Part shown: piece after piece, positions 1 to 64,000 of the stretch
How the letters are laid out: each line of letters opens with the position of its first letter
Numbering within the stretch: the first letter of the stretch is position 1
DNA from: Bacteroides sp.
Lineage (GTDB): Bacteria; Bacteroidota; Bacteroidia; Bacteroidales; Bacteroidaceae
Direction: 5' to 3'
Assembly: GCA_021201335.1 (NCBI GenBank)
Contig: JAJQFD010000042.1
Coordinates: 310,001-374,000 of the forward strand
Length of the DNA stretch: 64,000 nucleotides
Translations under genes and position numbers: made by a program
Notes under the pieces: generated by a model
What the model saw: the letters and a program-made list of their open reading frames with translations, nothing else
What the model was told of the DNA's origin: nothing
The model's database searches: none

Positions 1-692
1 TTATTCAACTGGCTGGCCTGTCTCCGCTTCTTTTTAAGTTCGGCTTCGATTTCTTTTTGCCTCTTCTGCAACCCGGAAGCCAACTGGCGCTGAGCCTTTT
101 CCTGGGTGAGAAGCTTCTGTTGTTCGTGCTCACGTTCTCTGAGCAATCTCTCTTTGGATGCCCGGGTAGCGTGTAACTCTTCTTTCTTTTGATTTACCTG
201 TGTTTGTTTCGTCAGGATTTCCTGCCCTTGCAAACGCTGGTAAGTAGCATACTCGTTAACATACCGCAAACGGCGATAGGTTTGATTTAAATCTTGTGCA
301 GAGAATATAAAAAGGAGCTTTTCTTCAATTGTCTTATTCTTACGGAGATATTGCACAGAAGCTTCGTATTTCCTTTTTTTATCTCCGAGTTCAACTTCCA
401 GATCTCCCAGTTGTTTTTCCAGGTCACCGATTTCTTGGTTAATACTTTCCAGATCATCGGTCATGATCCTGATATAACGCTTCCGGGCATCAATCTGGCC
501 ATTAAGTGTAGCCAAGTTATTTAATGCCCCGGTTACATCTTTCCGGGTGCTTTTGAGTGTATTTTCTGATTCTTGTATCTCCTTCTGGAGCGTCAAACGC
601 TTCTTTTCCAGGTCTTTCAACCGCTTGCTGGATTGTGCAGACAGATCCACCACTCCTATACTACAGATCAATAGAAACAAAAGCCATCTCAT
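1..692 (-). CDS. Murein hydrolase activator EnvC-like / M23 peptidase, coiled-coil N-terminal part (runs off window start)
   Basis: Minus-strand translation from ATG at 692: MRWLLFLLICSIGVVDLSAQSSKRLKDLEKKRLTLQKEIQESENTLKST..., signal peptide plus long coiled coil typical of EnvC-like proteins. Confidence 0.75.
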   Translation of the reverse strand, partial: MRWLLFLLICSIGVVDLSAQSSKRLKDLEKKRLTLQKEIQESENTLKSTRKDVTGALNNLATLNGQIDARKRYIRIMTDDLESINQEIGDLEKQLGDLEVELGDKKRKYEASVQYLRKNKTIEEKLLFIFSAQDLNQTYRRLRYVNEYATYQRLQGQEILTKQTQVNQKKEELHATRASKERLLREREHEQQKLLTQEKAQRQLASGLQKRQKEIEAELKKKRRQASQLN

Positions 693-696
693 ACTA

Positions 697-1548
697 TTAT
701 CCTCTTATTTTTTCGATTAACTCGCTTAAACTGACAGGTTGGTATTTGGCAGGTATAGGAGAAGACGTCAACGTTTCTTTATCTACAGAAATACGTGAAA
801 GTTCAACTCCTATTTTATTACTTCTCTTTGGGTTTTTTAAAATGATCTGTAAGTCGGATGGGAAAGTGGTTTGTCCGGCGTTGATAAACCGGTCGTATTG
901 CCAGTTCATACTATACCCATTGGCCAGGATTGCCACTTCACTTGAAACAAGTCGGTTATTGCTAGTGGAAGTAACAAAAGAATATTTCAGTTCTTTTTCC
1001 TGTTTCGTTAAAAGCACACGTTCCGTATCTATAGCTGAGGCTTTGAAAGATGAAAAATCACGTTTCTTAAATTCTTTCTTGCCGGGCTGGAAGAAGGAAT
1101 TGGAGAAGAGAGCCTGCAAAGTATTAAAGTCAGCATAAGGGCCATACATCCGCCGTAAGTCATCTACAGATGCATCTGCATAACGCTTGTTTAAACGATC
1201 GATAATCAATACCCTGTCGGGAGATATTTCGATGCGCACCGCTTCAGAGCGAAGAATCGGTACTAAGAGAGAAATCTGTATAAGTTCATCCCGCTGCATC
1301 TTCAGATATCCATTCAGGTTGAGTTCACCTTTGCCAGACGGCATCGTCAGCTTCAACCGGGATGAAAATGAGTCATAAACGGGTGTATTGTCGATTACTG
1401 CTTCGAGTAACTGATCTCCCCGCAAACGAACACTTTCACCGCTATCAACACTTCCTGTTGCACTTTTAGAGGATTTACAACCGGCAAATGTAAACATCAA
1501 CATCACCATCAATGTTGCATATATAACTCTTATTTTTGTTTTACTCAT
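697..1548 (-). CDS. DUF4292-like lipoprotein
   Basis: ORF; likely start MSKTKIRVIYATLMVMLMFTFAGCKSS (lipobox) rather than the upstream Met at 1626; start overlaps the TPR gene stop by 4 bp. Confidence 0.7.
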   Translation of the reverse strand: MSKTKIRVIYATLMVMLMFTFAGCKSSKSATGSVDSGESVRLRGDQLLEAVIDNTPVYDSFSSRLKLTMPSGKGELNLNGYLKMQRDELIQISLLVPILRSEAVRIEISPDRVLIIDRLNKRYADASVDDLRRMYGPYADFNTLQALFSNSFFQPGKKEFKKRDFSSFKASAIDTERVLLTKQEKELKYSFVTSTSNNRLVSSEVAILANGYSMNWQYDRFINAGQTTFPSDLQIILKNPKRSNKIGVELSRISVDKETLTSSPIPAKYQPVSLSELIEKIRG

Positions 1549-3287
1549 TCCGCAATATATTTTTTCTCCTTTATTTTTCGTTCCAATGTTTTCGATTCGC
1601 TTCCCATTTCCTGGGCCTGCTGCCAATATTCTATGGCCTTATCTGTATCGCCGGAATAGAAATAAATATCGCCGGCATGTTCAATAATTACATCGCTTTC
1701 TTCTCCGCCGTTCTGGAGAGCCATATCAATGTAGATACGTGCCTGAACATAATTTTCTTTCTCAAATAGAATCCATGCATAGGTGTCCAGATAGGTCGAG
1801 TTGTCAGGTTCTGCTTTGACGGTTTTATAAGACATTTCTTCTGCTTTATCCAAATCGGTTTTTTGCAGGGAAAGATAATAGGCGTAATTATTCAATACAC
1901 CCAGATTATCCGGATTATTCTGTAAAGCCGAATCATAGGCATGATAGGCTTTCTCATTTTCATCTTTGGAGTGATAGATATCCCCGATCATGTGGTAAAA
2001 GTCGGCAATAAGCTCTTTATCTTTCGAGGTTGTTTTCGGTGCTACCTCCAATGCTTTTTGGAAGACGCTCAATGCTTCATCCCAGTGCTCAAGCTGATAA
2101 TGTGCCAGTCCCAGATAAAAATAGAATTCGACAACATCCGGGTTGACTTCAATTCCAGGTTCACAGACGCGTACCACCATCTCCATGTCCTGCTTCCGGA
2201 GTGCTTGCCCCAATAAAGTCATCCGGGCCTGTGTATGGGCAGGTTCGAGCCGAAGAATGTGTTCCAATACCGGAATTGTTTCCTCCTGCATACCCCTAGA
2301 AATCAGGTATTGGGTATAAAGGACAGGAATCTCCACATCATCTTCCTTATCCTGTTCCATGATCCCCTCGAAAAGACGAATAATGCGCAGAGTGTCTGCG
2401 TTTTCCTGTTGTTGGATACGACCAATCAGTTGCCGCATAAGGGTAGTTTTGATAGTAACATCCAAATTATCATTCAGGAGCAGAGTATCTATCTGTGCAT
2501 CGTATAATTCCGGCTGACCTGTTTTCTCGTAATAGGCAGCCAGGGCATACAAAGCCTGCGGATTCTTGGGTTCAATCGATAGCACTTTCTGGTAGGTAGC
2601 ATAGGCTTTCTTCATTTCGTCATTCTGCATGTAGGCATCCCCCAGCATATTCAGATAACGCATATCCAATGGGTATTCTTTCACCAAGCCTTCAATTTCA
2701 TCAAAAGCTTTTTTGTTGTTCCCCATGAGCATATAAATACGGGATTTCTCCATGGTGAGCTGCTCGCTTTTGCCTAGCCTGTATTCCAGCGAATCAATGG
2801 TAGAAACCATTTTTTCATAATTCTGGGTTCTGTTGTATATGTCCAGCAGACCGAAAAAAGGTTCCTGCTTATCGGGAAAGCGCCGTACCATTTCTTCCAG
2901 CAATTGTGCTGCCTTCTCCATTTTGCCTTGTTGTTGGTAAACACTGGCCAGGGCCTGGCTATACCAGTAATTGTCTGGTTCAATACTTACGGCTTTTACC
3001 AAAGCATCTTCTCCCGCCCGCACCTGATTGAGCATAAAATAAAACTGGGCGATTTCATACAACGCCGAAGGAGCATCTGGTATGATGTTCAGACAATGTT
3101 TGTAGAGGTCAAATGCTTCAGCCAGGTTATTCTGAATTTTAAGACGTGTAGCTTCTAAAAAGAAATAGTTATATTTCCGTTGCTGTTCCACCTCATCATC
3201 GCTGGTTGTAAAAGAGCTGCATACTAAAAACATCACACAAAGTGGCAATACACTCTTCAAAAGCAGCTGATGGAAATTATATTTCAT
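1545..3287 (-). CDS. Tetratricopeptide repeat protein
   Basis: 580 aa ORF with repeated TPR signatures (e.g. ALYEIAQFYFMLNQVRAGEDALVKAVSIEPDN) and a signal peptide. Confidence 0.85.
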   Translation of the reverse strand: MKYNFHQLLLKSVLPLCVMFLVCSSFTTSDDEVEQQRKYNYFFLEATRLKIQNNLAEAFDLYKHCLNIIPDAPSALYEIAQFYFMLNQVRAGEDALVKAVSIEPDNYWYSQALASVYQQQGKMEKAAQLLEEMVRRFPDKQEPFFGLLDIYNRTQNYEKMVSTIDSLEYRLGKSEQLTMEKSRIYMLMGNNKKAFDEIEGLVKEYPLDMRYLNMLGDAYMQNDEMKKAYATYQKVLSIEPKNPQALYALAAYYEKTGQPELYDAQIDTLLLNDNLDVTIKTTLMRQLIGRIQQQENADTLRIIRLFEGIMEQDKEDDVEIPVLYTQYLISRGMQEETIPVLEHILRLEPAHTQARMTLLGQALRKQDMEMVVRVCEPGIEVNPDVVEFYFYLGLAHYQLEHWDEALSVFQKALEVAPKTTSKDKELIADFYHMIGDIYHSKDENEKAYHAYDSALQNNPDNLGVLNNYAYYLSLQKTDLDKAEEMSYKTVKAEPDNSTYLDTYAWILFEKENYVQARIYIDMALQNGGEESDVIIEHAGDIYFYSGDTDKAIEYWQQAQEMGSESKTLERKIKEKKYIAE

Positions 3288-3319
3288 CTTGTAGTTTTAA
3301 ATATCACTTTACACTTTTA

Positions 3320-3751
3320 TTAAACTCCGGTATGGCCAAAGCCACCGGCACCTCGCACAGTTTCATCCAGCACTTCAACCGATTCCCATTCTGCCTGTTC
3401 ATGGCGCGCAACGATCATCTGGGCGATGCGCTCACCGTCTTCAACAACAAATGCTTCGGAAGAAAGGTTGATCAGGATGACACAGATCTCTCCCCGGTAG
3501 TCGGCGTCAATGGTTCCGGGAGAGTTAAGCACTGTAATCCCCTTTTTAATAGCCAATCCGCTACGGGGGCGTACTTGAGCTTCATATCCTTGGGGCAATG
3601 CGATATATAATCCTGTAGGTATCAAACAACGCTGCAACGGCTCAAGTGTAACTGGTTGGTCCAGATTAGCACGCAAATCTACTCCGGCAGAGAGTTCGGT
3701 AGCATAAACAGGTAAAGGGTGTTTTGACTTATTTACAATTTGAATTTTCAT
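3320..3751 (-). CDS. dut: Deoxyuridine 5'-triphosphate nucleotidohydrolase
   Basis: Motifs [51 protein letters not shown]. Confidence 0.95.
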
Positions 3752-3942
3752 AAAATTATTAATCTATGCTTTTGATGTGCGAAAATAACCATTTTAGGCC
3801 TATTTTCCGTACTTTTGCAGCCGTAAGTTTCTGAGTTTTTGAGTTTTTAAGTTTTCGAGACAGTATAAGATATAAACTTAAACAACTTATAACCCGCTAT
3901 CCGGCGGGAAACTCAACAGGAAATATTCAAAAACTTTAATGC

Positions 3943-5268
3943 ATGAAGTGGGAACAACTTATTTCGGCCAAGCGTTTTGGCATGGAGAATATTCACGAGG
4001 AACGTCAGGAAAACCGTTCGGAGTTTCAACGCGATTATGACCGACTGGTCTTTTCGGCCCCTTTTCGCCGATTGCAAAACAAAACACAGGTTTTTCCATT
4101 GCCAGGAAGTGTGTTCGTTCATAACCGTCTTACTCATAGCCTGGAAGTTTCCTGTGTAGGTCGTTCTCTCGGAAACGATGTAGCAAGAATAATTCTGTCT
4201 CAACGTCCGGAGCTACAACATTCCTTTTTTCCAGAGATTGGTTCCATTGTTTCTGCTGCCTGCCTGGCACACGATCTGGGCAATCCTCCTTTCGGCCATT
4301 CGGGCGAGCGGGCTATCTCTACTTTCTTTTCCGAAGGCAATGGAGGAGCACTGAAAGAAGAACTCACAGAAGAAGAGTGGCTGGACATTATTCATTTTGA
4401 AGGCAATGCCAACGCTTTCCGGCTACTCACTCATCAATTTGAAGGCAGAAGAAAAGGCGGCTTTGCATTGACCTATTCCACGCTGGCCTCTATTGTGAAA
4501 TATCCTTTCTGCTCGGGTCTGGCTGGAGAAAACTCAAAATTCGGGTTCTTTAAGACTGAAGAAGAAAGTTTCCGGATGATTGCCGATGAGTTAGGACTCC
4601 GAAAATTTCAGGAGAGTCCCTTAAAATATGCCCGTCACCCACTGGTATATCTGGTGGAAGCAGCGGATGATATTTGTTACCAGGTAATGGACATTGAAGA
4701 TGCTTATAAACTCAAAATCTTGACGCTTGAAGAGACGAAAGAATTGCTGATGAGTTACTTCAGCGAAGATCGAAAAGCAAGAATACGCAAAACCTGCAGT
4801 TACGTTACAGATGCAAACGAACAGATTGCTTATCTGCGCTCCTCGGTTATCGGCTTACTCATCCGGGAATGTACCCATGCTTTTGTTGAAAATGAGCAGA
4901 AAATACTCAATGGAGAATTTCCAAGTACTCTCATCAAAAACATTGCACCCCAGGCCCGGATAGCTTATCAGGAATCTGCCAAAGTATCTGCTTCGAGAAT
5001 ATACCGTTCGAAGGATGTTCTGGATGTTGAATTAGCCGGATTCAGAATCATTACCACCCTACTCGAACTGATGATCGAAGCCGTAAGATATCCTCACCGA
5101 ACCTATTCACAGTTACTGATTGACAGAGTTTCCGGTCAATATCATATCAACTCTCCTACTCTTTCGGGACGTGTACAGGCTGTACTGGATTATATCTCAG
5201 GCATGACGGACGTTTTTGCCCTGGACCTTTACAGGAAAATTAAAGGAAATAGTTTACCTGCTGTATAA
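3943..5268 (+). CDS. dgt: Deoxyguanosinetriphosphate triphosphohydrolase (HD domain)
   Basis: FSAPFRRLQNKTQVFPL, RLTHSLEVS, CLAHDLGNPPFGHSGE motifs. Confidence 0.93.
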   Translation: MKWEQLISAKRFGMENIHEERQENRSEFQRDYDRLVFSAPFRRLQNKTQVFPLPGSVFVHNRLTHSLEVSCVGRSLGNDVARIILSQRPELQHSFFPEIGSIVSAACLAHDLGNPPFGHSGERAISTFFSEGNGGALKEELTEEEWLDIIHFEGNANAFRLLTHQFEGRRKGGFALTYSTLASIVKYPFCSGLAGENSKFGFFKTEEESFRMIADELGLRKFQESPLKYARHPLVYLVEAADDICYQVMDIEDAYKLKILTLEETKELLMSYFSEDRKARIRKTCSYVTDANEQIAYLRSSVIGLLIRECTHAFVENEQKILNGEFPSTLIKNIAPQARIAYQESAKVSASRIYRSKDVLDVELAGFRIITTLLELMIEAVRYPHRTYSQLLIDRVSGQYHINSPTLSGRVQAVLDYISGMTDVFALDLYRKIKGNSLPAV

Positions 5269-5349
5269 AAAAAATCACTCACACTCACTTGAGGGGGTAT
5301 GGGGGAGTAATTTTATTTATTTCTCTTTTACTTTAATTTTGTGCCGCCG

Positions 5350-5437
5350 CTGTGTCACTACTGTGCCCTTTGCTGTGTCACTAAAAGAGCTAACAGTATA
5401 TAAAACAGTGAATTACCTGTGTCATTTGCTGTGCCGG
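5350..5437. repeat. Direct repeats of CTGTGTCAYT (about 5350, 5373, 5417)
   Basis: Exact CTGTGTCACT at 5350 and 5373; CTGTGTCATT at 5417. Confidence 0.5.
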
Positions 5438-5826
5438 TATCCAATCTCTATTGGAATGGCTCTTTCTTCACTCCTTCATTCTGCGTCCTCAATACTCTAT
5501 AGATATACTCGATAAATATAGGCGGTGCCTCAATCACGCCCTTATACGAAACATGCTTCGCAACCGCTAAAAGTCTGGGCTTCCTCTATTATGCGCAAAA
5601 CGAATTTATGAGAAAGACAAAAGACGACACAAAATTACAAACTGTTAGCCGAATAAGCAAATTTTTAAGCGATATATTTGAGCCGAATATGGATAAAAAA
5701 TGCGCTCTGAATGCAGTGAGGGTGAGGTTAAGCCTACCGCAATTTACTCTAAATAGAACCGGCATCCAACGCGAATGTAACCGGATTTGTATCGGAAATG
5801 AAGTTCTTTCTGATGGTAAAGTTTGC

Positions 5827-5892
5827 AGAGTAGGCATGGTGCACGTGGAGACTAAGCCTATCGTACATGCAGACTAAGCCTAGCGTACCGGA
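5827..5892. repeat. 22-bp-period tandem array, family B (3 units, first degenerate)
   Basis: AGACTAAGCCTATCGTACATGC (5849) / AGACTAAGCCTAGCGTACCGGA (5871), preceded by degenerate AGAGTAGGCATGGTGCACGTGG (5827). Confidence 0.75.
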
Positions 5893-6114
5893 AGAGTATG
5901 CGTGAAGTATTACCCAGAACGGATTGCATACATATAACCATGAGATGCATATCTCGTGGAGATTATGGTAGAACCAGATAAGGATCCCTGAAAAGGGCCA
6001 ATAAACATTCTTCTTTATCTCTTCCGGAGCTGAGTTGATAGGAGCCAGCCAGTTAGTACGGGATATATATCCAGTCATGGTCGGAAGATTTTAAGACGTT
6101 AAAATCTGTAAGAA

Positions 6115-6164
6115 ATCCCGCAGGGATTACATGGGCATAACCGTGGGATGGACATCCCACGGGA
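6115..6164 (+). repeat. Palindromic intergenic element, family C, copy 1
   Basis: AATCCCGCAGGGATTACATGGGCATAACCGTGGGATGGACATCCCACGGG; contains two nested palindromes. Confidence 0.75.
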
Positions 6165-6257
6165 TAGGATATAGAATAATCCCGTGAGCTACGAATAGTG
6201 GGTCAATAACACATTTACCTCCTATTGGGGCTGTGAGAGTAGAGTCGGGTTATCTGT

Positions 6258-6307
6258 TTCCACGGGATTACATCCCGTGGTTATGCATATAAAATCCCTC
6301 CGGGATA
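6258..6307 (-). repeat. Palindromic intergenic element, family C, copy 2 (inverted relative to copy 1)
   Basis: Reverse complement reads ATCCCGGAGGGATTTTATATGCATAACCACGGGATGTAATCCCGTGG, homologous to 6115-6164. Confidence 0.75.
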
Positions 6308-6400
6308 GGGAGTTAGTTCGTTAATGACGACTCTGAGCTAAATATGACAGGCTTACAGCCTTGAAATACTTAATTCTTAGTACAACAGTAACGAGAATTG

Positions 6401-7423
6401 TTATTCGTTCTCGTTCTTAGATTTGTAAAACACCTTATTCGCTCCGGATGTAATCTTGCAATCATGTGGATCGTTTTTCACGAAAGACTCGATATGTCTC
6501 ATTCGTTTTTCTTCCAGAATCTCGTCGACGGCAATCAGTATGCCTGTTTCTTCCACATCACCGAAACCATAATTAATGGCCGTACCAAACATGCGCATGG
6601 TTGGGCTTAATCCCATATAAGCATTTACCAGCGGCGGTATATTATATCCCAGCTTACGGATTTCTCCGTTTAAGATCCGGTAATCGTCTTTAAATGTATC
6701 TTTATTGAATAGCTCAGCCAATTTGTATTCGTCTGATCCTAATACCAAAGGCCGTAAGGGGGTAATCAGATTATCTTTGTCCATGAAATGCTTCTTCAGG
6801 AAGTATAAAATCATATCTCTTCCCTGCGGATGATAACTGGGATACATGGTAACTTTTCCAAAGAAGTATTTTACATCCGGCATAATAACCGTTAACGCAC
6901 CCAATCCATCCCAAAGATTATCTAATGCGAAAAGTCCTTTACTGCCAGCCCGGGAAGATTGATATTCGAGCGTCACAAAAGAACGCCCCAGTTCAATCGT
7001 AACCGGCAGGTATTCTTTGATAAACATTTCCGAAAAGTGAAACATGTGTGCAGTAGCCAGAATGGGATGTCCTTCTTCATCAAACCGGACGTCTTTTCCC
7101 AGGATGTAGCGATAACCACCCAGAATTTCTTCTGCTTCCGGATTCCATACAATCAACTGTTTGTAAGGATTGTCCATCGTATCATATTCGTCTATATCTA
7201 ATGGTTCGCCTGTACCACCACCTGCTTCGCGAAAAACGATCTCTCTTAAACGACCTATTTCGCGCATGATGTTGGGCGAATCATGAGAAGTGATAATGTA
7301 AATGTGATTATGACTTTTATTCGTCATTCTCAGACGTTTATCCTCCGTCAACTCGGCTTTAATTAGCTCTTTGCTAACCGGTGGTATGATTTCTTTGTTA
7401 ACCGGTGGTATGATCTCTTCCAT
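6401..7423 (-). CDS. glsB: GNAT-family N-acyltransferase (OlsB/GlsB-like, lipoamino-acid synthesis)
   Basis: MREIGRLREIVFREAGGGTGEPLDIDEYDTMDNPYKQLIVWNPEAEEILGGYRYILG; adjacent to an O-acyltransferase as in the glycine-lipid locus of Bacteroides. Confidence 0.75.
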   Translation of the reverse strand: MEEIIPPVNKEIIPPVSKELIKAELTEDKRLRMTNKSHNHIYIITSHDSPNIMREIGRLREIVFREAGGGTGEPLDIDEYDTMDNPYKQLIVWNPEAEEILGGYRYILGKDVRFDEEGHPILATAHMFHFSEMFIKEYLPVTIELGRSFVTLEYQSSRAGSKGLFALDNLWDGLGALTVIMPDVKYFFGKVTMYPSYHPQGRDMILYFLKKHFMDKDNLITPLRPLVLGSDEYKLAELFNKDTFKDDYRILNGEIRKLGYNIPPLVNAYMGLSPTMRMFGTAINYGFGDVEETGILIAVDEILEEKRMRHIESFVKNDPHDCKITSGANKVFYKSKNENE

Positions 7424-7429
7424 ATATAT

Positions 7430-8281
7430 CTATTTATCCTCTCCTTGTTCCTTGAGTTTGTATACTTCTTCTTTGACGATCGCCGCCCATTCGCGCGGAG
7501 TCTTAGTTTTGTCAAATGTTTGCCAAGGGATAGGTTTTCCAAAAATAACTGTAAATGTTTTATGTCTGTTTTTAAACATTTCATCTGCCAGGTATAGCAT
7601 TGCGATATTAAATTTTATCCGCAAAGTTTTGCATAAATTAGCCAGATTATAAAAAAAGTCCGAATTTCGTCCTTCAAAGTAAACAGGCACAACATCTCGT
7701 TGCGTTTGAACGCTTTTCACTATAAATGTTTTCGACCAGTCCAGGTCTTTAATATCTTTATTCTTTTGTCTGCGCGAACATAAACCGGCAGGAAACATAA
7801 TCAATTGGTTGTCCGAATGAAATCCAGCTTCAACCATGGCCGGAAAGTCCTTACTTTGCTTTCCCGTTTTATTAATGGGTATAAAAAGAGGAGCCAATCC
7901 TCTCACATTCATCAACAAGTCATTCACGAGGTATTTTACTTTGCCCTCATAATGCTTGCCTAATATATATCCAAGCGCTACACCGTCTTGTCCACCCAAA
8001 GGGTGATTAGATACAAATGTAAATAACCTGCTTTTATCATCACCCAGGTTTTCGAGCCCTTTTACCTCTACGGTTGTATCAAGAAACCCCATACAGGCTT
8101 CTAAAAACGGCACTCCGGGTTCTACATCCTTCGATTCATTTAAAAAGACGTTAATCTCTTCCTGATGTACTATCTTTTTGAGATAGGAGATCAAAAATTT
8201 GGGAACATATTTATAATGCATCGGTGCTTTCGTCCGAATCACATTATCTATGTCTATTAAAAATAAAGAATCGTCGGCCAT
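7430..8281 (-). CDS. glsA: 1-acyl-glycerol-3-phosphate acyltransferase-like O-acyltransferase (GlsA/OlsA-like)
   Basis: PlsC-type motifs VSNHPLGGQDG (in place of NHxxxxD) and FPAGLCSRR; pairs with the preceding GNAT gene. Confidence 0.75.
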   Translation of the reverse strand: MADDSLFLIDIDNVIRTKAPMHYKYVPKFLISYLKKIVHQEEINVFLNESKDVEPGVPFLEACMGFLDTTVEVKGLENLGDDKSRLFTFVSNHPLGGQDGVALGYILGKHYEGKVKYLVNDLLMNVRGLAPLFIPINKTGKQSKDFPAMVEAGFHSDNQLIMFPAGLCSRRQKNKDIKDLDWSKTFIVKSVQTQRDVVPVYFEGRNSDFFYNLANLCKTLRIKFNIAMLYLADEMFKNRHKTFTVIFGKPIPWQTFDKTKTPREWAAIVKEEVYKLKEQGEDK

Positions 8282-8400
8282 TTTTAATAATATACGATTT
8301 GCAAATGTAGTGCAACTTTTTAATTTATCACAATAAATAAGTGTGAAATTGGATAAACATCCGCTAAGAAGCTAGCTGTAGGTCAATAACCAGTATACTA

Positions 8401-8436
8401 AAAAAACGTGCACCGCATGTTGGATACGGTGCACGT
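8401..8436 (-). terminator. Rho-independent terminator for a minus-strand transcript
   Basis: CGTGCACCG...CGGTGCACG stem (8407-8435) flanked by A-tract on + (T-tract on -) at 8401-8406. Confidence 0.6.
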
Positions 8437-8640
8437 TGAAATAATTGATAAGCTTCTGATATCGAAGCTGAATATAGCACTGATTTTAATTATAGAGTTG
8501 TTAGTTACACAACCGACAAATCCATAATTTTTCGGGTAGTAGTAGTATCGCGTCTTATTTGTTACACAGTTATTTCTTAAAAGAGATCCTAAATCAGTGT
8601 TACATTTCCGGCTGCAAGATAGCACTTATATAGCTTGCAG
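8401..8640 (-). ncRNA. Candidate small RNA upstream of glsA, ending in the 8401-8436 terminator (boundaries uncertain)
   Basis: No convincing ORF; structured intergenic region with hairpin CTGCAAG...CTTGCAG at 8612-8640 and a strong terminator oriented on the minus strand. Confidence 0.3.
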
Positions 8641-8866
8641 TGAAAAAATGAGGATAGACAATTTATGCAGGAATCTGTCAAAATTTATAGGTCAATTATT
8701 GTCCTTTTCATCGGTAAAAGTATTCTTTTTTGTTCCATTTTCGGAATCTGACGCATAGACAGACCTGTAAATAGTTTAAGTTTTAAGAAACCAGATTTAT
8801 TATGAATACAATTGACAATGAACACTTTTTCAACACACCTGTTAATAACTAATAGATAAAATAATG

Positions 8867-8900
8867 GTGGAAAAATGTGGGGAATTGTGGAGAAATGTGT
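8867..8900 (+). promoter_or_regulatory. Putative MraZ operator: TGGNN direct repeats with 5-nt spacing
   Basis: TGGAA-AAATG-TGGGG-AATTG-TGGAG-AAATG; TGG at 8868, 8878, 8888 (10-bp period) just upstream of mraZ. Confidence 0.75.
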
Positions 8901-8934
8901 AATTTTACCCAGTTCTATATATTATAAGGAGTAG

Positions 8935-9399
8935 ATGATCAGATTTTTGGGAAATATAGAAGCTAAACTGGATGCAAAAGGAAGAATTTTCATCCCGTCA
9001 CAATTCAGAAAGCAATTGCTTAATGCTGCTGAAGATACCCTGATCATGCGGAAAGATACTTTCCAAAATTGCCTGACCCTCTACCCGGAAAGCGTATGGA
9101 ACGAAGATTTAAATGAACTGCGCAGCCGCCTGAACAAATGGAATGCCAAGCATCAGCAAATCCTTCGCCAATTCGTGAAAGATGTGGAAATCATTGTTCC
9201 TGACAGTAACGGCCGCATACTGATCCCCAAAAGATACCTGAAGATGGCGGATCTACACACGGAAGTTGAAATCATTGGTGTGGATAACAAACTAGAAATC
9301 TGGTCAAAGAACAAGGCAGAAGAATCCTTCATGGACCCTCATGAATTCGGAACGACGCTGGAAGAAATCATGAGTCAGGAAAACAATCCAAAGATATGA
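8935..9399 (+). CDS. mraZ: Transcriptional regulator / division protein MraZ
   Basis: FLGNIEAKLDAKGRIFIPSQFRKQL; first gene of dcw cluster. Confidence 0.95.
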   Translation: MIRFLGNIEAKLDAKGRIFIPSQFRKQLLNAAEDTLIMRKDTFQNCLTLYPESVWNEDLNELRSRLNKWNAKHQQILRQFVKDVEIIVPDSNGRILIPKRYLKMADLHTEVEIIGVDNKLEIWSKNKAEESFMDPHEFGTTLEEIMSQENNPKI

Positions 9400-10316
9400 A
9401 AAATAACGAATCAACATATCATATACCTGTATTGCTGAAAGAAAGCGTTGACGGCATGAATATCCAACCGGATGGCATTTATGTTGACCTGACATTTGGA
9501 GGAGGAGGCCACTCCCGGGAGATTCTTTCCCGTCTGGGGCCAGAAGGTAAGTTGCTTGGATTTGACCAGGATGAAGATGCTGAAAAAAATATCGTGGATG
9601 ACAAACGTTTCATCTTTGTACGCAGCAATTTCCGCTTCCTGACTAATCTCCTCCGGTATCACCAGATTGAAGAGGTGGATGCAGTACTTGCCGATTTAGG
9701 TGTTTCGTCGCATCATTTCGATGATAGTGAACGGGGATTTTCTTTCCGTTTTGAAGGTGCACTGGATATGCGGATGAATAAACGTTCTGGCATAACTGCG
9801 GCTGATGTAGTCAATACGTACAGTGAAGAACAATTGGCCAATCTGTTTTATCTCTACGGAGAACTAAAAAACAGTAGGAAGCTGGCAAATATATTGATCA
9901 GAGAACGGGGAAAAGGTAGAATAGAGACAATCGGACAGTTTCTGGAAATCATCAAACCACTTTTCGGCCGGGAAAGAGAAAAGAAAGAACTGGCCAAAGT
10001 ATTTCAGGCACTCCGCATTGAAGTAAACCAGGAAATGGAAGCATTGAAAGAAATGCTTTTAGCTGTTACAGAGGTACTTAAACCGGGAGGAAGACTAGTA
10101 GTGATTACTTATCATTCACTAGAAGACCGAATGGTAAAGAATATGATGAAGACCGGCAACATTGAAGGAAAACAGGAACAGGATTTTTTTGGTAACCTAC
10201 TGACGCCTTATCGGTTGATCAACAATAAAGTGATTGTTCCAGGTTCGGAGGAAATTGAAAGAAACCCACGTTCAAGAAGTGCCAAACTTAGAATTGCAGA
10301 GAAAAAAACGAAATAA
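9396..10316 (+). CDS. rsmH: 16S rRNA (cytosine(1402)-N(4))-methyltransferase
   Basis: HIPVLLKESVDGMNIQPDGIYVDLTFGGGGHSREIL, RIEVNQE, NPRSRSAKLR. Confidence 0.97.
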   Translation: MKNNESTYHIPVLLKESVDGMNIQPDGIYVDLTFGGGGHSREILSRLGPEGKLLGFDQDEDAEKNIVDDKRFIFVRSNFRFLTNLLRYHQIEEVDAVLADLGVSSHHFDDSERGFSFRFEGALDMRMNKRSGITAADVVNTYSEEQLANLFYLYGELKNSRKLANILIRERGKGRIETIGQFLEIIKPLFGREREKKELAKVFQALRIEVNQEMEALKEMLLAVTEVLKPGGRLVVITYHSLEDRMVKNMMKTGNIEGKQEQDFFGNLLTPYRLINNKVIVPGSEEIERNPRSRSAKLRIAEKKTK

Positions 10317-10344
10317 ATTAAACTGGTAAAAAGGAGGAAGAGTT

Positions 10345-10689
10345 ATGGAAGAGGAGAGCACTACCACCCAAAAAAAGAAAAAAGGAAACTCCCTGAAGAG
10401 TATTCTCGGAGGAGATATCCTAGCAGCCGGATTTTTCGAACGAAACGGTTGGCTTATTGCCTTGATTGTTGTTCTTGCCATTGTTTACATCAATAATCGT
10501 TATTTATGTCAGCAACAACTCATTGAGATTGACCGTCTTAAACAAGAGTTAACAGATACCAAATACGACGCTCTTACCCGAAGTTCGGAGCTAATGGAAA
10601 AAAGTCGACAATCGCGCATCGAAGATTATGTATCCAAGAAAGAAAGCGACTTACAAACAGCTACTAACCCGCCTTACATGATAAAGTAA
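10345..10689 (+). CDS. FtsL-like small bitopic membrane protein
   Basis: Single TM then coiled coil; position between rsmH and ftsI. Confidence 0.8.
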   Translation: MEEESTTTQKKKKGNSLKSILGGDILAAGFFERNGWLIALIVVLAIVYINNRYLCQQQLIEIDRLKQELTDTKYDALTRSSELMEKSRQSRIEDYVSKKESDLQTATNPPYMIK

Positions 10690-10739
10690 GGCTTTTGAGT
10701 TATTATAGAGTATACGTTTTATGTTAAAATAAACAGACC

Positions 10740-12875
10740 GTGGCAGATAAAAAAAGCATAATGACCCGTTATTTCTTCGTCATTCTTGTAATGGCGTTGA
10801 TCGGAATAGCCATTATTGTGAAGGCCGGAATCATCATGTTCGTCGAACGGGGATACTGGCAGGAGGTTGCCGAACGCTTTGTTAAAGAGAATGTTCCTAT
10901 TAAACCCAATCGCGGAAATATTATATCGTCTGACGGCCGACTGATGGCAAGTTCTCTGCCGGAATACCGTATCTATATGGATTTTGTTGCAGGAGATACT
11001 AAAAAGGATACCACATTAATGAATCACCTGGATGAGATCTGCACCGGTCTGCATCGAATATTCCCGGATAAAAGTGTTAACTACTTTAAAGAGCACCTGA
11101 AAAAGGGTCGGAAAGCCAAGAACCGGAATTATCTGATCTATCCGGGACGGATTTCTTATATCAAATACAAGCAAGTAAAAGAGTTGCCCGTGTTCTGCTG
11201 GAATAAATTCAGCGGTGGTTTCCATGAGCAAATATACAACCAACGTAAAAAGCCCTTTGGCTCTCTGGCTGCCCGTACATTAGGAAGTATTTATGCCGAT
11301 ACTACCAAAGGTAAAGGAGCTATCAGTGGTATTGAACTGGCTTTTGATTCGGTGCTGAAAGGAAAGGATGGTATTACACGCCGGCAGAAGGTAAAAAACA
11401 AATACCTCAGTATTGTAGAGATCCCCCCAGTTGATGGTTGTGATGTGATAACAACCATTGATGTCGGCATGCAGGATATCTGCGAGAAAGCATTATCTGA
11501 TAAGCTGAAAGAGATTAATGGAACCGAGGGGGTAGCCATTTTAATGGAAGTTTCTACAGGAGAAATCAAGTCCATTGTCAATCTCGTAAAGAGAACTGAC
11601 GGTAGCTATGGAGAAGAAGGAATTGAACGGAATTCTGCCCTCAGCAATATGATGGAACCCGGTTCCACTTTTAAGACAGCCTCCATTATGGTTGCACTGG
11701 AAGATGGAGTAATTACTCCAAATAGTGGCATTGATACCGGCAATGGAGTGAAGATGATGCATGGACGCGCGATGAGAGATCATAACTGGCGCAGAGGTGG
11801 GTATCAATATCTTACCGTACCCCAAATATTGATGGTTTCATCCAACATCGGTGTATCGGCTCTGATCGATCAGCATTATGGTAAAACCCCTGGCAAATTT
11901 GTAGATGGGCTTTACCGGCTGGGACTAAATGAGCCGCTCAACCTTCAGATTCCGGGAGGAGGAAAACCCGTCATCCGTCACCCTAAAGACGGCAACTGGT
12001 ACAAAACAGCTTTGCCCTGGATGAGTATTGGGTATGAGACACAGATTCCTCCCATCAATATGCTTACTTTCTACAATGCCATAGCCAACAATGGAGTAAT
12101 GGTAAAACCGAAATTCGTAAAATCAGTGATCCGCAATGGAGAAGTGGTGGAGGAATATCCAACAGAGGTTATCAAATCCTTTATTTGTTCACAACGTACA
12201 ATAAGCCAGATTCAGGAGATTCTGGAAAAGGTAGTAAGTGAAGGACTGGGAAAACCAGCAGGAACACCACAATTCCCAGTGGCGGGAAAAACCGGCACAG
12301 CACAAATATCTCAAGGTGCTGCCGGTTATAAATCAGGAACGATCCAATACTTGGTTAGCTTTTGTGGTTACTTCCCGGCAGATGACCCCAAATACAGTTG
12401 CATTATTTCCATCCAAAAACCGGGATTGCCCGCTTCGGGTGGTTTAATGGCAGGAAGTGTATTCAGTAAAATAGCCGAAAGGGTGATGGCGCAAAATCTG
12501 GTAAAAGACTTAAAGATGGCCGTAGATACCAGCAGTGTCTTAATTCCTGAAGTTAAACAAGGAGAATTACTCACCACGAAACATGTATTAGACGAACTAA
12601 AGATAAAAACCAATGCCGATTTCAAATCACGTCGCAAGACAGAGGTATGGGGCACTGCCCAGTTAACAGAGGAATCGGTGGTTCTGAAAGATAAAGAATT
12701 GAATGAATCGCTGGTTCCGAATGTGATCGGAATGGGAGCCAGAGATGCCGTATATTTGTTGGAAAGTAAAGGACTAAAAGTGAATCTGAGCGGAGTAGGC
12801 AAAGTGAAACGACAGTCTATTACAAATGGAAGTAAGATTGTAAAAGGGCAAACGATTGCTCTTCAACTTAATTAA
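10740..12875 (+). CDS. ftsI: Penicillin-binding protein / peptidoglycan transpeptidase FtsI with C-terminal PASTA domain (GTG start)
   Basis: [11 protein letters not shown] (SxxK), SSN, KTGTAQ motifs; PASTA-like [27 protein letters not shown]. Confidence 0.95.
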
Positions 12876-12885
12876 TGTAGTAGTT

Positions 12886-14337
12886 ATGAAACTGAGTGAT
12901 TTATTGCAGAGAGTTCAGGCAACACAGATAATTGGTTCGACTGAGAAGGAAATCAAAGAGGTAAACATCGATTCCAGACTCATTGAATCAGGACATTTGT
13001 TTATGGCGATGAAAGGCACGCAGACAGACGGTCATACCTATATCGCTTCCGCCATTGAAAAAGGAGCAACTGCAATTGTATGTGAAATCCTTCCGGAAAC
13101 ACTCACAGAGGGAATCACTTATATACAAGTCACTGACAGTGAAGATGCAGTAGGTAAAATTGCGACAACTTTCTTTGGCAACCCTACTTCAAAGATCGAT
13201 TTAGTGGGTGTTACCGGTACCAACGGGAAAACAACTATTGCCACTTTATTACATAACTTGTTCCGTTATTTTGGATATAAGACAGGACTTATTTCCACGG
13301 TATGCAATTTCATTGACGAGGAAGCCTTACCAACAGAACATACAACCCCCGACCCCATTACACTTAACCGTTTGTTAGGTCGGATGGCCGACGAAGGTTG
13401 CAAGTATGTCTTCATGGAAGTCAGTTCCCATGCGATTGATCAAAAACGCATAAGCGGATTGAAATACGCCGGAGGTATATTCACTAACCTGACGCGGGAT
13501 CACATCGATTACCATAAAACAATGGAGAATTACCTGAAAGCTAAAAAGAAGTTTTTTGATGACATGCCTAAAAGCTCATTTAGCTTAACCAATCTGGATG
13601 ACAAAAATGGTTTGGTAATGACCCAAAATACACGCTCCAGAGTTTATACTTATTCATTGCGTAGCCTGAGTGATTTCAAAGGTCGCATTTTGGAATCGCA
13701 CTTCGACGGAATGCTGCTCGATTTTAATAATAAAGAGTTTTTTGCCCAATTTATCGGAAAATTTAATGCATCTAACTTGCTGGCAGTATTTGGTGCTGCC
13801 GTATTGTTAGGCAAAAAAGAAGAAGATGTATTACTGGCATTAAGCACCCTGCATCCGGTGGCCGGACGATTTGACGCCTTGCGTTCGCCCAGTGGATATA
13901 CTGCTATTGTTGACTATGCCCATACTCCCGATGCCCTTGTGAATGTGCTAAATGCGATACATGAGGTACTGGAAGGAAAAGGGAAAGTAATAACTGTAGT
14001 AGGTGCAGGTGGAAATCGCGATAAAGGGAAACGACCGATTATGGCAAAAGAGTCGGCCCGGTTAAGTGACAGAGTGGTAATCACTTCAGATAATCCACGT
14101 TTTGAGGAGCCGCAGGATATCATTAACGATATGATGGCAGGACTCGATATAGAAGATCGTAAAAAAACACTTAGCATTGCTGACCGTCGGGAAGCTATTC
14201 GTACGGCATGTATGATGGCTGAACCGGGTGATGTAGTTCTGGTTGCCGGGAAGGGACATGAAAATTATCAGGAGATTAAGGGGGTGAAGCATCACTTCGA
14301 TGATAAAGAAGTGATCAGGGAGATTTTTGAACAATAA
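12886..14337 (+). CDS. murE: UDP-N-acetylmuramoyl-L-alanyl-D-glutamate ligase
   Basis: [15 protein letters not shown], dcw position; start at internal Met [10 protein letters not shown]. Confidence 0.95.
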
Positions 14338-14355
14338 AAACATGTATCAGCAAAA

Positions 14356-15624
14356 ATGTTATATTATTTATTTCAGTGGCTACAGCAATATGACCTTCCC
14401 GGAACAGGGATTTTCAATTACATCTCGTTCCGTGCATTGATGGCAGTTATATTGGCATTACTCATTTCCAGTATTTTTGGAGACAAGTTTATCAATTTAT
14501 TAAAAAGAAAACAAATCACAGAAATACAACGGGATGCCAGTATTGACCCCTTTAATGTAAATAAAACAGGAGTACCCAGTATGGGCGGTATTATTATTAT
14601 TGTAGCTATTCTGATACCTTGTTTACTGTTAGGTAAATTGCATAATATATATATGATTCTGATGTTAATCACTACCATCTGGCTCGGAACTCTGGGCTTT
14701 ACGGACGATTACATCAAGATATTTAAAAGAGATAAAGAAGGGTTGCGCGGAATATTTAAAGTGATTGGACAAGTCGGATTAGGTTTGATCGTAGGGTTAA
14801 CACTATATCTAAGTCCACAGGTTGTTATTCGTGAAAACGTTAAAATAGAGAAAGAAGGACAACCGTCTCAGGTAGTGCACGAAACAAAAGATATTAAGTC
14901 AACCCAAACAACCATCCCGTTCTTCAAGAACAATAACCTGGATTATGCAGATATCGTAGGTTTTATGGGAGAGCACGCACAAACTGCCGGATGGATTTTA
15001 TTTGTCATTGTAACCATCTTTGTGGTTACTGCCGTTTCCAACGGGGCTAACCTAAACGATGGGATGGATGGGATGGCAGCGGGTAACTCCGCAATTATTG
15101 GATTGACACTGGGCATATTGGCCTATGTATCCAGCCATACCAACTTTGCCAGTTACCTGAATATTATGTACATTCCGGGGAGCGAAGAATTAGTAATCTT
15201 TATTTGCGCTTTCATCGGCGCGTTAATTGGTTTCTTATGGTACAACGCCTTTCCCGCACAGGTATTTATGGGCGATACCGGAAGTTTAACGATCGGAGGT
15301 ATCATCGCTGTGTTTGCGATTATAATTCATAAAGAGTTATTAATTCCAATTCTTTGCGGTGTATTCCTGGTAGAAAATCTTTCAGTTATATTACAGGTTA
15401 ATTATTTTAAAAGGGGAAAGAAGAAAGGTGTCCGGCAACGATTATTTAAAAGGACCCCGATTCATGACCATTTCAGAACAACAATGGGTCAGCTGGACCC
15501 AAATTGTACTTATGTGTTTACAAAACCAACCAATGTATTCCATGAATCGAAAATTACCGTTCGTTTCTGGATTGTTACCATTGTATTGGCGGCAGTAACG
15601 ATTATTACGTTGAAAATCAGATAG
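14356..15624 (+). CDS. mraY: Phospho-N-acetylmuramoyl-pentapeptide transferase
   Basis: NLNDGMDGMAAGNS, GDTGSLTIGG motifs, polytopic. Confidence 0.97.
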   Translation: MLYYLFQWLQQYDLPGTGIFNYISFRALMAVILALLISSIFGDKFINLLKRKQITEIQRDASIDPFNVNKTGVPSMGGIIIIVAILIPCLLLGKLHNIYMILMLITTIWLGTLGFTDDYIKIFKRDKEGLRGIFKVIGQVGLGLIVGLTLYLSPQVVIRENVKIEKEGQPSQVVHETKDIKSTQTTIPFFKNNNLDYADIVGFMGEHAQTAGWILFVIVTIFVVTAVSNGANLNDGMDGMAAGNSAIIGLTLGILAYVSSHTNFASYLNIMYIPGSEELVIFICAFIGALIGFLWYNAFPAQVFMGDTGSLTIGGIIAVFAIIIHKELLIPILCGVFLVENLSVILQVNYFKRGKKKGVRQRLFKRTPIHDHFRTTMGQLDPNCTYVFTKPTNVFHESKITVRFWIVTIVLAAVTIITLKIR

Positions 15625-15629
15625 CAATT

Positions 15630-16961
15630 ATGAAGAGAATTGTTGTTTTAGGAGCAGGTGAAAGTGGTTCGGGTGCGGCAGTACTCGCCAAGGTTAAAGG
15701 ATTCGATGTATTTGTATCGGATACGTCTGCTATTAAAGATAAATACAAGGAACTTCTTGACAGGTATGAAATTCCCTGGGAAGAAAATCAACATACAGAA
15801 GAACAGATATTGAATGCAGATGAAGTCATTAAAAGTCCGGGTATTCCGGATAAGGCTCCTGTCATTCAGAAGCTAACAGCTCAGGGGACTCCCATTATTT
15901 CTGAAATTGAGTTTGCCGGAAGATATACCAATGCAACCATGATTTGCATTACCGGAAGTAATGGAAAAACTACCACAACCAGCTTAACTTATCACATCTT
16001 TCAAAGCGCCGGTTTAAACGTCGGACTGGCCGGAAATATAGGTAGGAGTCTGGCTCTGCAGGTTGCGGAAGAAGACCACGATTACTATGTGATTGAGTTA
16101 AGCAGTTTCCAACTCGATAATATGTACAACTTCCGGGCACATATCGCTGTATTAATGAATATTACTCCCGATCACCTGGATCGTTACGATTATAATATGC
16201 AGAATTATATCGACTCTAAATTCCGTATTACACAGAATCAGACGGGAGAAGATGCATTCATTTTCTGGAATGATGACCCGGTCATTAAACAAGAGTTAGA
16301 TAAGCATGGTATCCAGGCCCGGCTCTATCCTTTCTCAGCCGTTAAGGAACAGGGATCAATAGCCTATGTCGAAGACAGCGAAGTATTTATCAATCAACCC
16401 GTAGCATTCAATATGGAACAAGAGAAACTGGCACTGACCGGAACACATAATTTATATAATTCATTGGCTGCCGGAATATCAGCCAACCTGGCTGGTATAA
16501 CGAACGAAAATATCCGGAAAGCGCTGTCCGATTTTAAAGGCGTAGAACACCGGCTGGAAAAGGTTGCCCGAGTCCGAGGAATAGAATTCATCAATGACTC
16601 CAAAGCGACGAATGTAAATTCCTGCTGGTATGCTTTACAAAGCATGATTACACCTATTGTTCTGATTCTGGGCGGACAGGATAAAGGGAACGACTATAAT
16701 GAAATTGCCGAACTGGTTCGGAATAAATGCAGGGGACTTATCTTTCTGGGTGCCGATAACAGCAAATTACATGCTTTCTTCGATCGTTTTGGTTTGCCGG
16801 TTACGGAAGTACATAACATGAAAGATGCAGTGGATGCCTCTTATCAAATGGCCGAAAAGGGTGACACAGTATTGTTAAGTCCTTGTTGTGCCAGCTTCGA
16901 CTTATTTAAAAGTTATGAAGACAGAGGCGATCAATTTAAAGAATATGTAAGAGCATTATAA
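15630..16961 (+). CDS. murD: UDP-N-acetylmuramoyl-L-alanine--D-glutamate ligase
   Basis: ITGSNGKTTTTSLT, dcw position. Confidence 0.96.
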   Translation: MKRIVVLGAGESGSGAAVLAKVKGFDVFVSDTSAIKDKYKELLDRYEIPWEENQHTEEQILNADEVIKSPGIPDKAPVIQKLTAQGTPIISEIEFAGRYTNATMICITGSNGKTTTTSLTYHIFQSAGLNVGLAGNIGRSLALQVAEEDHDYYVIELSSFQLDNMYNFRAHIAVLMNITPDHLDRYDYNMQNYIDSKFRITQNQTGEDAFIFWNDDPVIKQELDKHGIQARLYPFSAVKEQGSIAYVEDSEVFINQPVAFNMEQEKLALTGTHNLYNSLAAGISANLAGITNENIRKALSDFKGVEHRLEKVARVRGIEFINDSKATNVNSCWYALQSMITPIVLILGGQDKGNDYNEIAELVRNKCRGLIFLGADNSKLHAFFDRFGLPVTEVHNMKDAVDASYQMAEKGDTVLLSPCCASFDLFKSYEDRGDQFKEYVRAL

Positions 16962-16973
16962 CTAAATTACATC

Positions 16974-18254
16974 ATGGGGTTACTGAAAAGCATATTTAAA
17001 GGAGACAAAGTTATCTGGATGATTTTTGCACTTCTCTGCATGATTTCTGTTGTAGAGGTGTTTAGTGCTGCCAGTACACTCACATTTAAGAGTGGCGATC
17101 ATTGGGGGCCGATGAGACAACATACCTTTATGTTAATCACCGGAACATTGTTAGTTGTGGCATTCCACAATATTCGGTATAAATGGTTTCAGGCATTCCC
17201 CATATTCTTATTACCGGCCTCGCTTTTTATGCTGGCCTTTATTACCATTATGGGGGTTATTACAGGCGACCGTGTCAACGGAGCGGCCCGGTGGCTAACA
17301 TTTTTTGGCATTCAATTCCAACCTTCGGAGGTAGCGAAGATGGCAGTAATTATTGCTGTAGCTTCTATTCTTTCCAAAAAACAGGATGAAGAAGGAGCAG
17401 CGCCTACCGCCTATAAATATATTATGATTATTACCGGGGTGACGTTTGCCCTGATTCTTCCGGAAAATCTTTCAACAGCCATGATTCTGTTTATGGTGGT
17501 ATTTCTAATGATGTTCATTGGTAGGGTGGCTGCCATAAAACTATGGAAACTGCTAGGCATACTGGTGCTGGCAGGAAGTCTCTTTATCGGATTGATTGCA
17601 TTAGTTCCGTCCGATACTGAAATACCCTTTTTTCATCGTATGAGTACCTGGAAAAAGCGTATCCTTACTTTTACAAACGACGAAAAAGTACCTGCAGCCA
17701 AATTCGATATTTATAAAGAAGGTCAGGTGGCACATGCCCGTATTGCAATTGCCACCAGCAATTTAATTGGTAAGGCACCGGGGAACTCGGTGCAACGTGA
17801 CTTTTTAAGTCAGGCCTTTTCAGATTTTATATTTGCAATTGTTATAGAGGAATTAGGCCTACTGGGAGGGGGCTTTATCGTGTGCTTATACATCTGGCTC
17901 CTTATGCGAGCGGGGCGTATCGCCAAGAAATGCCAGCGAACTTTCCCGGCATTTCTGGTGATGGGTATTGCCCTGCTATTGGTTACGCAGGCATTACTCA
18001 ATATGATGATAGCCGTCGGATTATTCCCGGTTACAGGGCAACCTTTACCCTTAATCAGTAAAGGGGGAACAAGTACTTGGATCAACTGTATGTTTATCGG
18101 AATGATCCTTAGTGTAAGCCGGTACACAGAAGAACTGGAAGAAAGACAGAAAAATGCAGTTCCGGTAGAGGAAGAAGCAGCTATTATTGCAGCAGCTGAA
18201 CCAACATCAGAATACATGAACAATGACTCCGAATTTGAAGAGAGGACCTATTAA
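16974..18254 (+). CDS. ftsW: Cell division / lipid II polymerase FtsW (SEDS)
   Basis: SEDS motifs, VTGQPLPLISKGGTS. Confidence 0.95.
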   Translation: MGLLKSIFKGDKVIWMIFALLCMISVVEVFSAASTLTFKSGDHWGPMRQHTFMLITGTLLVVAFHNIRYKWFQAFPIFLLPASLFMLAFITIMGVITGDRVNGAARWLTFFGIQFQPSEVAKMAVIIAVASILSKKQDEEGAAPTAYKYIMIITGVTFALILPENLSTAMILFMVVFLMMFIGRVAAIKLWKLLGILVLAGSLFIGLIALVPSDTEIPFFHRMSTWKKRILTFTNDEKVPAAKFDIYKEGQVAHARIAIATSNLIGKAPGNSVQRDFLSQAFSDFIFAIVIEELGLLGGGFIVCLYIWLLMRAGRIAKKCQRTFPAFLVMGIALLLVTQALLNMMIAVGLFPVTGQPLPLISKGGTSTWINCMFIGMILSVSRYTEELEERQKNAVPVEEEAAIIAAAEPTSEYMNNDSEFEERTY

Positions 18255-18268
18255 CAACAACTTGCGGA

Positions 18269-19375
18269 ATGGAAGATAAAATAAAGGTTATCATTAGCGG
18301 TGGTGGAACAGGAGGACATATTTTTCCGGCTATCTCCATAGCCAATGCAATCAAGCAGCTTTTTCCTCAGGCAGAGATTTTGTTTGTAGGTGCCGAAGGC
18401 CGCATGGAAATGCAACGCGTTCCAGAGGCCGGATATGAGATAATCGGTTTGCCGGTTGCCGGATTCGACCGCAAACGCATCTGGAAAAACGTAGGTGTTT
18501 TATTGAAACTCCTGAAGAGCCAGCGCAAGGCCCGTCAGATTATCAAAGACTTTAAACCGGATGTAGCTATCGGCGTAGGTGGTTATGCCAGTGGTCCAAC
18601 TCTACGGATGGCAGCCAAAATGGGAATCCCCACTCTGATTCAGGAACAGAATTCATATGCAGGCGTTACTAATAAGTTACTGGCAAAAAAAGCACTAAAG
18701 ATATGCACAGCCTACGAAGGCATGGATAAATTCTTTCCGGGCAACAAATTAATTCTTACCGGAAACCCCGTAAGGCAGGATTTGCTGACTTATCATCTAC
18801 CTAAAGAGGAAGCAGTGAAGCAGTTTGGTCTTAATCCGGAAAAGAAAACAGTGCTCATACTTGGTGGAAGCCTGGGAGCCAGAACGATCAATCAGTGTAT
18901 TATGGAGAATCTGGAAACAATCAAATCATCCGATGTACAGTTCATCTGGCAAACTGGGAAAATATATATTGACCAGGCAAAGGAGGCTGTGAAGAAAGCT
19001 GGAGATATTCTCAATCTTCATACCACTGATTTCATCAAAGATATGGCTGGTGCTTATACTGCTGCTGACTTGGTTATATCCCGGGCAGGTGCAGGTTCAA
19101 TTTCTGAATTCTGCCTGTTGCATAAGCCGGTTATCCTGATACCATCGCCCAATGTTGCCGAAGATCATCAGACCAAAAATGCGATGGCTTTAGTGAATAA
19201 GAAAGCAGCTATCTATATAAAAGATACGGAAGCAAAAGAAAAGCTGATCCCCCTTATCCTGCAAACTATCCATAATGAGGCGACATTGCAGGAACTCAGC
19301 AAAAATATCGCGTTACTGGCATTGCCGGATTCAGCGAATATAATTGCCAGGGAAGTATATAACCTGATAAAGTAA
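18269..19375 (+). CDS. murG: UDP-GlcNAc:lipid I N-acetylglucosaminyltransferase
   Basis: ISGGGTGGHIFPAISIANA, GVGGYASGP. Confidence 0.97.
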   Translation: MEDKIKVIISGGGTGGHIFPAISIANAIKQLFPQAEILFVGAEGRMEMQRVPEAGYEIIGLPVAGFDRKRIWKNVGVLLKLLKSQRKARQIIKDFKPDVAIGVGGYASGPTLRMAAKMGIPTLIQEQNSYAGVTNKLLAKKALKICTAYEGMDKFFPGNKLILTGNPVRQDLLTYHLPKEEAVKQFGLNPEKKTVLILGGSLGARTINQCIMENLETIKSSDVQFIWQTGKIYIDQAKEAVKKAGDILNLHTTDFIKDMAGAYTAADLVISRAGAGSISEFCLLHKPVILIPSPNVAEDHQTKNAMALVNKKAAIYIKDTEAKEKLIPLILQTIHNEATLQELSKNIALLALPDSANIIAREVYNLIK

Positions 19376-19387
19376 CAATAACAGTAT

Positions 19388-20764
19388 ATGAATCTGGATA
19401 CAATTAAAGCGGTTTATTTCATCGGAGCAGGTGGTATTGGTATGAGTGCTCTGGTTCGTTACTTTCTTTCCAAAGGAAAAAAAGTAGCTGGCTACGATCG
19501 TACGCCCAGCGAACTGACTGAACAACTCAACAAAGAAGGTGCTTCCATCCATTACGAAGATAACACGGACCTGATAACAGAAGAATACCTCGATCCGGAA
19601 ACAACACTGATTGTATTCACCCCCGCTGTACCTCAGGATCATACTGAACTGACATATTTCCGCAGACACGGATTTGAGATCAAGAAACGTTCACAAGTAC
19701 TCGGTATCATTACCCGTTTCAGCAAAGGACTCTGCGTGGCCGGCACACATGGAAAGACAACAACATCTACCATGGCAGCTCATTTGCTGTATCAGTCACA
19801 TGTAGATTGTACTGCTTTTTTGGGTGGTATCTCAAAAAACTATCAGACTAATTTATTGTTATCTAAAGAAAGTCCTTTCACGGTTATTGAAGCAGATGAA
19901 TTTGACCGTTCTTTTCATTGGTTATCCCCTTATATGAGTGTGATTACTTCTACCGATCCCGATCATTTGGATATATATGGTACGGAGGAAGCTTACATGA
20001 AAAGTTTTGAAAAATATACGACTTTGATACAGCCGGGTGGTTGTTTAATTTTACGAAAAGGAATATCTTTGCAACCTCAAGTACAGGAAGGAGTTAAAAT
20101 ATATACTTACTCCAAAGAAGAAGGTGATTTTCATGCAGAGAATATACGAATCGGAAACGGAGAAATATGGATTGATTTTGTGGCACCTGATATGTGCATT
20201 ACAGATATTCAACTGGGGGTTCCGATAAGTATTAATATTGAAAATGGCGTAGCAGCTATGGCCCTGGCCTGGCTGAATGGCGTCACAGCTGAAGAAATAA
20301 AGAAAGGGATGGCTAGTTTCCGTGGAGTAGACCGCCGGTTCGATTTTAAAATCAAAAAGGATCGACTGGTTTTTCTGAGTGATTATGCTCATCATCCATC
20401 GGAAATCAGGCAAAGCATTCTTTCTCTCCGGGAATTGTACCGGGGCAGAAAGATTACAGTCGTTTTTCAACCCCACCTATATACACGTACGAAGGATTTT
20501 TACCGGGAGTTTGCGGAAAGTCTGTCACTGGCTGACGAAGTTATCCTGTTGGATATTTATCCGGCCAGAGAAAAGCCCCTCCCCGGAATAAGCAGTCAGC
20601 TTATTTTTGACAACCTTCGCCCGGATATGGAAAAAAGTTTGTGTAGCAAAGCAGAACTGGTGGATGCATTGAAAGATAAGGAGATAGAAGTTTTACTAAC
20701 TTTGGGGGCAGGCGATATTGAAGACGATGTACCTGCCATCGCTAAAATGCTTGAAAACAGATGA
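19388..20764 (+). CDS. murC: UDP-N-acetylmuramate--L-alanine ligase
   Basis: FIGAGGIGMSALVRY, AGTHGKTTTSTM. Confidence 0.96.
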   Translation: MNLDTIKAVYFIGAGGIGMSALVRYFLSKGKKVAGYDRTPSELTEQLNKEGASIHYEDNTDLITEEYLDPETTLIVFTPAVPQDHTELTYFRRHGFEIKKRSQVLGIITRFSKGLCVAGTHGKTTTSTMAAHLLYQSHVDCTAFLGGISKNYQTNLLLSKESPFTVIEADEFDRSFHWLSPYMSVITSTDPDHLDIYGTEEAYMKSFEKYTTLIQPGGCLILRKGISLQPQVQEGVKIYTYSKEEGDFHAENIRIGNGEIWIDFVAPDMCITDIQLGVPISINIENGVAAMALAWLNGVTAEEIKKGMASFRGVDRRFDFKIKKDRLVFLSDYAHHPSEIRQSILSLRELYRGRKITVVFQPHLYTRTKDFYREFAESLSLADEVILLDIYPAREKPLPGISSQLIFDNLRPDMEKSLCSKAELVDALKDKEIEVLLTLGAGDIEDDVPAIAKMLENR

Positions 20765-21504
20765 TAAAAAAGACACTTCTTTTATCGGTACTGATATTGG
20801 TCGGAGTTTATCTGCTGCTGGCTGTGACAGCATTTAATAGCAAATCGGGCGACCAGACATGTGAGGGGATGGAGTTGATAATCAGGGATTCAATCAACGC
20901 AGGCTTTGTAACTCAGCAGGAAATAACTGCTTTACTAAAGAAAAATAATCTGTACCCTGTGGGCAAAAGGATGGATGAAGTTGTTTCCGGAGATGTAGAA
21001 GATATCCTTGCCAACCATCCGTTGATCAATGAAATAGAATGTTATAAAACCCCTAACGGTAAATTAAATATTGAAGTTACCCAACGTATACCTATTCTCA
21101 GGATCATAAACCGGAATGGAGAGAATTATTATATTGATAACAGGGGTGAGATAATGCCACGGGATACCAAATGCATTGCACATCTTGCAATTGCTACCGG
21201 ATATGTAGATAAACAGTTCGCGATGAACGAGTTATACCAATTTGCATTATTTTTGCAAAATAATAAATTCTGGAATGCACAGATTGAGCAGATGAATGTA
21301 CTTCGTGGAAAAGAGGTTGAACTGGTTCCACGAGTAGGTGATCACATCATTTTCCTAGGCAAACTGGATGATTTTGAAAAGAAGCTAAGTAGAGTAAAAG
21401 AGTTCTATCGGAAAGGATTAAATAAGGTTGGCTGGAACAAATATAGTCGGATTAACGTTGAATTTGGTAACCAAATAATTTGCACCAAGGCCAACGATAA
21501 ATAA
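20761..21504 (+). CDS. ftsQ: Cell division protein FtsQ
   Basis: Single N-terminal TM, POTRA/FtsQ-like sequence, position between murC and ftsA. Confidence 0.88.
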   Translation: MIKKTLLLSVLILVGVYLLLAVTAFNSKSGDQTCEGMELIIRDSINAGFVTQQEITALLKKNNLYPVGKRMDEVVSGDVEDILANHPLINEIECYKTPNGKLNIEVTQRIPILRIINRNGENYYIDNRGEIMPRDTKCIAHLAIATGYVDKQFAMNELYQFALFLQNNKFWNAQIEQMNVLRGKEVELVPRVGDHIIFLGKLDDFEKKLSRVKEFYRKGLNKVGWNKYSRINVEFGNQIICTKANDK

Positions 21505-21539
21505 AGTAGTAGTAAAGAAAACAAAAAACAGAAAGAAAT

Positions 21540-22916
21540 ATGGGCACAACAGATTTTATTGCCGCCATCGAATTAGGGTCGTCGAAACTGGCAGGCATAG
21601 CCGGGCAGAAAAGAAGCGATGGAAGCCTGCAGGTGTTGGCTTATGCCAAAGAAGACTCCACCCCTTTTATAAGGAAAGGAGTCATTTTCAATCTGGACAA
21701 AATGGCACAAGCGCTTACATCTATCGTCAATAAGCTGGAGGATGGATTGCAAAGTACCATAGGAAAAGTATATGTAGGTGTGGGCGGACAGTCTATGCAC
21801 ACCGTATTAAATACAATTAATCGGAACCTGGAAGAAGGAACCGTTATTTCACAGGAACTAGTGGATACCATTCGTGATGAAAATATTTCCATCCCGTTAG
21901 CCGATGTGGATATTCTGGAAGTAGTGCCCCAGGAATATAAAATCGGCAGCACCTACCAGATAGACCCTGTAGGCGTAGTGGGTTCACACATAGAAGGACG
22001 TTTTCTGAATATTGTAGGACGGAATTACATCAAGAAGAACCTGGAACGTAGTTTTGAACAAGCCAAAATAGAAATTGCGGAACTCATGGTTTCCCCCCTG
22101 GTCTGTGCAGAAGCTACTCTCTCTGAGGCAGAGATGCGCACCGGATGTGCATTGGTTGATCTGGGAGCCGATACAACTGTTATTTCTATTTATAAAGGCA
22201 GCGTATTACGTTACTTGACCGTACTCCCTCTGGGTAGCAACAGTATCTCTCAGGATATTGCCTCTCTGCACCTGGAAGAAGATGAAGCGGAATATCTGAA
22301 GAAAAAATACGGCGACGTTCTTTTCAAGGAAGAGAGTGAAGAACCCACCGTGGTATCTTTACCAAATGATGAACGTAACTTTGTCCTCTCAGAACTTAAC
22401 AACATCATTGAAGCCAGGGCAGAAGAAATTGTCGCGAATGTCTGGAATTTGATTGAATATTCCCAGTTTGAAGACAAGCTTTCTTCGGGTATAATTATAA
22501 CCGGAGGAGGTGCCAACCTGAAAGGGATTGAAGAGCTTTTCAGAAAGATTAGTAAAACTCATAAGGTAAGATTTGCGCGTTTTATCCGCCACGATGTAAA
22601 TGCACCCGAGACGATTGATCTGGAAAAAGATGGTATGTTCAACACATTACTCGGATTACTCGCCGCCGGAAACGAAAATTGTTATGCCCCCCCTCAGCCG
22701 AAAGCTCCGGAACCGAAGCCTGAAGACTTGTTTAAGAATGACGAAGAACTGAAACGTCAGGAAGAAGAAGCCCGGGCAGCCCTGAGAAAGAAGGAAGAAG
22801 AGGAAAGAAAGCGAAAAGAAATGGAGAGGAGAAACAGAACCGGTGTTTTCAGAGGAATCTTTAAGAAGATCACCGACGGGGCCAATGATCTGTTCTCGGA
22901 TGATGATATGAAATAA
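21540..22916 (+). CDS. ftsA: Cell division protein FtsA
   Basis: AAIELGSSKLAGIAGQK, ALVDLGADTTVISIY, IIITGGGANLKGI. Confidence 0.95.
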   Translation: MGTTDFIAAIELGSSKLAGIAGQKRSDGSLQVLAYAKEDSTPFIRKGVIFNLDKMAQALTSIVNKLEDGLQSTIGKVYVGVGGQSMHTVLNTINRNLEEGTVISQELVDTIRDENISIPLADVDILEVVPQEYKIGSTYQIDPVGVVGSHIEGRFLNIVGRNYIKKNLERSFEQAKIEIAELMVSPLVCAEATLSEAEMRTGCALVDLGADTTVISIYKGSVLRYLTVLPLGSNSISQDIASLHLEEDEAEYLKKKYGDVLFKEESEEPTVVSLPNDERNFVLSELNNIIEARAEEIVANVWNLIEYSQFEDKLSSGIIITGGGANLKGIEELFRKISKTHKVRFARFIRHDVNAPETIDLEKDGMFNTLLGLLAAGNENCYAPPQPKAPEPKPEDLFKNDEELKRQEEEARAALRKKEEEERKRKEMERRNRTGVFRGIFKKITDGANDLFSDDDMK

Positions 22917-22948
22917 AATGAGTTATTCCACATTAAAAAGTAATCAAT

Positions 22949-24259
22949 ATGGCAGACGAAGTAGTAAAGTTTGATTTCCCAACAGAAACGCCTAAAATCA
23001 TCAAGGTAATTGGTGTAGGCGGTGGTGGGGGCAACGCTGTCAACCACATGTACCACGAAGGCATACATGATGTAACTTTCGTAGTGTGTAATACGGATAA
23101 TCAGGCTCTTATCGATTCTCCAGTGCCCATCAAACTTCAGCTGGGTAAAAAAACAACGATGGGGCTTGGTGCAGGTAACCGGCCCGAAAGAGCTCACGCA
23201 GCAGCAGAAGAAAGTATCGAAGATATTTACAGCCTGCTGAACGATGGAACCAAAATGGTATTTATCACAGCAGGAATGGGAGGAGGTACCGGAACTGGAG
23301 CTGCCCCGGTCATAGCCCGTGTAGCCAAAGAAATGGATATCTTAACCGTAGGAATTGTAACCATACCCTTCATTTTCGAAGGTGAAAGGAAGATCATACA
23401 AGCATTGGACGGAGTTGAAAAGATCGCCCAGCATGTAGATGCCTTACTGGTTATCAATAACGAACGATTACGTGAAATATACTCAGACCTGACATTGCTG
23501 AATGCATTTGGTAAAGCTGACGATACCCTCTCAATAGCGGCGAAGAGCATTGCGGAGATTATTACCATTCGTGGAAAAATGAACCTCGACTTTGCCGATG
23601 TGAAAACCATCCTCAAAGATGGTGGGGTAGCGATTATGAGTACTGGATTCGGTAGCGGCGAGAATCGTGTTACCAATGCCATCCAGGATGCACTTAATTC
23701 TCCACTCCTCAACAATAACGATATATTCAATGCCAAGAAAGTAATGCTGAATGTTTCCTTCTGCGAAAAAGCCGCACTGATGATGGAGGAAATGAATGAA
23801 GTACATGACTTTATGGGTAAATTCCGCGACGGTGTGGAAGTTATCTGGGGGGTAGCCATCGATAAAGACCTTGAAGATAAAGTAAAGATGACCATCCTGG
23901 CTACCGGATTTGGTATGGAAGACGTACCGGGTATGGAAACCATTCGCGAAAAACGTACCCAGGAAGAAGAAGAACAGCAATTACTACAGGAAGAAGAAAA
24001 GGAAAAGAACAAAGAACGCATCCGGAAAACGTATGGAGAGAGTGCCGTTGGCTTTAAAGTTAAAAACAACCAGAAGCGCCGTCAGATTTATCTCTTTAAC
24101 CCGGACGAACTGGCCAACGATGAAGTAATTGCCCTGGTTGAAAATACACCCACTTACTTACGCGATAAAATAACGCTCAATAAGATAAAGAGCGCAGCCT
24201 CCCGTTCTGGATTTGCTTCAGAAGAGAGCAATGAAACCCCAGATGTAATTACATTTTAG
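22949..24259 (+). CDS. ftsZ: Cell division protein FtsZ
   Basis: GVGGGGGNAVNHM, GMGGGTGTGAAPV. Confidence 0.98.
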   Translation: MADEVVKFDFPTETPKIIKVIGVGGGGGNAVNHMYHEGIHDVTFVVCNTDNQALIDSPVPIKLQLGKKTTMGLGAGNRPERAHAAAEESIEDIYSLLNDGTKMVFITAGMGGGTGTGAAPVIARVAKEMDILTVGIVTIPFIFEGERKIIQALDGVEKIAQHVDALLVINNERLREIYSDLTLLNAFGKADDTLSIAAKSIAEIITIRGKMNLDFADVKTILKDGGVAIMSTGFGSGENRVTNAIQDALNSPLLNNNDIFNAKKVMLNVSFCEKAALMMEEMNEVHDFMGKFRDGVEVIWGVAIDKDLEDKVKMTILATGFGMEDVPGMETIREKRTQEEEEQQLLQEEEKEKNKERIRKTYGESAVGFKVKNNQKRRQIYLFNPDELANDEVIALVENTPTYLRDKITLNKIKSAASRSGFASEESNETPDVITF

Positions 24260-24273
24260 CATATCAACGAACT

Positions 24274-24723
24274 ATGAACTTATTCGACAAAGTCAGCGAA
24301 GACATTAAAAACGCAATGAAGGCGAAAGACAAAGTTGCCCTTGAGACTTTAAGAAACGTAAAGAAATATTTTATCGAAGCCAAAACTGCTCCGGGTGCCA
24401 ACGATGAACTAAGCGACGAAAATGCCGTAAAAATCATCCAGAAGCTGGTAAAGCAGGGCAAAGATGCAGCTGAAGTATATAATACACAAGGCCGTCAGGA
24501 CTTGGCTGAAGCTGAATTGGCGCAGGTAAAGGTAATGGAAACTTATCTTCCCAAGCAAATGACTCCGGAAGAACTGGAAGCAGCTGTGAAGGAAATCATC
24601 GCTGAAACAGGTGCTACCAGTGGCAAAGACATGGGTAAAGTAATGGGAGTTGCATCTAAAAAATTAGCTGGCCTCGCCGAAGGTCGTGCTATCTCTGCCA
24701 AAGTTAAAGAACTTCTGGGATAG
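24274..24723 (+). CDS. GatB/YqeY domain-containing protein
   Basis: KVSEDIKNAMKAKDKVALETLRNVK..., METYLPKQMTPEELEAAVKEII. Confidence 0.92.
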   Translation: MNLFDKVSEDIKNAMKAKDKVALETLRNVKKYFIEAKTAPGANDELSDENAVKIIQKLVKQGKDAAEVYNTQGRQDLAEAELAQVKVMETYLPKQMTPEELEAAVKEIIAETGATSGKDMGKVMGVASKKLAGLAEGRAISAKVKELLG

Positions 24724-24754
24724 TTATCGGAAGGTTATCAGTATAGCTTCAGAA

Positions 24755-24791
24755 AAATAACGCCAAACGATATGTTTGGCGTTATTTTTTT
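24755..24791 (+). terminator. Rho-independent terminator after the dcw cluster
   Basis: ATAACGCCAAAC-gatat-GTTTGGCGTTAT followed by T-run. Confidence 0.9.
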
Positions 24792-24824
24792 ATTCTTTCC
24801 AATTAGAATTAGGTCCGTATTTAA

Positions 24825-24890
24825 ATGCTACCGGGATGTGCTTTAAATGTTACCGGAATCCGGTGCTAATGCAATCGGCATTTAATCCAA
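24825..24890. repeat. 22-bp-period tandem array, family A (3 units)
   Basis: ATGCTACCGGGATGTGCTTTAA / ATGTTACCGGAATCCGGTGCTA / ATGCAATCGGCATTTAATCCAA; exact 22-bp spacing. Confidence 0.85.
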
Positions 24891-24940
24891 AACCCGATAG
24901 CTTTCGTACACGCTTCAAGCGGAATAAATGAATCATTCCT

Positions 24941-25879
24941 CTAAAGAGCTAGCATTTTCTTTTCTCTGATCAGATCATTTTCATTCATCTGCAAAGAAGG
25001 CACCGCGCACATTTTTATATAATCACCAGTCTGGCAGGCATATTCATAATAAATCAACTGTTCGGGGGTAAAGTCCTCTTTTTGTATCAATCCACTTTTC
25101 AAAGAAATAAAATCCTCCAGCAAAGTAGAGTCAGACTCCTTGACGAGTATTAACCTGCGGGCAACGGGATTACGATTATAGTCAAGCCCCAAATAGAGTC
25201 CTCGTAATTGTTTGGGTTGACGAAACAAAGGAAGTTGTAAGTAAACCGTCACCGGAGTAAACTGCGGAGGGTTATTCTCATTAAAAAAGCAATACATATT
25301 CTGAGAATCACCTATAATTCCAAAACCCCATTGGGTGTCTCCGTAAACGCTTAATCTTCCTATCCGTATGTATTCCTTATTATCGGATAGGGCCATGAAG
25401 AAAGGCTCTTCCTTCAGGCAATCCGATGAAGATGAAAGACTATAGCTTGTATATATTCCTTTTATATTATCTACTTTATGGGCAGACTGCAACATTTCCT
25501 CCTGAAACTGCCAGGCGAAAAGATTTTCTTTGGGGTTACTCATGGCCTCCGGTTCCAGCTCGTTTAACCTTGCAATCATATCGTCCGTTGTGTTGAGAAG
25601 CCTCTTCCTGGAAACATTGTTGACAAGCACCAACGCCTGTTCCAAGGCTTCTTCGGGAGGATGTGTTTTTAGGTTGGCAAAATAATGGGGTAGCACTGTG
25701 GTGTACAAGGAGGATAATACACTTGGCGGTACGTCTACCCAATCCGCAATATCTTTCATCTTTATCCCGCTATTGCGTAAATATTCTATTCGCTGATAGA
25801 GACTTTGAAGGTTATTCATAACTTCTTTTTCTGATTGATTGTACAAACTAACGACATCTATTTTATAATCAGATGACAT
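24941..25879 (-). CDS. Uncharacterised protein, possible regulator with N-terminal helix-turn-helix-like segment; divergent from the phosphonate operon
   Basis: 312 aa ORF; N-terminus IEYLRNSGIKMKDIADWVDVPPSVLSSLY resembles HTH; divergent arrangement. Confidence 0.6.
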   Translation of the reverse strand: MSSDYKIDVVSLYNQSEKEVMNNLQSLYQRIEYLRNSGIKMKDIADWVDVPPSVLSSLYTTVLPHYFANLKTHPPEEALEQALVLVNNVSRKRLLNTTDDMIARLNELEPEAMSNPKENLFAWQFQEEMLQSAHKVDNIKGIYTSYSLSSSSDCLKEEPFFMALSDNKEYIRIGRLSVYGDTQWGFGIIGDSQNMYCFFNENNPPQFTPVTVYLQLPLFRQPKQLRGLYLGLDYNRNPVARRLILVKESDSTLLEDFISLKSGLIQKEDFTPEQLIYYEYACQTGDYIKMCAVPSLQMNENDLIREKKMLAL

Positions 25880-25886
25880 TAATGTG

Positions 25887-25900
25887 ACATAAATATTGCA
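25887..25900. promoter_or_regulatory. Shared 14-bp motif ACATAAATATTGCA (copy 1), regulator/transporter intergenic region
   Basis: Exact match to 32503-32516 upstream of the SusC/SusD operon. Confidence 0.45.
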
Positions 25901-26016
25901 GTCTTTCTTTCTGATTCTGTGATACTTATAAATAATATCTATTTATTGATTCAGAGATATCTTTGTAACATCTCCGCTTTACTTTTGCCTCAGATCCAAT
26001 CAGAAAAAATGATAAA

Positions 26017-27339
26017 ATGGAAATAAACAATTCCCGGAAAAGGGTTTCCGATCTACTTTTCATATTTTGGGCAGGTGGCACTGCTTTACTTTCTTACTCA
26101 CTGGTATACGCCTTGCGTAAACCTTATACGGCGGCAGCTTTCGATGGGTACGAAATCTTTGGAATGGATTACAAAGTAGTCATTACCATTGTACAAATAA
26201 TAGGGTATGTTATCTCTAAGTTCTTGGGAATCAAATTGATATCAGAGCTGAAAGAAAAGAACCGTTTAAAGTTCATCCTAGTGTCCGTCATCATGGCCGA
26301 GGTGTCTTTGATACTTTTCGGTGCCTTGCCCGCACCCTTCAACATGATTGGGATGTTTATGAATGGCTTGTCACTGGGATGCATGTGGGGAGTCATTTTT
26401 AGTTTTCTCGAAGGGAGACGCGTCACCGATATATTGGCTAGCCTGATGGAGGTAAGTATGGTTATCAGTTCTGGGGCAGCCAAGTCGCTGGGACTGTTTG
26501 TGATGGATACCTGGCAGGTAAATGAATTCTGGATGCCCGCACTTATTGGAGCGGCGGCACTACCGTTACTTGCTATCTCAGGAATTATTTTAAACAAACT
26601 GCCCCGACCGGATGCAGCCGATATCGCTTCCCGAAGTAAGAGGGAACCACTCAATGGCAAGCAGCGATGGTCATTGTTTCAGAATTTTATGCCCTTTCTA
26701 ATCCTACTCTTTATCGCTAATGTAGTATTGGTTATCCTCCGGGATATCAAAGAAGATTTTCTTGTAAATATCGTAGATGTATCCCAACACTCTTCGTAGC
26801 TATTTGCTCAAATCGATTCAGTGGTGACCGTTATCATCTTAATTATTTTTGGTCTAATGGTTTATATCCGCAGTAACCTGAGAGCTTTAAGCGTTTTGCT
26901 CTGCCTCATTATTTGCAGTATGATTGTGATGACTATTATATCATTTGGTTATGAACGAATACAATTGAGCACCGTCACGTGGTTATTCTCACAGAGTCTT
27001 TGCCTGTATCTGGCCTATCTTACTTTCCAGACTATCTTTTTCGACCGCTTCATCGCCTGCTTCCGGATTCGGGGGAATGTAGGTTTCTTCATTGCCCTGA
27101 ACGATTTCCTGGGTTATTCGGGCACTATTATCGTTCTGGCTGCGAAGGAGTTATTCAGTCCAGATATCAACTGGACGTTTTTCTACAACCGCATGGCAGG
27201 TTATGTCGGATTAATTTGCTGTGTCGCCTTTATCTTTTCACTGATCTATCTGCACCAGCGGCATAAAAAAGAAAATCCATCCATACCGGGTCGACAAACA
27301 GAGTTACCGGAAACAGAACCGGTATATACAGTAGCCTAA
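26017..27339 (+). pseudogene. MFS-type transporter (DUF5690-like), interrupted by in-frame TAG at 26797-26799
   Basis: ORFs 26017-26799 and 26821-27339 are in the same frame and form one polytopic protein: ...VDVSQHSS*LFAQIDSVVTVIILI... Confidence 0.75.
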
Positions 27340-27363
27340 CTATCATTTAAATATAAACTACTT

Positions 27364-28179
27364 ATGACTAAAATTACGTGTGTTATTATGGATTGGGCGG
27401 GCACAGCCGTAGATTACGGATGCTTTGCCCCGCTAAATGCTTTTATAAGAGTATTTGAGGAAAAAGGAATCAGCATTACCTTTCGCCAGGCACGAGAGCC
27501 GATGGGACTTCCGAAGATTGATCATATTAAAGCCATCCTCGATATGCCTGAAGTGAGCCTGAAGTTTCATATGCGCTATAACCGCGCATGGAACCAGAGC
27601 GATCTTGCGGAAATGTACCAGAGTTTCGAAAAGCATCTCTTTGCGTCCCTGTATGATTTTACCGATCCGATACCGGGTGTACTGGAAACCATGAGCACAC
27701 TGAGGCAGCAAGGAATAAAGATTGGGTCGACAACCGGGTACACAGAAGCAATGATGACTATCGTAGAATCTGAAGCATCCGAAAAGGGTTACAGGGTTGA
27801 TAACCTGGTTACGCCGGATGATGTGCCCGCCGGACGCCCGGCACCCTACATGATTTACCAGAACATGATTGACTTAGAGATACCTTCTATTGATCAGGTT
27901 ATAAAGGTTGGCGATACCATCGCCGACATCCGGGAAGGGGTAAACGCCAAAGTACATACCGCAGGAATCATTATCGGTAGTAATGAAATGGGATTAACAG
28001 AAACGGAGTATAACGCACTATCGGATTACAATAAGCAACAACTCAAAAAAGAAATTCGTGAGCGTATGCTAAAAGCAGGAGCCAATGCCGTGCTGGATAC
28101 AATCTCAGAGTTGCCTGCTTATATCAATCAATTATCTAAAAAAGAAACAGAAAACGTATGCGCAACTATTTACTATTAA
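27364..28179 (+). CDS. phnX: Phosphonoacetaldehyde hydrolase (phosphonatase)
   Basis: [50 protein letters not shown]. Confidence 0.95.
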
Positions 28180-29246
28180 CGCCCGGCCCGCTTAGCACAG
28201 CCGAAACGATACGTGAGGCTATGTTGCTCGATTGGTGTACCTGGGATAAAGATTATAACGAAGGTATTGTAACACCTATCCGCCGGAAACTGCTCGAACT
28301 AGCTAAAGTGAACGATACCGAATATACAACCATCCTTTTACAAGGCAGCGGAACGTACTCTGTAGAAGCTGCCATTGGGGCAACCGTAAAAGCGGACGAT
28401 AAACTTCTGATTATCTCAAACGGTGCGTATGGAGAAAGAATGTCAACCATCGCGGATTACTATAATTTGAATCACATCATCATTCCTTTGCAGGAGACAG
28501 AGCCTATAAGGCCCGAAATCGTTCGAGAAGCATTGGATTCTCACATAAATGTGACGCATTTCGCGATGGTTCATTGTGAAACGACGACCGGAATATTAAA
28601 TCCGCTGCAAGAGATAAGCGAAGTGCTGAAAGAATACTCCGTAACCTTCATTCTGGATGCTATGAGTAGCTTTGGAGGAATCCCGATTGATATGAAAGCG
28701 TATGGTATCGATTTCCTGATTAGCAGTGCTAATAAATGTATTCAGGGAGTTCCCGGATTTGGCTTTATCATTGCATCCAAAGAAAAACTACAGGAATGTC
28801 AGGGAATCGCCCGCTCTCTCTCCCTCGATATTTATGATCAGTGGGAAACAATGGAAAAAGGTAAAGGAAAATGGCGGTTTACTTCACCCACACATGTTGT
28901 CAGGGCCTTTTATCAGGCTCTTCATGAACTGGAACAGGAAGGCGGAGTGGAAGCCCGTTATGAACGTTACCGCGAAAACAACCGTATTCTTATAGAAGGT
29001 ATGCGGGCGCTTGGCTTTACTTCTTTACTTCCGGAGAGCATACAAAGTCCGGTGATAACATCTTTCCTTTACCCATCCGAAGAGTTCAGTTTCCAGGATT
29101 TCTACGATAAACTCAAACAAAAAGGCTTTGTCATTTACCCAGGGAAAATATCACAGGCTGAAACATTCCGCATTGGAAACATCGGAGATGTTTACCCCGA
29201 AGATATAAAAAGATTACTTCGTGCTATTCGCGAAACGTTAGATTAA
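28158..29246 (+). CDS. phnW: 2-aminoethylphosphonate--pyruvate transaminase
   Basis: [57 protein letters not shown]. Confidence 0.95.
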
Positions 29247-29251
29247 ATCAG

Positions 29252-30574
29252 ATGAGTATTCAAGTTGTTGATATTATAATTGTGGGTGGTGGTCTGCTGG
29301 GTACCTCAGCAGCCTATCACCTCGCCTCTCGCCATGCCGGACAAATAGTGTTATTTGAACGCATGGATATTGCTTCTCAGGCAAGTAGTCGGGCAGCTTG
29401 CCTGTTAACCCGCGTACGAACCAAACGGGTATTAATGGATATGGTTCAGGAAACTTACGATACCATCGATCGCATCGAAGACGAACTGGGAGAATCATTG
29501 GACTTGCAACAATCGGGAAGTATAACAGTAGCATCCAGCGATGCTTCTTTGCAAATGATCAAAACATTGCGAAAAACTGCTGTTAATTACCATATTCCAG
29601 TGGAAACAATTGATGCCGATACAGTGAAACAACACCTTCCCTGGATCAATCAGGAGGTTGTAAACCAAGCTGTCTATATGCCGACGGATGCCTTTATCGA
29701 TTCAGCCCAGTTATGTAGTGGGTACGCAAAAGCTGCCCGTAAGAAAGGGGTTGTTATCCGTCCCCGAACAGCTGTAAAAGAATTGATCATCACGAAGGGG
29801 CATGTTAATGGCGTTCTTCTGGATTCGGGCGATAAAGTTTACGCTTCTGTTGTAATTGACGCGGCCGGCTCCTGGTCAAATCTTTTGTCTTATCCGCCAG
29901 GGATTGGTTTACCGATGACACCGGTACGCAGCCATTTCTGGATCACGGAAAGCAATCCCAAACTCTTCCCAACACAACAGCCCTTTGCGGTATTGCCCGA
30001 TGCCCGTGCCTTCACCCGGCCTGATGTCGGTGGATTAATTATCGGTCTTCGGGAACCGGAATGTGTTTCTTACAACCCTAAAATACTCCCGGCTTCTATT
30101 GAAGATATGGAATTTACGCCCGATAAAGGTTGGTCAATCCTTTCCGATTGCGCGGAAGACTTTCAAAGATACTTTCCCAAAATCCATGAAACCGGAATTG
30201 CACACTACATGGCCGGGCCTTCCTGTTACGTTCCGGATGGTATGTTTGTCATTGGCCCGGTAAAGCAATTCAAAGGTTTCTATGCCTTAACCGGTTGCTG
30301 TGGAGCCGGGGTTGCCGCCGGAGGAGGTATGGGAAGGCTAATAGCTGAACAGGTTTTGGGAGAAAAAACATTTGTAGATGAAAGCCTCTTCTCCCCTTCC
30401 CGATTCGGTGAAATAAACCCATTCGACATTCATTTTCAATCAAGTTGTGCCTTGGCACGCAGTAACAAAAAAAAGCGGATAAATGAAACAACTAGTTTTC
30501 CTGAAGCAGGTTCCGGCTTCAACCCGGATTTCCATCGATCCGGTCACTCATACCTTAATACGCAAAGGGAGTAG
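29252..30574 (+). CDS. FAD-dependent amine oxidoreductase (DAO/sarcosine dehydrogenase-like)
   Basis: IIVGGGLLGTSAAYHLASRHAGQIVLFER (Rossmann), ALTGCCGAGVAAGGGMGRLIAEQVLG; natural C-terminus possibly NKKSG* just before etfB if the A8 tract at 30467-30474 is one base shorter. Confidence 0.88.
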   Translation: MSIQVVDIIIVGGGLLGTSAAYHLASRHAGQIVLFERMDIASQASSRAACLLTRVRTKRVLMDMVQETYDTIDRIEDELGESLDLQQSGSITVASSDASLQMIKTLRKTAVNYHIPVETIDADTVKQHLPWINQEVVNQAVYMPTDAFIDSAQLCSGYAKAARKKGVVIRPRTAVKELIITKGHVNGVLLDSGDKVYASVVIDAAGSWSNLLSYPPGIGLPMTPVRSHFWITESNPKLFPTQQPFAVLPDARAFTRPDVGGLIIGLREPECVSYNPKILPASIEDMEFTPDKGWSILSDCAEDFQRYFPKIHETGIAHYMAGPSCYVPDGMFVIGPVKQFKGFYALTGCCGAGVAAGGGMGRLIAEQVLGEKTFVDESLFSPSRFGEINPFDIHFQSSCALARSNKKKRINETTSFPEAGSGFNPDFHRSGHSYLNTQRE

Positions 30575-31247
30575 ATCTCAAACCAACCCGGACGATCTCC
30601 ATGCGCTTCAGATGGCAGTAGAGATACGCAACAAAATCGGAGGAAGCATCATTGCCATTACTATGGGGCCCTTACAAGCCAGATCCGTGCTACAGGAAGC
30701 TCTTCTTTATGGTGCCGATCAAGGGATCCTTCTCTCGGACCGTGCTTTCGCCGGTAGTGACACCTGGAGCACCAGTTATATACTTTCACATGCCGTGAGA
30801 AAAATAGAAAACGTCGATTTGCTACTATTCGGAAAACAAGCTATCGACGGTGATACAGCACAGGTAGGGCCAGGTGTGGCTGCACAACTCCAGATTCCTC
30901 AACTTACGGAAGTGCAAGCTGTCTTTGATATAACGTCGGATAATATTGTTGTCAAACAGAAAATTGATACTGGTTTCCGGGTATTACGTTCCGTGTTTCC
31001 GTGTGTATTCACTGTGGACAAAGAGGCAAATGCACTTCCCGCTCCGACTTTACACAACTGGCAAACCGCACAAAGAAAAGAAATCAAAATATGGGATGCT
31101 GAATTCCTGGATCTTAAAAATTCCTTTGTCGGATTAGATGGTTCTCCCACAAAAGTAGTAAAGACGGAGGCTATCTGCGGAAACAAATCCATTCGCTGGA
31201 TAGCTGACATCTCGGAACTAAAAGCAATATGTACCCAAACAAAATAA
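30483..31247 (+). CDS. etfB: Electron transfer flavoprotein beta subunit
   Basis: MKQLVFLKQVPASTRISIDP..., GKQAIDGDTAQVGPGVAAQL. Confidence 0.93.
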   Translation: MKQLVFLKQVPASTRISIDPVTHTLIRKGSRSQTNPDDLHALQMAVEIRNKIGGSIIAITMGPLQARSVLQEALLYGADQGILLSDRAFAGSDTWSTSYILSHAVRKIENVDLLLFGKQAIDGDTAQVGPGVAAQLQIPQLTEVQAVFDITSDNIVVKQKIDTGFRVLRSVFPCVFTVDKEANALPAPTLHNWQTAQRKEIKIWDAEFLDLKNSFVGLDGSPTKVVKTEAICGNKSIRWIADISELKAICTQTK

Positions 31248-31254
31248 TATCCTC

Positions 31255-32465
31255 ATGAATTCCATTAAAATCCAATTAGTTGATTGTATCCAATGTGGTA
31301 ATTGTGAAGCAGCCTGTTTGTACAATGCCATTTACACCGATGAATACCCTATTATTGAGCCGGAAAGATGTCTGCTTTGCAAAAGTTGTATTCAGGCATG
31401 CCCACTTGGGCTCATTACACTTGATGAAGGAGCAAAAACAACACAGACTGTCGAGAATAAATCGGCCAGCGGAATTTGGGTTCTGGCGGAATTCCAGAAT
31501 GGCTTTATTGCTCCTGTAACATACGAATTGTTAGGTGCTGCCCGGCATCTTGCCCAAACAAATAAAGGAGAAGTATCCGTCATCCTGATTAGCGACAAAT
31601 GCCGGGGTTGGGAAGAGACGCTTTTTGCTGGAGGAGCCGATCGTATTTATATCGCAGAAAATATTCAGTTGGCAGATAAGCTGGAAGGAGTATACACAGA
31701 TATACTAGTGGCACTGGCCCGCCGCCATCAACCTAATATCTTTTTAATTGGGGCAACCCGCTTTGGAAGAGGTATTTCCTCCCGTGTTGCCACCCTTTTA
31801 CATACAGGGCTCACGGCAGATTGCATACAATTAGAGTTAGATTCACAAACCAAGAATCTCTTGCAGATTCGTCCTGCTTTCGGTGGAAATCTATTGGCAA
31901 CTATCGAAACACCCATTCACAAACCCCAAATGGCATCCGTTCGTCCGGGAATTATGAAAGCTCTTAAACCGGACAGAAAACGTACAGGGGAAATCATCCA
32001 TTGTAACATCAACCATCTGCTGACAGATAACAGTGTAGAATTACTGGCAGAAGAAATCGTTTCTTCGAGTTCTTCCCTGCATGATGCGTCCGTCATTATA
32101 GCGGGTGGACGAGGGATGCAAAGCAAAGAAAATATCAGGCTCTTATATGAGCTTGCAGACCTTCTGGGCGGAGAAGTTGCCGCATCCAGAGCAGCTGTTG
32201 AAGCCGGATGGTTACCGTATGAATGTCAGATAGGGCAAACAGGAAAAACCGTCGCCCCCGTTTATACATAGCCTGTGGCATCAGCGGACAAGTACAACAT
32301 ACGGTTGCAGTCAGCCAGGCCGAAACTATTATTGCAATTAACAACGATCCGGATGCTCCCATCTTTCAATATGCCGACTATGGAATGGTAGGAGACATCA
32401 CAGAGATCCTACCCGCCCTGATCAAAGAGTTGCAAGGCAGGAAACAGGAAGTGCCATTCTTCTGA
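31255..32465 (+). CDS. etfA: Electron transfer flavoprotein alpha subunit with N-terminal 2x[4Fe-4S] ferredoxin domain (apparent frameshift near 32248)
   Basis: [11 protein letters not shown]...[14 protein letters not shown]; frames 31255-32271 and 32223-32465 join as [25 protein letters not shown] if one C is added to the C5 run. Confidence 0.88.
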
Positions 32466-32502
32466 AAAGTCTTTTTCATGAAAGATTCTTTGCATTGAAG
32501 CA

Positions 32503-32516
32503 ACATAAATATTGCA
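32503..32516. promoter_or_regulatory. Shared 14-bp motif ACATAAATATTGCA (copy 2)
   Basis: Exact match to 25887-25900. Confidence 0.45.
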
Positions 32517-32540
32517 TTAATAATACATCTTTCTATAAAC

Positions 32541-32592
32541 AAAATGAATGCTTAAAATTCATTTTTTAAGCCATAACTCCCTCCTACTTTTG
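32541..32592 (+). promoter_or_regulatory. Promoter region of the SusC/SusD operon: inverted repeat AAAATGAAT-N7-ATTCATTTT and Bacteroidetes -7-like TACTTTTG
   Basis: Palindrome 32541-32565; TAnnTTTG match at 32585-32592. Confidence 0.45.
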
Positions 32593-32633
32593 TATCGAAA
32601 ACAATAGAGATAACTTTTAAAAGGTAAAAGAAC

Positions 32634-33122
32634 ATGAAAACAAAAATGTTAGGAATACTAATAATGTGCTTTGGTTTTAACCTCTTGTTAAATGCCGCTG
32701 AGGTAAATGAGAAAAATGTAAATCTGGCTTCCATGATAAGACTAATAGAAGTAACTAACAAAAACATTAACATCAATTGCCTGTCGAACGAAGAGTTCGC
32801 ATCGCGTATCGGAACGACTGAAAGTGAGCTCAACAATTATATCCATAGCCTGTTTCAGAATGCGTTGGAAGAAACAAATAAGAATACAGATGCTACGGGT
32901 CAGTACTTCCTGCAATTAAATCAATATGATTTATCAGCAGCCGGATACCCTTACAATAATTTCCAGCATTCCATCGAATATGCTATTTACGACGAAAACA
33001 TGAATGAAGTATATATTGGCAATCACCGCTTTGTTACTTTCAGTAAGGTTTCGAAAGATGAACTAGTGAAACAGTTCAAGAAAGTATCCAAAAAGATACT
33101 CTCAGTTATCAATAAGAAATAA
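32634..33122 (+). CDS. Small exported protein of unknown function
   Basis: Signal peptide MKTKMLGILIMCFGFNLLLNAAEV; no recognised domain. Confidence 0.7.
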   Translation: MKTKMLGILIMCFGFNLLLNAAEVNEKNVNLASMIRLIEVTNKNININCLSNEEFASRIGTTESELNNYIHSLFQNALEETNKNTDATGQYFLQLNQYDLSAAGYPYNNFQHSIEYAIYDENMNEVYIGNHRFVTFSKVSKDELVKQFKKVSKKILSVINKK

Positions 33123-33142
33123 GCGACCCCACCAACAAACCT

Positions 33143-36100
33143 ATGAAGAAAATTATATTTTTTCTCTTTCTCCTGACTATGTGCAGTATCATTCTGGCAC
33201 AAAATAAAATCACTGGTATTGTGATAGATGCAGCCACCAAAGAACCTGTTATTGGTGCAAACGTGGTGGAAGCCGGAACAGCCAATGGTATGATTACCAA
33301 TCTTGACGGTGAATTCACGTTGACTCTCTCGAATCAAAAGTCAGGTATAACGATCTCTATGATCGGATACAAAACATTGGAAGTATTCAAACCACGCCCG
33401 GCGGATACCTACAAGATTGAAGAGGATGTACAGGAAATAGAAGGGGTGGTAGTTACCGCCCTGCATATTCCCAAACAAAAAAAGATGCTAGGATACGCTG
33501 TACAAGAAGTAAAAGGAGATGAGATAGCTGTATCCCGCGATGTAAATCCGGTAAGTGCCCTGGTGGGTAAAGTGGCCGGAATGCGGGTGAGCATCGGCAC
33601 CGACTTGTTGAGCAGCCCCACCATACAGGTTCGTGGTGTCAGTCCTATTTATGTAATAGATGGTGTACCTGTCAAAGATAATACCTGGAGCTTCAGCCCG
33701 GACGATATTGAGGCCATCACTGTTCTGAAAGGGCCGACAGCCGCCGCCCTTTACGGTTCAGGAGGAAAGAACGGAGCTATACAAATTACAACGAAAAGAG
33801 GAACTGTCGGTGTCCGCAACTTCAGTGTGGATGTAAAGTCAACTACTCAGATTCAAACTTCTTTTATAGCTATTCCGGGTGTACAAAATTCTTATGGTTC
33901 AGGTAGTAACTTTAAGTATAGTTTCGGCGACGGATTGAAAGGAAACATCAATGGTATCTATAATCAGGACTCTGATGTGTGGGGACCTCGCTTTGAAGGT
34001 CAGTTAATTAAGCAATACAACAGTCCGATGGATGCAGAAGGTATACGAACTCCTACTCCCTGGCTGTCCGTCGGAAAAGACAACCTGGAACGTTTCATGC
34101 AAACAGGATTGGTAACAACCAACAATATTGCAATAGCCCAGAAGTCTGAATCCGGAGACTTTCGTATCTCTGTTTCTGATACTTATCAGAAAGGAATTCT
34201 TCCCAATACCAAACTGAACTCCTTCAATACGAACTTCTCCGGATCCATGAATCTGAGTGAACGGGTGAAGATATTGGGAACCATAAATTTTAATCGTACA
34301 ACTTCTCCCAACTTCCCGGAAACGTATTATAATCCGCGCAGCCCCATCTATTTATTAAGTATCTGGACAGGTGCACACATCAATATTGACGACCTTCGTA
34401 ATTATTGGGTACCCGGCATGGAAGGCGTGCAACAATATAGTTATGATTATGCACAGTACAACAATCCCTGGTTTATGATGTATGAAAATACCCGTGAATA
34501 TGCGGAAGATAACATAAATGGTCAGTTGGCATTAACCTGGCGAATTACACCGGAGCTGGACTTACGGATTCGAACGAATATGAATACCAACAAGAAATCC
34601 AAAAACGAAAAGTTCCCGGTCAATACTTCCTTTTATGATGATGATTATGGTACTAAAAAATGGGTAGGCGGATACGATGAAACCTACGAGCAGTACACGG
34701 ATTGGAATTCTGACTTCATGCTGAATTATGCTCATAAGTTCAGCCCTATCTTTGGAGTTAAAGCCGCATTAGGAGGTGCTTAACGTATGCAAGAATACAA
34801 AGACTCTTATATGACTACTCATGGTGGATTGATCGTCCCCGGAATCTATACCTTCCAAAATGCAGTAGAAGGTGCGAAAGGAAAGACAGAGAAATGGGAG
34901 AAAGAGGTCGGCAGTTTTTATGCCAACGTTAATTTGGACTATAAAAACTATCTCTTTCTTAACCTGACAGGCCGTATGGACAAATCTTCTACCCTGCCTA
35001 TAAACAATAACACCTACTTTTATCCTTCGGTTTCATTAAGTGGAGTCATATCGGATATGTTTGACATCTCAAGTGTATTCTCCTACCTGCGTGCCCGTGC
35101 ATCGTATGCCCGTGTTGGGGGTGACCTCGACCCCTATCAACTAAAAAGTGCTTATATTACCGGCGACCTCTGGAACGGACAAACCCCTCTTTATACAAAC
35201 GATGAATTAAAAGACGCTAATATCAAACCTGAATTCAGTTCGTCCGCAGAGTTTGGAGTGGATGCCCGCTTCTTCAACAATCGTCTCGGATTTGATTTCT
35301 GTTACTTCTTCGCGAAAGATGGTCCACAGATTTTCTCCCTCTCTACTCCTTCTTCTTCGGGATATGAAACCCGGCTTGTTAACGGACTCACCTACAAAAG
35401 ACGTGGTATAGAACTAACGTTAACCGCTAATCCGGTTCAAACAAATGACTTTAGTTGGAATATATCCGGGAATATATCCAAATCTCACCGATACCTGGAG
35501 AAGATATACGAAGATATACAGAACTACGGCTATATCCGCAAAGGAGAACGTGCCGATCAGATCTGGGTGCAAGACTTTATGTATGATCCCGATGGACAAG
35601 TAATTTATAAAGATGGGTTACCCGTCCGTGACCCTATAAAGAAACATATCGGGAATTACGATCCGGACTTTATCTTCGGGTTTCACAATCAGTTCCGTTT
35701 TAAGAATGTGACTGTTTCTTTCAGTCTGGATGGTAACATAAGCGGTAAGATTTACAACGAAATAGCCATGAATCTCTGGAAATCCGGTCGCCACGAAGAT
35801 TCTGATAATGAATGGAGACTGGCAGACTGGGAAGCCTATAAAGCAAATCCGGAAGGATACGGCATCAGTTATAAAGGAACTTTCGTTGCACCTGGCGTGG
35901 TAGTAACCGGAGGAGAACTAAAACGTGACGCGGATGGAAATGTTATTTCAGATACGCGTACATTTGCTCCTAATACCACTCCTGTACTTTATCAGGCCTG
36001 GGCGGGCTCCAGTAACAGTTATTACCGTACAGAATCACAAACCTATCAGAGTCGTACGTATGTGAAGCTCCGGGATGTGACTATTACCTACAATCTTCCC

Positions 36101-36280
36101 TCTTCTCTACTTAAGAAGATTGGTTTGCTGCGCACAGCCAGTATTTCAGTGGTTGGCAGAAACCTACTTTACCTCTCAAAAGCAGACTTTCTGGATCTGG
36201 ATCAGTTTACAGATGCAAGTAGCGCATTGCAAACACCTTCTACCCGAAACTTCGGGATTAACATTAACGCAACTTTTTAA
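33143..36280 (+). pseudogene. SusC-family TonB-dependent receptor, interrupted by in-frame TAA at 34781-34783
   Basis: CarboxypepD_reg-like and plug domain (ITGIVIDAATKEPVIGANVVEAGT); ORFs 33143-34783 and 34787-36280 are in one frame: KAALGGA*RMQEYKDSYMTTHGG. Confidence 0.85.
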
Positions 36281-36290
36281 TTTTTACTCA

Positions 36291-37772
36291 ATGAAAAAAA
36301 TATGCTATCAACTCCTGCTGGGTATGATGTTATTCATAGCTGGTTGTGACGATCACTTTGAAAGCTTACAGGAGAATCCGAACTCACCCGATATAGCCGC
36401 ACCTATTAATATCCTGCAAAGCATTATTCAGGATAGCTGGGAGACACCCTGGACTCGTACCGAACGTCTAAATCAATATTACGTGTCTACCTATGTAGTA
36501 TACGATGATCAAAATTACCTGCTGGGAGAATATAAAATGGATTATGGCACGCTCCGTGATATCGCAGCCCTGGAAAAAGAAGTAGCCCGTGTAGGAACAG
36601 AAGACTCAAAACAATTCCTTCCCGTTGCTAAATTCTTCCGTGCCTTTTTCTATATCCGTATGACAGAACGTTTGGGCGATATCCCCATGTCTGAAGCAGT
36701 GAAAGGGGAAGAAGGAAAGTTTACCCCCATATATGACAGCCAGAAAGAGGTATATACCAACTGTCTGCAACTACTGGAAGAGGCCAATACCGAACTGGCA
36801 CTTTATACAGGTAAAACATACGCATTAACCAATGATCTTTATTTCAACGGGAATATAACGCAATGGAGAAAAGCGGTTAACACCTTTCGGATACGCGTGC
36901 TGATGTCATTGAGTAAGCGCAACGAAGAAATGAATGTAGCTGAGCAATTGCACCAGATCATTTCAGATCCGGAGAAATATCCTCTTATGGAGTCTATCAA
37001 AGACAATATGCAAATTACTTATTACGGTAGTGCTGATGATCAATATCCACTCTATCCGGATAACGGACGAAAATACGCCAGCATCTATTTTATAGGTGAT
37101 ACATATGTCAGCCAGCTAAAGCGAACAGAAGATCCGCGAATATTTATCCAGATGGTACCCGGCGATACTCAAAACGCCGGAGTGGAAGGAAGAGAGCGAA
37201 TGTTTTCTTCTTACGTAGGGGGAGTAACCGGAAATACCATTGAAGCTTTGCAACAGCAAGGTAGTGACGGATTGTTAGCTTACATAAATTATGATACCTA
37301 TATTACTCCAACCGGATTGCCATGTGTACAACTGGGTTATCAGGAACTCCAGTTGACTTTGGCTGAAGCAGCAAACCAAGGATGGATAAATGAAGATGCT
37401 CAAACTTACTATACGAACGGTATTCGTGCGGATATGGATTTCTATGGGGTAAATAAAGATGAGATCGAAGCCTTCTTGACAAATCCGGTAAACATATATC
37501 AAGGTGATAACGAGGCGGGGCTGAAACAAATCCGGGAACAAAAATATGTCGCCTTGTTTCAGAACTCCGGTTACCAGGCGTTCTTCGAGCAGCGCCGTAC
37601 AGGTGTGCCGGAGTTCAGCATCGGCGAAGGAAATGCAAATGGAAAAATCCCTCTTCGATGGATGTACCCTACTAGTGAGCGTCAGTATAACGAAGAAAAT
37701 CTGAAAGCGGCTTTGCAATCTCAATTCCAAGGCTCTGACGATATTAATGATGTCATGTGGCTCATTAAATAG
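36291..37772 (+). CDS. SusD/RagB-like lipoprotein
   Basis: MKKICYQLLLGMMLFIAGCDDHFESLQENPNSP; SusD-like TPR region and C-terminus; follows SusC. Confidence 0.88.
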   Translation: MKKICYQLLLGMMLFIAGCDDHFESLQENPNSPDIAAPINILQSIIQDSWETPWTRTERLNQYYVSTYVVYDDQNYLLGEYKMDYGTLRDIAALEKEVARVGTEDSKQFLPVAKFFRAFFYIRMTERLGDIPMSEAVKGEEGKFTPIYDSQKEVYTNCLQLLEEANTELALYTGKTYALTNDLYFNGNITQWRKAVNTFRIRVLMSLSKRNEEMNVAEQLHQIISDPEKYPLMESIKDNMQITYYGSADDQYPLYPDNGRKYASIYFIGDTYVSQLKRTEDPRIFIQMVPGDTQNAGVEGRERMFSSYVGGVTGNTIEALQQQGSDGLLAYINYDTYITPTGLPCVQLGYQELQLTLAEAANQGWINEDAQTYYTNGIRADMDFYGVNKDEIEAFLTNPVNIYQGDNEAGLKQIREQKYVALFQNSGYQAFFEQRRTGVPEFSIGEGNANGKIPLRWMYPTSERQYNEENLKAALQSQFQGSDDINDVMWLIK

Positions 37773-37815
37773 AATTTATTACCTTTAACCTCCACACATT
37801 AAATATTAACATTGT

Positions 37816-38718
37816 ATGAAAAGAACCAACTTATGGCTGATCTTTGTTTTATCACTATTTGTCTTTGGTTGCACATCCTCCACAGAGCCCAAAGCCAAAC
37901 ATGTCATCCTTATCGGACTGGACGGCTGGGGAGCCTATAGTTTTGATAAAGCAGAAATGCCTGTTACCAAACAATTGATGCAGGAAGGATCTTATACCTT
38001 AAAGAAACGTTCTGTCCTGCCTTCTTCCAGTGCAGTAAACTGGGCATCCATGTTCATGGGTGCAGGTCCGGAAGTGCATGGTTATACGGAATGGGGATCG
38101 AAAACCCCCGAACTTCCTTCCCGAGTGGTGAATAAACATGGTATTTTTCCTACCATCTTCCAGTTGTACCGGGATGCTAATCCGAATGCGGAAATTGGTT
38201 GTGTCTACGAATGGGATGGGATCAAGTATCTGACCGACACATTATCACTTAATTATCATGCATTGACTCCCGATTATAAAAACAATCCGACTGTCTTGTG
38301 CGAAATGGCTGTTCAATATATCCGTGAAAAGAAACCCAATCTGTTTGCCGTTATATTCGATAACCCAGATCATATCGGACATCAAGATGGTCACGATACG
38401 CCGGCGTATTACAACAAGCTAAAAGAACTGGATAAATACATCGGCCAGATAGCGAATGCAGTGAAAAAAGCCGGGATGTTAGAGGAAACTATTTTTATCA
38501 TCACCGCTGACCATGGAGGCATTGATAAAGGACATGGAGGAAAAACAATGATGGAAATGGAAACTCCTTTTATCATTTCCGGGAAGAATATAAAGAAAGG
38601 ATATTGTTTCGACAATATCAGTATGATGCAATATGATTGTGCTTCCGTTCTTGCTACAATATTCGGATTGCAACAACCCCAGGTATGGACAGGGCGTTCG
38701 ATGCCGGTATTCAAATAA
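37816..38718 (+). CDS. Alkaline-phosphatase-superfamily type I phosphodiesterase/nucleotide pyrophosphatase, lipoprotein
   Basis: KHVILIGLDGWGAYSFDKAEMP, NPDHIGHQDGH, ITADHGGIDKGHGG; lipobox FGC. Confidence 0.88.
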   Translation: MKRTNLWLIFVLSLFVFGCTSSTEPKAKHVILIGLDGWGAYSFDKAEMPVTKQLMQEGSYTLKKRSVLPSSSAVNWASMFMGAGPEVHGYTEWGSKTPELPSRVVNKHGIFPTIFQLYRDANPNAEIGCVYEWDGIKYLTDTLSLNYHALTPDYKNNPTVLCEMAVQYIREKKPNLFAVIFDNPDHIGHQDGHDTPAYYNKLKELDKYIGQIANAVKKAGMLEETIFIITADHGGIDKGHGGKTMMEMETPFIISGKNIKKGYCFDNISMMQYDCASVLATIFGLQQPQVWTGRSMPVFK

Positions 38719-38724
38719 AGAAAT

Positions 38725-38790
38725 AGAGTACGCCTATCGTGCGTGCAGTCTATACTTATTAAACAAGTACGATACGCCTATCCTCCCAGG
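38725..38790. repeat. 22-bp-period array, family B (second location)
   Basis: AGAGTACGCCTATCGTGCGTGC (38725), AGTCTATACTTATTAAACAAGT, ACGATACGCCTATCCTCCCAGG (38769); TACGCCTATC in register 44 bp apart; unit 1 matches 5849 unit at 18/22. Confidence 0.65.
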
Positions 38791-38826
38791 CTAATTCTAT
38801 TTCACTATTTGGGAACTTTACTTGTA

Positions 38827-38870
38827 AAATCTGTTTCACAATAACATGGCTATTGCGGAACAGATTTTTT
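38827..38870 (+). terminator. Rho-independent terminator
   Basis: AAATCTGTTtcaCAATA...TATTGcggAACAGATTT followed by T-run. Confidence 0.75.
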
Positions 38871-39005
38871 ATATTTCCGTATTCCATGAATCTTCATTCT
38901 GAAAGTAGCAAAAACTGTTCTCAATTACAAACTGCTTCTTTTAATTAAGTCAATTTTTTTATCTTTGGAATAAAGCCTATTTACTCTCAGAAAAACCTAT
39001 GCCTT

Positions 39006-40901
39006 ATGAAAAAGTTAATTTTACTCCTTTCATCCGTTATACTCCTATTTGCCTGCCAGGATGATATAATATCAGAATATTCCGACCAAACAGATACCAG
39101 TGTAGATGCTTTTACTTTCGCTGAAGAAGATATCCTGAAAGGACGAATACGCGTCAAATTAAAAGAAGAGCCTCCGGGCGAAGTAGCCGTTAGAGACGTT
39201 AATGGTACGGTAACTACAGGAATTGATGCCTTGGATGATATTGCCCCCGTTCTGGGAATTACTCAGATTAAACGTATTTTCCCACCTACCGGAAAATTTG
39301 AAGAACGTACCCGCCGGAAAGGAATGCACCTTTGGTATGATATCTGGTTCACGGCAGATTTAGCGGCTACACGTGCCACAGGAGAACTAGCTGCCATGGA
39401 AGAATTTGAAATTGTTACACCGGTAGTGAAAGTTGTTTCTACCCGTAGTCCCTTACTATCGACTTTTGAAACTCATTTAATCGATGCTCTGAGGCAAAGC
39501 AATGAACTATCTTTCAATGATCCCGACTTACCCAAACAATGGAATTACTATAATCCGGGAACAGAATCATGGCAGGAAGCAAATGCAGATGTGCGTTTAA
39601 TTGATGTCTGGCAACAATATAACGGTCATCCGGATATCATCGTAGCGTTGGTAGATGGGGGTATCGACCTGGATCATCCCGACCTGAAGCCTAACTTATG
39701 GATGAACAGCAATGAAATCCCTGATAACGGGCTGGACGACGATAGCAACGGGTATGTGGATGATATATACGGCTATAACTTTGTCTCCGGGAATGCAACC
39801 ATTACACCCAATAAACATGGTACGCATGTGGCCGGAATTATCGGAGCAGCCAATAACAACCAGATAGGTGTTTGTGGTATTGCGGGAGGCAATGGTACAG
39901 TCAACAGTGGAGTTAAGTTAATGAGCTGCCAAACCTTTCAGCATCCGGGAGGAAGGACAGAATATGAAGAATCTGCTACCTACGACGATATTGCGGCAGT
40001 CATCAAATATGGAGCAGACAATGGAGCCGTTATCTGCCAGAATAGTTGGGGATACTCTCTGGAAGCAACCGTTTTCTCTGGAAGAAATACCCGGTCCTCC
40101 TATATTGATCCTGCCCACAAAGATGCCATAGATTATTTTGTGGAGTATGCCGGATGTGATAACAACTTGAACCAACTACCCGGAAGTCCGATGAAGGGAG
40201 GAATCGTATTGTTCGCTTCGGGAAATAGTAACACACCGATTCCAAGTATCGCTGCGCCCGCCGATTACAACAAAGTACTGGGTATTGCAGCCATAGGCCC
40301 GGATTACAAAAAGGCTGATTACTCCAACTATGGTACTTATATGGACCTTTCTGCACCGGGAGGAGGCAAAGATATAGAGGAAAAGAAAATATGGAGCACG
40401 ACTATGACTGAGATGGGTAGCTATATGTATCAGGCTGGTACTTCAATGGCGTGCCCCCATGTTGCCGGGGTCGCTGCATTGGTTATCCAGAAGCACGGTG
40501 TAGGGAAACCGGGATTTACCGCTGCCCAACTGGAAGAAATTCTTCTCACCACAGCCTACGATATATCCGAGTATAACCCGAAATATGTAGGCCAATTAGG
40601 ATTTGGATGCGTAAACGCCGCTGCAGCCTTACAAGCAGATTTACCCCCGCACAAACCGTTTTCGCTTGCATCCAATCCGGTCACCAATGGAAATTTGTCG
40701 TTTACGGTTCATACGGATTTAGCCGGGCAAGCGATCATTGCCATTTACAATAGCACGGGAAACAAGATTCTTCAAAAAGAGATTGTGACCAAGCGGTATG
40801 TTCTTTTCAGCCTTGATATTCATGAATTGGCGGCAGGTTACTATACGTTGCAATACGAATGCAACGAACAGGTTATCAAAGAGAAATTTATCAAGTACTA
40901 A
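39006..40901 (+). CDS. S8 subtilisin-like serine protease, lipoprotein-like signal and T9SS-type C-terminal sorting domain
   Basis: VALVDGGIDLDHPDL, NKHGTHVAGIIGA, GTSMACPHVAGVAAL; C-terminal SLASNPVTNGNLSFTVHTDLAGQAIIAIYNSTGNKILQKE... Confidence 0.92.
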   Translation: MKKLILLLSSVILLFACQDDIISEYSDQTDTSVDAFTFAEEDILKGRIRVKLKEEPPGEVAVRDVNGTVTTGIDALDDIAPVLGITQIKRIFPPTGKFEERTRRKGMHLWYDIWFTADLAATRATGELAAMEEFEIVTPVVKVVSTRSPLLSTFETHLIDALRQSNELSFNDPDLPKQWNYYNPGTESWQEANADVRLIDVWQQYNGHPDIIVALVDGGIDLDHPDLKPNLWMNSNEIPDNGLDDDSNGYVDDIYGYNFVSGNATITPNKHGTHVAGIIGAANNNQIGVCGIAGGNGTVNSGVKLMSCQTFQHPGGRTEYEESATYDDIAAVIKYGADNGAVICQNSWGYSLEATVFSGRNTRSSYIDPAHKDAIDYFVEYAGCDNNLNQLPGSPMKGGIVLFASGNSNTPIPSIAAPADYNKVLGIAAIGPDYKKADYSNYGTYMDLSAPGGGKDIEEKKIWSTTMTEMGSYMYQAGTSMACPHVAGVAALVIQKHGVGKPGFTAAQLEEILLTTAYDISEYNPKYVGQLGFGCVNAAAALQADLPPHKPFSLASNPVTNGNLSFTVHTDLAGQAIIAIYNSTGNKILQKEIVTKRYVLFSLDIHELAAGYYTLQYECNEQVIKEKFIKY

Positions 40902-40928
40902 CTTCATCTGATAAAAACAAAAGAAAAA

Positions 40929-41915
40929 ATGAAGAAGATTATCGTCTCTATATTCTTCCTGAGCTTTACTACATGGACTGCGAAAGGACAAAATGAAATG
41001 AAACCCATCAATACCGGGGCAGCCAACTTCCTCACTATTGCTCCTGATGCACAGGGAGCTGCCACAGGCGGTGCCGGAGTAGCAGTTACCGGAAGAGATC
41101 ATACCATCTTCTATAATGCCGCCGGTGCATTGCTGGATAACACCCGCAAAGGAGGAGTCACTGCTACATTTGCCCCGTGGATGCGCGGACAAGAATCCGG
41201 ACACTCATTGAATAGTTTAGCCGGCTTTTACAAAATAGACAATAAAAATGCTTTGTTGGCCAGTGTTCGCTACTATCATTATCCAAAAATAGAAGAGATA
41301 ACCGGGGGTGAGATAACCGGTAAAATACATCCGAAAGAACTAGCTATTGATATTGGTTATGCCCGGGAATTGTTTCAGAACTTTGCTGTCTCAGCTACAT
41401 TCCGGTATGTTTATTCGAACATGGGGAATATAGGAGAGGCTAAAAACGCGAGTGCCGTTGCATTTGATATCGGCGCACTCTACAAACAAGCCTTTTCGAT
41501 GATGCCCGAAGGCTCCTGGGCACTAGGTCTCACAGTAAGTAATATCGGTTCGAAAATAAAATACCTGGATACGAAAGAAGACCTTCCCGCAGTGGCTAAA
41601 CTGGGTGGATCGGTTGATTTACCCTTTTCAAACAATCATCGGATTATGTTGGTTGCCGACTTTGGTTACCGCTTTCTACCTTCCGATATTAAGGCTGCCA
41701 ATGTAAGTGCGGGACTGGAATATACGCTTATGCAGCATTTGATGTTTCGAGGGGGCTACCATTACGGAGATACCGATAAAGGAGATAATAGCTATGGCAC
41801 TGCCGGTTTAGGTATAAACTACCTGGGTGGGCATGTGGACTTCACGTGGTTATTTGCACAAAATGACAGCCCGTTGAAAAACTCTTTCTGGGTGTCTCTT
41901 GGCTTTTCCTTTTAA
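40929..41915 (+). CDS. PorV/PorQ-family outer-membrane protein
   Basis: TGAANFLTIAPDAQGAATGGAGVAVTGRDHTIFYNAAG, FadL-like beta-barrel; directly after a T9SS-tailed protease. Confidence 0.85.
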   Translation: MKKIIVSIFFLSFTTWTAKGQNEMKPINTGAANFLTIAPDAQGAATGGAGVAVTGRDHTIFYNAAGALLDNTRKGGVTATFAPWMRGQESGHSLNSLAGFYKIDNKNALLASVRYYHYPKIEEITGGEITGKIHPKELAIDIGYARELFQNFAVSATFRYVYSNMGNIGEAKNASAVAFDIGALYKQAFSMMPEGSWALGLTVSNIGSKIKYLDTKEDLPAVAKLGGSVDLPFSNNHRIMLVADFGYRFLPSDIKAANVSAGLEYTLMQHLMFRGGYHYGDTDKGDNSYGTAGLGINYLGGHVDFTWLFAQNDSPLKNSFWVSLGFSF

Positions 41916-41972
41916 AGTTTGAAAAAGAATACTGGTTGTTTCGGTTTTTTCTTCAGGATATTATCCGGAGGT

Positions 41973-42068
41973 GTAGGGGCATCCTTTGTGGGTGTCCTCT
42001 GATCATATTTATATTCTAAACGATATCAAGCAAACCATTATTCGGGCACCCACAAGGGACGCTCCTAC
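41973..42068. repeat. Inverted repeat between convergent genes (about 25-bp arms)
   Basis: GTAGGGGCATCCTTTGTGGGTGTCC (41973-41997) versus reverse complement of 42044-42068 GTAGGAGCGTCCCTTGTGGGTGCCC. Confidence 0.75.
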
Positions 42069-42089
42069 CCATGGGATCCACATTCTCCA

Positions 42090-43292
42090 TTAAATACCCA
42101 CCGTCTTTGTCTCACTGGCATACAGATAGTTTACGTCCAAAGTATTCACGTCCACCTTATCGGCGGGTAACTGATTGTAGGTGACGAATGTCTTTAAAGT
42201 CAGTTTTGAATTAGCATCCAGAAAGAATAACTGATGATCATCGCTATCCAACTCTTTATGATCGGCACCCGCCAGCACCGTTACCTGCTCTATCGTTGCA
42301 TTATCATTCACGCGGAGCAACAGCCATTGGGGATATTTTTGCTTGGGGAAGCTAGATTTATAACGCTCAATGTAATACAACAAGAGTTCCTGCTTACCGG
42401 TTTTGGGTAACCGTTTGGAAAAGATCAATGTATCATACGTATCCAGCAAAGTGTACTGACTGTTTATGGTATCTGCAAACTCACCATAGCTGAAGTAATC
42501 GTTCAGATAATAATTATTTTCTTCATCTTTTATGGTTGTCCATTCAAACCTATTGGGTTGGGAAGGATCATACGAAAGAGAGTCAAGGGAAGCCAGTTCG
42601 GGATTTCCCAGTGGCAGTTTACAAAAGGGTACGTTCTCAATCAGTTCTTTAAAGCTCATGGATGCCGGAGACTTGCTCCGCCGCGACAGTTCCGAGATTG
42701 CACCACCTGCCATAATCTGGTATTGCATGGCATCTTTCTCTTCCAGGTATTTTATATCCTCTTCTTTATCATACGTCCACATTCGCCGGGCAGATCGAAT
42801 ACTGAAGTTGTCTTCGATAATATAAGATATAATACCATTTTCAATGCTCTGTGAAATCACGGAAGAGTCGATAATATCTTTCTCATTGGCTGTTACTACT
42901 ACATAATATTCACTCTCTCCTTTCGCCAGCCAAACCAGCATAACGGCTGTGCGGTTATCTACAGAGGGTATGGTGTAACATTGGTACTTGGCTGCTTCCA
43001 ACTCTTTCTTCTTGAGGTGATCTCTTAACTTGTCGGTGGGTTGGTAGCCGGGATTTTTATTGATTAAATCGAGAACCACGTAAGACGACAATGGCAAAGC
43101 CATTTCTTTGTATTTGCCAGAGTCCGATTTTAGATATAAACTGTATATCTCCGGAAGTGAGCGTCTAGCTGTATCCGGAATGTTCTCTGCTATAATAGGT
43201 GTTGCATCCTGATTTTGTTTTTCCATTTTCCCCATGCAGGAGGATACCATCAACAAAAGTATTGCCGATAACAGATAACATGTTTTCTTCAT
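42090..43292 (-). CDS. Uncharacterised lipoprotein
   Basis: Signal MKKTCYLLSAILLLMVSSCMG; 400 aa open frame. Confidence 0.75.
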   Translation of the reverse strand: MKKTCYLLSAILLLMVSSCMGKMEKQNQDATPIIAENIPDTARRSLPEIYSLYLKSDSGKYKEMALPLSSYVVLDLINKNPGYQPTDKLRDHLKKKELEAAKYQCYTIPSVDNRTAVMLVWLAKGESEYYVVVTANEKDIIDSSVISQSIENGIISYIIEDNFSIRSARRMWTYDKEEDIKYLEEKDAMQYQIMAGGAISELSRRSKSPASMSFKELIENVPFCKLPLGNPELASLDSLSYDPSQPNRFEWTTIKDEENNYYLNDYFSYGEFADTINSQYTLLDTYDTLIFSKRLPKTGKQELLLYYIERYKSSFPKQKYPQWLLLRVNDNATIEQVTVLAGADHKELDSDDHQLFFLDANSKLTLKTFVTYNQLPADKVDVNTLDVNYLYASETKTVGI

Positions 43293-43384
43293 CGTTTCGT
43301 CTTTTATATTTCAGCCAGTCACTGGCACGGATAATTGTGTTTGCTTCTATCTTTCGGGAGAACCAGACTATTGAGATAGGTAGT

Positions 43385-44647
43385 TTACCACACCCATACC
43401 TGCGGCTCATCTTTCCACAGCAATAATCTGAAAACTTCATAGTGATCACCATTCCCGATGGTGTGGGTATCTCTGTGTCCTTTTCCCAATTGAAGTTTAT
43501 GCAACATACCGGAATAAGAACCCACCCAAAGTGTTTTCTCGTCATCGGAAAGGGTCATTCCACTGATAGTTGACCCCAAAAAGTGCCTCCAAATCTTTTT
43601 TCCGCTTTTATCGAAAGCCTTAATATATCCATAAGCATCTCCCAATATATAATAATCCGATGTGGCAACTCCGGCGTATATTCTCATTTCTTCGTCAATG
43701 ACCACATAATCATCGCTTTCCTCATAAGGTTCAATGATGGCTCCATCCAGTTTATCTCTGTCTACCCCAATGGTAATGCCATTGTAGAAATGGCAAGAAT
43801 TGGTTATTAGCTGGCTGTCATCTTTCGAAAATAAACAGAAATGAGGGTAGGATGATTGCGGGCCAATGGAACCCAGCTCTTCACCATCGAGGTTTAGAAT
43901 CCGATGTTCAGAACACTGATCAGCCACTACAATATACTGGTTCTTATGGTCCATCGTTCCATTCTCCATGTCCAAATAATGATCGGGGTCTTCCTCTTCT
44001 TCCAGTTCGTTCCAGTCAATATCCGGGTGTATCAGTTTCTCTTCCTGATCAAGCAGATAAATTCCTTCTGAACTAACCACCAGCACTTTACTGCCATCAT
44101 TAAATGGAATAAGCTCTGTAATTCCCTCTTCGGCCAATTTATAGAGGGTAAATTCATTCAATAATGGACCTTCCCAACCTTTATAAACAGCCACTTTATC
44201 TTGCCGGACAACAGCAAAAATATTCCCTTGTTTGGATTTTCCAACGGCACGAATGGAATCATCCAGTTCTGTAACCTGATTGCCATCCAGCAAATATGCC
44301 TGTCGGGTTTCATAAGAAGCACCTGTGAGAAAAACGATTTTCTCCTCTTCAATAAAATAGAGTTGTGTGATGGACTGCGACTTATTATCCATAAATCTGA
44401 CCATCGGTGCATGGGACGGTGGGAAGTCTTTCCGAAATTCATCTACCCTATTTTCCAGGTTAGCTTCCTTCAGAAGATCAAATACTCCTTCGGCTAAACG
44501 TTCTCTTTTCTCCTGAGGTTCTTTCCCTTTCCATTTATCCCAGCCGTTTTCTTCGGCGAAGGCCACCATTTCATTAATGGATTGGGCATACTTTTCGCCT
44601 TCCTCATACCACTGCTTCTGTAGGTTTGCTCGATTCGTCTCTTTCAT
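43385..44647 (-). CDS. Cytoplasmic beta-propeller-like (WD/PQQ-like) protein
   Basis: Repeated blade-like segments (DKSGKKIWRHFLGSTISGMTLSDDEKTLWVGSYSGMLHKLQLGKG). Confidence 0.65.
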   Translation of the reverse strand: MKETNRANLQKQWYEEGEKYAQSINEMVAFAEENGWDKWKGKEPQEKRERLAEGVFDLLKEANLENRVDEFRKDFPPSHAPMVRFMDNKSQSITQLYFIEEEKIVFLTGASYETRQAYLLDGNQVTELDDSIRAVGKSKQGNIFAVVRQDKVAVYKGWEGPLLNEFTLYKLAEEGITELIPFNDGSKVLVVSSEGIYLLDQEEKLIHPDIDWNELEEEEDPDHYLDMENGTMDHKNQYIVVADQCSEHRILNLDGEELGSIGPQSSYPHFCLFSKDDSQLITNSCHFYNGITIGVDRDKLDGAIIEPYEESDDYVVIDEEMRIYAGVATSDYYILGDAYGYIKAFDKSGKKIWRHFLGSTISGMTLSDDEKTLWVGSYSGMLHKLQLGKGHRDTHTIGNGDHYEVFRLLLWKDEPQVWVW

Positions 44648-44768
44648 AATTAATTTGTTTGGCGGTTAAAATTAGTAATTTATCCATTAATTAACCTAAT
44701 AATTGTTTATTAAACTTTATTTACCCGGAATTAGCTGAGAGAAATTACTCCATTCGTATTTATTTCGG

Positions 44769-44856
44769 ATGCTACCGGCATTTGTGTCCAATCCTACCGG
44801 AATCCGGGTCGGATGCAACCGGGATTTGAATCGAATGCTACCGGAATTTCTTCGTT
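44769..44856. repeat. 22-bp-period tandem array, family A (4 units, second location)
   Basis: ATGCTACCGGCATTTGTGTCCA / ATCCTACCGGAATCCGGGTCGG / ATGCAACCGGGATTTGAATCGA / ATGCTACCGGAATTTCTTCGTT; exact 22-bp spacing. Confidence 0.88.
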
Positions 44857-44910
44857 TGGAAAATAGGATGCTTTGCTTTAGCTTTGCAAACATAAAAGCA
44901 AACTCTGTGC

Positions 44911-46518
44911 ATGATTAAAGACAAGCTACGTTTCATCTTTCTGCCGTTCTTCCTTTGCGCCATCGGAATATTAATCGGATATACCTTTCTGCATTGGTTG
45001 CTTATTATCCGGCTGGACTTGTTTCAACCCCAAGAAATTTACCTGGAGTTTGTATTTCCCGGTATCATTTGCACACTCATCGGCTGCTTTTATCTCCGAA
45101 GGAAAATTAAACTGTTTTATAATCCGCGTCCACATGATTTCTACACCATACTATGTGTAATGGGTTTATTGGTTCCTACCATGATTGCTCAAAGCTACCT
45201 GATGAAGCAACAAGGCCGTCTGATTGAAATGGATACACCGGATAAAATTGATTCGCAACATCAGGTGAAATATTATTCCATCGAGAATTCCGTTATTCCC
45301 AAAGCAGCTACGGGAGCTTACGTCAGCAGAAGCAATGCCGACAGGCATGGAAATAAAATTATGATAACCGTTTATTTTGTAACTCCCCTCTTAACAAATC
45401 CCGATTTGGGAGAGTTGCACACCCACAATAACTGGATTGCAACTTCGTTTAAACGAAAGTTCTCCAATACGGCTTTCGACGATAAAGAAATACAAAAAAA
45501 AGAAATACAAGAGTTTATAAACGAAGCCTTTTTCAAATTCGAGCGATATCCCTTTACTACCAAATACCTTGTAAATCTTCGGACAGATAACAACTGGAAT
45601 CACTACTTGTCGGCAGCGCAAAATTCAAATCATTATGTAGGGAAAGAAAACATTGTGATTCTCGAAGAAATCATCGGAGAATATGAAACCCGAACCGGAA
45701 ATAGCTTTGTCTGGATTTTCCGTTCGCTGGCCATTGCGAATCTTATCTGGTTACTGATTACACTTTTTACCCCTGTATTCGAAGGAGACATGAGAATATA
45801 CCGTTTGCCAGCCAGTGAGAAAAAAACGCTTTATACCAAATTTACGGTTAACTGGAGGTCTTTGTACTCTCTCAAATTTTATTGGGCTACTTCTTCCATT
45901 ATCTTTGTCAACATAGTGGTATTTATTCTTCTCTTATTCGATGGTATTGACCTGTCGTCTCCCCAGGCAGACGAATTAATAAAATGGGGAGCTTCCTTCG
46001 GTCCGCTTATCAGAGAAGGAGAATGGTGGAGGCTGTTTACCTGCATATTCCTACATGCCGGGGTTGTTCATCTGGTGTACAATATGTTGAGCCTGGCTCT
46101 GATTGGGTGGTTTACAGAAAGGGAAGTCGGGAGTTTCCGGTTTTTCCTTATTTACCTGCTAACCGGGATAGCGGGTAGTTATTGCAGCTTTCTGTTTCAC
46201 GAATCGACAGTTAGTGTAGGGGCATCCGGTGCCATATTCGGTATGTATGGACTGGGAGCAGCTTTATCGATCAACCGGTATTTCAGCAAAGATACGATTG
46301 GGATACTCCTTCTCTTCGGTCTTCCTTACATGGCTATCAATCTGATTTATGGTTTATTGGTATCCGATATTGATATGTCTGCCCATTTGGGAGGAATGGC
46401 TTGCGGGTTTGTAATCGGACTGCTGTTTTTCTCTTTCCGAAAGAAAAGAATTTATTACAGAAAAATTATTGATCGATACCTGTATTCCTCATTACGAATA
46501 AAGAACACAAACCCATAA
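44911..46518 (+). CDS. Rhomboid-family intramembrane serine protease with large N-terminal extension
   Basis: FTCIFLHAGVVHLVYNML, VSVGASGAIFGMYGLGAAL (GxSG), SAHLGGMACGFVIG. Confidence 0.92.
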   Translation: MIKDKLRFIFLPFFLCAIGILIGYTFLHWLLIIRLDLFQPQEIYLEFVFPGIICTLIGCFYLRRKIKLFYNPRPHDFYTILCVMGLLVPTMIAQSYLMKQQGRLIEMDTPDKIDSQHQVKYYSIENSVIPKAATGAYVSRSNADRHGNKIMITVYFVTPLLTNPDLGELHTHNNWIATSFKRKFSNTAFDDKEIQKKEIQEFINEAFFKFERYPFTTKYLVNLRTDNNWNHYLSAAQNSNHYVGKENIVILEEIIGEYETRTGNSFVWIFRSLAIANLIWLLITLFTPVFEGDMRIYRLPASEKKTLYTKFTVNWRSLYSLKFYWATSSIIFVNIVVFILLLFDGIDLSSPQADELIKWGASFGPLIREGEWWRLFTCIFLHAGVVHLVYNMLSLALIGWFTEREVGSFRFFLIYLLTGIAGSYCSFLFHESTVSVGASGAIFGMYGLGAALSINRYFSKDTIGILLLFGLPYMAINLIYGLLVSDIDMSAHLGGMACGFVIGLLFFSFRKKRIYYRKIIDRYLYSSLRIKNTNP

Positions 46519-46581
46519 TTCCTTTTTATTGAGTACTAAACCTTGATTCGTTCGTCTTACTCTATACAAAAATACAGTAAG

Positions 46582-47475
46582 ATGAAAAAACATACCTACA
46601 AAGGAGTAGTCGTACCGATGATCACTCCCGTTACTACTGAAGGAGAAATAGATACCCACGCCATTGAGAAAATCATCCAATTATTTGCTTCCTGCCATGT
46701 TTCTCCCCTCCTGATGGGAACCACCGGAGAAGGTAATTCCGTTTCTGTCGAACAAGGTAAACAGGTGGTTGAAGCTGCTGTAAAATCCGTTCCCACTGGT
46801 TCCGACATGGTGATTTACGCCGGGTTGAATGGTTGCAGTACCCGCGATCACATTCAAATGGCAGAAACCTACAAACAACTCGGAGCCGATGTTATTGTAG
46901 CAACCTTACCCAGTTACTATGCATTGACAGACGAGCAGATGTACTCCTATTATAAAACACTCGCAGACAACATAAAAGCTCCCTTGATGCTTTACAATAT
47001 CAAGGCTACTACTCACATGAGTATTCCACTGGAGGTAATTCACCGGTTAAGCCAGCACCCGAACATTGTTGGGCTGAAAGATTCCGAACGTGACCCTGAA
47101 CGGCTGAAAGAAGCGATTGCCTTGTCGAAAGCAACGCCCGGATTCTCTTATTTCTGTGGCTGGGCGGCCCAATCGGCCAACAGTTTACTGGAAAGTGCCG
47201 ACGGCATTGTGCCGAGCACGGGCAATTTTGTTCCGCAGATGTTTACCGACCTATACGAAGCTGCCATGCGGGGAGATAAAGAAACTGCGCAAAAATTACA
47301 GGAAGAGACAGACGAAATCGCCCGTATCTATCAGGCAAACCGCACTCTCGGCCAGTCACTCGCAGCCCTGAAGGTAATGATGGGTACGAAAGATCTTTGC
47401 GGCCCGGATATGCTCTCTCCCCTCACCCGATTAACCTTGGAAGAAGAACAAGAAATCATACTGAAAACACCATGA
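46582..47475 (+). CDS. DapA/NanA-family class I aldolase (dihydrodipicolinate synthase family)
   Basis: GVVVPMITPVTTEGEIDTHAIEKII, LMGTTGEGNS, YNIKATTHMSI, GLKDSE. Confidence 0.9.
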   Translation: MKKHTYKGVVVPMITPVTTEGEIDTHAIEKIIQLFASCHVSPLLMGTTGEGNSVSVEQGKQVVEAAVKSVPTGSDMVIYAGLNGCSTRDHIQMAETYKQLGADVIVATLPSYYALTDEQMYSYYKTLADNIKAPLMLYNIKATTHMSIPLEVIHRLSQHPNIVGLKDSERDPERLKEAIALSKATPGFSYFCGWAAQSANSLLESADGIVPSTGNFVPQMFTDLYEAAMRGDKETAQKLQEETDEIARIYQANRTLGQSLAALKVMMGTKDLCGPDMLSPLTRLTLEEEQEIILKTP

Positions 47476-49059
47476 ATCAACCATTGATGCATTGGGTTGA
47501 CTTAACCATAGTCATCCTTTCCGTTTTACTGGCTATTGGCGTAGGACTTTACTTCTCTCGCCGGCAAAAAAGCACCGATAATTATTTCGCAGGAGGACGT
47601 AATATCCCGGCATGGGCCATTGGAATGTCCATCTTTGCCACATTGATCAGTAGTGTAACTTTTCTGGCTTATCCCGGAGCAGCGTATGCTTCCAACTGGA
47701 TTTTGCTGGTACAGGGATTAATGGTACCTCTTATTTTGGTGGCCCTTATCGGCATCATCGTACCCTTGTTCCGAAGAGTGATTAAACTAAGTACGTACGA
47801 GTATTTCGAACAGCGGTTCGGTCTTTTCGCCCGTATCTACGGATCACTCGCTTTTATCCTTACTCACTTTTCGAAAATGGGAACCGTGTTCTTTCTGGTT
47901 TCCATGGCTATGGCCCCTTTCCTGGGGATAGACATCTATACCGTTATCATCGGTTTAGGAATAGCCATCATTATATTAACCTTATTAGGCGGTATCGAAG
48001 CAGTTATCTGGATGGACGTCATCCAAGGATTTATGCTCATCGGGGGCGGAATTATTTGCGTTTTAATTTTATTATTTAAGCCGGAAGGCGGACCTGCGGA
48101 AGTATTTAATACAGCATTTGAGTTCAATAAAATAAGCTTTGGACCTTATGACTGGGATCTGACACAACTTACGTTCATCGTAATGACTCTGAACGGAGTT
48201 TTCTATGCCATCCAAAAGTATGGTACAGATCAAACGATCGTACAGAGATACTTAACGGCTAAGGATGACAAGGCAGCCAAGAAAGCAGCCTACATCGGTG
48301 TATTTATGAGTGTACCTATCTGGACACTCTTTATGTTTATCGGTACGGCACTCTTTGTGTTTTATCAAACGAGCGGCGCTGCCTTACCGGATGGTATCAA
48401 AGCCGATCAAGTATTTCCGTTCTTCATTGCAACGGAACTACCCATCGGTCTTACCGGGTTAATTGTGGCCGCATTGGCGGCAGGGGCCATATCAAGTCTG
48501 GACTCAGATATGAACTGTCTGGCTGCCATTGGAGTAGAAGACTACTATGTGCGGTTTAAACCGAAAAGCACCGATAAGCAAAGACTCCGGTTAGGACGTA
48601 TTCTTGTAGCCATTTCAGGAGTAGCTGCAGTCGGTGTTGCCATGATCTATGCCTACTGGGGAGGAGAAGGGGTACTAGGTGTCGTCTTTGAACTTTATGC
48701 TATCTTCTCCGCCGGAATTGTGGGGCTTTTCCTTCTGGGACTATTAAGCAGACGCGCCAACAAGCAAGGCTTATATGTCGGTATAGCGGCGGCGGTGCTC
48801 TTCACCGCTTATGCCATGCTTACTTCCACCAAGTTCGATTTTGGCGATGGTCTGGGTAAACGGGTATTACTTGACCTGGGAAATCTTAACTTCACCCACC
48901 ATAAATACATGTTGGGGGGTATACAGCCATGTCATTCTCTTCGTTGTAGGTTATTTTGCCAGCTTCTTCTTTAAAACCCCGTTGGCAGACAAAGACCTGA
49001 CTATTTACGGTTATCTGGAGAAAAGAAAAGAGGAAAAAAGAAACCGGGTAAAATCATAA
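47472..49059 (+). CDS. Sodium:solute symporter (SSS family), apparent frameshift at a G6 run near 48913
   Basis: SSS motifs (FAGGRNIPAWAIGMSIFATLISSVTFLAYPG); frames 47397-48974 and 48811-49059 join as HHKYMLGVYSHVILFVVGYFASFFFKTP with one G fewer. Confidence 0.85.
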
Positions 49060-49087
49060 GATAAACATTCGCTAATTAATTATATCA

Positions 49088-50236
49088 ATGAAAACAATAA
49101 CCATTTACCAACCGCAGAAGATTGTATTCGGTACCGGATGTAGCACTACTCACTTTTGTGAGGACTTTCGTGAGTTAGGATTCAAACGATTATTCATCCT
49201 GACTGCTCCCCCTATTTTGCCGTTAATCCGACCTATGCTCAAACAACTAACTGCCGATGGAGTGGAGATTTCTATTTATGAAGGCATTACCCAAGAACCT
49301 ACTGTCACTCACTTTTACGATGTACTGGAGAAAGCCCGCAACTTTGAAGCAGATAGTGTTATAGGCGTCGGAGGTGGAAGTGTACTGGACACAGCCAAGC
49401 TGGTAGCCGCTTTAATTGAAAGCGATCAACGGGTAGAAGAGATCTTTGGTACTGGTTTCCTGAAAGGACGCAAATGCTGGTTGGCTTGTCTGCCTACGAC
49501 TGCCGGAACCGGAAGCGAAGTTTCGCCCAACTCCATTTTATTGGACGAAAAAGATAAACTAAAAAAAGGAATTGTTAGTCCTTACCTGGTAGCAGATGCT
49601 GCTTACCTCGATCCCCAATTAACCGTAACCGTTCCTTCTAAAATTACAGCGGAAACGGGTATGGATGCTATTACCCATTGTATCGAAGCCTATACCAATA
49701 AATTCGCACATCCGATTATAGATATGTATGCCCGCAAAGGCATTGAGTTGATTTCCTCCAATCTTCTTCGTGCCGTTAGAAACGGAAACGACATACAAGC
49801 ACGCGAAGCTTTGATGTTGGGCAGTTATTACGGGGGTATTTGTCTCGGGCCTGTTAATACGGCAGCCGTTCATGCTCTCTCCTATCCCCTAGGGGGTGAA
49901 TTCCATATTTCGCATGGACTGGCCAATGCTATCTTGCTGCCTTCGGTCATGAGATTCAATCAATCGGCCGATGTTCGCAAGTATGCAGACATTGCCCTTG
50001 CCTGCGGTGTGGCTATCGGAAGGAACAACGAAGAGATTGCCGAAAAGGGAGTTGAGTTTATCACCCGGTTATCCGAAGACTGCGGTATTCCCACCAAGCT
50101 TTCAGAGATCGGTATTCCCAGGGATGCAGTCGATAGAATGGCCGAGGCAGCCATGCAGGTAACCCGACTATTAAAAAATAACCCGAGAGAAGTAAACTTG
50201 GCTGATGCAAAGGCCATTTACGAATCACTTTTTTAA
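49088..50236 (+). CDS. Iron-containing alcohol dehydrogenase
   Basis: IGVGGGSVLDTAKLVAAL, LPTTAGTGSEVSPNSI, GMDAITHCIEAYT. Confidence 0.93.
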   Translation: MKTITIYQPQKIVFGTGCSTTHFCEDFRELGFKRLFILTAPPILPLIRPMLKQLTADGVEISIYEGITQEPTVTHFYDVLEKARNFEADSVIGVGGGSVLDTAKLVAALIESDQRVEEIFGTGFLKGRKCWLACLPTTAGTGSEVSPNSILLDEKDKLKKGIVSPYLVADAAYLDPQLTVTVPSKITAETGMDAITHCIEAYTNKFAHPIIDMYARKGIELISSNLLRAVRNGNDIQAREALMLGSYYGGICLGPVNTAAVHALSYPLGGEFHISHGLANAILLPSVMRFNQSADVRKYADIALACGVAIGRNNEEIAEKGVEFITRLSEDCGIPTKLSEIGIPRDAVDRMAEAAMQVTRLLKNNPREVNLADAKAIYESLF

Positions 50237-50331
50237 ATGGAAAGTTGCAAAGTGAGAATTGATAATTTCTCCCCTCTTCAGTTCTCACTTTCGCATTTTC
50301 AATTTTCAACTCTCAATTTTCAATGTAAGAA

Positions 50332-51357
50332 ATGAAGAAACCCATTTTAGCAATCACCATGGGAGATCCCGCAGGGATTGGCCCGGAAATAATTATAAAA
50401 GCAGTCCACCAGAAAGAGGTATATGAAAAGTGTCGTCCCCTAGTGGTAGGAGATGCCGCTGTCATGCAGAAAGCGGTGAAAATAACCGGGCTTCCTATCA
50501 AGATACATCCTATTCACAAAGTTTCGGATGCTCAGTTTACTCCCGGTTACCTGGATGTATATGATCTAAACTTTCCCGGATTGCATAAGGTTGCTTACGG
50601 GAAAGTATCTGCCGATGCGGGTGATGCCGCTTTCCAATCCATCAGGAAAGCTATCGAGTTGGCCCTGATAAAAGAAGTGGATGGTACGGTAACTGCTCCG
50701 ATTAATAAAGAAGCTCTTAACCTGGCTGGGCATCATTTCGACGGACATACCGAGATATACGCTTACTTCACCGGAACAGCCAAATATGCCATGCTGCTTG
50801 CCGACGAATTCCTGCGGGTGATTCATGTTTCCACGCATGTTTCACTTCGGGAAGCTTGCGACCGGGTGAAAAAAGACCGCATCATAGATGTTACTCAACT
50901 TATTACCGATGCTTGCCGTCAGTTTGGCATTGAAAATCCCCGGATTGGTATTGCAGGATTAAACCCACATTCCAGCGATAACGGTCTTTTCGGGTGGGAA
51001 GAAGAGAAAGAAATTATTCCCGCCGTAAATGCTCTGAAGGAAATGGGATACAATGTAACCGGCCCTATACCTCCCGACACGTTATTTGCCAAAGCAAAGT
51101 GTGGACAATACGATGGTTGTGTTGCCATGTATCATGACCAGGGACACATTCCTTTCAAGGTAGTTGGATTTAGCTGGGATCAGAAAACTGGAAAGATGAG
51201 CAGTGTCCAAGGGGTAAATATCACCCTGGGATTACCTATTATCCGGGTATCCGTTGATCACGGTACTGCCTTTGATGTGGCAGGAAAAGGAATCGCAAGC
51301 CCGGACGCCATGTTGCTATCCCTGGATTATGCCACCCGCATGGCTAATAACCGATAA
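50332..51357 (+). CDS. PdxA/PdxA2-family 4-phospho acid dehydrogenase
   Basis: ITMGDPAGIGPEIIIKA, TAPINKEALNLAGHHFDGHTE, MYHDQGHIPFKVVGF, VDHGTAFDVAGKGIASP. Confidence 0.9.
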   Translation: MKKPILAITMGDPAGIGPEIIIKAVHQKEVYEKCRPLVVGDAAVMQKAVKITGLPIKIHPIHKVSDAQFTPGYLDVYDLNFPGLHKVAYGKVSADAGDAAFQSIRKAIELALIKEVDGTVTAPINKEALNLAGHHFDGHTEIYAYFTGTAKYAMLLADEFLRVIHVSTHVSLREACDRVKKDRIIDVTQLITDACRQFGIENPRIGIAGLNPHSSDNGLFGWEEEKEIIPAVNALKEMGYNVTGPIPPDTLFAKAKCGQYDGCVAMYHDQGHIPFKVVGFSWDQKTGKMSSVQGVNITLGLPIIRVSVDHGTAFDVAGKGIASPDAMLLSLDYATRMANNR

Positions 51358-51369
51358 ACAGATTCCACC

Positions 51370-52461
51370 ATGATTATTGCTATTGCCGATGATATTACAG
51401 GTGCGGCAGAGATTGCAGGTATCGGCTTTCGGTATGGTTTGCGAGTCAAACTTGTAATGGATATATCCCAGATACCAACCGACTGCGATCTGTTGGTGTG
51501 TGCTACAGATACCCGTTCGCTGACAGAAAAAGAAGCAATTCGGCAAAGTTGTCAGTTGGCGGAGCAATTACATGCTTCCGGGTATCGAAAGATATTCAAA
51601 AAAGTAGATTCCGCTTTAAGGGGACATCTGGTGGCGGAGTTGCAACCGTTTTTAGATGTAGTACATTATAATAATGTATTGCTCATTCCCCAAAACCCAT
51701 CCAAAGGAAGGATCATCCAGAAGGGTATTTATTACATCAATGGTGTACCTTTACATGAAACCTCTTTTAAAGACGACCCGGAATTTCCGGCTTATACATC
51801 AGAAGTCAATTGCTTTTTGAAGAAAAAGAATGGTTTTGTGATAGCCGATGCCACCACCTTAGACGAAATAGAAGAATATGCCACTTCCCTGCCACCGGAC
51901 ACTTTACCAGCTGGAGGAGCAGATTTCTTTTCTGCTTACTTACAGGCAGAAGGTTATATTCTACAGCCAGATATCCCTACGTTTAAAGGGTTAACGAAAG
52001 ACAATGTATTAATCGTTTGTGGTAGTACAGTGCGCCATCCGTTGGAAACGTTCGGCTATATCCAACGACATCAGGTGGATATTTGCTCCATGCCACTACC
52101 CGTTTTTGAAGGAGGTCATCCAAATTCATGGGTAGAAGAGTTAAAGCAAATGTATATTCAGCAACATTCACTGGCAATTACCATTGGCCATCCTCCCCAA
52201 ACAGGAAAGGATTTTGCGGATCGATTAAAGCAAATTCTCACAGAAGCTACTTTTGCTTTAATATCTATCCGGCTTCCCCAGTATCTTATTATAGAAGGAG
52301 GAGCTACGGCTTTTTCTATTCTGAGCAGGTTACAATGTAATGAATTTACAGTAAAACAGGAAATAGCATCAGGAGTTATTGGTCTGGAAACCAAACAAAT
52401 ACCAGGCTTTTGCATCATTATGAAACCCGGAAGTTACCCGTGGGGGGATACATTCTTATAA
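51370..52461 (+). CDS. Four-carbon acid sugar kinase (DUF1537 family)
   Basis: IADDITGAAEIAGIGFRYGL, FKKVDSALRGHLVAEL, IEGGATAFSIL. Confidence 0.9.
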   Translation: MIIAIADDITGAAEIAGIGFRYGLRVKLVMDISQIPTDCDLLVCATDTRSLTEKEAIRQSCQLAEQLHASGYRKIFKKVDSALRGHLVAELQPFLDVVHYNNVLLIPQNPSKGRIIQKGIYYINGVPLHETSFKDDPEFPAYTSEVNCFLKKKNGFVIADATTLDEIEEYATSLPPDTLPAGGADFFSAYLQAEGYILQPDIPTFKGLTKDNVLIVCGSTVRHPLETFGYIQRHQVDICSMPLPVFEGGHPNSWVEELKQMYIQQHSLAITIGHPPQTGKDFADRLKQILTEATFALISIRLPQYLIIEGGATAFSILSRLQCNEFTVKQEIASGVIGLETKQIPGFCIIMKPGSYPWGDTFL

Positions 52462-52462
52462 G

Positions 52463-53209
52463 TCAATCAAAGAGTTCCTGTAAAATAGAAAGAGATTTCA
52501 ATTCCGGAAACCCCGGAATATGCAAACGATAGTAATCATTCATAATTACCAGACACCGTGCACGCTCCGTCCGACTCATGGGAAAAAGATGCATTGTTTC
52601 GTAATTCATACGCATCAGTCGCGTTACCCGGTATGCTTCATCACCACCGATATAAAAGGTGTGTACTTGCGGACGGATAGAAGTAAAGGAAGCGTTGAGC
52701 AAATCAAAATAATCCCCTTTTTGATAATCATCTACATTCGGGTAAAGTCCGAGAAAACGGGAAAGCCTCATCAGGAAAACAAGATGGAAATTGGCAAAGT
52801 TCTCATGACAGATGTCCAGCCAGATTATCGAATGTCGCAAATAAGCAAACAAAGGCCGGTTCTCGGCCTCTTCGCGAACGCTTCTGTAAAGGAATTCGGC
52901 CAAGAACAAAGCAATGGCAGATTTATAAGGGTCATAAGGAAGAGTCATAAATGGAAAGGCAGACTTCGCTTCCCGGATGCGATGCAAATTGACATTCGGA
53001 CGGATATTCGCCTCAATCTCAATAATAGAAAGAGGCTGAAATAACACATATTTAACAGCAGACTTTCTGGAACGGGAAGCTGAAACCAGAAAAGAAAGCC
53101 GCCCGAATAACTCTGTGTAAATATCCACAATATTCGTTGTATCGTTATACTTCAGAGAGTGTAAAACAATTCCTGTGGTTTTTTGAAACATAAAAGGAGT
53201 TATTGACAA
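52463..53209 (-). CDS. recO: DNA repair protein RecO
   Basis: [33 protein letters not shown], RecO-like length and composition. Confidence 0.92.
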
Positions 53210-53297
53210 ACAAAGCTACGAAAAAGAGTTTTATCAGCCAAATTCGGTCTCAGAGGCGAAAAAAGTGCACAGCAGTGGAAAATATTTTTCAGAAATG

Positions 53298-53328
53298 TTT
53301 GGTAATTCCAAAATACTATCTACCTTTG
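53298..53328 (+). promoter_or_regulatory. Bacteroidetes primary-sigma promoter upstream of tRNA-Glu
   Basis: TTTG (53298-53301) - 19 bp - TACCTTTG (53321-53328), exact match to TTTG-N19-TAnnTTTG. Confidence 0.8.
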
Positions 53329-53381
53329 CATCCGCAATCGAGAGGGAAACCCTCAGGAGCTGCAGAAATGCAAGACATGTT

Positions 53382-53453
53382 GGCCCATTCGTCTATCGGT
53401 TAGGACGCCAGATTTTCATTCTGGAAAGAGGGGTTCGATTCCCCTATGGGCTA
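53382..53453 (+). tRNA. tRNA-Glu (anticodon TTC)
   Basis: GGCCCAT...ATGGGCT acceptor stem; anticodon arm CCAGA-TTTTCAT-TCTGG; GGTTCGATTCC T-arm. Confidence 0.95.
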
Positions 53454-53492
53454 CAAAAGTAAAAATAATAAATCAAATAAAGATTAGTCGAA

Positions 53493-53747
53493 ATGGCAAA
53501 TCACAAATCATCATTAAAGAGAATCAGACAAGAAGAAAAGAGAAAACTTCATAACAGATATTACGCTAAAAGTGCAAGAACTGTTATAAGAAAGCTCCGT
53601 TCTACTACAGATAAAGCAGAAGCTACTGCTCTTTATCCTTATGTAGTGAAAAAAGTGGATAAACTTGCGAAAGTTAACATTATCCACAAGAATAAAGCCA
53701 ACAACCTAAAATCAAAACTGGCTTTATACATCAACAAATTAGGTTAA
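53493..53747 (+). CDS. rpsT: 30S ribosomal protein S20
   Basis: [35 protein letters not shown]. Confidence 0.96.
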
Positions 53748-53933
53748 TTCTACTGTAAAATAGAAAATAATATCAACAAATTGGTTGGACTATCCGGTTC
53801 AGCCTTTTTGCTTTTATATCCCCTCAAAAAGAAAAGATAAAAAGCTATAAATGAGTGTATTTTTATACACTCTAACGCAACAAATCCGGGATTTTTTCAC
53901 TATCTTTGCTTAGATATTCTAAGAGGAAAATAA

Positions 53934-55895
<1,962 letters not shown>

Positions 55896-55936
55896 TTTAT
55901 AAACTAATAAATCCGACCTCACATCTTACAACGAGG

Positions 55937-55968
55937 AAAAAGGTGTCTCTTGAGAGGCACCTTTTTTT
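55937..55968 (+). terminator. Rho-independent terminator after gyrB
   Basis: AAAAAGGTGTCTCTTGAGAGGCACCTTTTTTT. Confidence 0.92.
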
Positions 55969-56168
55969 ATATCTACTTCATCATCCCTTCACATAATGGG
56001 TTTTATTACTACATCAAAAGTTACTCATAAAAGAAATACCTCACTCATTCACAGAAAATTATAAAATAGGCTTTGTTTCACAACACATATAGTTTATAGT
56101 ATTATTCAAAAGAAGTAGTTATCTTTGTTTATAGCTTTCAATATACCTACTACTAGTATTATATATCT

Positions 56169-58216
56169 ATGAGAAACGCGATTTGCATTTTATTGCTTCT
56201 TTTTAGGTTTAACACCGGCATATAGTTCCTGGCAATATACAGTCAGCAATTACAATAAGAAAGAATATAAAGCTGGAAATCAAAACTGGCAGATCACACA
56301 GCATATTAATGGATGGATGTATATAGCCAATAATAAAGGATTACTGGAATTTGATGGTGTATACTGGAATATTTACCCCTTCGAATATACCAAGATGCGT
56401 GCTGTAAAAGTCGGCTATGACAACCTGATTTATTGTGGCGGATTAGAAGAATTCGGCTATTACCGTCCGAATGAAAACGGAGAGTTATGCTATACCAACT
56501 TATCAAAGCAATTACCAGAAAATACTAAAGTGGGTGTTATTTGGGATATTGGAGTTAATACCGAAGAAATCTATTTTATTTCTAACAATGCCATTTTCCA
56601 ATGGAAAGAAGAAAGCCTATCCATTCTGCATGATAGTTTATCCGTAATAGCTTCATCTATGATCGATAATCGTTTGCACCTATTAACCAATCAAGGTATT
56701 ATGGTACATGATGATCATAAATTATGGCTTCTGCCGAACAGTGAATCATTCGGGAAACTTAAAGTAGTTGAAATGCTCCCCACCGAAAAAGGAATCTTAT
56801 TAGTGACGAATAAAGAAGGACTCTATCTTTACAAGGACGGTATTAAAAGTCCATACAGCGAAATTGCTAAAGATTTTATACAGCATAATCATTTTTTCTG
56901 TGCTGCTATTAAAGATTCCCAATTGGCTCTCGGTACTGTTCAAAATGGTATTCTGCTTATTAATCTGAAAAACAACGAATCAGAGCATATTTCTATTGAA
57001 AACGGGTTGCAGAACAAAACTGTCTTAAGACTTTGTTTCGATCAGGAGAATAACCTGTGGGTAGGACTGGATAATGGGATTGATTGTATTCATCTTAATT
57101 CTCCCATTCTTTCATTATGCAAAAGCAAACTAATAGGTTCGGGATATAGCGCGCAGTTAAAGAATGACTTTCTCTACCTGGGAACCAATCAAGGATTATA
57201 TACTACAAAGACCAATCGGTTGAGTAAAGAAAAAGAATTAGATATTGATCTTATTCCAGGCATGGCTGGACAAGTATGGTCCCTAAGAAACATTCAGGAT
57301 GATCTGTTTTGTAACTCTGATAATGGTGTTTTCCTGTTGGATAAAGGTGAGGTACAGAAAATAGCCGGGACTTCAGCCACGTGGAATGTCATGTCTCTGA
57401 ATGATGATAAAAACACACTGATTGGGGGTACTTATTCCGGTTTATGTATTCTGAAACGCACAGATGGGAAATGGCTGTTTTCAAACAGAATAACAGGTTT
57501 CGGACAGTCGTCGAAAACAATGCTGGCAGAAAATAAAAACAACTATATCTGGATTGCCAACAGTGAACATGGAGTATCCCGTCTTAAGATCTCGGATAAC
57601 CTTCAGGAGGTAGAGCATTTCAGAAACTACAATTCGGAGAAATACCCCGTGCGAGGAAATATTTGCATAGCTACGATAGATAATGACATTGTGTTTACTT
57701 CGGTAAAAGGTCTATTCCGTTACAACCAACTCAAAGACTTACTTGAAGAATACGAAGAACTCAATGAGTTGCTGGATGGTAAAACCCATTATACCTACAT
57801 CAAACAAGATGAAAACAGGAATATCTGGTATGTAGCCAATGGTACGCTTAAGATGATTCGCTACAACTCACAGGAGAAGGCTTACGAAAGAAATAAATAT
57901 GAATCGTATCTTTCCAATTCCTTAATCGAAGATTTTGAAGATATTTACTTTTATTCGGATCATCAAATACTTATCGGCACGGAAGATGGCTTCTCATTGA
58001 TAGACACACAGTCTCAACCGTCTGTTAAATATCCGTTAACCCTAGAGATCAGAAGAGTTTATAATACCAACTATCAGGATTCTCTTATCTATGGCAGAAG
58101 TTTTATTGGTAATACACGCTCTATCTCACTTCCCTATTCTCATAATTCATTAAGGATTGAATTCGGTGCCAATGCTTATGATCCCTTACAGAATGTTCTT
58201 TATTCATGGAGATATC
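56169..58216 (+). pseudogene. Two-component regulator propeller/HTCS-like sensor, truncated in or before the Y_Y_Y domain; N-terminal frame shift
   Basis: Propeller blades (NNLWVGLDNGIDCIHLNSPI); coding similarity stops at NVLYSWR near 58216; start ATG 56169 joins the long frame only if the T5 run at about 56200 is T4. Confidence 0.7.
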
Positions 58217-60430
58217 CAATCCGATATTGGTTGTTTTGATTTCTTCCCAGGTCAGGGTGGTAGAAACCAATCTGGGAGTTTCGGCAGTATTCGGTTTGGC
58301 GCCATTAATCAGCCAGTTGCCATAAGATGGTCTGAAATTCATGGTGCGGTAAGTGGGGTACAGACTGTAAGTGTTTTGATTAGCCAATACGCCGTAAGAT
58401 CCTCTCAGTTTCAAAGTAGAAATGTGATCAGCCAGAGGTTCAAAAAAGTTTTCGCGGGCTATGTTCCATCCGAGCGAAAAAGAAGGTGTCCAAATCCAAC
58501 GATCTTCGCGGCGATAACGGGAAGAACCATCGTAACGCAGGTTGGCTTCTACCAGATAACGTCCTTCATAGTCGTAATTAATCCGTCCGAAGAAACCGGC
58601 ATTCGCCCATTCGTTGTAAGCTCCCTCTATTTTGTAATTACTCGTACTGGTAGTTAAATCCAGTACCGGAAAATCCGTAGAAATCATATCCGAACGTTCC
58701 CCTCTGACATTCCGGTATTTCTGTTGTTCGATCTGCATACCTGCTGTTGCCGCAATGGTATGCTTTCCCAGTTCGATCAGATAATTGGTATAGACGTTTG
58801 GATTGAGAAAAGTTCCTTTATACGCTTCTTCGGATACCGTATTTTGGCTTGGGCCGGTCATAGTGGCCGCATACGTTTTTTCGGGATCGTTGGCATAGTG
58901 GGAATAAATGATTTTGTAATCCCAATGTGTCCAGTTATTATCGGTTTTTATATTCATTTCTCCGATAATATTCCAGTTTTTCAGCGGAGTAAAGGTAACG
59001 CGTATCTGCTGGGAAAGACCGTCTTTTTGCTCTTTATGACGGCCCCCGTTTTGCAACGCTTCGATATAGTTTATATCCGACATATAATATCCGTTCGGGT
59101 CATAAACCGGACGTACCGGACGGGCGCGACGCAATACGTTATTATAGAATGCTTCATTATAGAGCATCGAAGGACGATCATAATCGGTACGTACATAGCG
59201 GGTGGAGAAATCCACTTTAAAATAATCAGTCAACTGGGCAGAAATTTTCCCGGTCAGGTTGTAACGGCTATAACCATCTGTTCCGTAACGCATGAAACCA
59301 TCCTGAGTTAAAAAATTACCAGACAGGTAATAAGTAATTTTACCGGTTCCGCCGCTGATGCTGGCGTTATGCTCTTGAGAAGTCGACCAATCCTTGTAGT
59401 ACTCTTTTAACCAGTCCACATTTCCCCAGGTATAATCGTAGTTCCACTTTCCATCTGCCTGCGGCTCGGCTACATCCATGGGATCCAGCTTTCCATCAAC
59501 ATAATCCTTCACCTTTTGCATGTAGTTTCCACCGCCGTATGTTTTATCGCGGTAGTAATATTGGCCATTTTTATTGTAGGAAGCATCATCATAAAAGTTC
59601 ACATATTCCCAGGCATTCATCATTTTAGGCATCAAGACAGGAGTATTGAACCGGAAACTGTTATTGTAGTTAACCACCGGACGGCCTTCTTTTCCGGATT
59701 TGGTAGTGATGAGGATTACCCCGAATGGTGCCCGGGAGCCATAGATAGAAGAAGCGGCAGCATCTTTCAACACCGAAATGTTCTCAATATCCTGCGGGTT
59801 AATGGTGTTAATATCTCCTTCCATTCCGTCAATCAGAATAAGTGGATCACTTTTGGTGTAAGGATTTCCACTTTCATCCGTTCCTACCGTACCAATCCCC
59901 CGGATATTGATGGATTTGGAACCATTGAGTTCTCCTCCGTTGCCTGAATTGGAGATATTCAACCCCGGAATAAGTCCTTGCAATGCCTGCACCGCATTGG
60001 AAACAGGGCGTGCTTCCAGGTCTTTCGCGGATGCGGTGGCTACAGAACCGGTCAGGTTCACTTTTTTCTGCACACCGAAGCCTACTACTACGACCTCATC
60101 CAGAGCTTGGGAATCTTCTTTAAGAGATATTCTCATGTTGGGTACCGGTTTCATCTCTACAGAGATATATCCAATATAAGAAATCTGTAACATAGCCTCC
60201 GGAGCAACTTTCAGGGAGAAGTTACCATCCAGGTCAGTGATGGTTCCATTGGTTGTGCCTTTCTCCATAATGGTAACACCTGTGAGGGGTTCGGCGGTAG
60301 TGGCATCTGTAATTTGTCCTCTTACTTCCATCGTGTTTTGGGCATATACACCCACTCCACCCATGAAAAGCCAAAAACACAGTACAAAGAACTGTACCGG
60401 GAATTGTCGCGAAATTCGTTTTCTTTTCAT
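58207..60430 (-). pseudogene. SusC-family TonB-dependent receptor lacking its C-terminal barrel
   Basis: MKRKRISRQFPVQFFVLCFWLFMGGVGVYAQNTMEVRGQITDATTAEPLTGVTIMEKGT...; SusC homology ends at TNIGLDIS near 58215 then reads antisense of the neighbouring gene. Confidence 0.75.
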
Positions 60431-60852
60431 AATAATTAAATAAAAGTTTAACTGTAAAATTGTTAGTTAGTGTTGGCTCGATGAACCGATGGCACGAAAG
60501 TAGGTTAGAAAAGAAAACGGTAGGAAAAAAGAGGGGCATCAAAAGTACAACAAAGCGGGAGAACAGATACATCAAGTGTTTCTCAAAAAGAGGGTAAAAT
60601 ACTGATTTACAATAGATATATTCCCTATTGGATTCACCGAAGAAACAAAACGATTGGGGAAAGTTGAATAAAACTTTGGCCGGATATAATCAGGTCAAAA
60701 ATTTGTGTTTATGCGCACATTCACTCTATAAAAAACTCTCATTCTTCAAATTTCCTATTTTTTTGCTTAAACCTTCTAGGTACAGTATTGACTCATCTTT
60801 ATATTTGCATTCTATCCAAAACGCAAATTCTATATCTCTTAAAACTAATACA

Positions 60853-63800
60853 ATGAATGATTTAATCGAAAAAAGTCCCGACAAACAAATGGGCCTGAAT
60901 GAAAGAATAACTTTCAGGAATTTCCCGGGCCTCCAGTTACGAATCATGTTTTTGTTCCTACTACTATTTTCTACCGGACATTCATTTTACCCGATGAATG
61001 TAAATGCCACTACTTACCATGTAAACCAACAAGCTCAAACGTTAAAAGGAAAAGTTGTTGATTCGTTGGGTGATCCTTTACCGGGTGCAACCATTCAGCA
61101 AAAGGGCAGTACAAAAGGAGTTATTACAGATATTGACGGTAACTTCGAATTCACCGGATGTAAACCCGGAGACATTCTGGTCATTTCCTACATTGGGATG
61201 GAAACAAAAGAAGTAAAGTTCCAGGGAGAACGCCAACTCATCATTACCCTGAAAGACAAAACCGATGAGCTGGACGAAGTTACCGTTGTTGCTTTCGCCA
61301 AACAAAAGAAAGAAAGTGTGGTAGCCTCTATTACCACCGTCAAACCTTCCGAACTAAAAGTTCCCAGCAGCAACCTGACCACCGCCCTTGCGGGACGGGT
61401 AGCCGGATTAATCTCTTACCAGCAAAGCGGTGAACCCGGACAGGACAATGCTAATTTCTTTATCCGGGGTATTACCACCTTCGGTGCAGATGCCAAGAAA
61501 GATCCTTTGATCTTAATTGATGGTATCGAGCTAAATTCAGATGATCTGGCACGTCTGAATACGGACGACATTGCATCTTTCTCCATCATGAAGGATGCTA
61601 CGGCTACGGCTCTTTACGGTGCACGTGGTGCCAATGGAGTGATTCTGGTTACTACCAAAGAAGGGAAAGAAGGAAAAGTAACGGTTAATGCCCGAGTGGA
61701 AAATACCTTTACCCGCCCTACCGAGCGAAGAAAGATAGCCGATCCGGTTACCTACATGCGGATGCAAAACGAAGCGATTAAAACCCGCGACCCAATGGGG
61801 CTGGCCCTCTATTCGGAAGAAAAGATTGCGATGACAGCTGCCGGCAGATATCCCAATCTCTTCCCAGCGATCAACTGGTATGACACGATGCTGAAAGATA
61901 TGACTGTCAATCAACGGGCCAACGTCAGTCTGAGCGGAGGAGGTAAACTGGCAAGATATTATGTAGCGGGGAATGTCTCCCATGATACCGGCAATATACG
62001 GGTAGATAAAAGGAACAACTACAACAATAATATTAAGTTGATCAAATATTCTTTCCGTTCAAACATCAATATCGACCTGACTAAAACAACCGAGTTATTC
62101 CTCAAAATGAGTGCTTCTTTTGATGATTACAACGGACCAATTGACGGAGGTACCGAAGTCTACCGAATGGCCATGCAAGCCAATCCGGTTTTGTTTCAAC
62201 CTTACTATACACCGGATAATCAATACGTCAGTGTCAACCATATTTTATACGGGAATTATGGAGCCGGAAGTTACGTGAACCCGTATGCACAGGTACAAAG
62301 AGGCTACAAGGAATACAGTAAAAATACCATCCTTGCCCAGTTGGGATTCAAGCAAAACCTGGATGTAATTACCAAGGGATTATCGGCAAGGGTACTGGTT
62401 AATATCGACCGCTATGCAGAAACATCGGCAACCCGGGCATGGAATCCTTACTTCTATGGGGTTTCGAGTTATAACCTCAACGAAGGAAGTTACCGATTAA
62501 AAAGATTGAGAACAGGTAGCGACGGACTCGACTTTAACCAAGGAAAAATGTATATCAACACAGCTTTCTATCTGGAAGGTACCCTGGAATATTCACGGCT
62601 TTTCAAGGAAAAGCACCATACCAATGCCCTATTTGTTTATACCATGCGTGAGGCCAAAGAGTCAAACCCGGATATTAAGACCTTGCAGCTTTCCTTGCCT
62701 AACCGGAATATCGGTTTTGCAGGTCGTCTGGCTTATAACTACGACAACCGTTATATGATTGAAGGTAACTTCGGTTACAACGGTTCAGAACGTTTTTCAA
62801 AGAACAACCGGTGGGGATTCTTTCCGTCAATCGGGTTAGGTTGGATGCTCTCGAACGAAAAATTCTTTCAGCCGCTTTCTTCTTTCTTTAACCAGTTCAA
62901 GCTTAAAGCCACCTATGGTATGGCAGGGAACGACCAGATTGGTAATAACGATGATCGGTTCTATTACATGTCGGAAGTCAAAAACAACGAAGATAAAGCC
63001 GTAAACTGGGGAGAAAGACTGGACTATAGTCCCGGAGGTGGATTTTATGTCAACCGATATGCCAACGACCAGATTGGATGGGAGAAATCTTATAAGTTGA
63101 ATGCCGGTGTGGAATTCAGTACTACCTTCGGCCTGAATGCGAACATCGAATACTTCCACGAGAAAAGAGAGAATATACTTTTATCCCGTACCATTCCTGC
63201 TACCACCGGAATTACCCAGGATGTAAAAGCCAATCTGGGAAAGGCCAAAGGAAGCGGATTCGATATAGAACTTAATTACGAAAAGTTCTTCAACAAAGAT
63301 CTTTGGCTGACTTCCCGGGGTACTTTCACCTACGCTGCCAGCAAAGTGCTGAAATGGGAAGAACCGGATTACAGCGAAACTCCATGGGTATCTGCCGTAA
63401 ACAAGACCATCGGACGGGTAGCCGGATACATTGCCGAACGTCTTTTTATTGACGAAGAAGAGGTAAGGAACTCCCCTACTCAATTCGGCGATTATACCGC
63501 AGGAGACATCAAATACCGCGATATAAACAGGGATGGCAAAATTAATGAACTGGATAAAGTTACTTTGGGTTATCCAAATACACCACAGATCATGTACGGA
63601 TTCGGTTTCTCCCTGGGTTACAAAGGCATTGATATATCCTGTTTCTTCCAGGGATCTGCACGGCAGTCTTTTATGCTGGACTTAGCCGATATCACTCCCT
63701 TCCATAATATTCGCGGAGACGGCCTGATCGGACAAAACGCCGTTCTGCAAGCTATTGCCGACAATTACTGGTCGGAATCCAATCCCAATCCGTATGCTTT

Positions 63801-64000
63801 CTGGCCCCGGCTACAAAACGGAATGAACGAAAACAACAAGCAGGAAAGCACCTGGTGGCTGCAAGATGCCAGCTATTTAAGGCTGAAATCAGTCGAACTC
63901 GGATACACGCTTCCGCAGGCTTTAACCAGAAAACTAAAAATAAGCAACCTGCGTCTCTACGTAAGCGGAACGAATCTCGTTCGGTGGAGTAAATTCAAAT
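60853..64000 (+). CDS. SusC-family TonB-dependent receptor (runs off window end)
   Basis: LKGKVVDSLGDPLPGATIQQKGSTKGVITDIDGNFEFTG, LILIDGIELNSDDLARLNTDDIASFSIMKDATATALYGARGANGVILVTTKEG. Confidence 0.93.
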   Translation, partial: MNDLIEKSPDKQMGLNERITFRNFPGLQLRIMFLFLLLFSTGHSFYPMNVNATTYHVNQQAQTLKGKVVDSLGDPLPGATIQQKGSTKGVITDIDGNFEFTGCKPGDILVISYIGMETKEVKFQGERQLIITLKDKTDELDEVTVVAFAKQKKESVVASITTVKPSELKVPSSNLTTALAGRVAGLISYQQSGEPGQDNANFFIRGITTFGADAKKDPLILIDGIELNSDDLARLNTDDIASFSIMKDATATALYGARGANGVILVTTKEGKEGKVTVNARVENTFTRPTERRKIADPVTYMRMQNEAIKTRDPMGLALYSEEKIAMTAAGRYPNLFPAINWYDTMLKDMTVNQRANVSLSGGGKLARYYVAGNVSHDTGNIRVDKRNNYNNNIKLIKYSFRSNINIDLTKTTELFLKMSASFDDYNGPIDGGTEVYRMAMQANPVLFQPYYTPDNQYVSVNHILYGNYGAGSYVNPYAQVQRGYKEYSKNTILAQLGFKQNLDVITKGLSARVLVNIDRYAETSATRAWNPYFYGVSSYNLNEGSYRLKRLRTGSDGLDFNQGKMYINTAFYLEGTLEYSRLFKEKHHTNALFVYTMREAKESNPDIKTLQLSLPNRNIGFAGRLAYNYDNRYMIEGNFGYNGSERFSKNNRWGFFPSIGLGWMLSNEKFFQPLSSFFNQFKLKATYGMAGNDQIGNNDDRFYYMSEVKNNEDKAVNWGERLDYSPGGGFYVNRYANDQIGWEKSYKLNAGVEFSTTFGLNANIEYFHEKRENILLSRTIPATTGITQDVKANLGKAKGSGFDIELNYEKFFNKDLWLTSRGTFTYAASKVLKWEEPDYSETPWVSAVNKTIGRVAGYIAERLFIDEEEVRNSPTQFGDYTAGDIKYRDINRDGKINELDKVTLGYPNTPQIMYGFGFSLGYKGIDISCFFQGSARQSFMLDLADITPFHNIRGDGLIGQNAVLQAIADNYWSESNPNPYAFWPRLQNGMNENNKQESTWWLQDASYLRLKSVELGYTLPQALTRKLKISNLRLYVSGTNLVRWSKFK

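Follow-up and report, generated by a model that had tools for sequence, protein, structure and literature searches.

The four-unit array at 44769-44856 belongs to a dispersed, non-coding, intergenic repeat family of a real, lineage-restricted kind, whose units keep an exact 22-bp step throughout the genome. It was found in the window, i.e., the whole 64,000-nucleotide stretch of Bacteroides sp. DNA analysed here, which comes from a genome of 5.0 Mb in 62 contigs (G000). A sequence-only reading of the window had described four contiguous units between divergent genes. Their sequences and coordinates are exactly as it quoted them, the flanking open reading frames do start at 44647 (minus strand) and 44911 (plus strand), and the observation was right and understated. 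We interpret the family, with what we consider an even chance of being correct, as GTAG-tagged REP-like elements that are new to Bacteroides and whose units follow one another head to tail at a fixed 22-bp spacing, not mainly as inverted dimers. The relevant features of the window are:

43385..44647, minus strand: left neighbour gene, 420 aa
44769..44856, plus strand: four-unit 22-bp array with cores CTACCGG, CTACCGG, CAACCGG and CTACCGG in a single orientation
44769..44790, plus strand: unit 1, ATGCTACCGGCATTTG + TGTCCA, 0 mismatches to consensus
44791..44812, plus strand: unit 2, ATCCTACCGGAATCCG + GGTCGG, 3 mismatches, exact core
44813..44834, plus strand: unit 3, ATGCAACCGGGATTTG + AATCGA, 1 mismatch
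44835..44856, plus strand: unit 4, ATGCTACCGGAATTTC + TTCGTT, 1 mismatch
44855..44886, plus strand: putative Bacteroides-type promoter of the rhomboid gene, abutting the array (TTTG at 44855-44858, 20 bp, TAGCTTTG at 44879-44886)
44911..46518, plus strand: right neighbour gene, rhomboid-domain membrane protein (PF01694)
24825..24903, plus strand: second array, with plus units at 24825, 24847 and 24869 and a flipped unit at 24888-24903 (minus strand) on the 22-bp centre lattice

Tandem Repeats Finder, which is independent of our unit search, reported a 22-bp array of 3.9 copies without indels at 44765-44849. The left neighbour gene has no Pfam match. The Bacteroides promoter consensus is TTTG/TAnnTTTG, and the putative promoter of the rhomboid gene was called by eye against this consensus.

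A 16-mer allowed up to three mismatches has nine matches in the window, while shuffled sequences gave 1.87 +/- 1.47 and none of 100 shuffles reached nine. Seven of the nine fall in two arrays, four at 44769 and three at 24825, to which the flipped unit at 24888 should be added. This second array, also announced by the sequence-only reading, is located directly downstream of yqeY and its terminator-like hairpin.

The same reading would have been refuted by a unit confined to these two places, but the unit is far more widespread. Scanning of G000 with the 16-mer gave 407 matches at up to three mismatches (101 for the reversed control pattern) and 125 single-unit matches at up to two (2 for the control pattern), and the 22-bp tandem pair CTACCGG-15-CTACCGG occurs 82 times against 2 in the control. 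Spacing was evaluated without assuming a period: for 43 units with at most one mismatch, the best neighbour was sought 16 to 44 bp away, on both sides and in either orientation. Fifty-six neighbours were detectable, 55 of them at exactly 22 or 44 bp and one at 21, whereas shuffled flanks yielded 1.2 detections in total. The exact period noticed in the window is thus a genome-wide property. Orientation is flipped in 8 (at most 11) of the 56 neighbours, and the centre-to-centre lattice is still kept.

The core CTACCGG is constant across lineages. Since it reads CCGGTAG on the reverse strand, it carries a GTAG tag. Its CTAC agrees with the reverse complement of the tag motif GT[AG]G, with the main variation at T5 (T 0.85, A 0.13); these frequencies are biased upward, as the units were picked with up to two mismatches. 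Neighbouring unselected units have C 0.75, T 0.67, A 0.76 and C 0.71 at the CTAC positions. The number of cores is nearly fixed within a species. Four lattice positions are commonest in G000 (28 of 46 arrays) and in a second Bacteroides genome, G110 (10 of 14), while 13 of the 16 arrays of a third, G108, have five. All nine arrays read in G363, which belongs to a different family of the same order, have four cores. The exceptions include an array with six cores (L154) and one with three near-identical units (L138).

In G108, every spacer position has its own sequence, which is common to the copies, and the elements share the ends TTTTATC...GATAAAA. The spacers differ more within one array than the same position does between arrays. 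These position-specific spacers and shared ends indicate that an element spreads in one piece. The orientation of the first G108 core varies from copy to copy between identical flanks, the core being either CCGGTAG or CTACCGG, so that it has been flipped in place. The G000 element has a polarity, as its last core is often CTACCG[CT]CT. Outside the arrays the flanks carry almost zero information, so that the array ends are sharp. No target-site duplication signal is present (4.5 observed, 4.8 in shuffles). Both the lack of duplication and the near-zero flank information are as expected of Y1 elements.

No leader or tail common to the short-form G000 arrays was found in the flank information. 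A subset of G000 elements runs into a conserved non-coding tail of about 300 nt, seen at about a dozen sampled intergenic loci (L012, L021, L023, L063, L188, L192, L194, L202 and others) and containing repeated AGTCTCATACTTT words. As this tail is limited to a subset of G000, a larger sequence carried by all arrays was rejected. G108 arrays at L137, L150, L152, L154, L155 and L158 adjoin a second tandem repeat, a degenerate one built on the motif CTATATAGC with a step of roughly 24 bp, which in some cases belongs to a longer repeated intergenic segment (up to ~340 bp). At L151 of the same genome (about 790-900), a GATACAAAAGTGCCACAGG-like tandem repeat with steps of about 24 bp is located just upstream of the 22-bp array.

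The spacers between the cores form lineage-specific complementary arms. Their consensus is nATTTGnnnCAAATG in G000, GATAAAnGCTTTATC in G108, CATTCGnTTCAAATG in the fourth Bacteroides carrier G109, CAATTGAnnnAAATG and a second type, CAAACnnnnTGTTTG, in G110, and GTTTGCGCGCAAAC-like in G363. Over the six outer spacer positions, pairing is 0.57-0.83 for arms of one lineage and 0.44 for arms exchanged between lineages; therefore, at the lineage level, the core stays while the arms change together. The second G110 spacer type (CAAAC...GTTTG) is combined with the CTACCGG core and the 22-bp step at C107:67363-67435, C118:41781, C56:14202 and C11:72785, so that this genome contains both arm types. Predicted single-strand DNA folds are better than shuffles in all four Bacteroides carriers, the mean z being -1.7 in G000, -5.0 in G108, -6.6 in G109 and -1.7 in G110. 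No such advantage over shuffles is seen for the window array itself (z -0.59 and -0.39), suggesting that the palindrome has decayed at this locus. Covariation within lineages is weak or absent. Only G108 gives a signal, and a modest one (overall z 2.9), so covariation was rejected as a proof of the hairpin.

Among 160 Bacteroides genomes, the two-unit pattern reaches high counts in just four: G000 (85), G108 (103), G110 (31) and G109 (19). Two of these carriers, represented by the G109 and G110 material, are Bacteroides sp. 51 and Bacteroides sp. 224. A search of 394 genomes of the order added one further standout, G363, with 176 CTACCGG pairs at 22 bp against 0 in the control; each G363 array combines four CTACCGG(TA) cores, spaced at 22 bp, with different arms. 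A signal from G370 in the same search did not hold up on the pair count. The viral contigs, plasmids and phages searched contain no match to the family, and a phage or plasmid origin was rejected. The species distribution is patchy. A single gain in one clade was not supported either, since a small FtsZ+YqeY tree nests the non-carrier G111 inside the G000-G110-G109 group; in this tree G108 is an outlier with a long branch.

An array is present in the homologous intergenic region beside yqeY of both G000 and G110, while the 12 other genomes compared have none there, so some sites may be old. Three further loci apparently have arrays in both G000 and G110, in a comparison where most of the sampled loci were picked because they bear arrays.

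According to the gene calls of a simple and crude codon-based caller, one scored G000 array is inside a predicted open reading frame and the family is otherwise intergenic. Convergent gaps, which make up about 17% of the insertable intergenic length, hold 18 of 41 intergenic arrays in G000; divergent gaps hold 6. Arrays lie a median of 73 bp from gene 3' ends and a median of 200 bp from 5' ends. The sequence-only reading had proposed to look near gene starts or ends, and in G000 it is mostly the 3' ends that are found there. It had also stressed the divergent placement, which is true of the window array but atypical, only six G000 arrays, this one among them, being divergent. G110 contrasts with G000 in having 6 of 13 arrays in divergent gaps.

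The family is alike to GTAG-tagged REPs, BIMEs and REPINs (PMC3733652, PMC2817692, PMC3116915) in its GTAG-type tag beside what is probably a short palindrome, its unit of about 20 nt, its extragenic location and high copy number, the clustering with some opposite units, the patchy lineage-specific families, a preference for convergent gaps and the 3' ends of genes, and the occurrence of Y1 transposase genes in the genome. It differs in that its arrays are mainly head-to-tail on an exact 22-bp lattice with four or five fixed cores, that the palindrome lies between consecutive tags, and that no Y1 gene is flanked by units. Classical GTAG REPs favour inverted (HH/TT) dimers (PMC3733652), whereas neighbours here have the same orientation in 198 cases and a flipped one in 27. 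The sequence-only reading, whose interpretation as a whole is partly supported, knew of no named element of this kind. Rfam has no family on the arrays at the seven loci searched, including the window array (L005), its two matches, Bacteroidales-1 and FopS, being located outside the arrays; on the other hand, the anatomy of GTAG-tagged REPs fits in most respects. We found no report of a high-copy GTAG-tagged repeat family in Bacteroides in the open literature searched.

The tag and palindrome anatomy makes RAYT/Y1 transposases the suspects. The Pfam family PF01797 (Y1_Tnp) has 3, 4, 4 and 4 matches in the four carriers and at least three in just one of the 156 other Bacteroides genomes, a correlation confounded by the shared ancestry of the carriers. 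A Y1 transposase flanked by units was sought with PF01797 in the 160 Bacteroides genomes and by reading the surroundings of each of the 15 genes in the carriers: no 22-bp unit lies within about 420 bp of any of these 15, and each is accompanied by other repeats. The two Y1 loci of G363 have no core in their flanks either. A REPtron, i.e., a cognate RAYT/Y1 gene flanked by the repeat, was thus seen at none of these 15 carrier and two G363 loci; REP-bearing species may be without REPtrons (PMC3733652). At G000:C19:426360-426632 (L052), a decayed Y1 gene with two stops has a two-core array about 350 bp upstream, which is compatible with chance.

Most carrier Y1 proteins have YI.NQ.EHH-like motifs resembling that of Y1 subclass 1.2 of the IS200/IS605 family (YIKNQKEHH), which was described from Cyanobacteria and Bacteroidetes and has no known REP partner (PMC6006769). 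The carriers' genes with such motifs (G000:C27:13035-13379 and G108 and G110 loci; L123, L125-L128, L132-L135) have long flanking palindromes of their own, unrelated to the 22-bp units.

Under the REP-like reading, an element would consist of four (in some species five) CTACCGG copies at exact 22-bp steps and would spread as a whole unit. The ~15 bases between the cores would form a short palindrome whose arms differ by lineage, insertion would occur into intergenic DNA, mostly beside gene 3' ends, and single cores would flip in place within the palindrome, leaving the spacing unchanged. Single-stranded hairpin-plus-GTAG units may be recognised and copied in trans, now or formerly, by a Y1 (HUH, IS200/RAYT-like) transposase; core flips could come from template switching within the palindrome, and effects on neighbouring transcription would be secondary. 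By analogy, the arrays appear to work most like GTAG REPs. We do not claim mobilisation by a RAYT, because head-to-tail order dominates, the lattice is rigid, the number of cores is fixed and no transposase gene flanks the units. The lack of a Y1 gene beside the units, the confounded Y1 correlation, the weak covariation, a window array that folds no better than shuffles and the head-to-tail order count against the REP-like reading itself.

A protein-binding lattice remains a serious rival because the window array folds no better than shuffled DNA, even if we consider it rather unlikely. A regulator or nucleoid protein would occupy each palindromic site, contacts across the 22-bp step (about two helical turns) would select the spacing, and dispersal would result from selection or site duplication. 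This agrees with a spacing far better kept than the sequence, with core flips that keep the centre-to-centre lattice, and with a core that does not change from lineage to lineage, even in a different family of the order. However, the whole-element copies of G108, with their position-specific spacers and shared ends, resemble copying rather than repeated site evolution, the G000 placement near 3' ends and between convergent genes is unlike that of operators, and the species distribution is patchy. A further proposal, which we also hold to be doubtful, is that of phased elements across Bacteroidales: the exact 22-bp step and the core number would be selected, a single dedicated protein assembly would bind or cut four or five CTACCGG sites at once, and the spacer palindromes would be free to change in a compensating fashion, with cores flipping in place.

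A third reading, which is improbable, takes the arrays for miniature inverted-repeat elements that depend on a conventional DDE transposase for their movement, as proposed for BrickBuilt; the 22-bp units would then be internal filler. Dispersed copies, the near-palindromic ends TTTTATCC...GGATAAAA in G108, and longer composites (an array plus the ~300-nt tail in G000, arrays beside the second tandem repeat in G108) speak for it, but there is no target-site duplication signal, the short forms are without a common leader or tail, and no transposase was noticed beside the arrays in an unsystematic look at the flanking genes. BrickBuilt, a MITE of Porphyromonas gingivalis (PMC4596501), is similar in its Bacteroidales host, dispersed intergenic elements and tandem repeats of ~22-23 nt; it differs in its unrelated 23-nt repeat AGAYCATARTATCCTCTCRTRTG, its variable copy number, and a leader and tail with terminal inverted repeats. 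Our arrays have another sequence and another period than AGAYCATARTATCCTCTCRTRTG, and the short G000 forms have no leader or tail. An ordinary minisatellite grown in place by replication slippage would account for the tandem form and the occasional extra units (L154, L138), yet it is very hard to reconcile with a core number almost fixed at four or five per species, with G108 spacers that differ more within an array than by position between arrays, and with the presence of the 22-bp unit at many unrelated loci; we give it hardly any credence. Iterons of a replication origin are unlikely, as dozens of chromosomal intergenic copies do not fit them.

Overall, this work adds a high-copy GTAG-tagged repeat family to Bacteroides. 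Its fixed core number and rigid 22-bp head-to-tail lattice are not predicted by the current inverted-dimer models of REP spread. The invariant core with compensating arms, which four Bacteroides species share with a different family of the order, is a handle for finding the recognising protein. Many genes, yqeY and other core genes among them, have an array beside them; the arrays may therefore influence promoters or the ends of transcripts, and they could also serve as strain markers.
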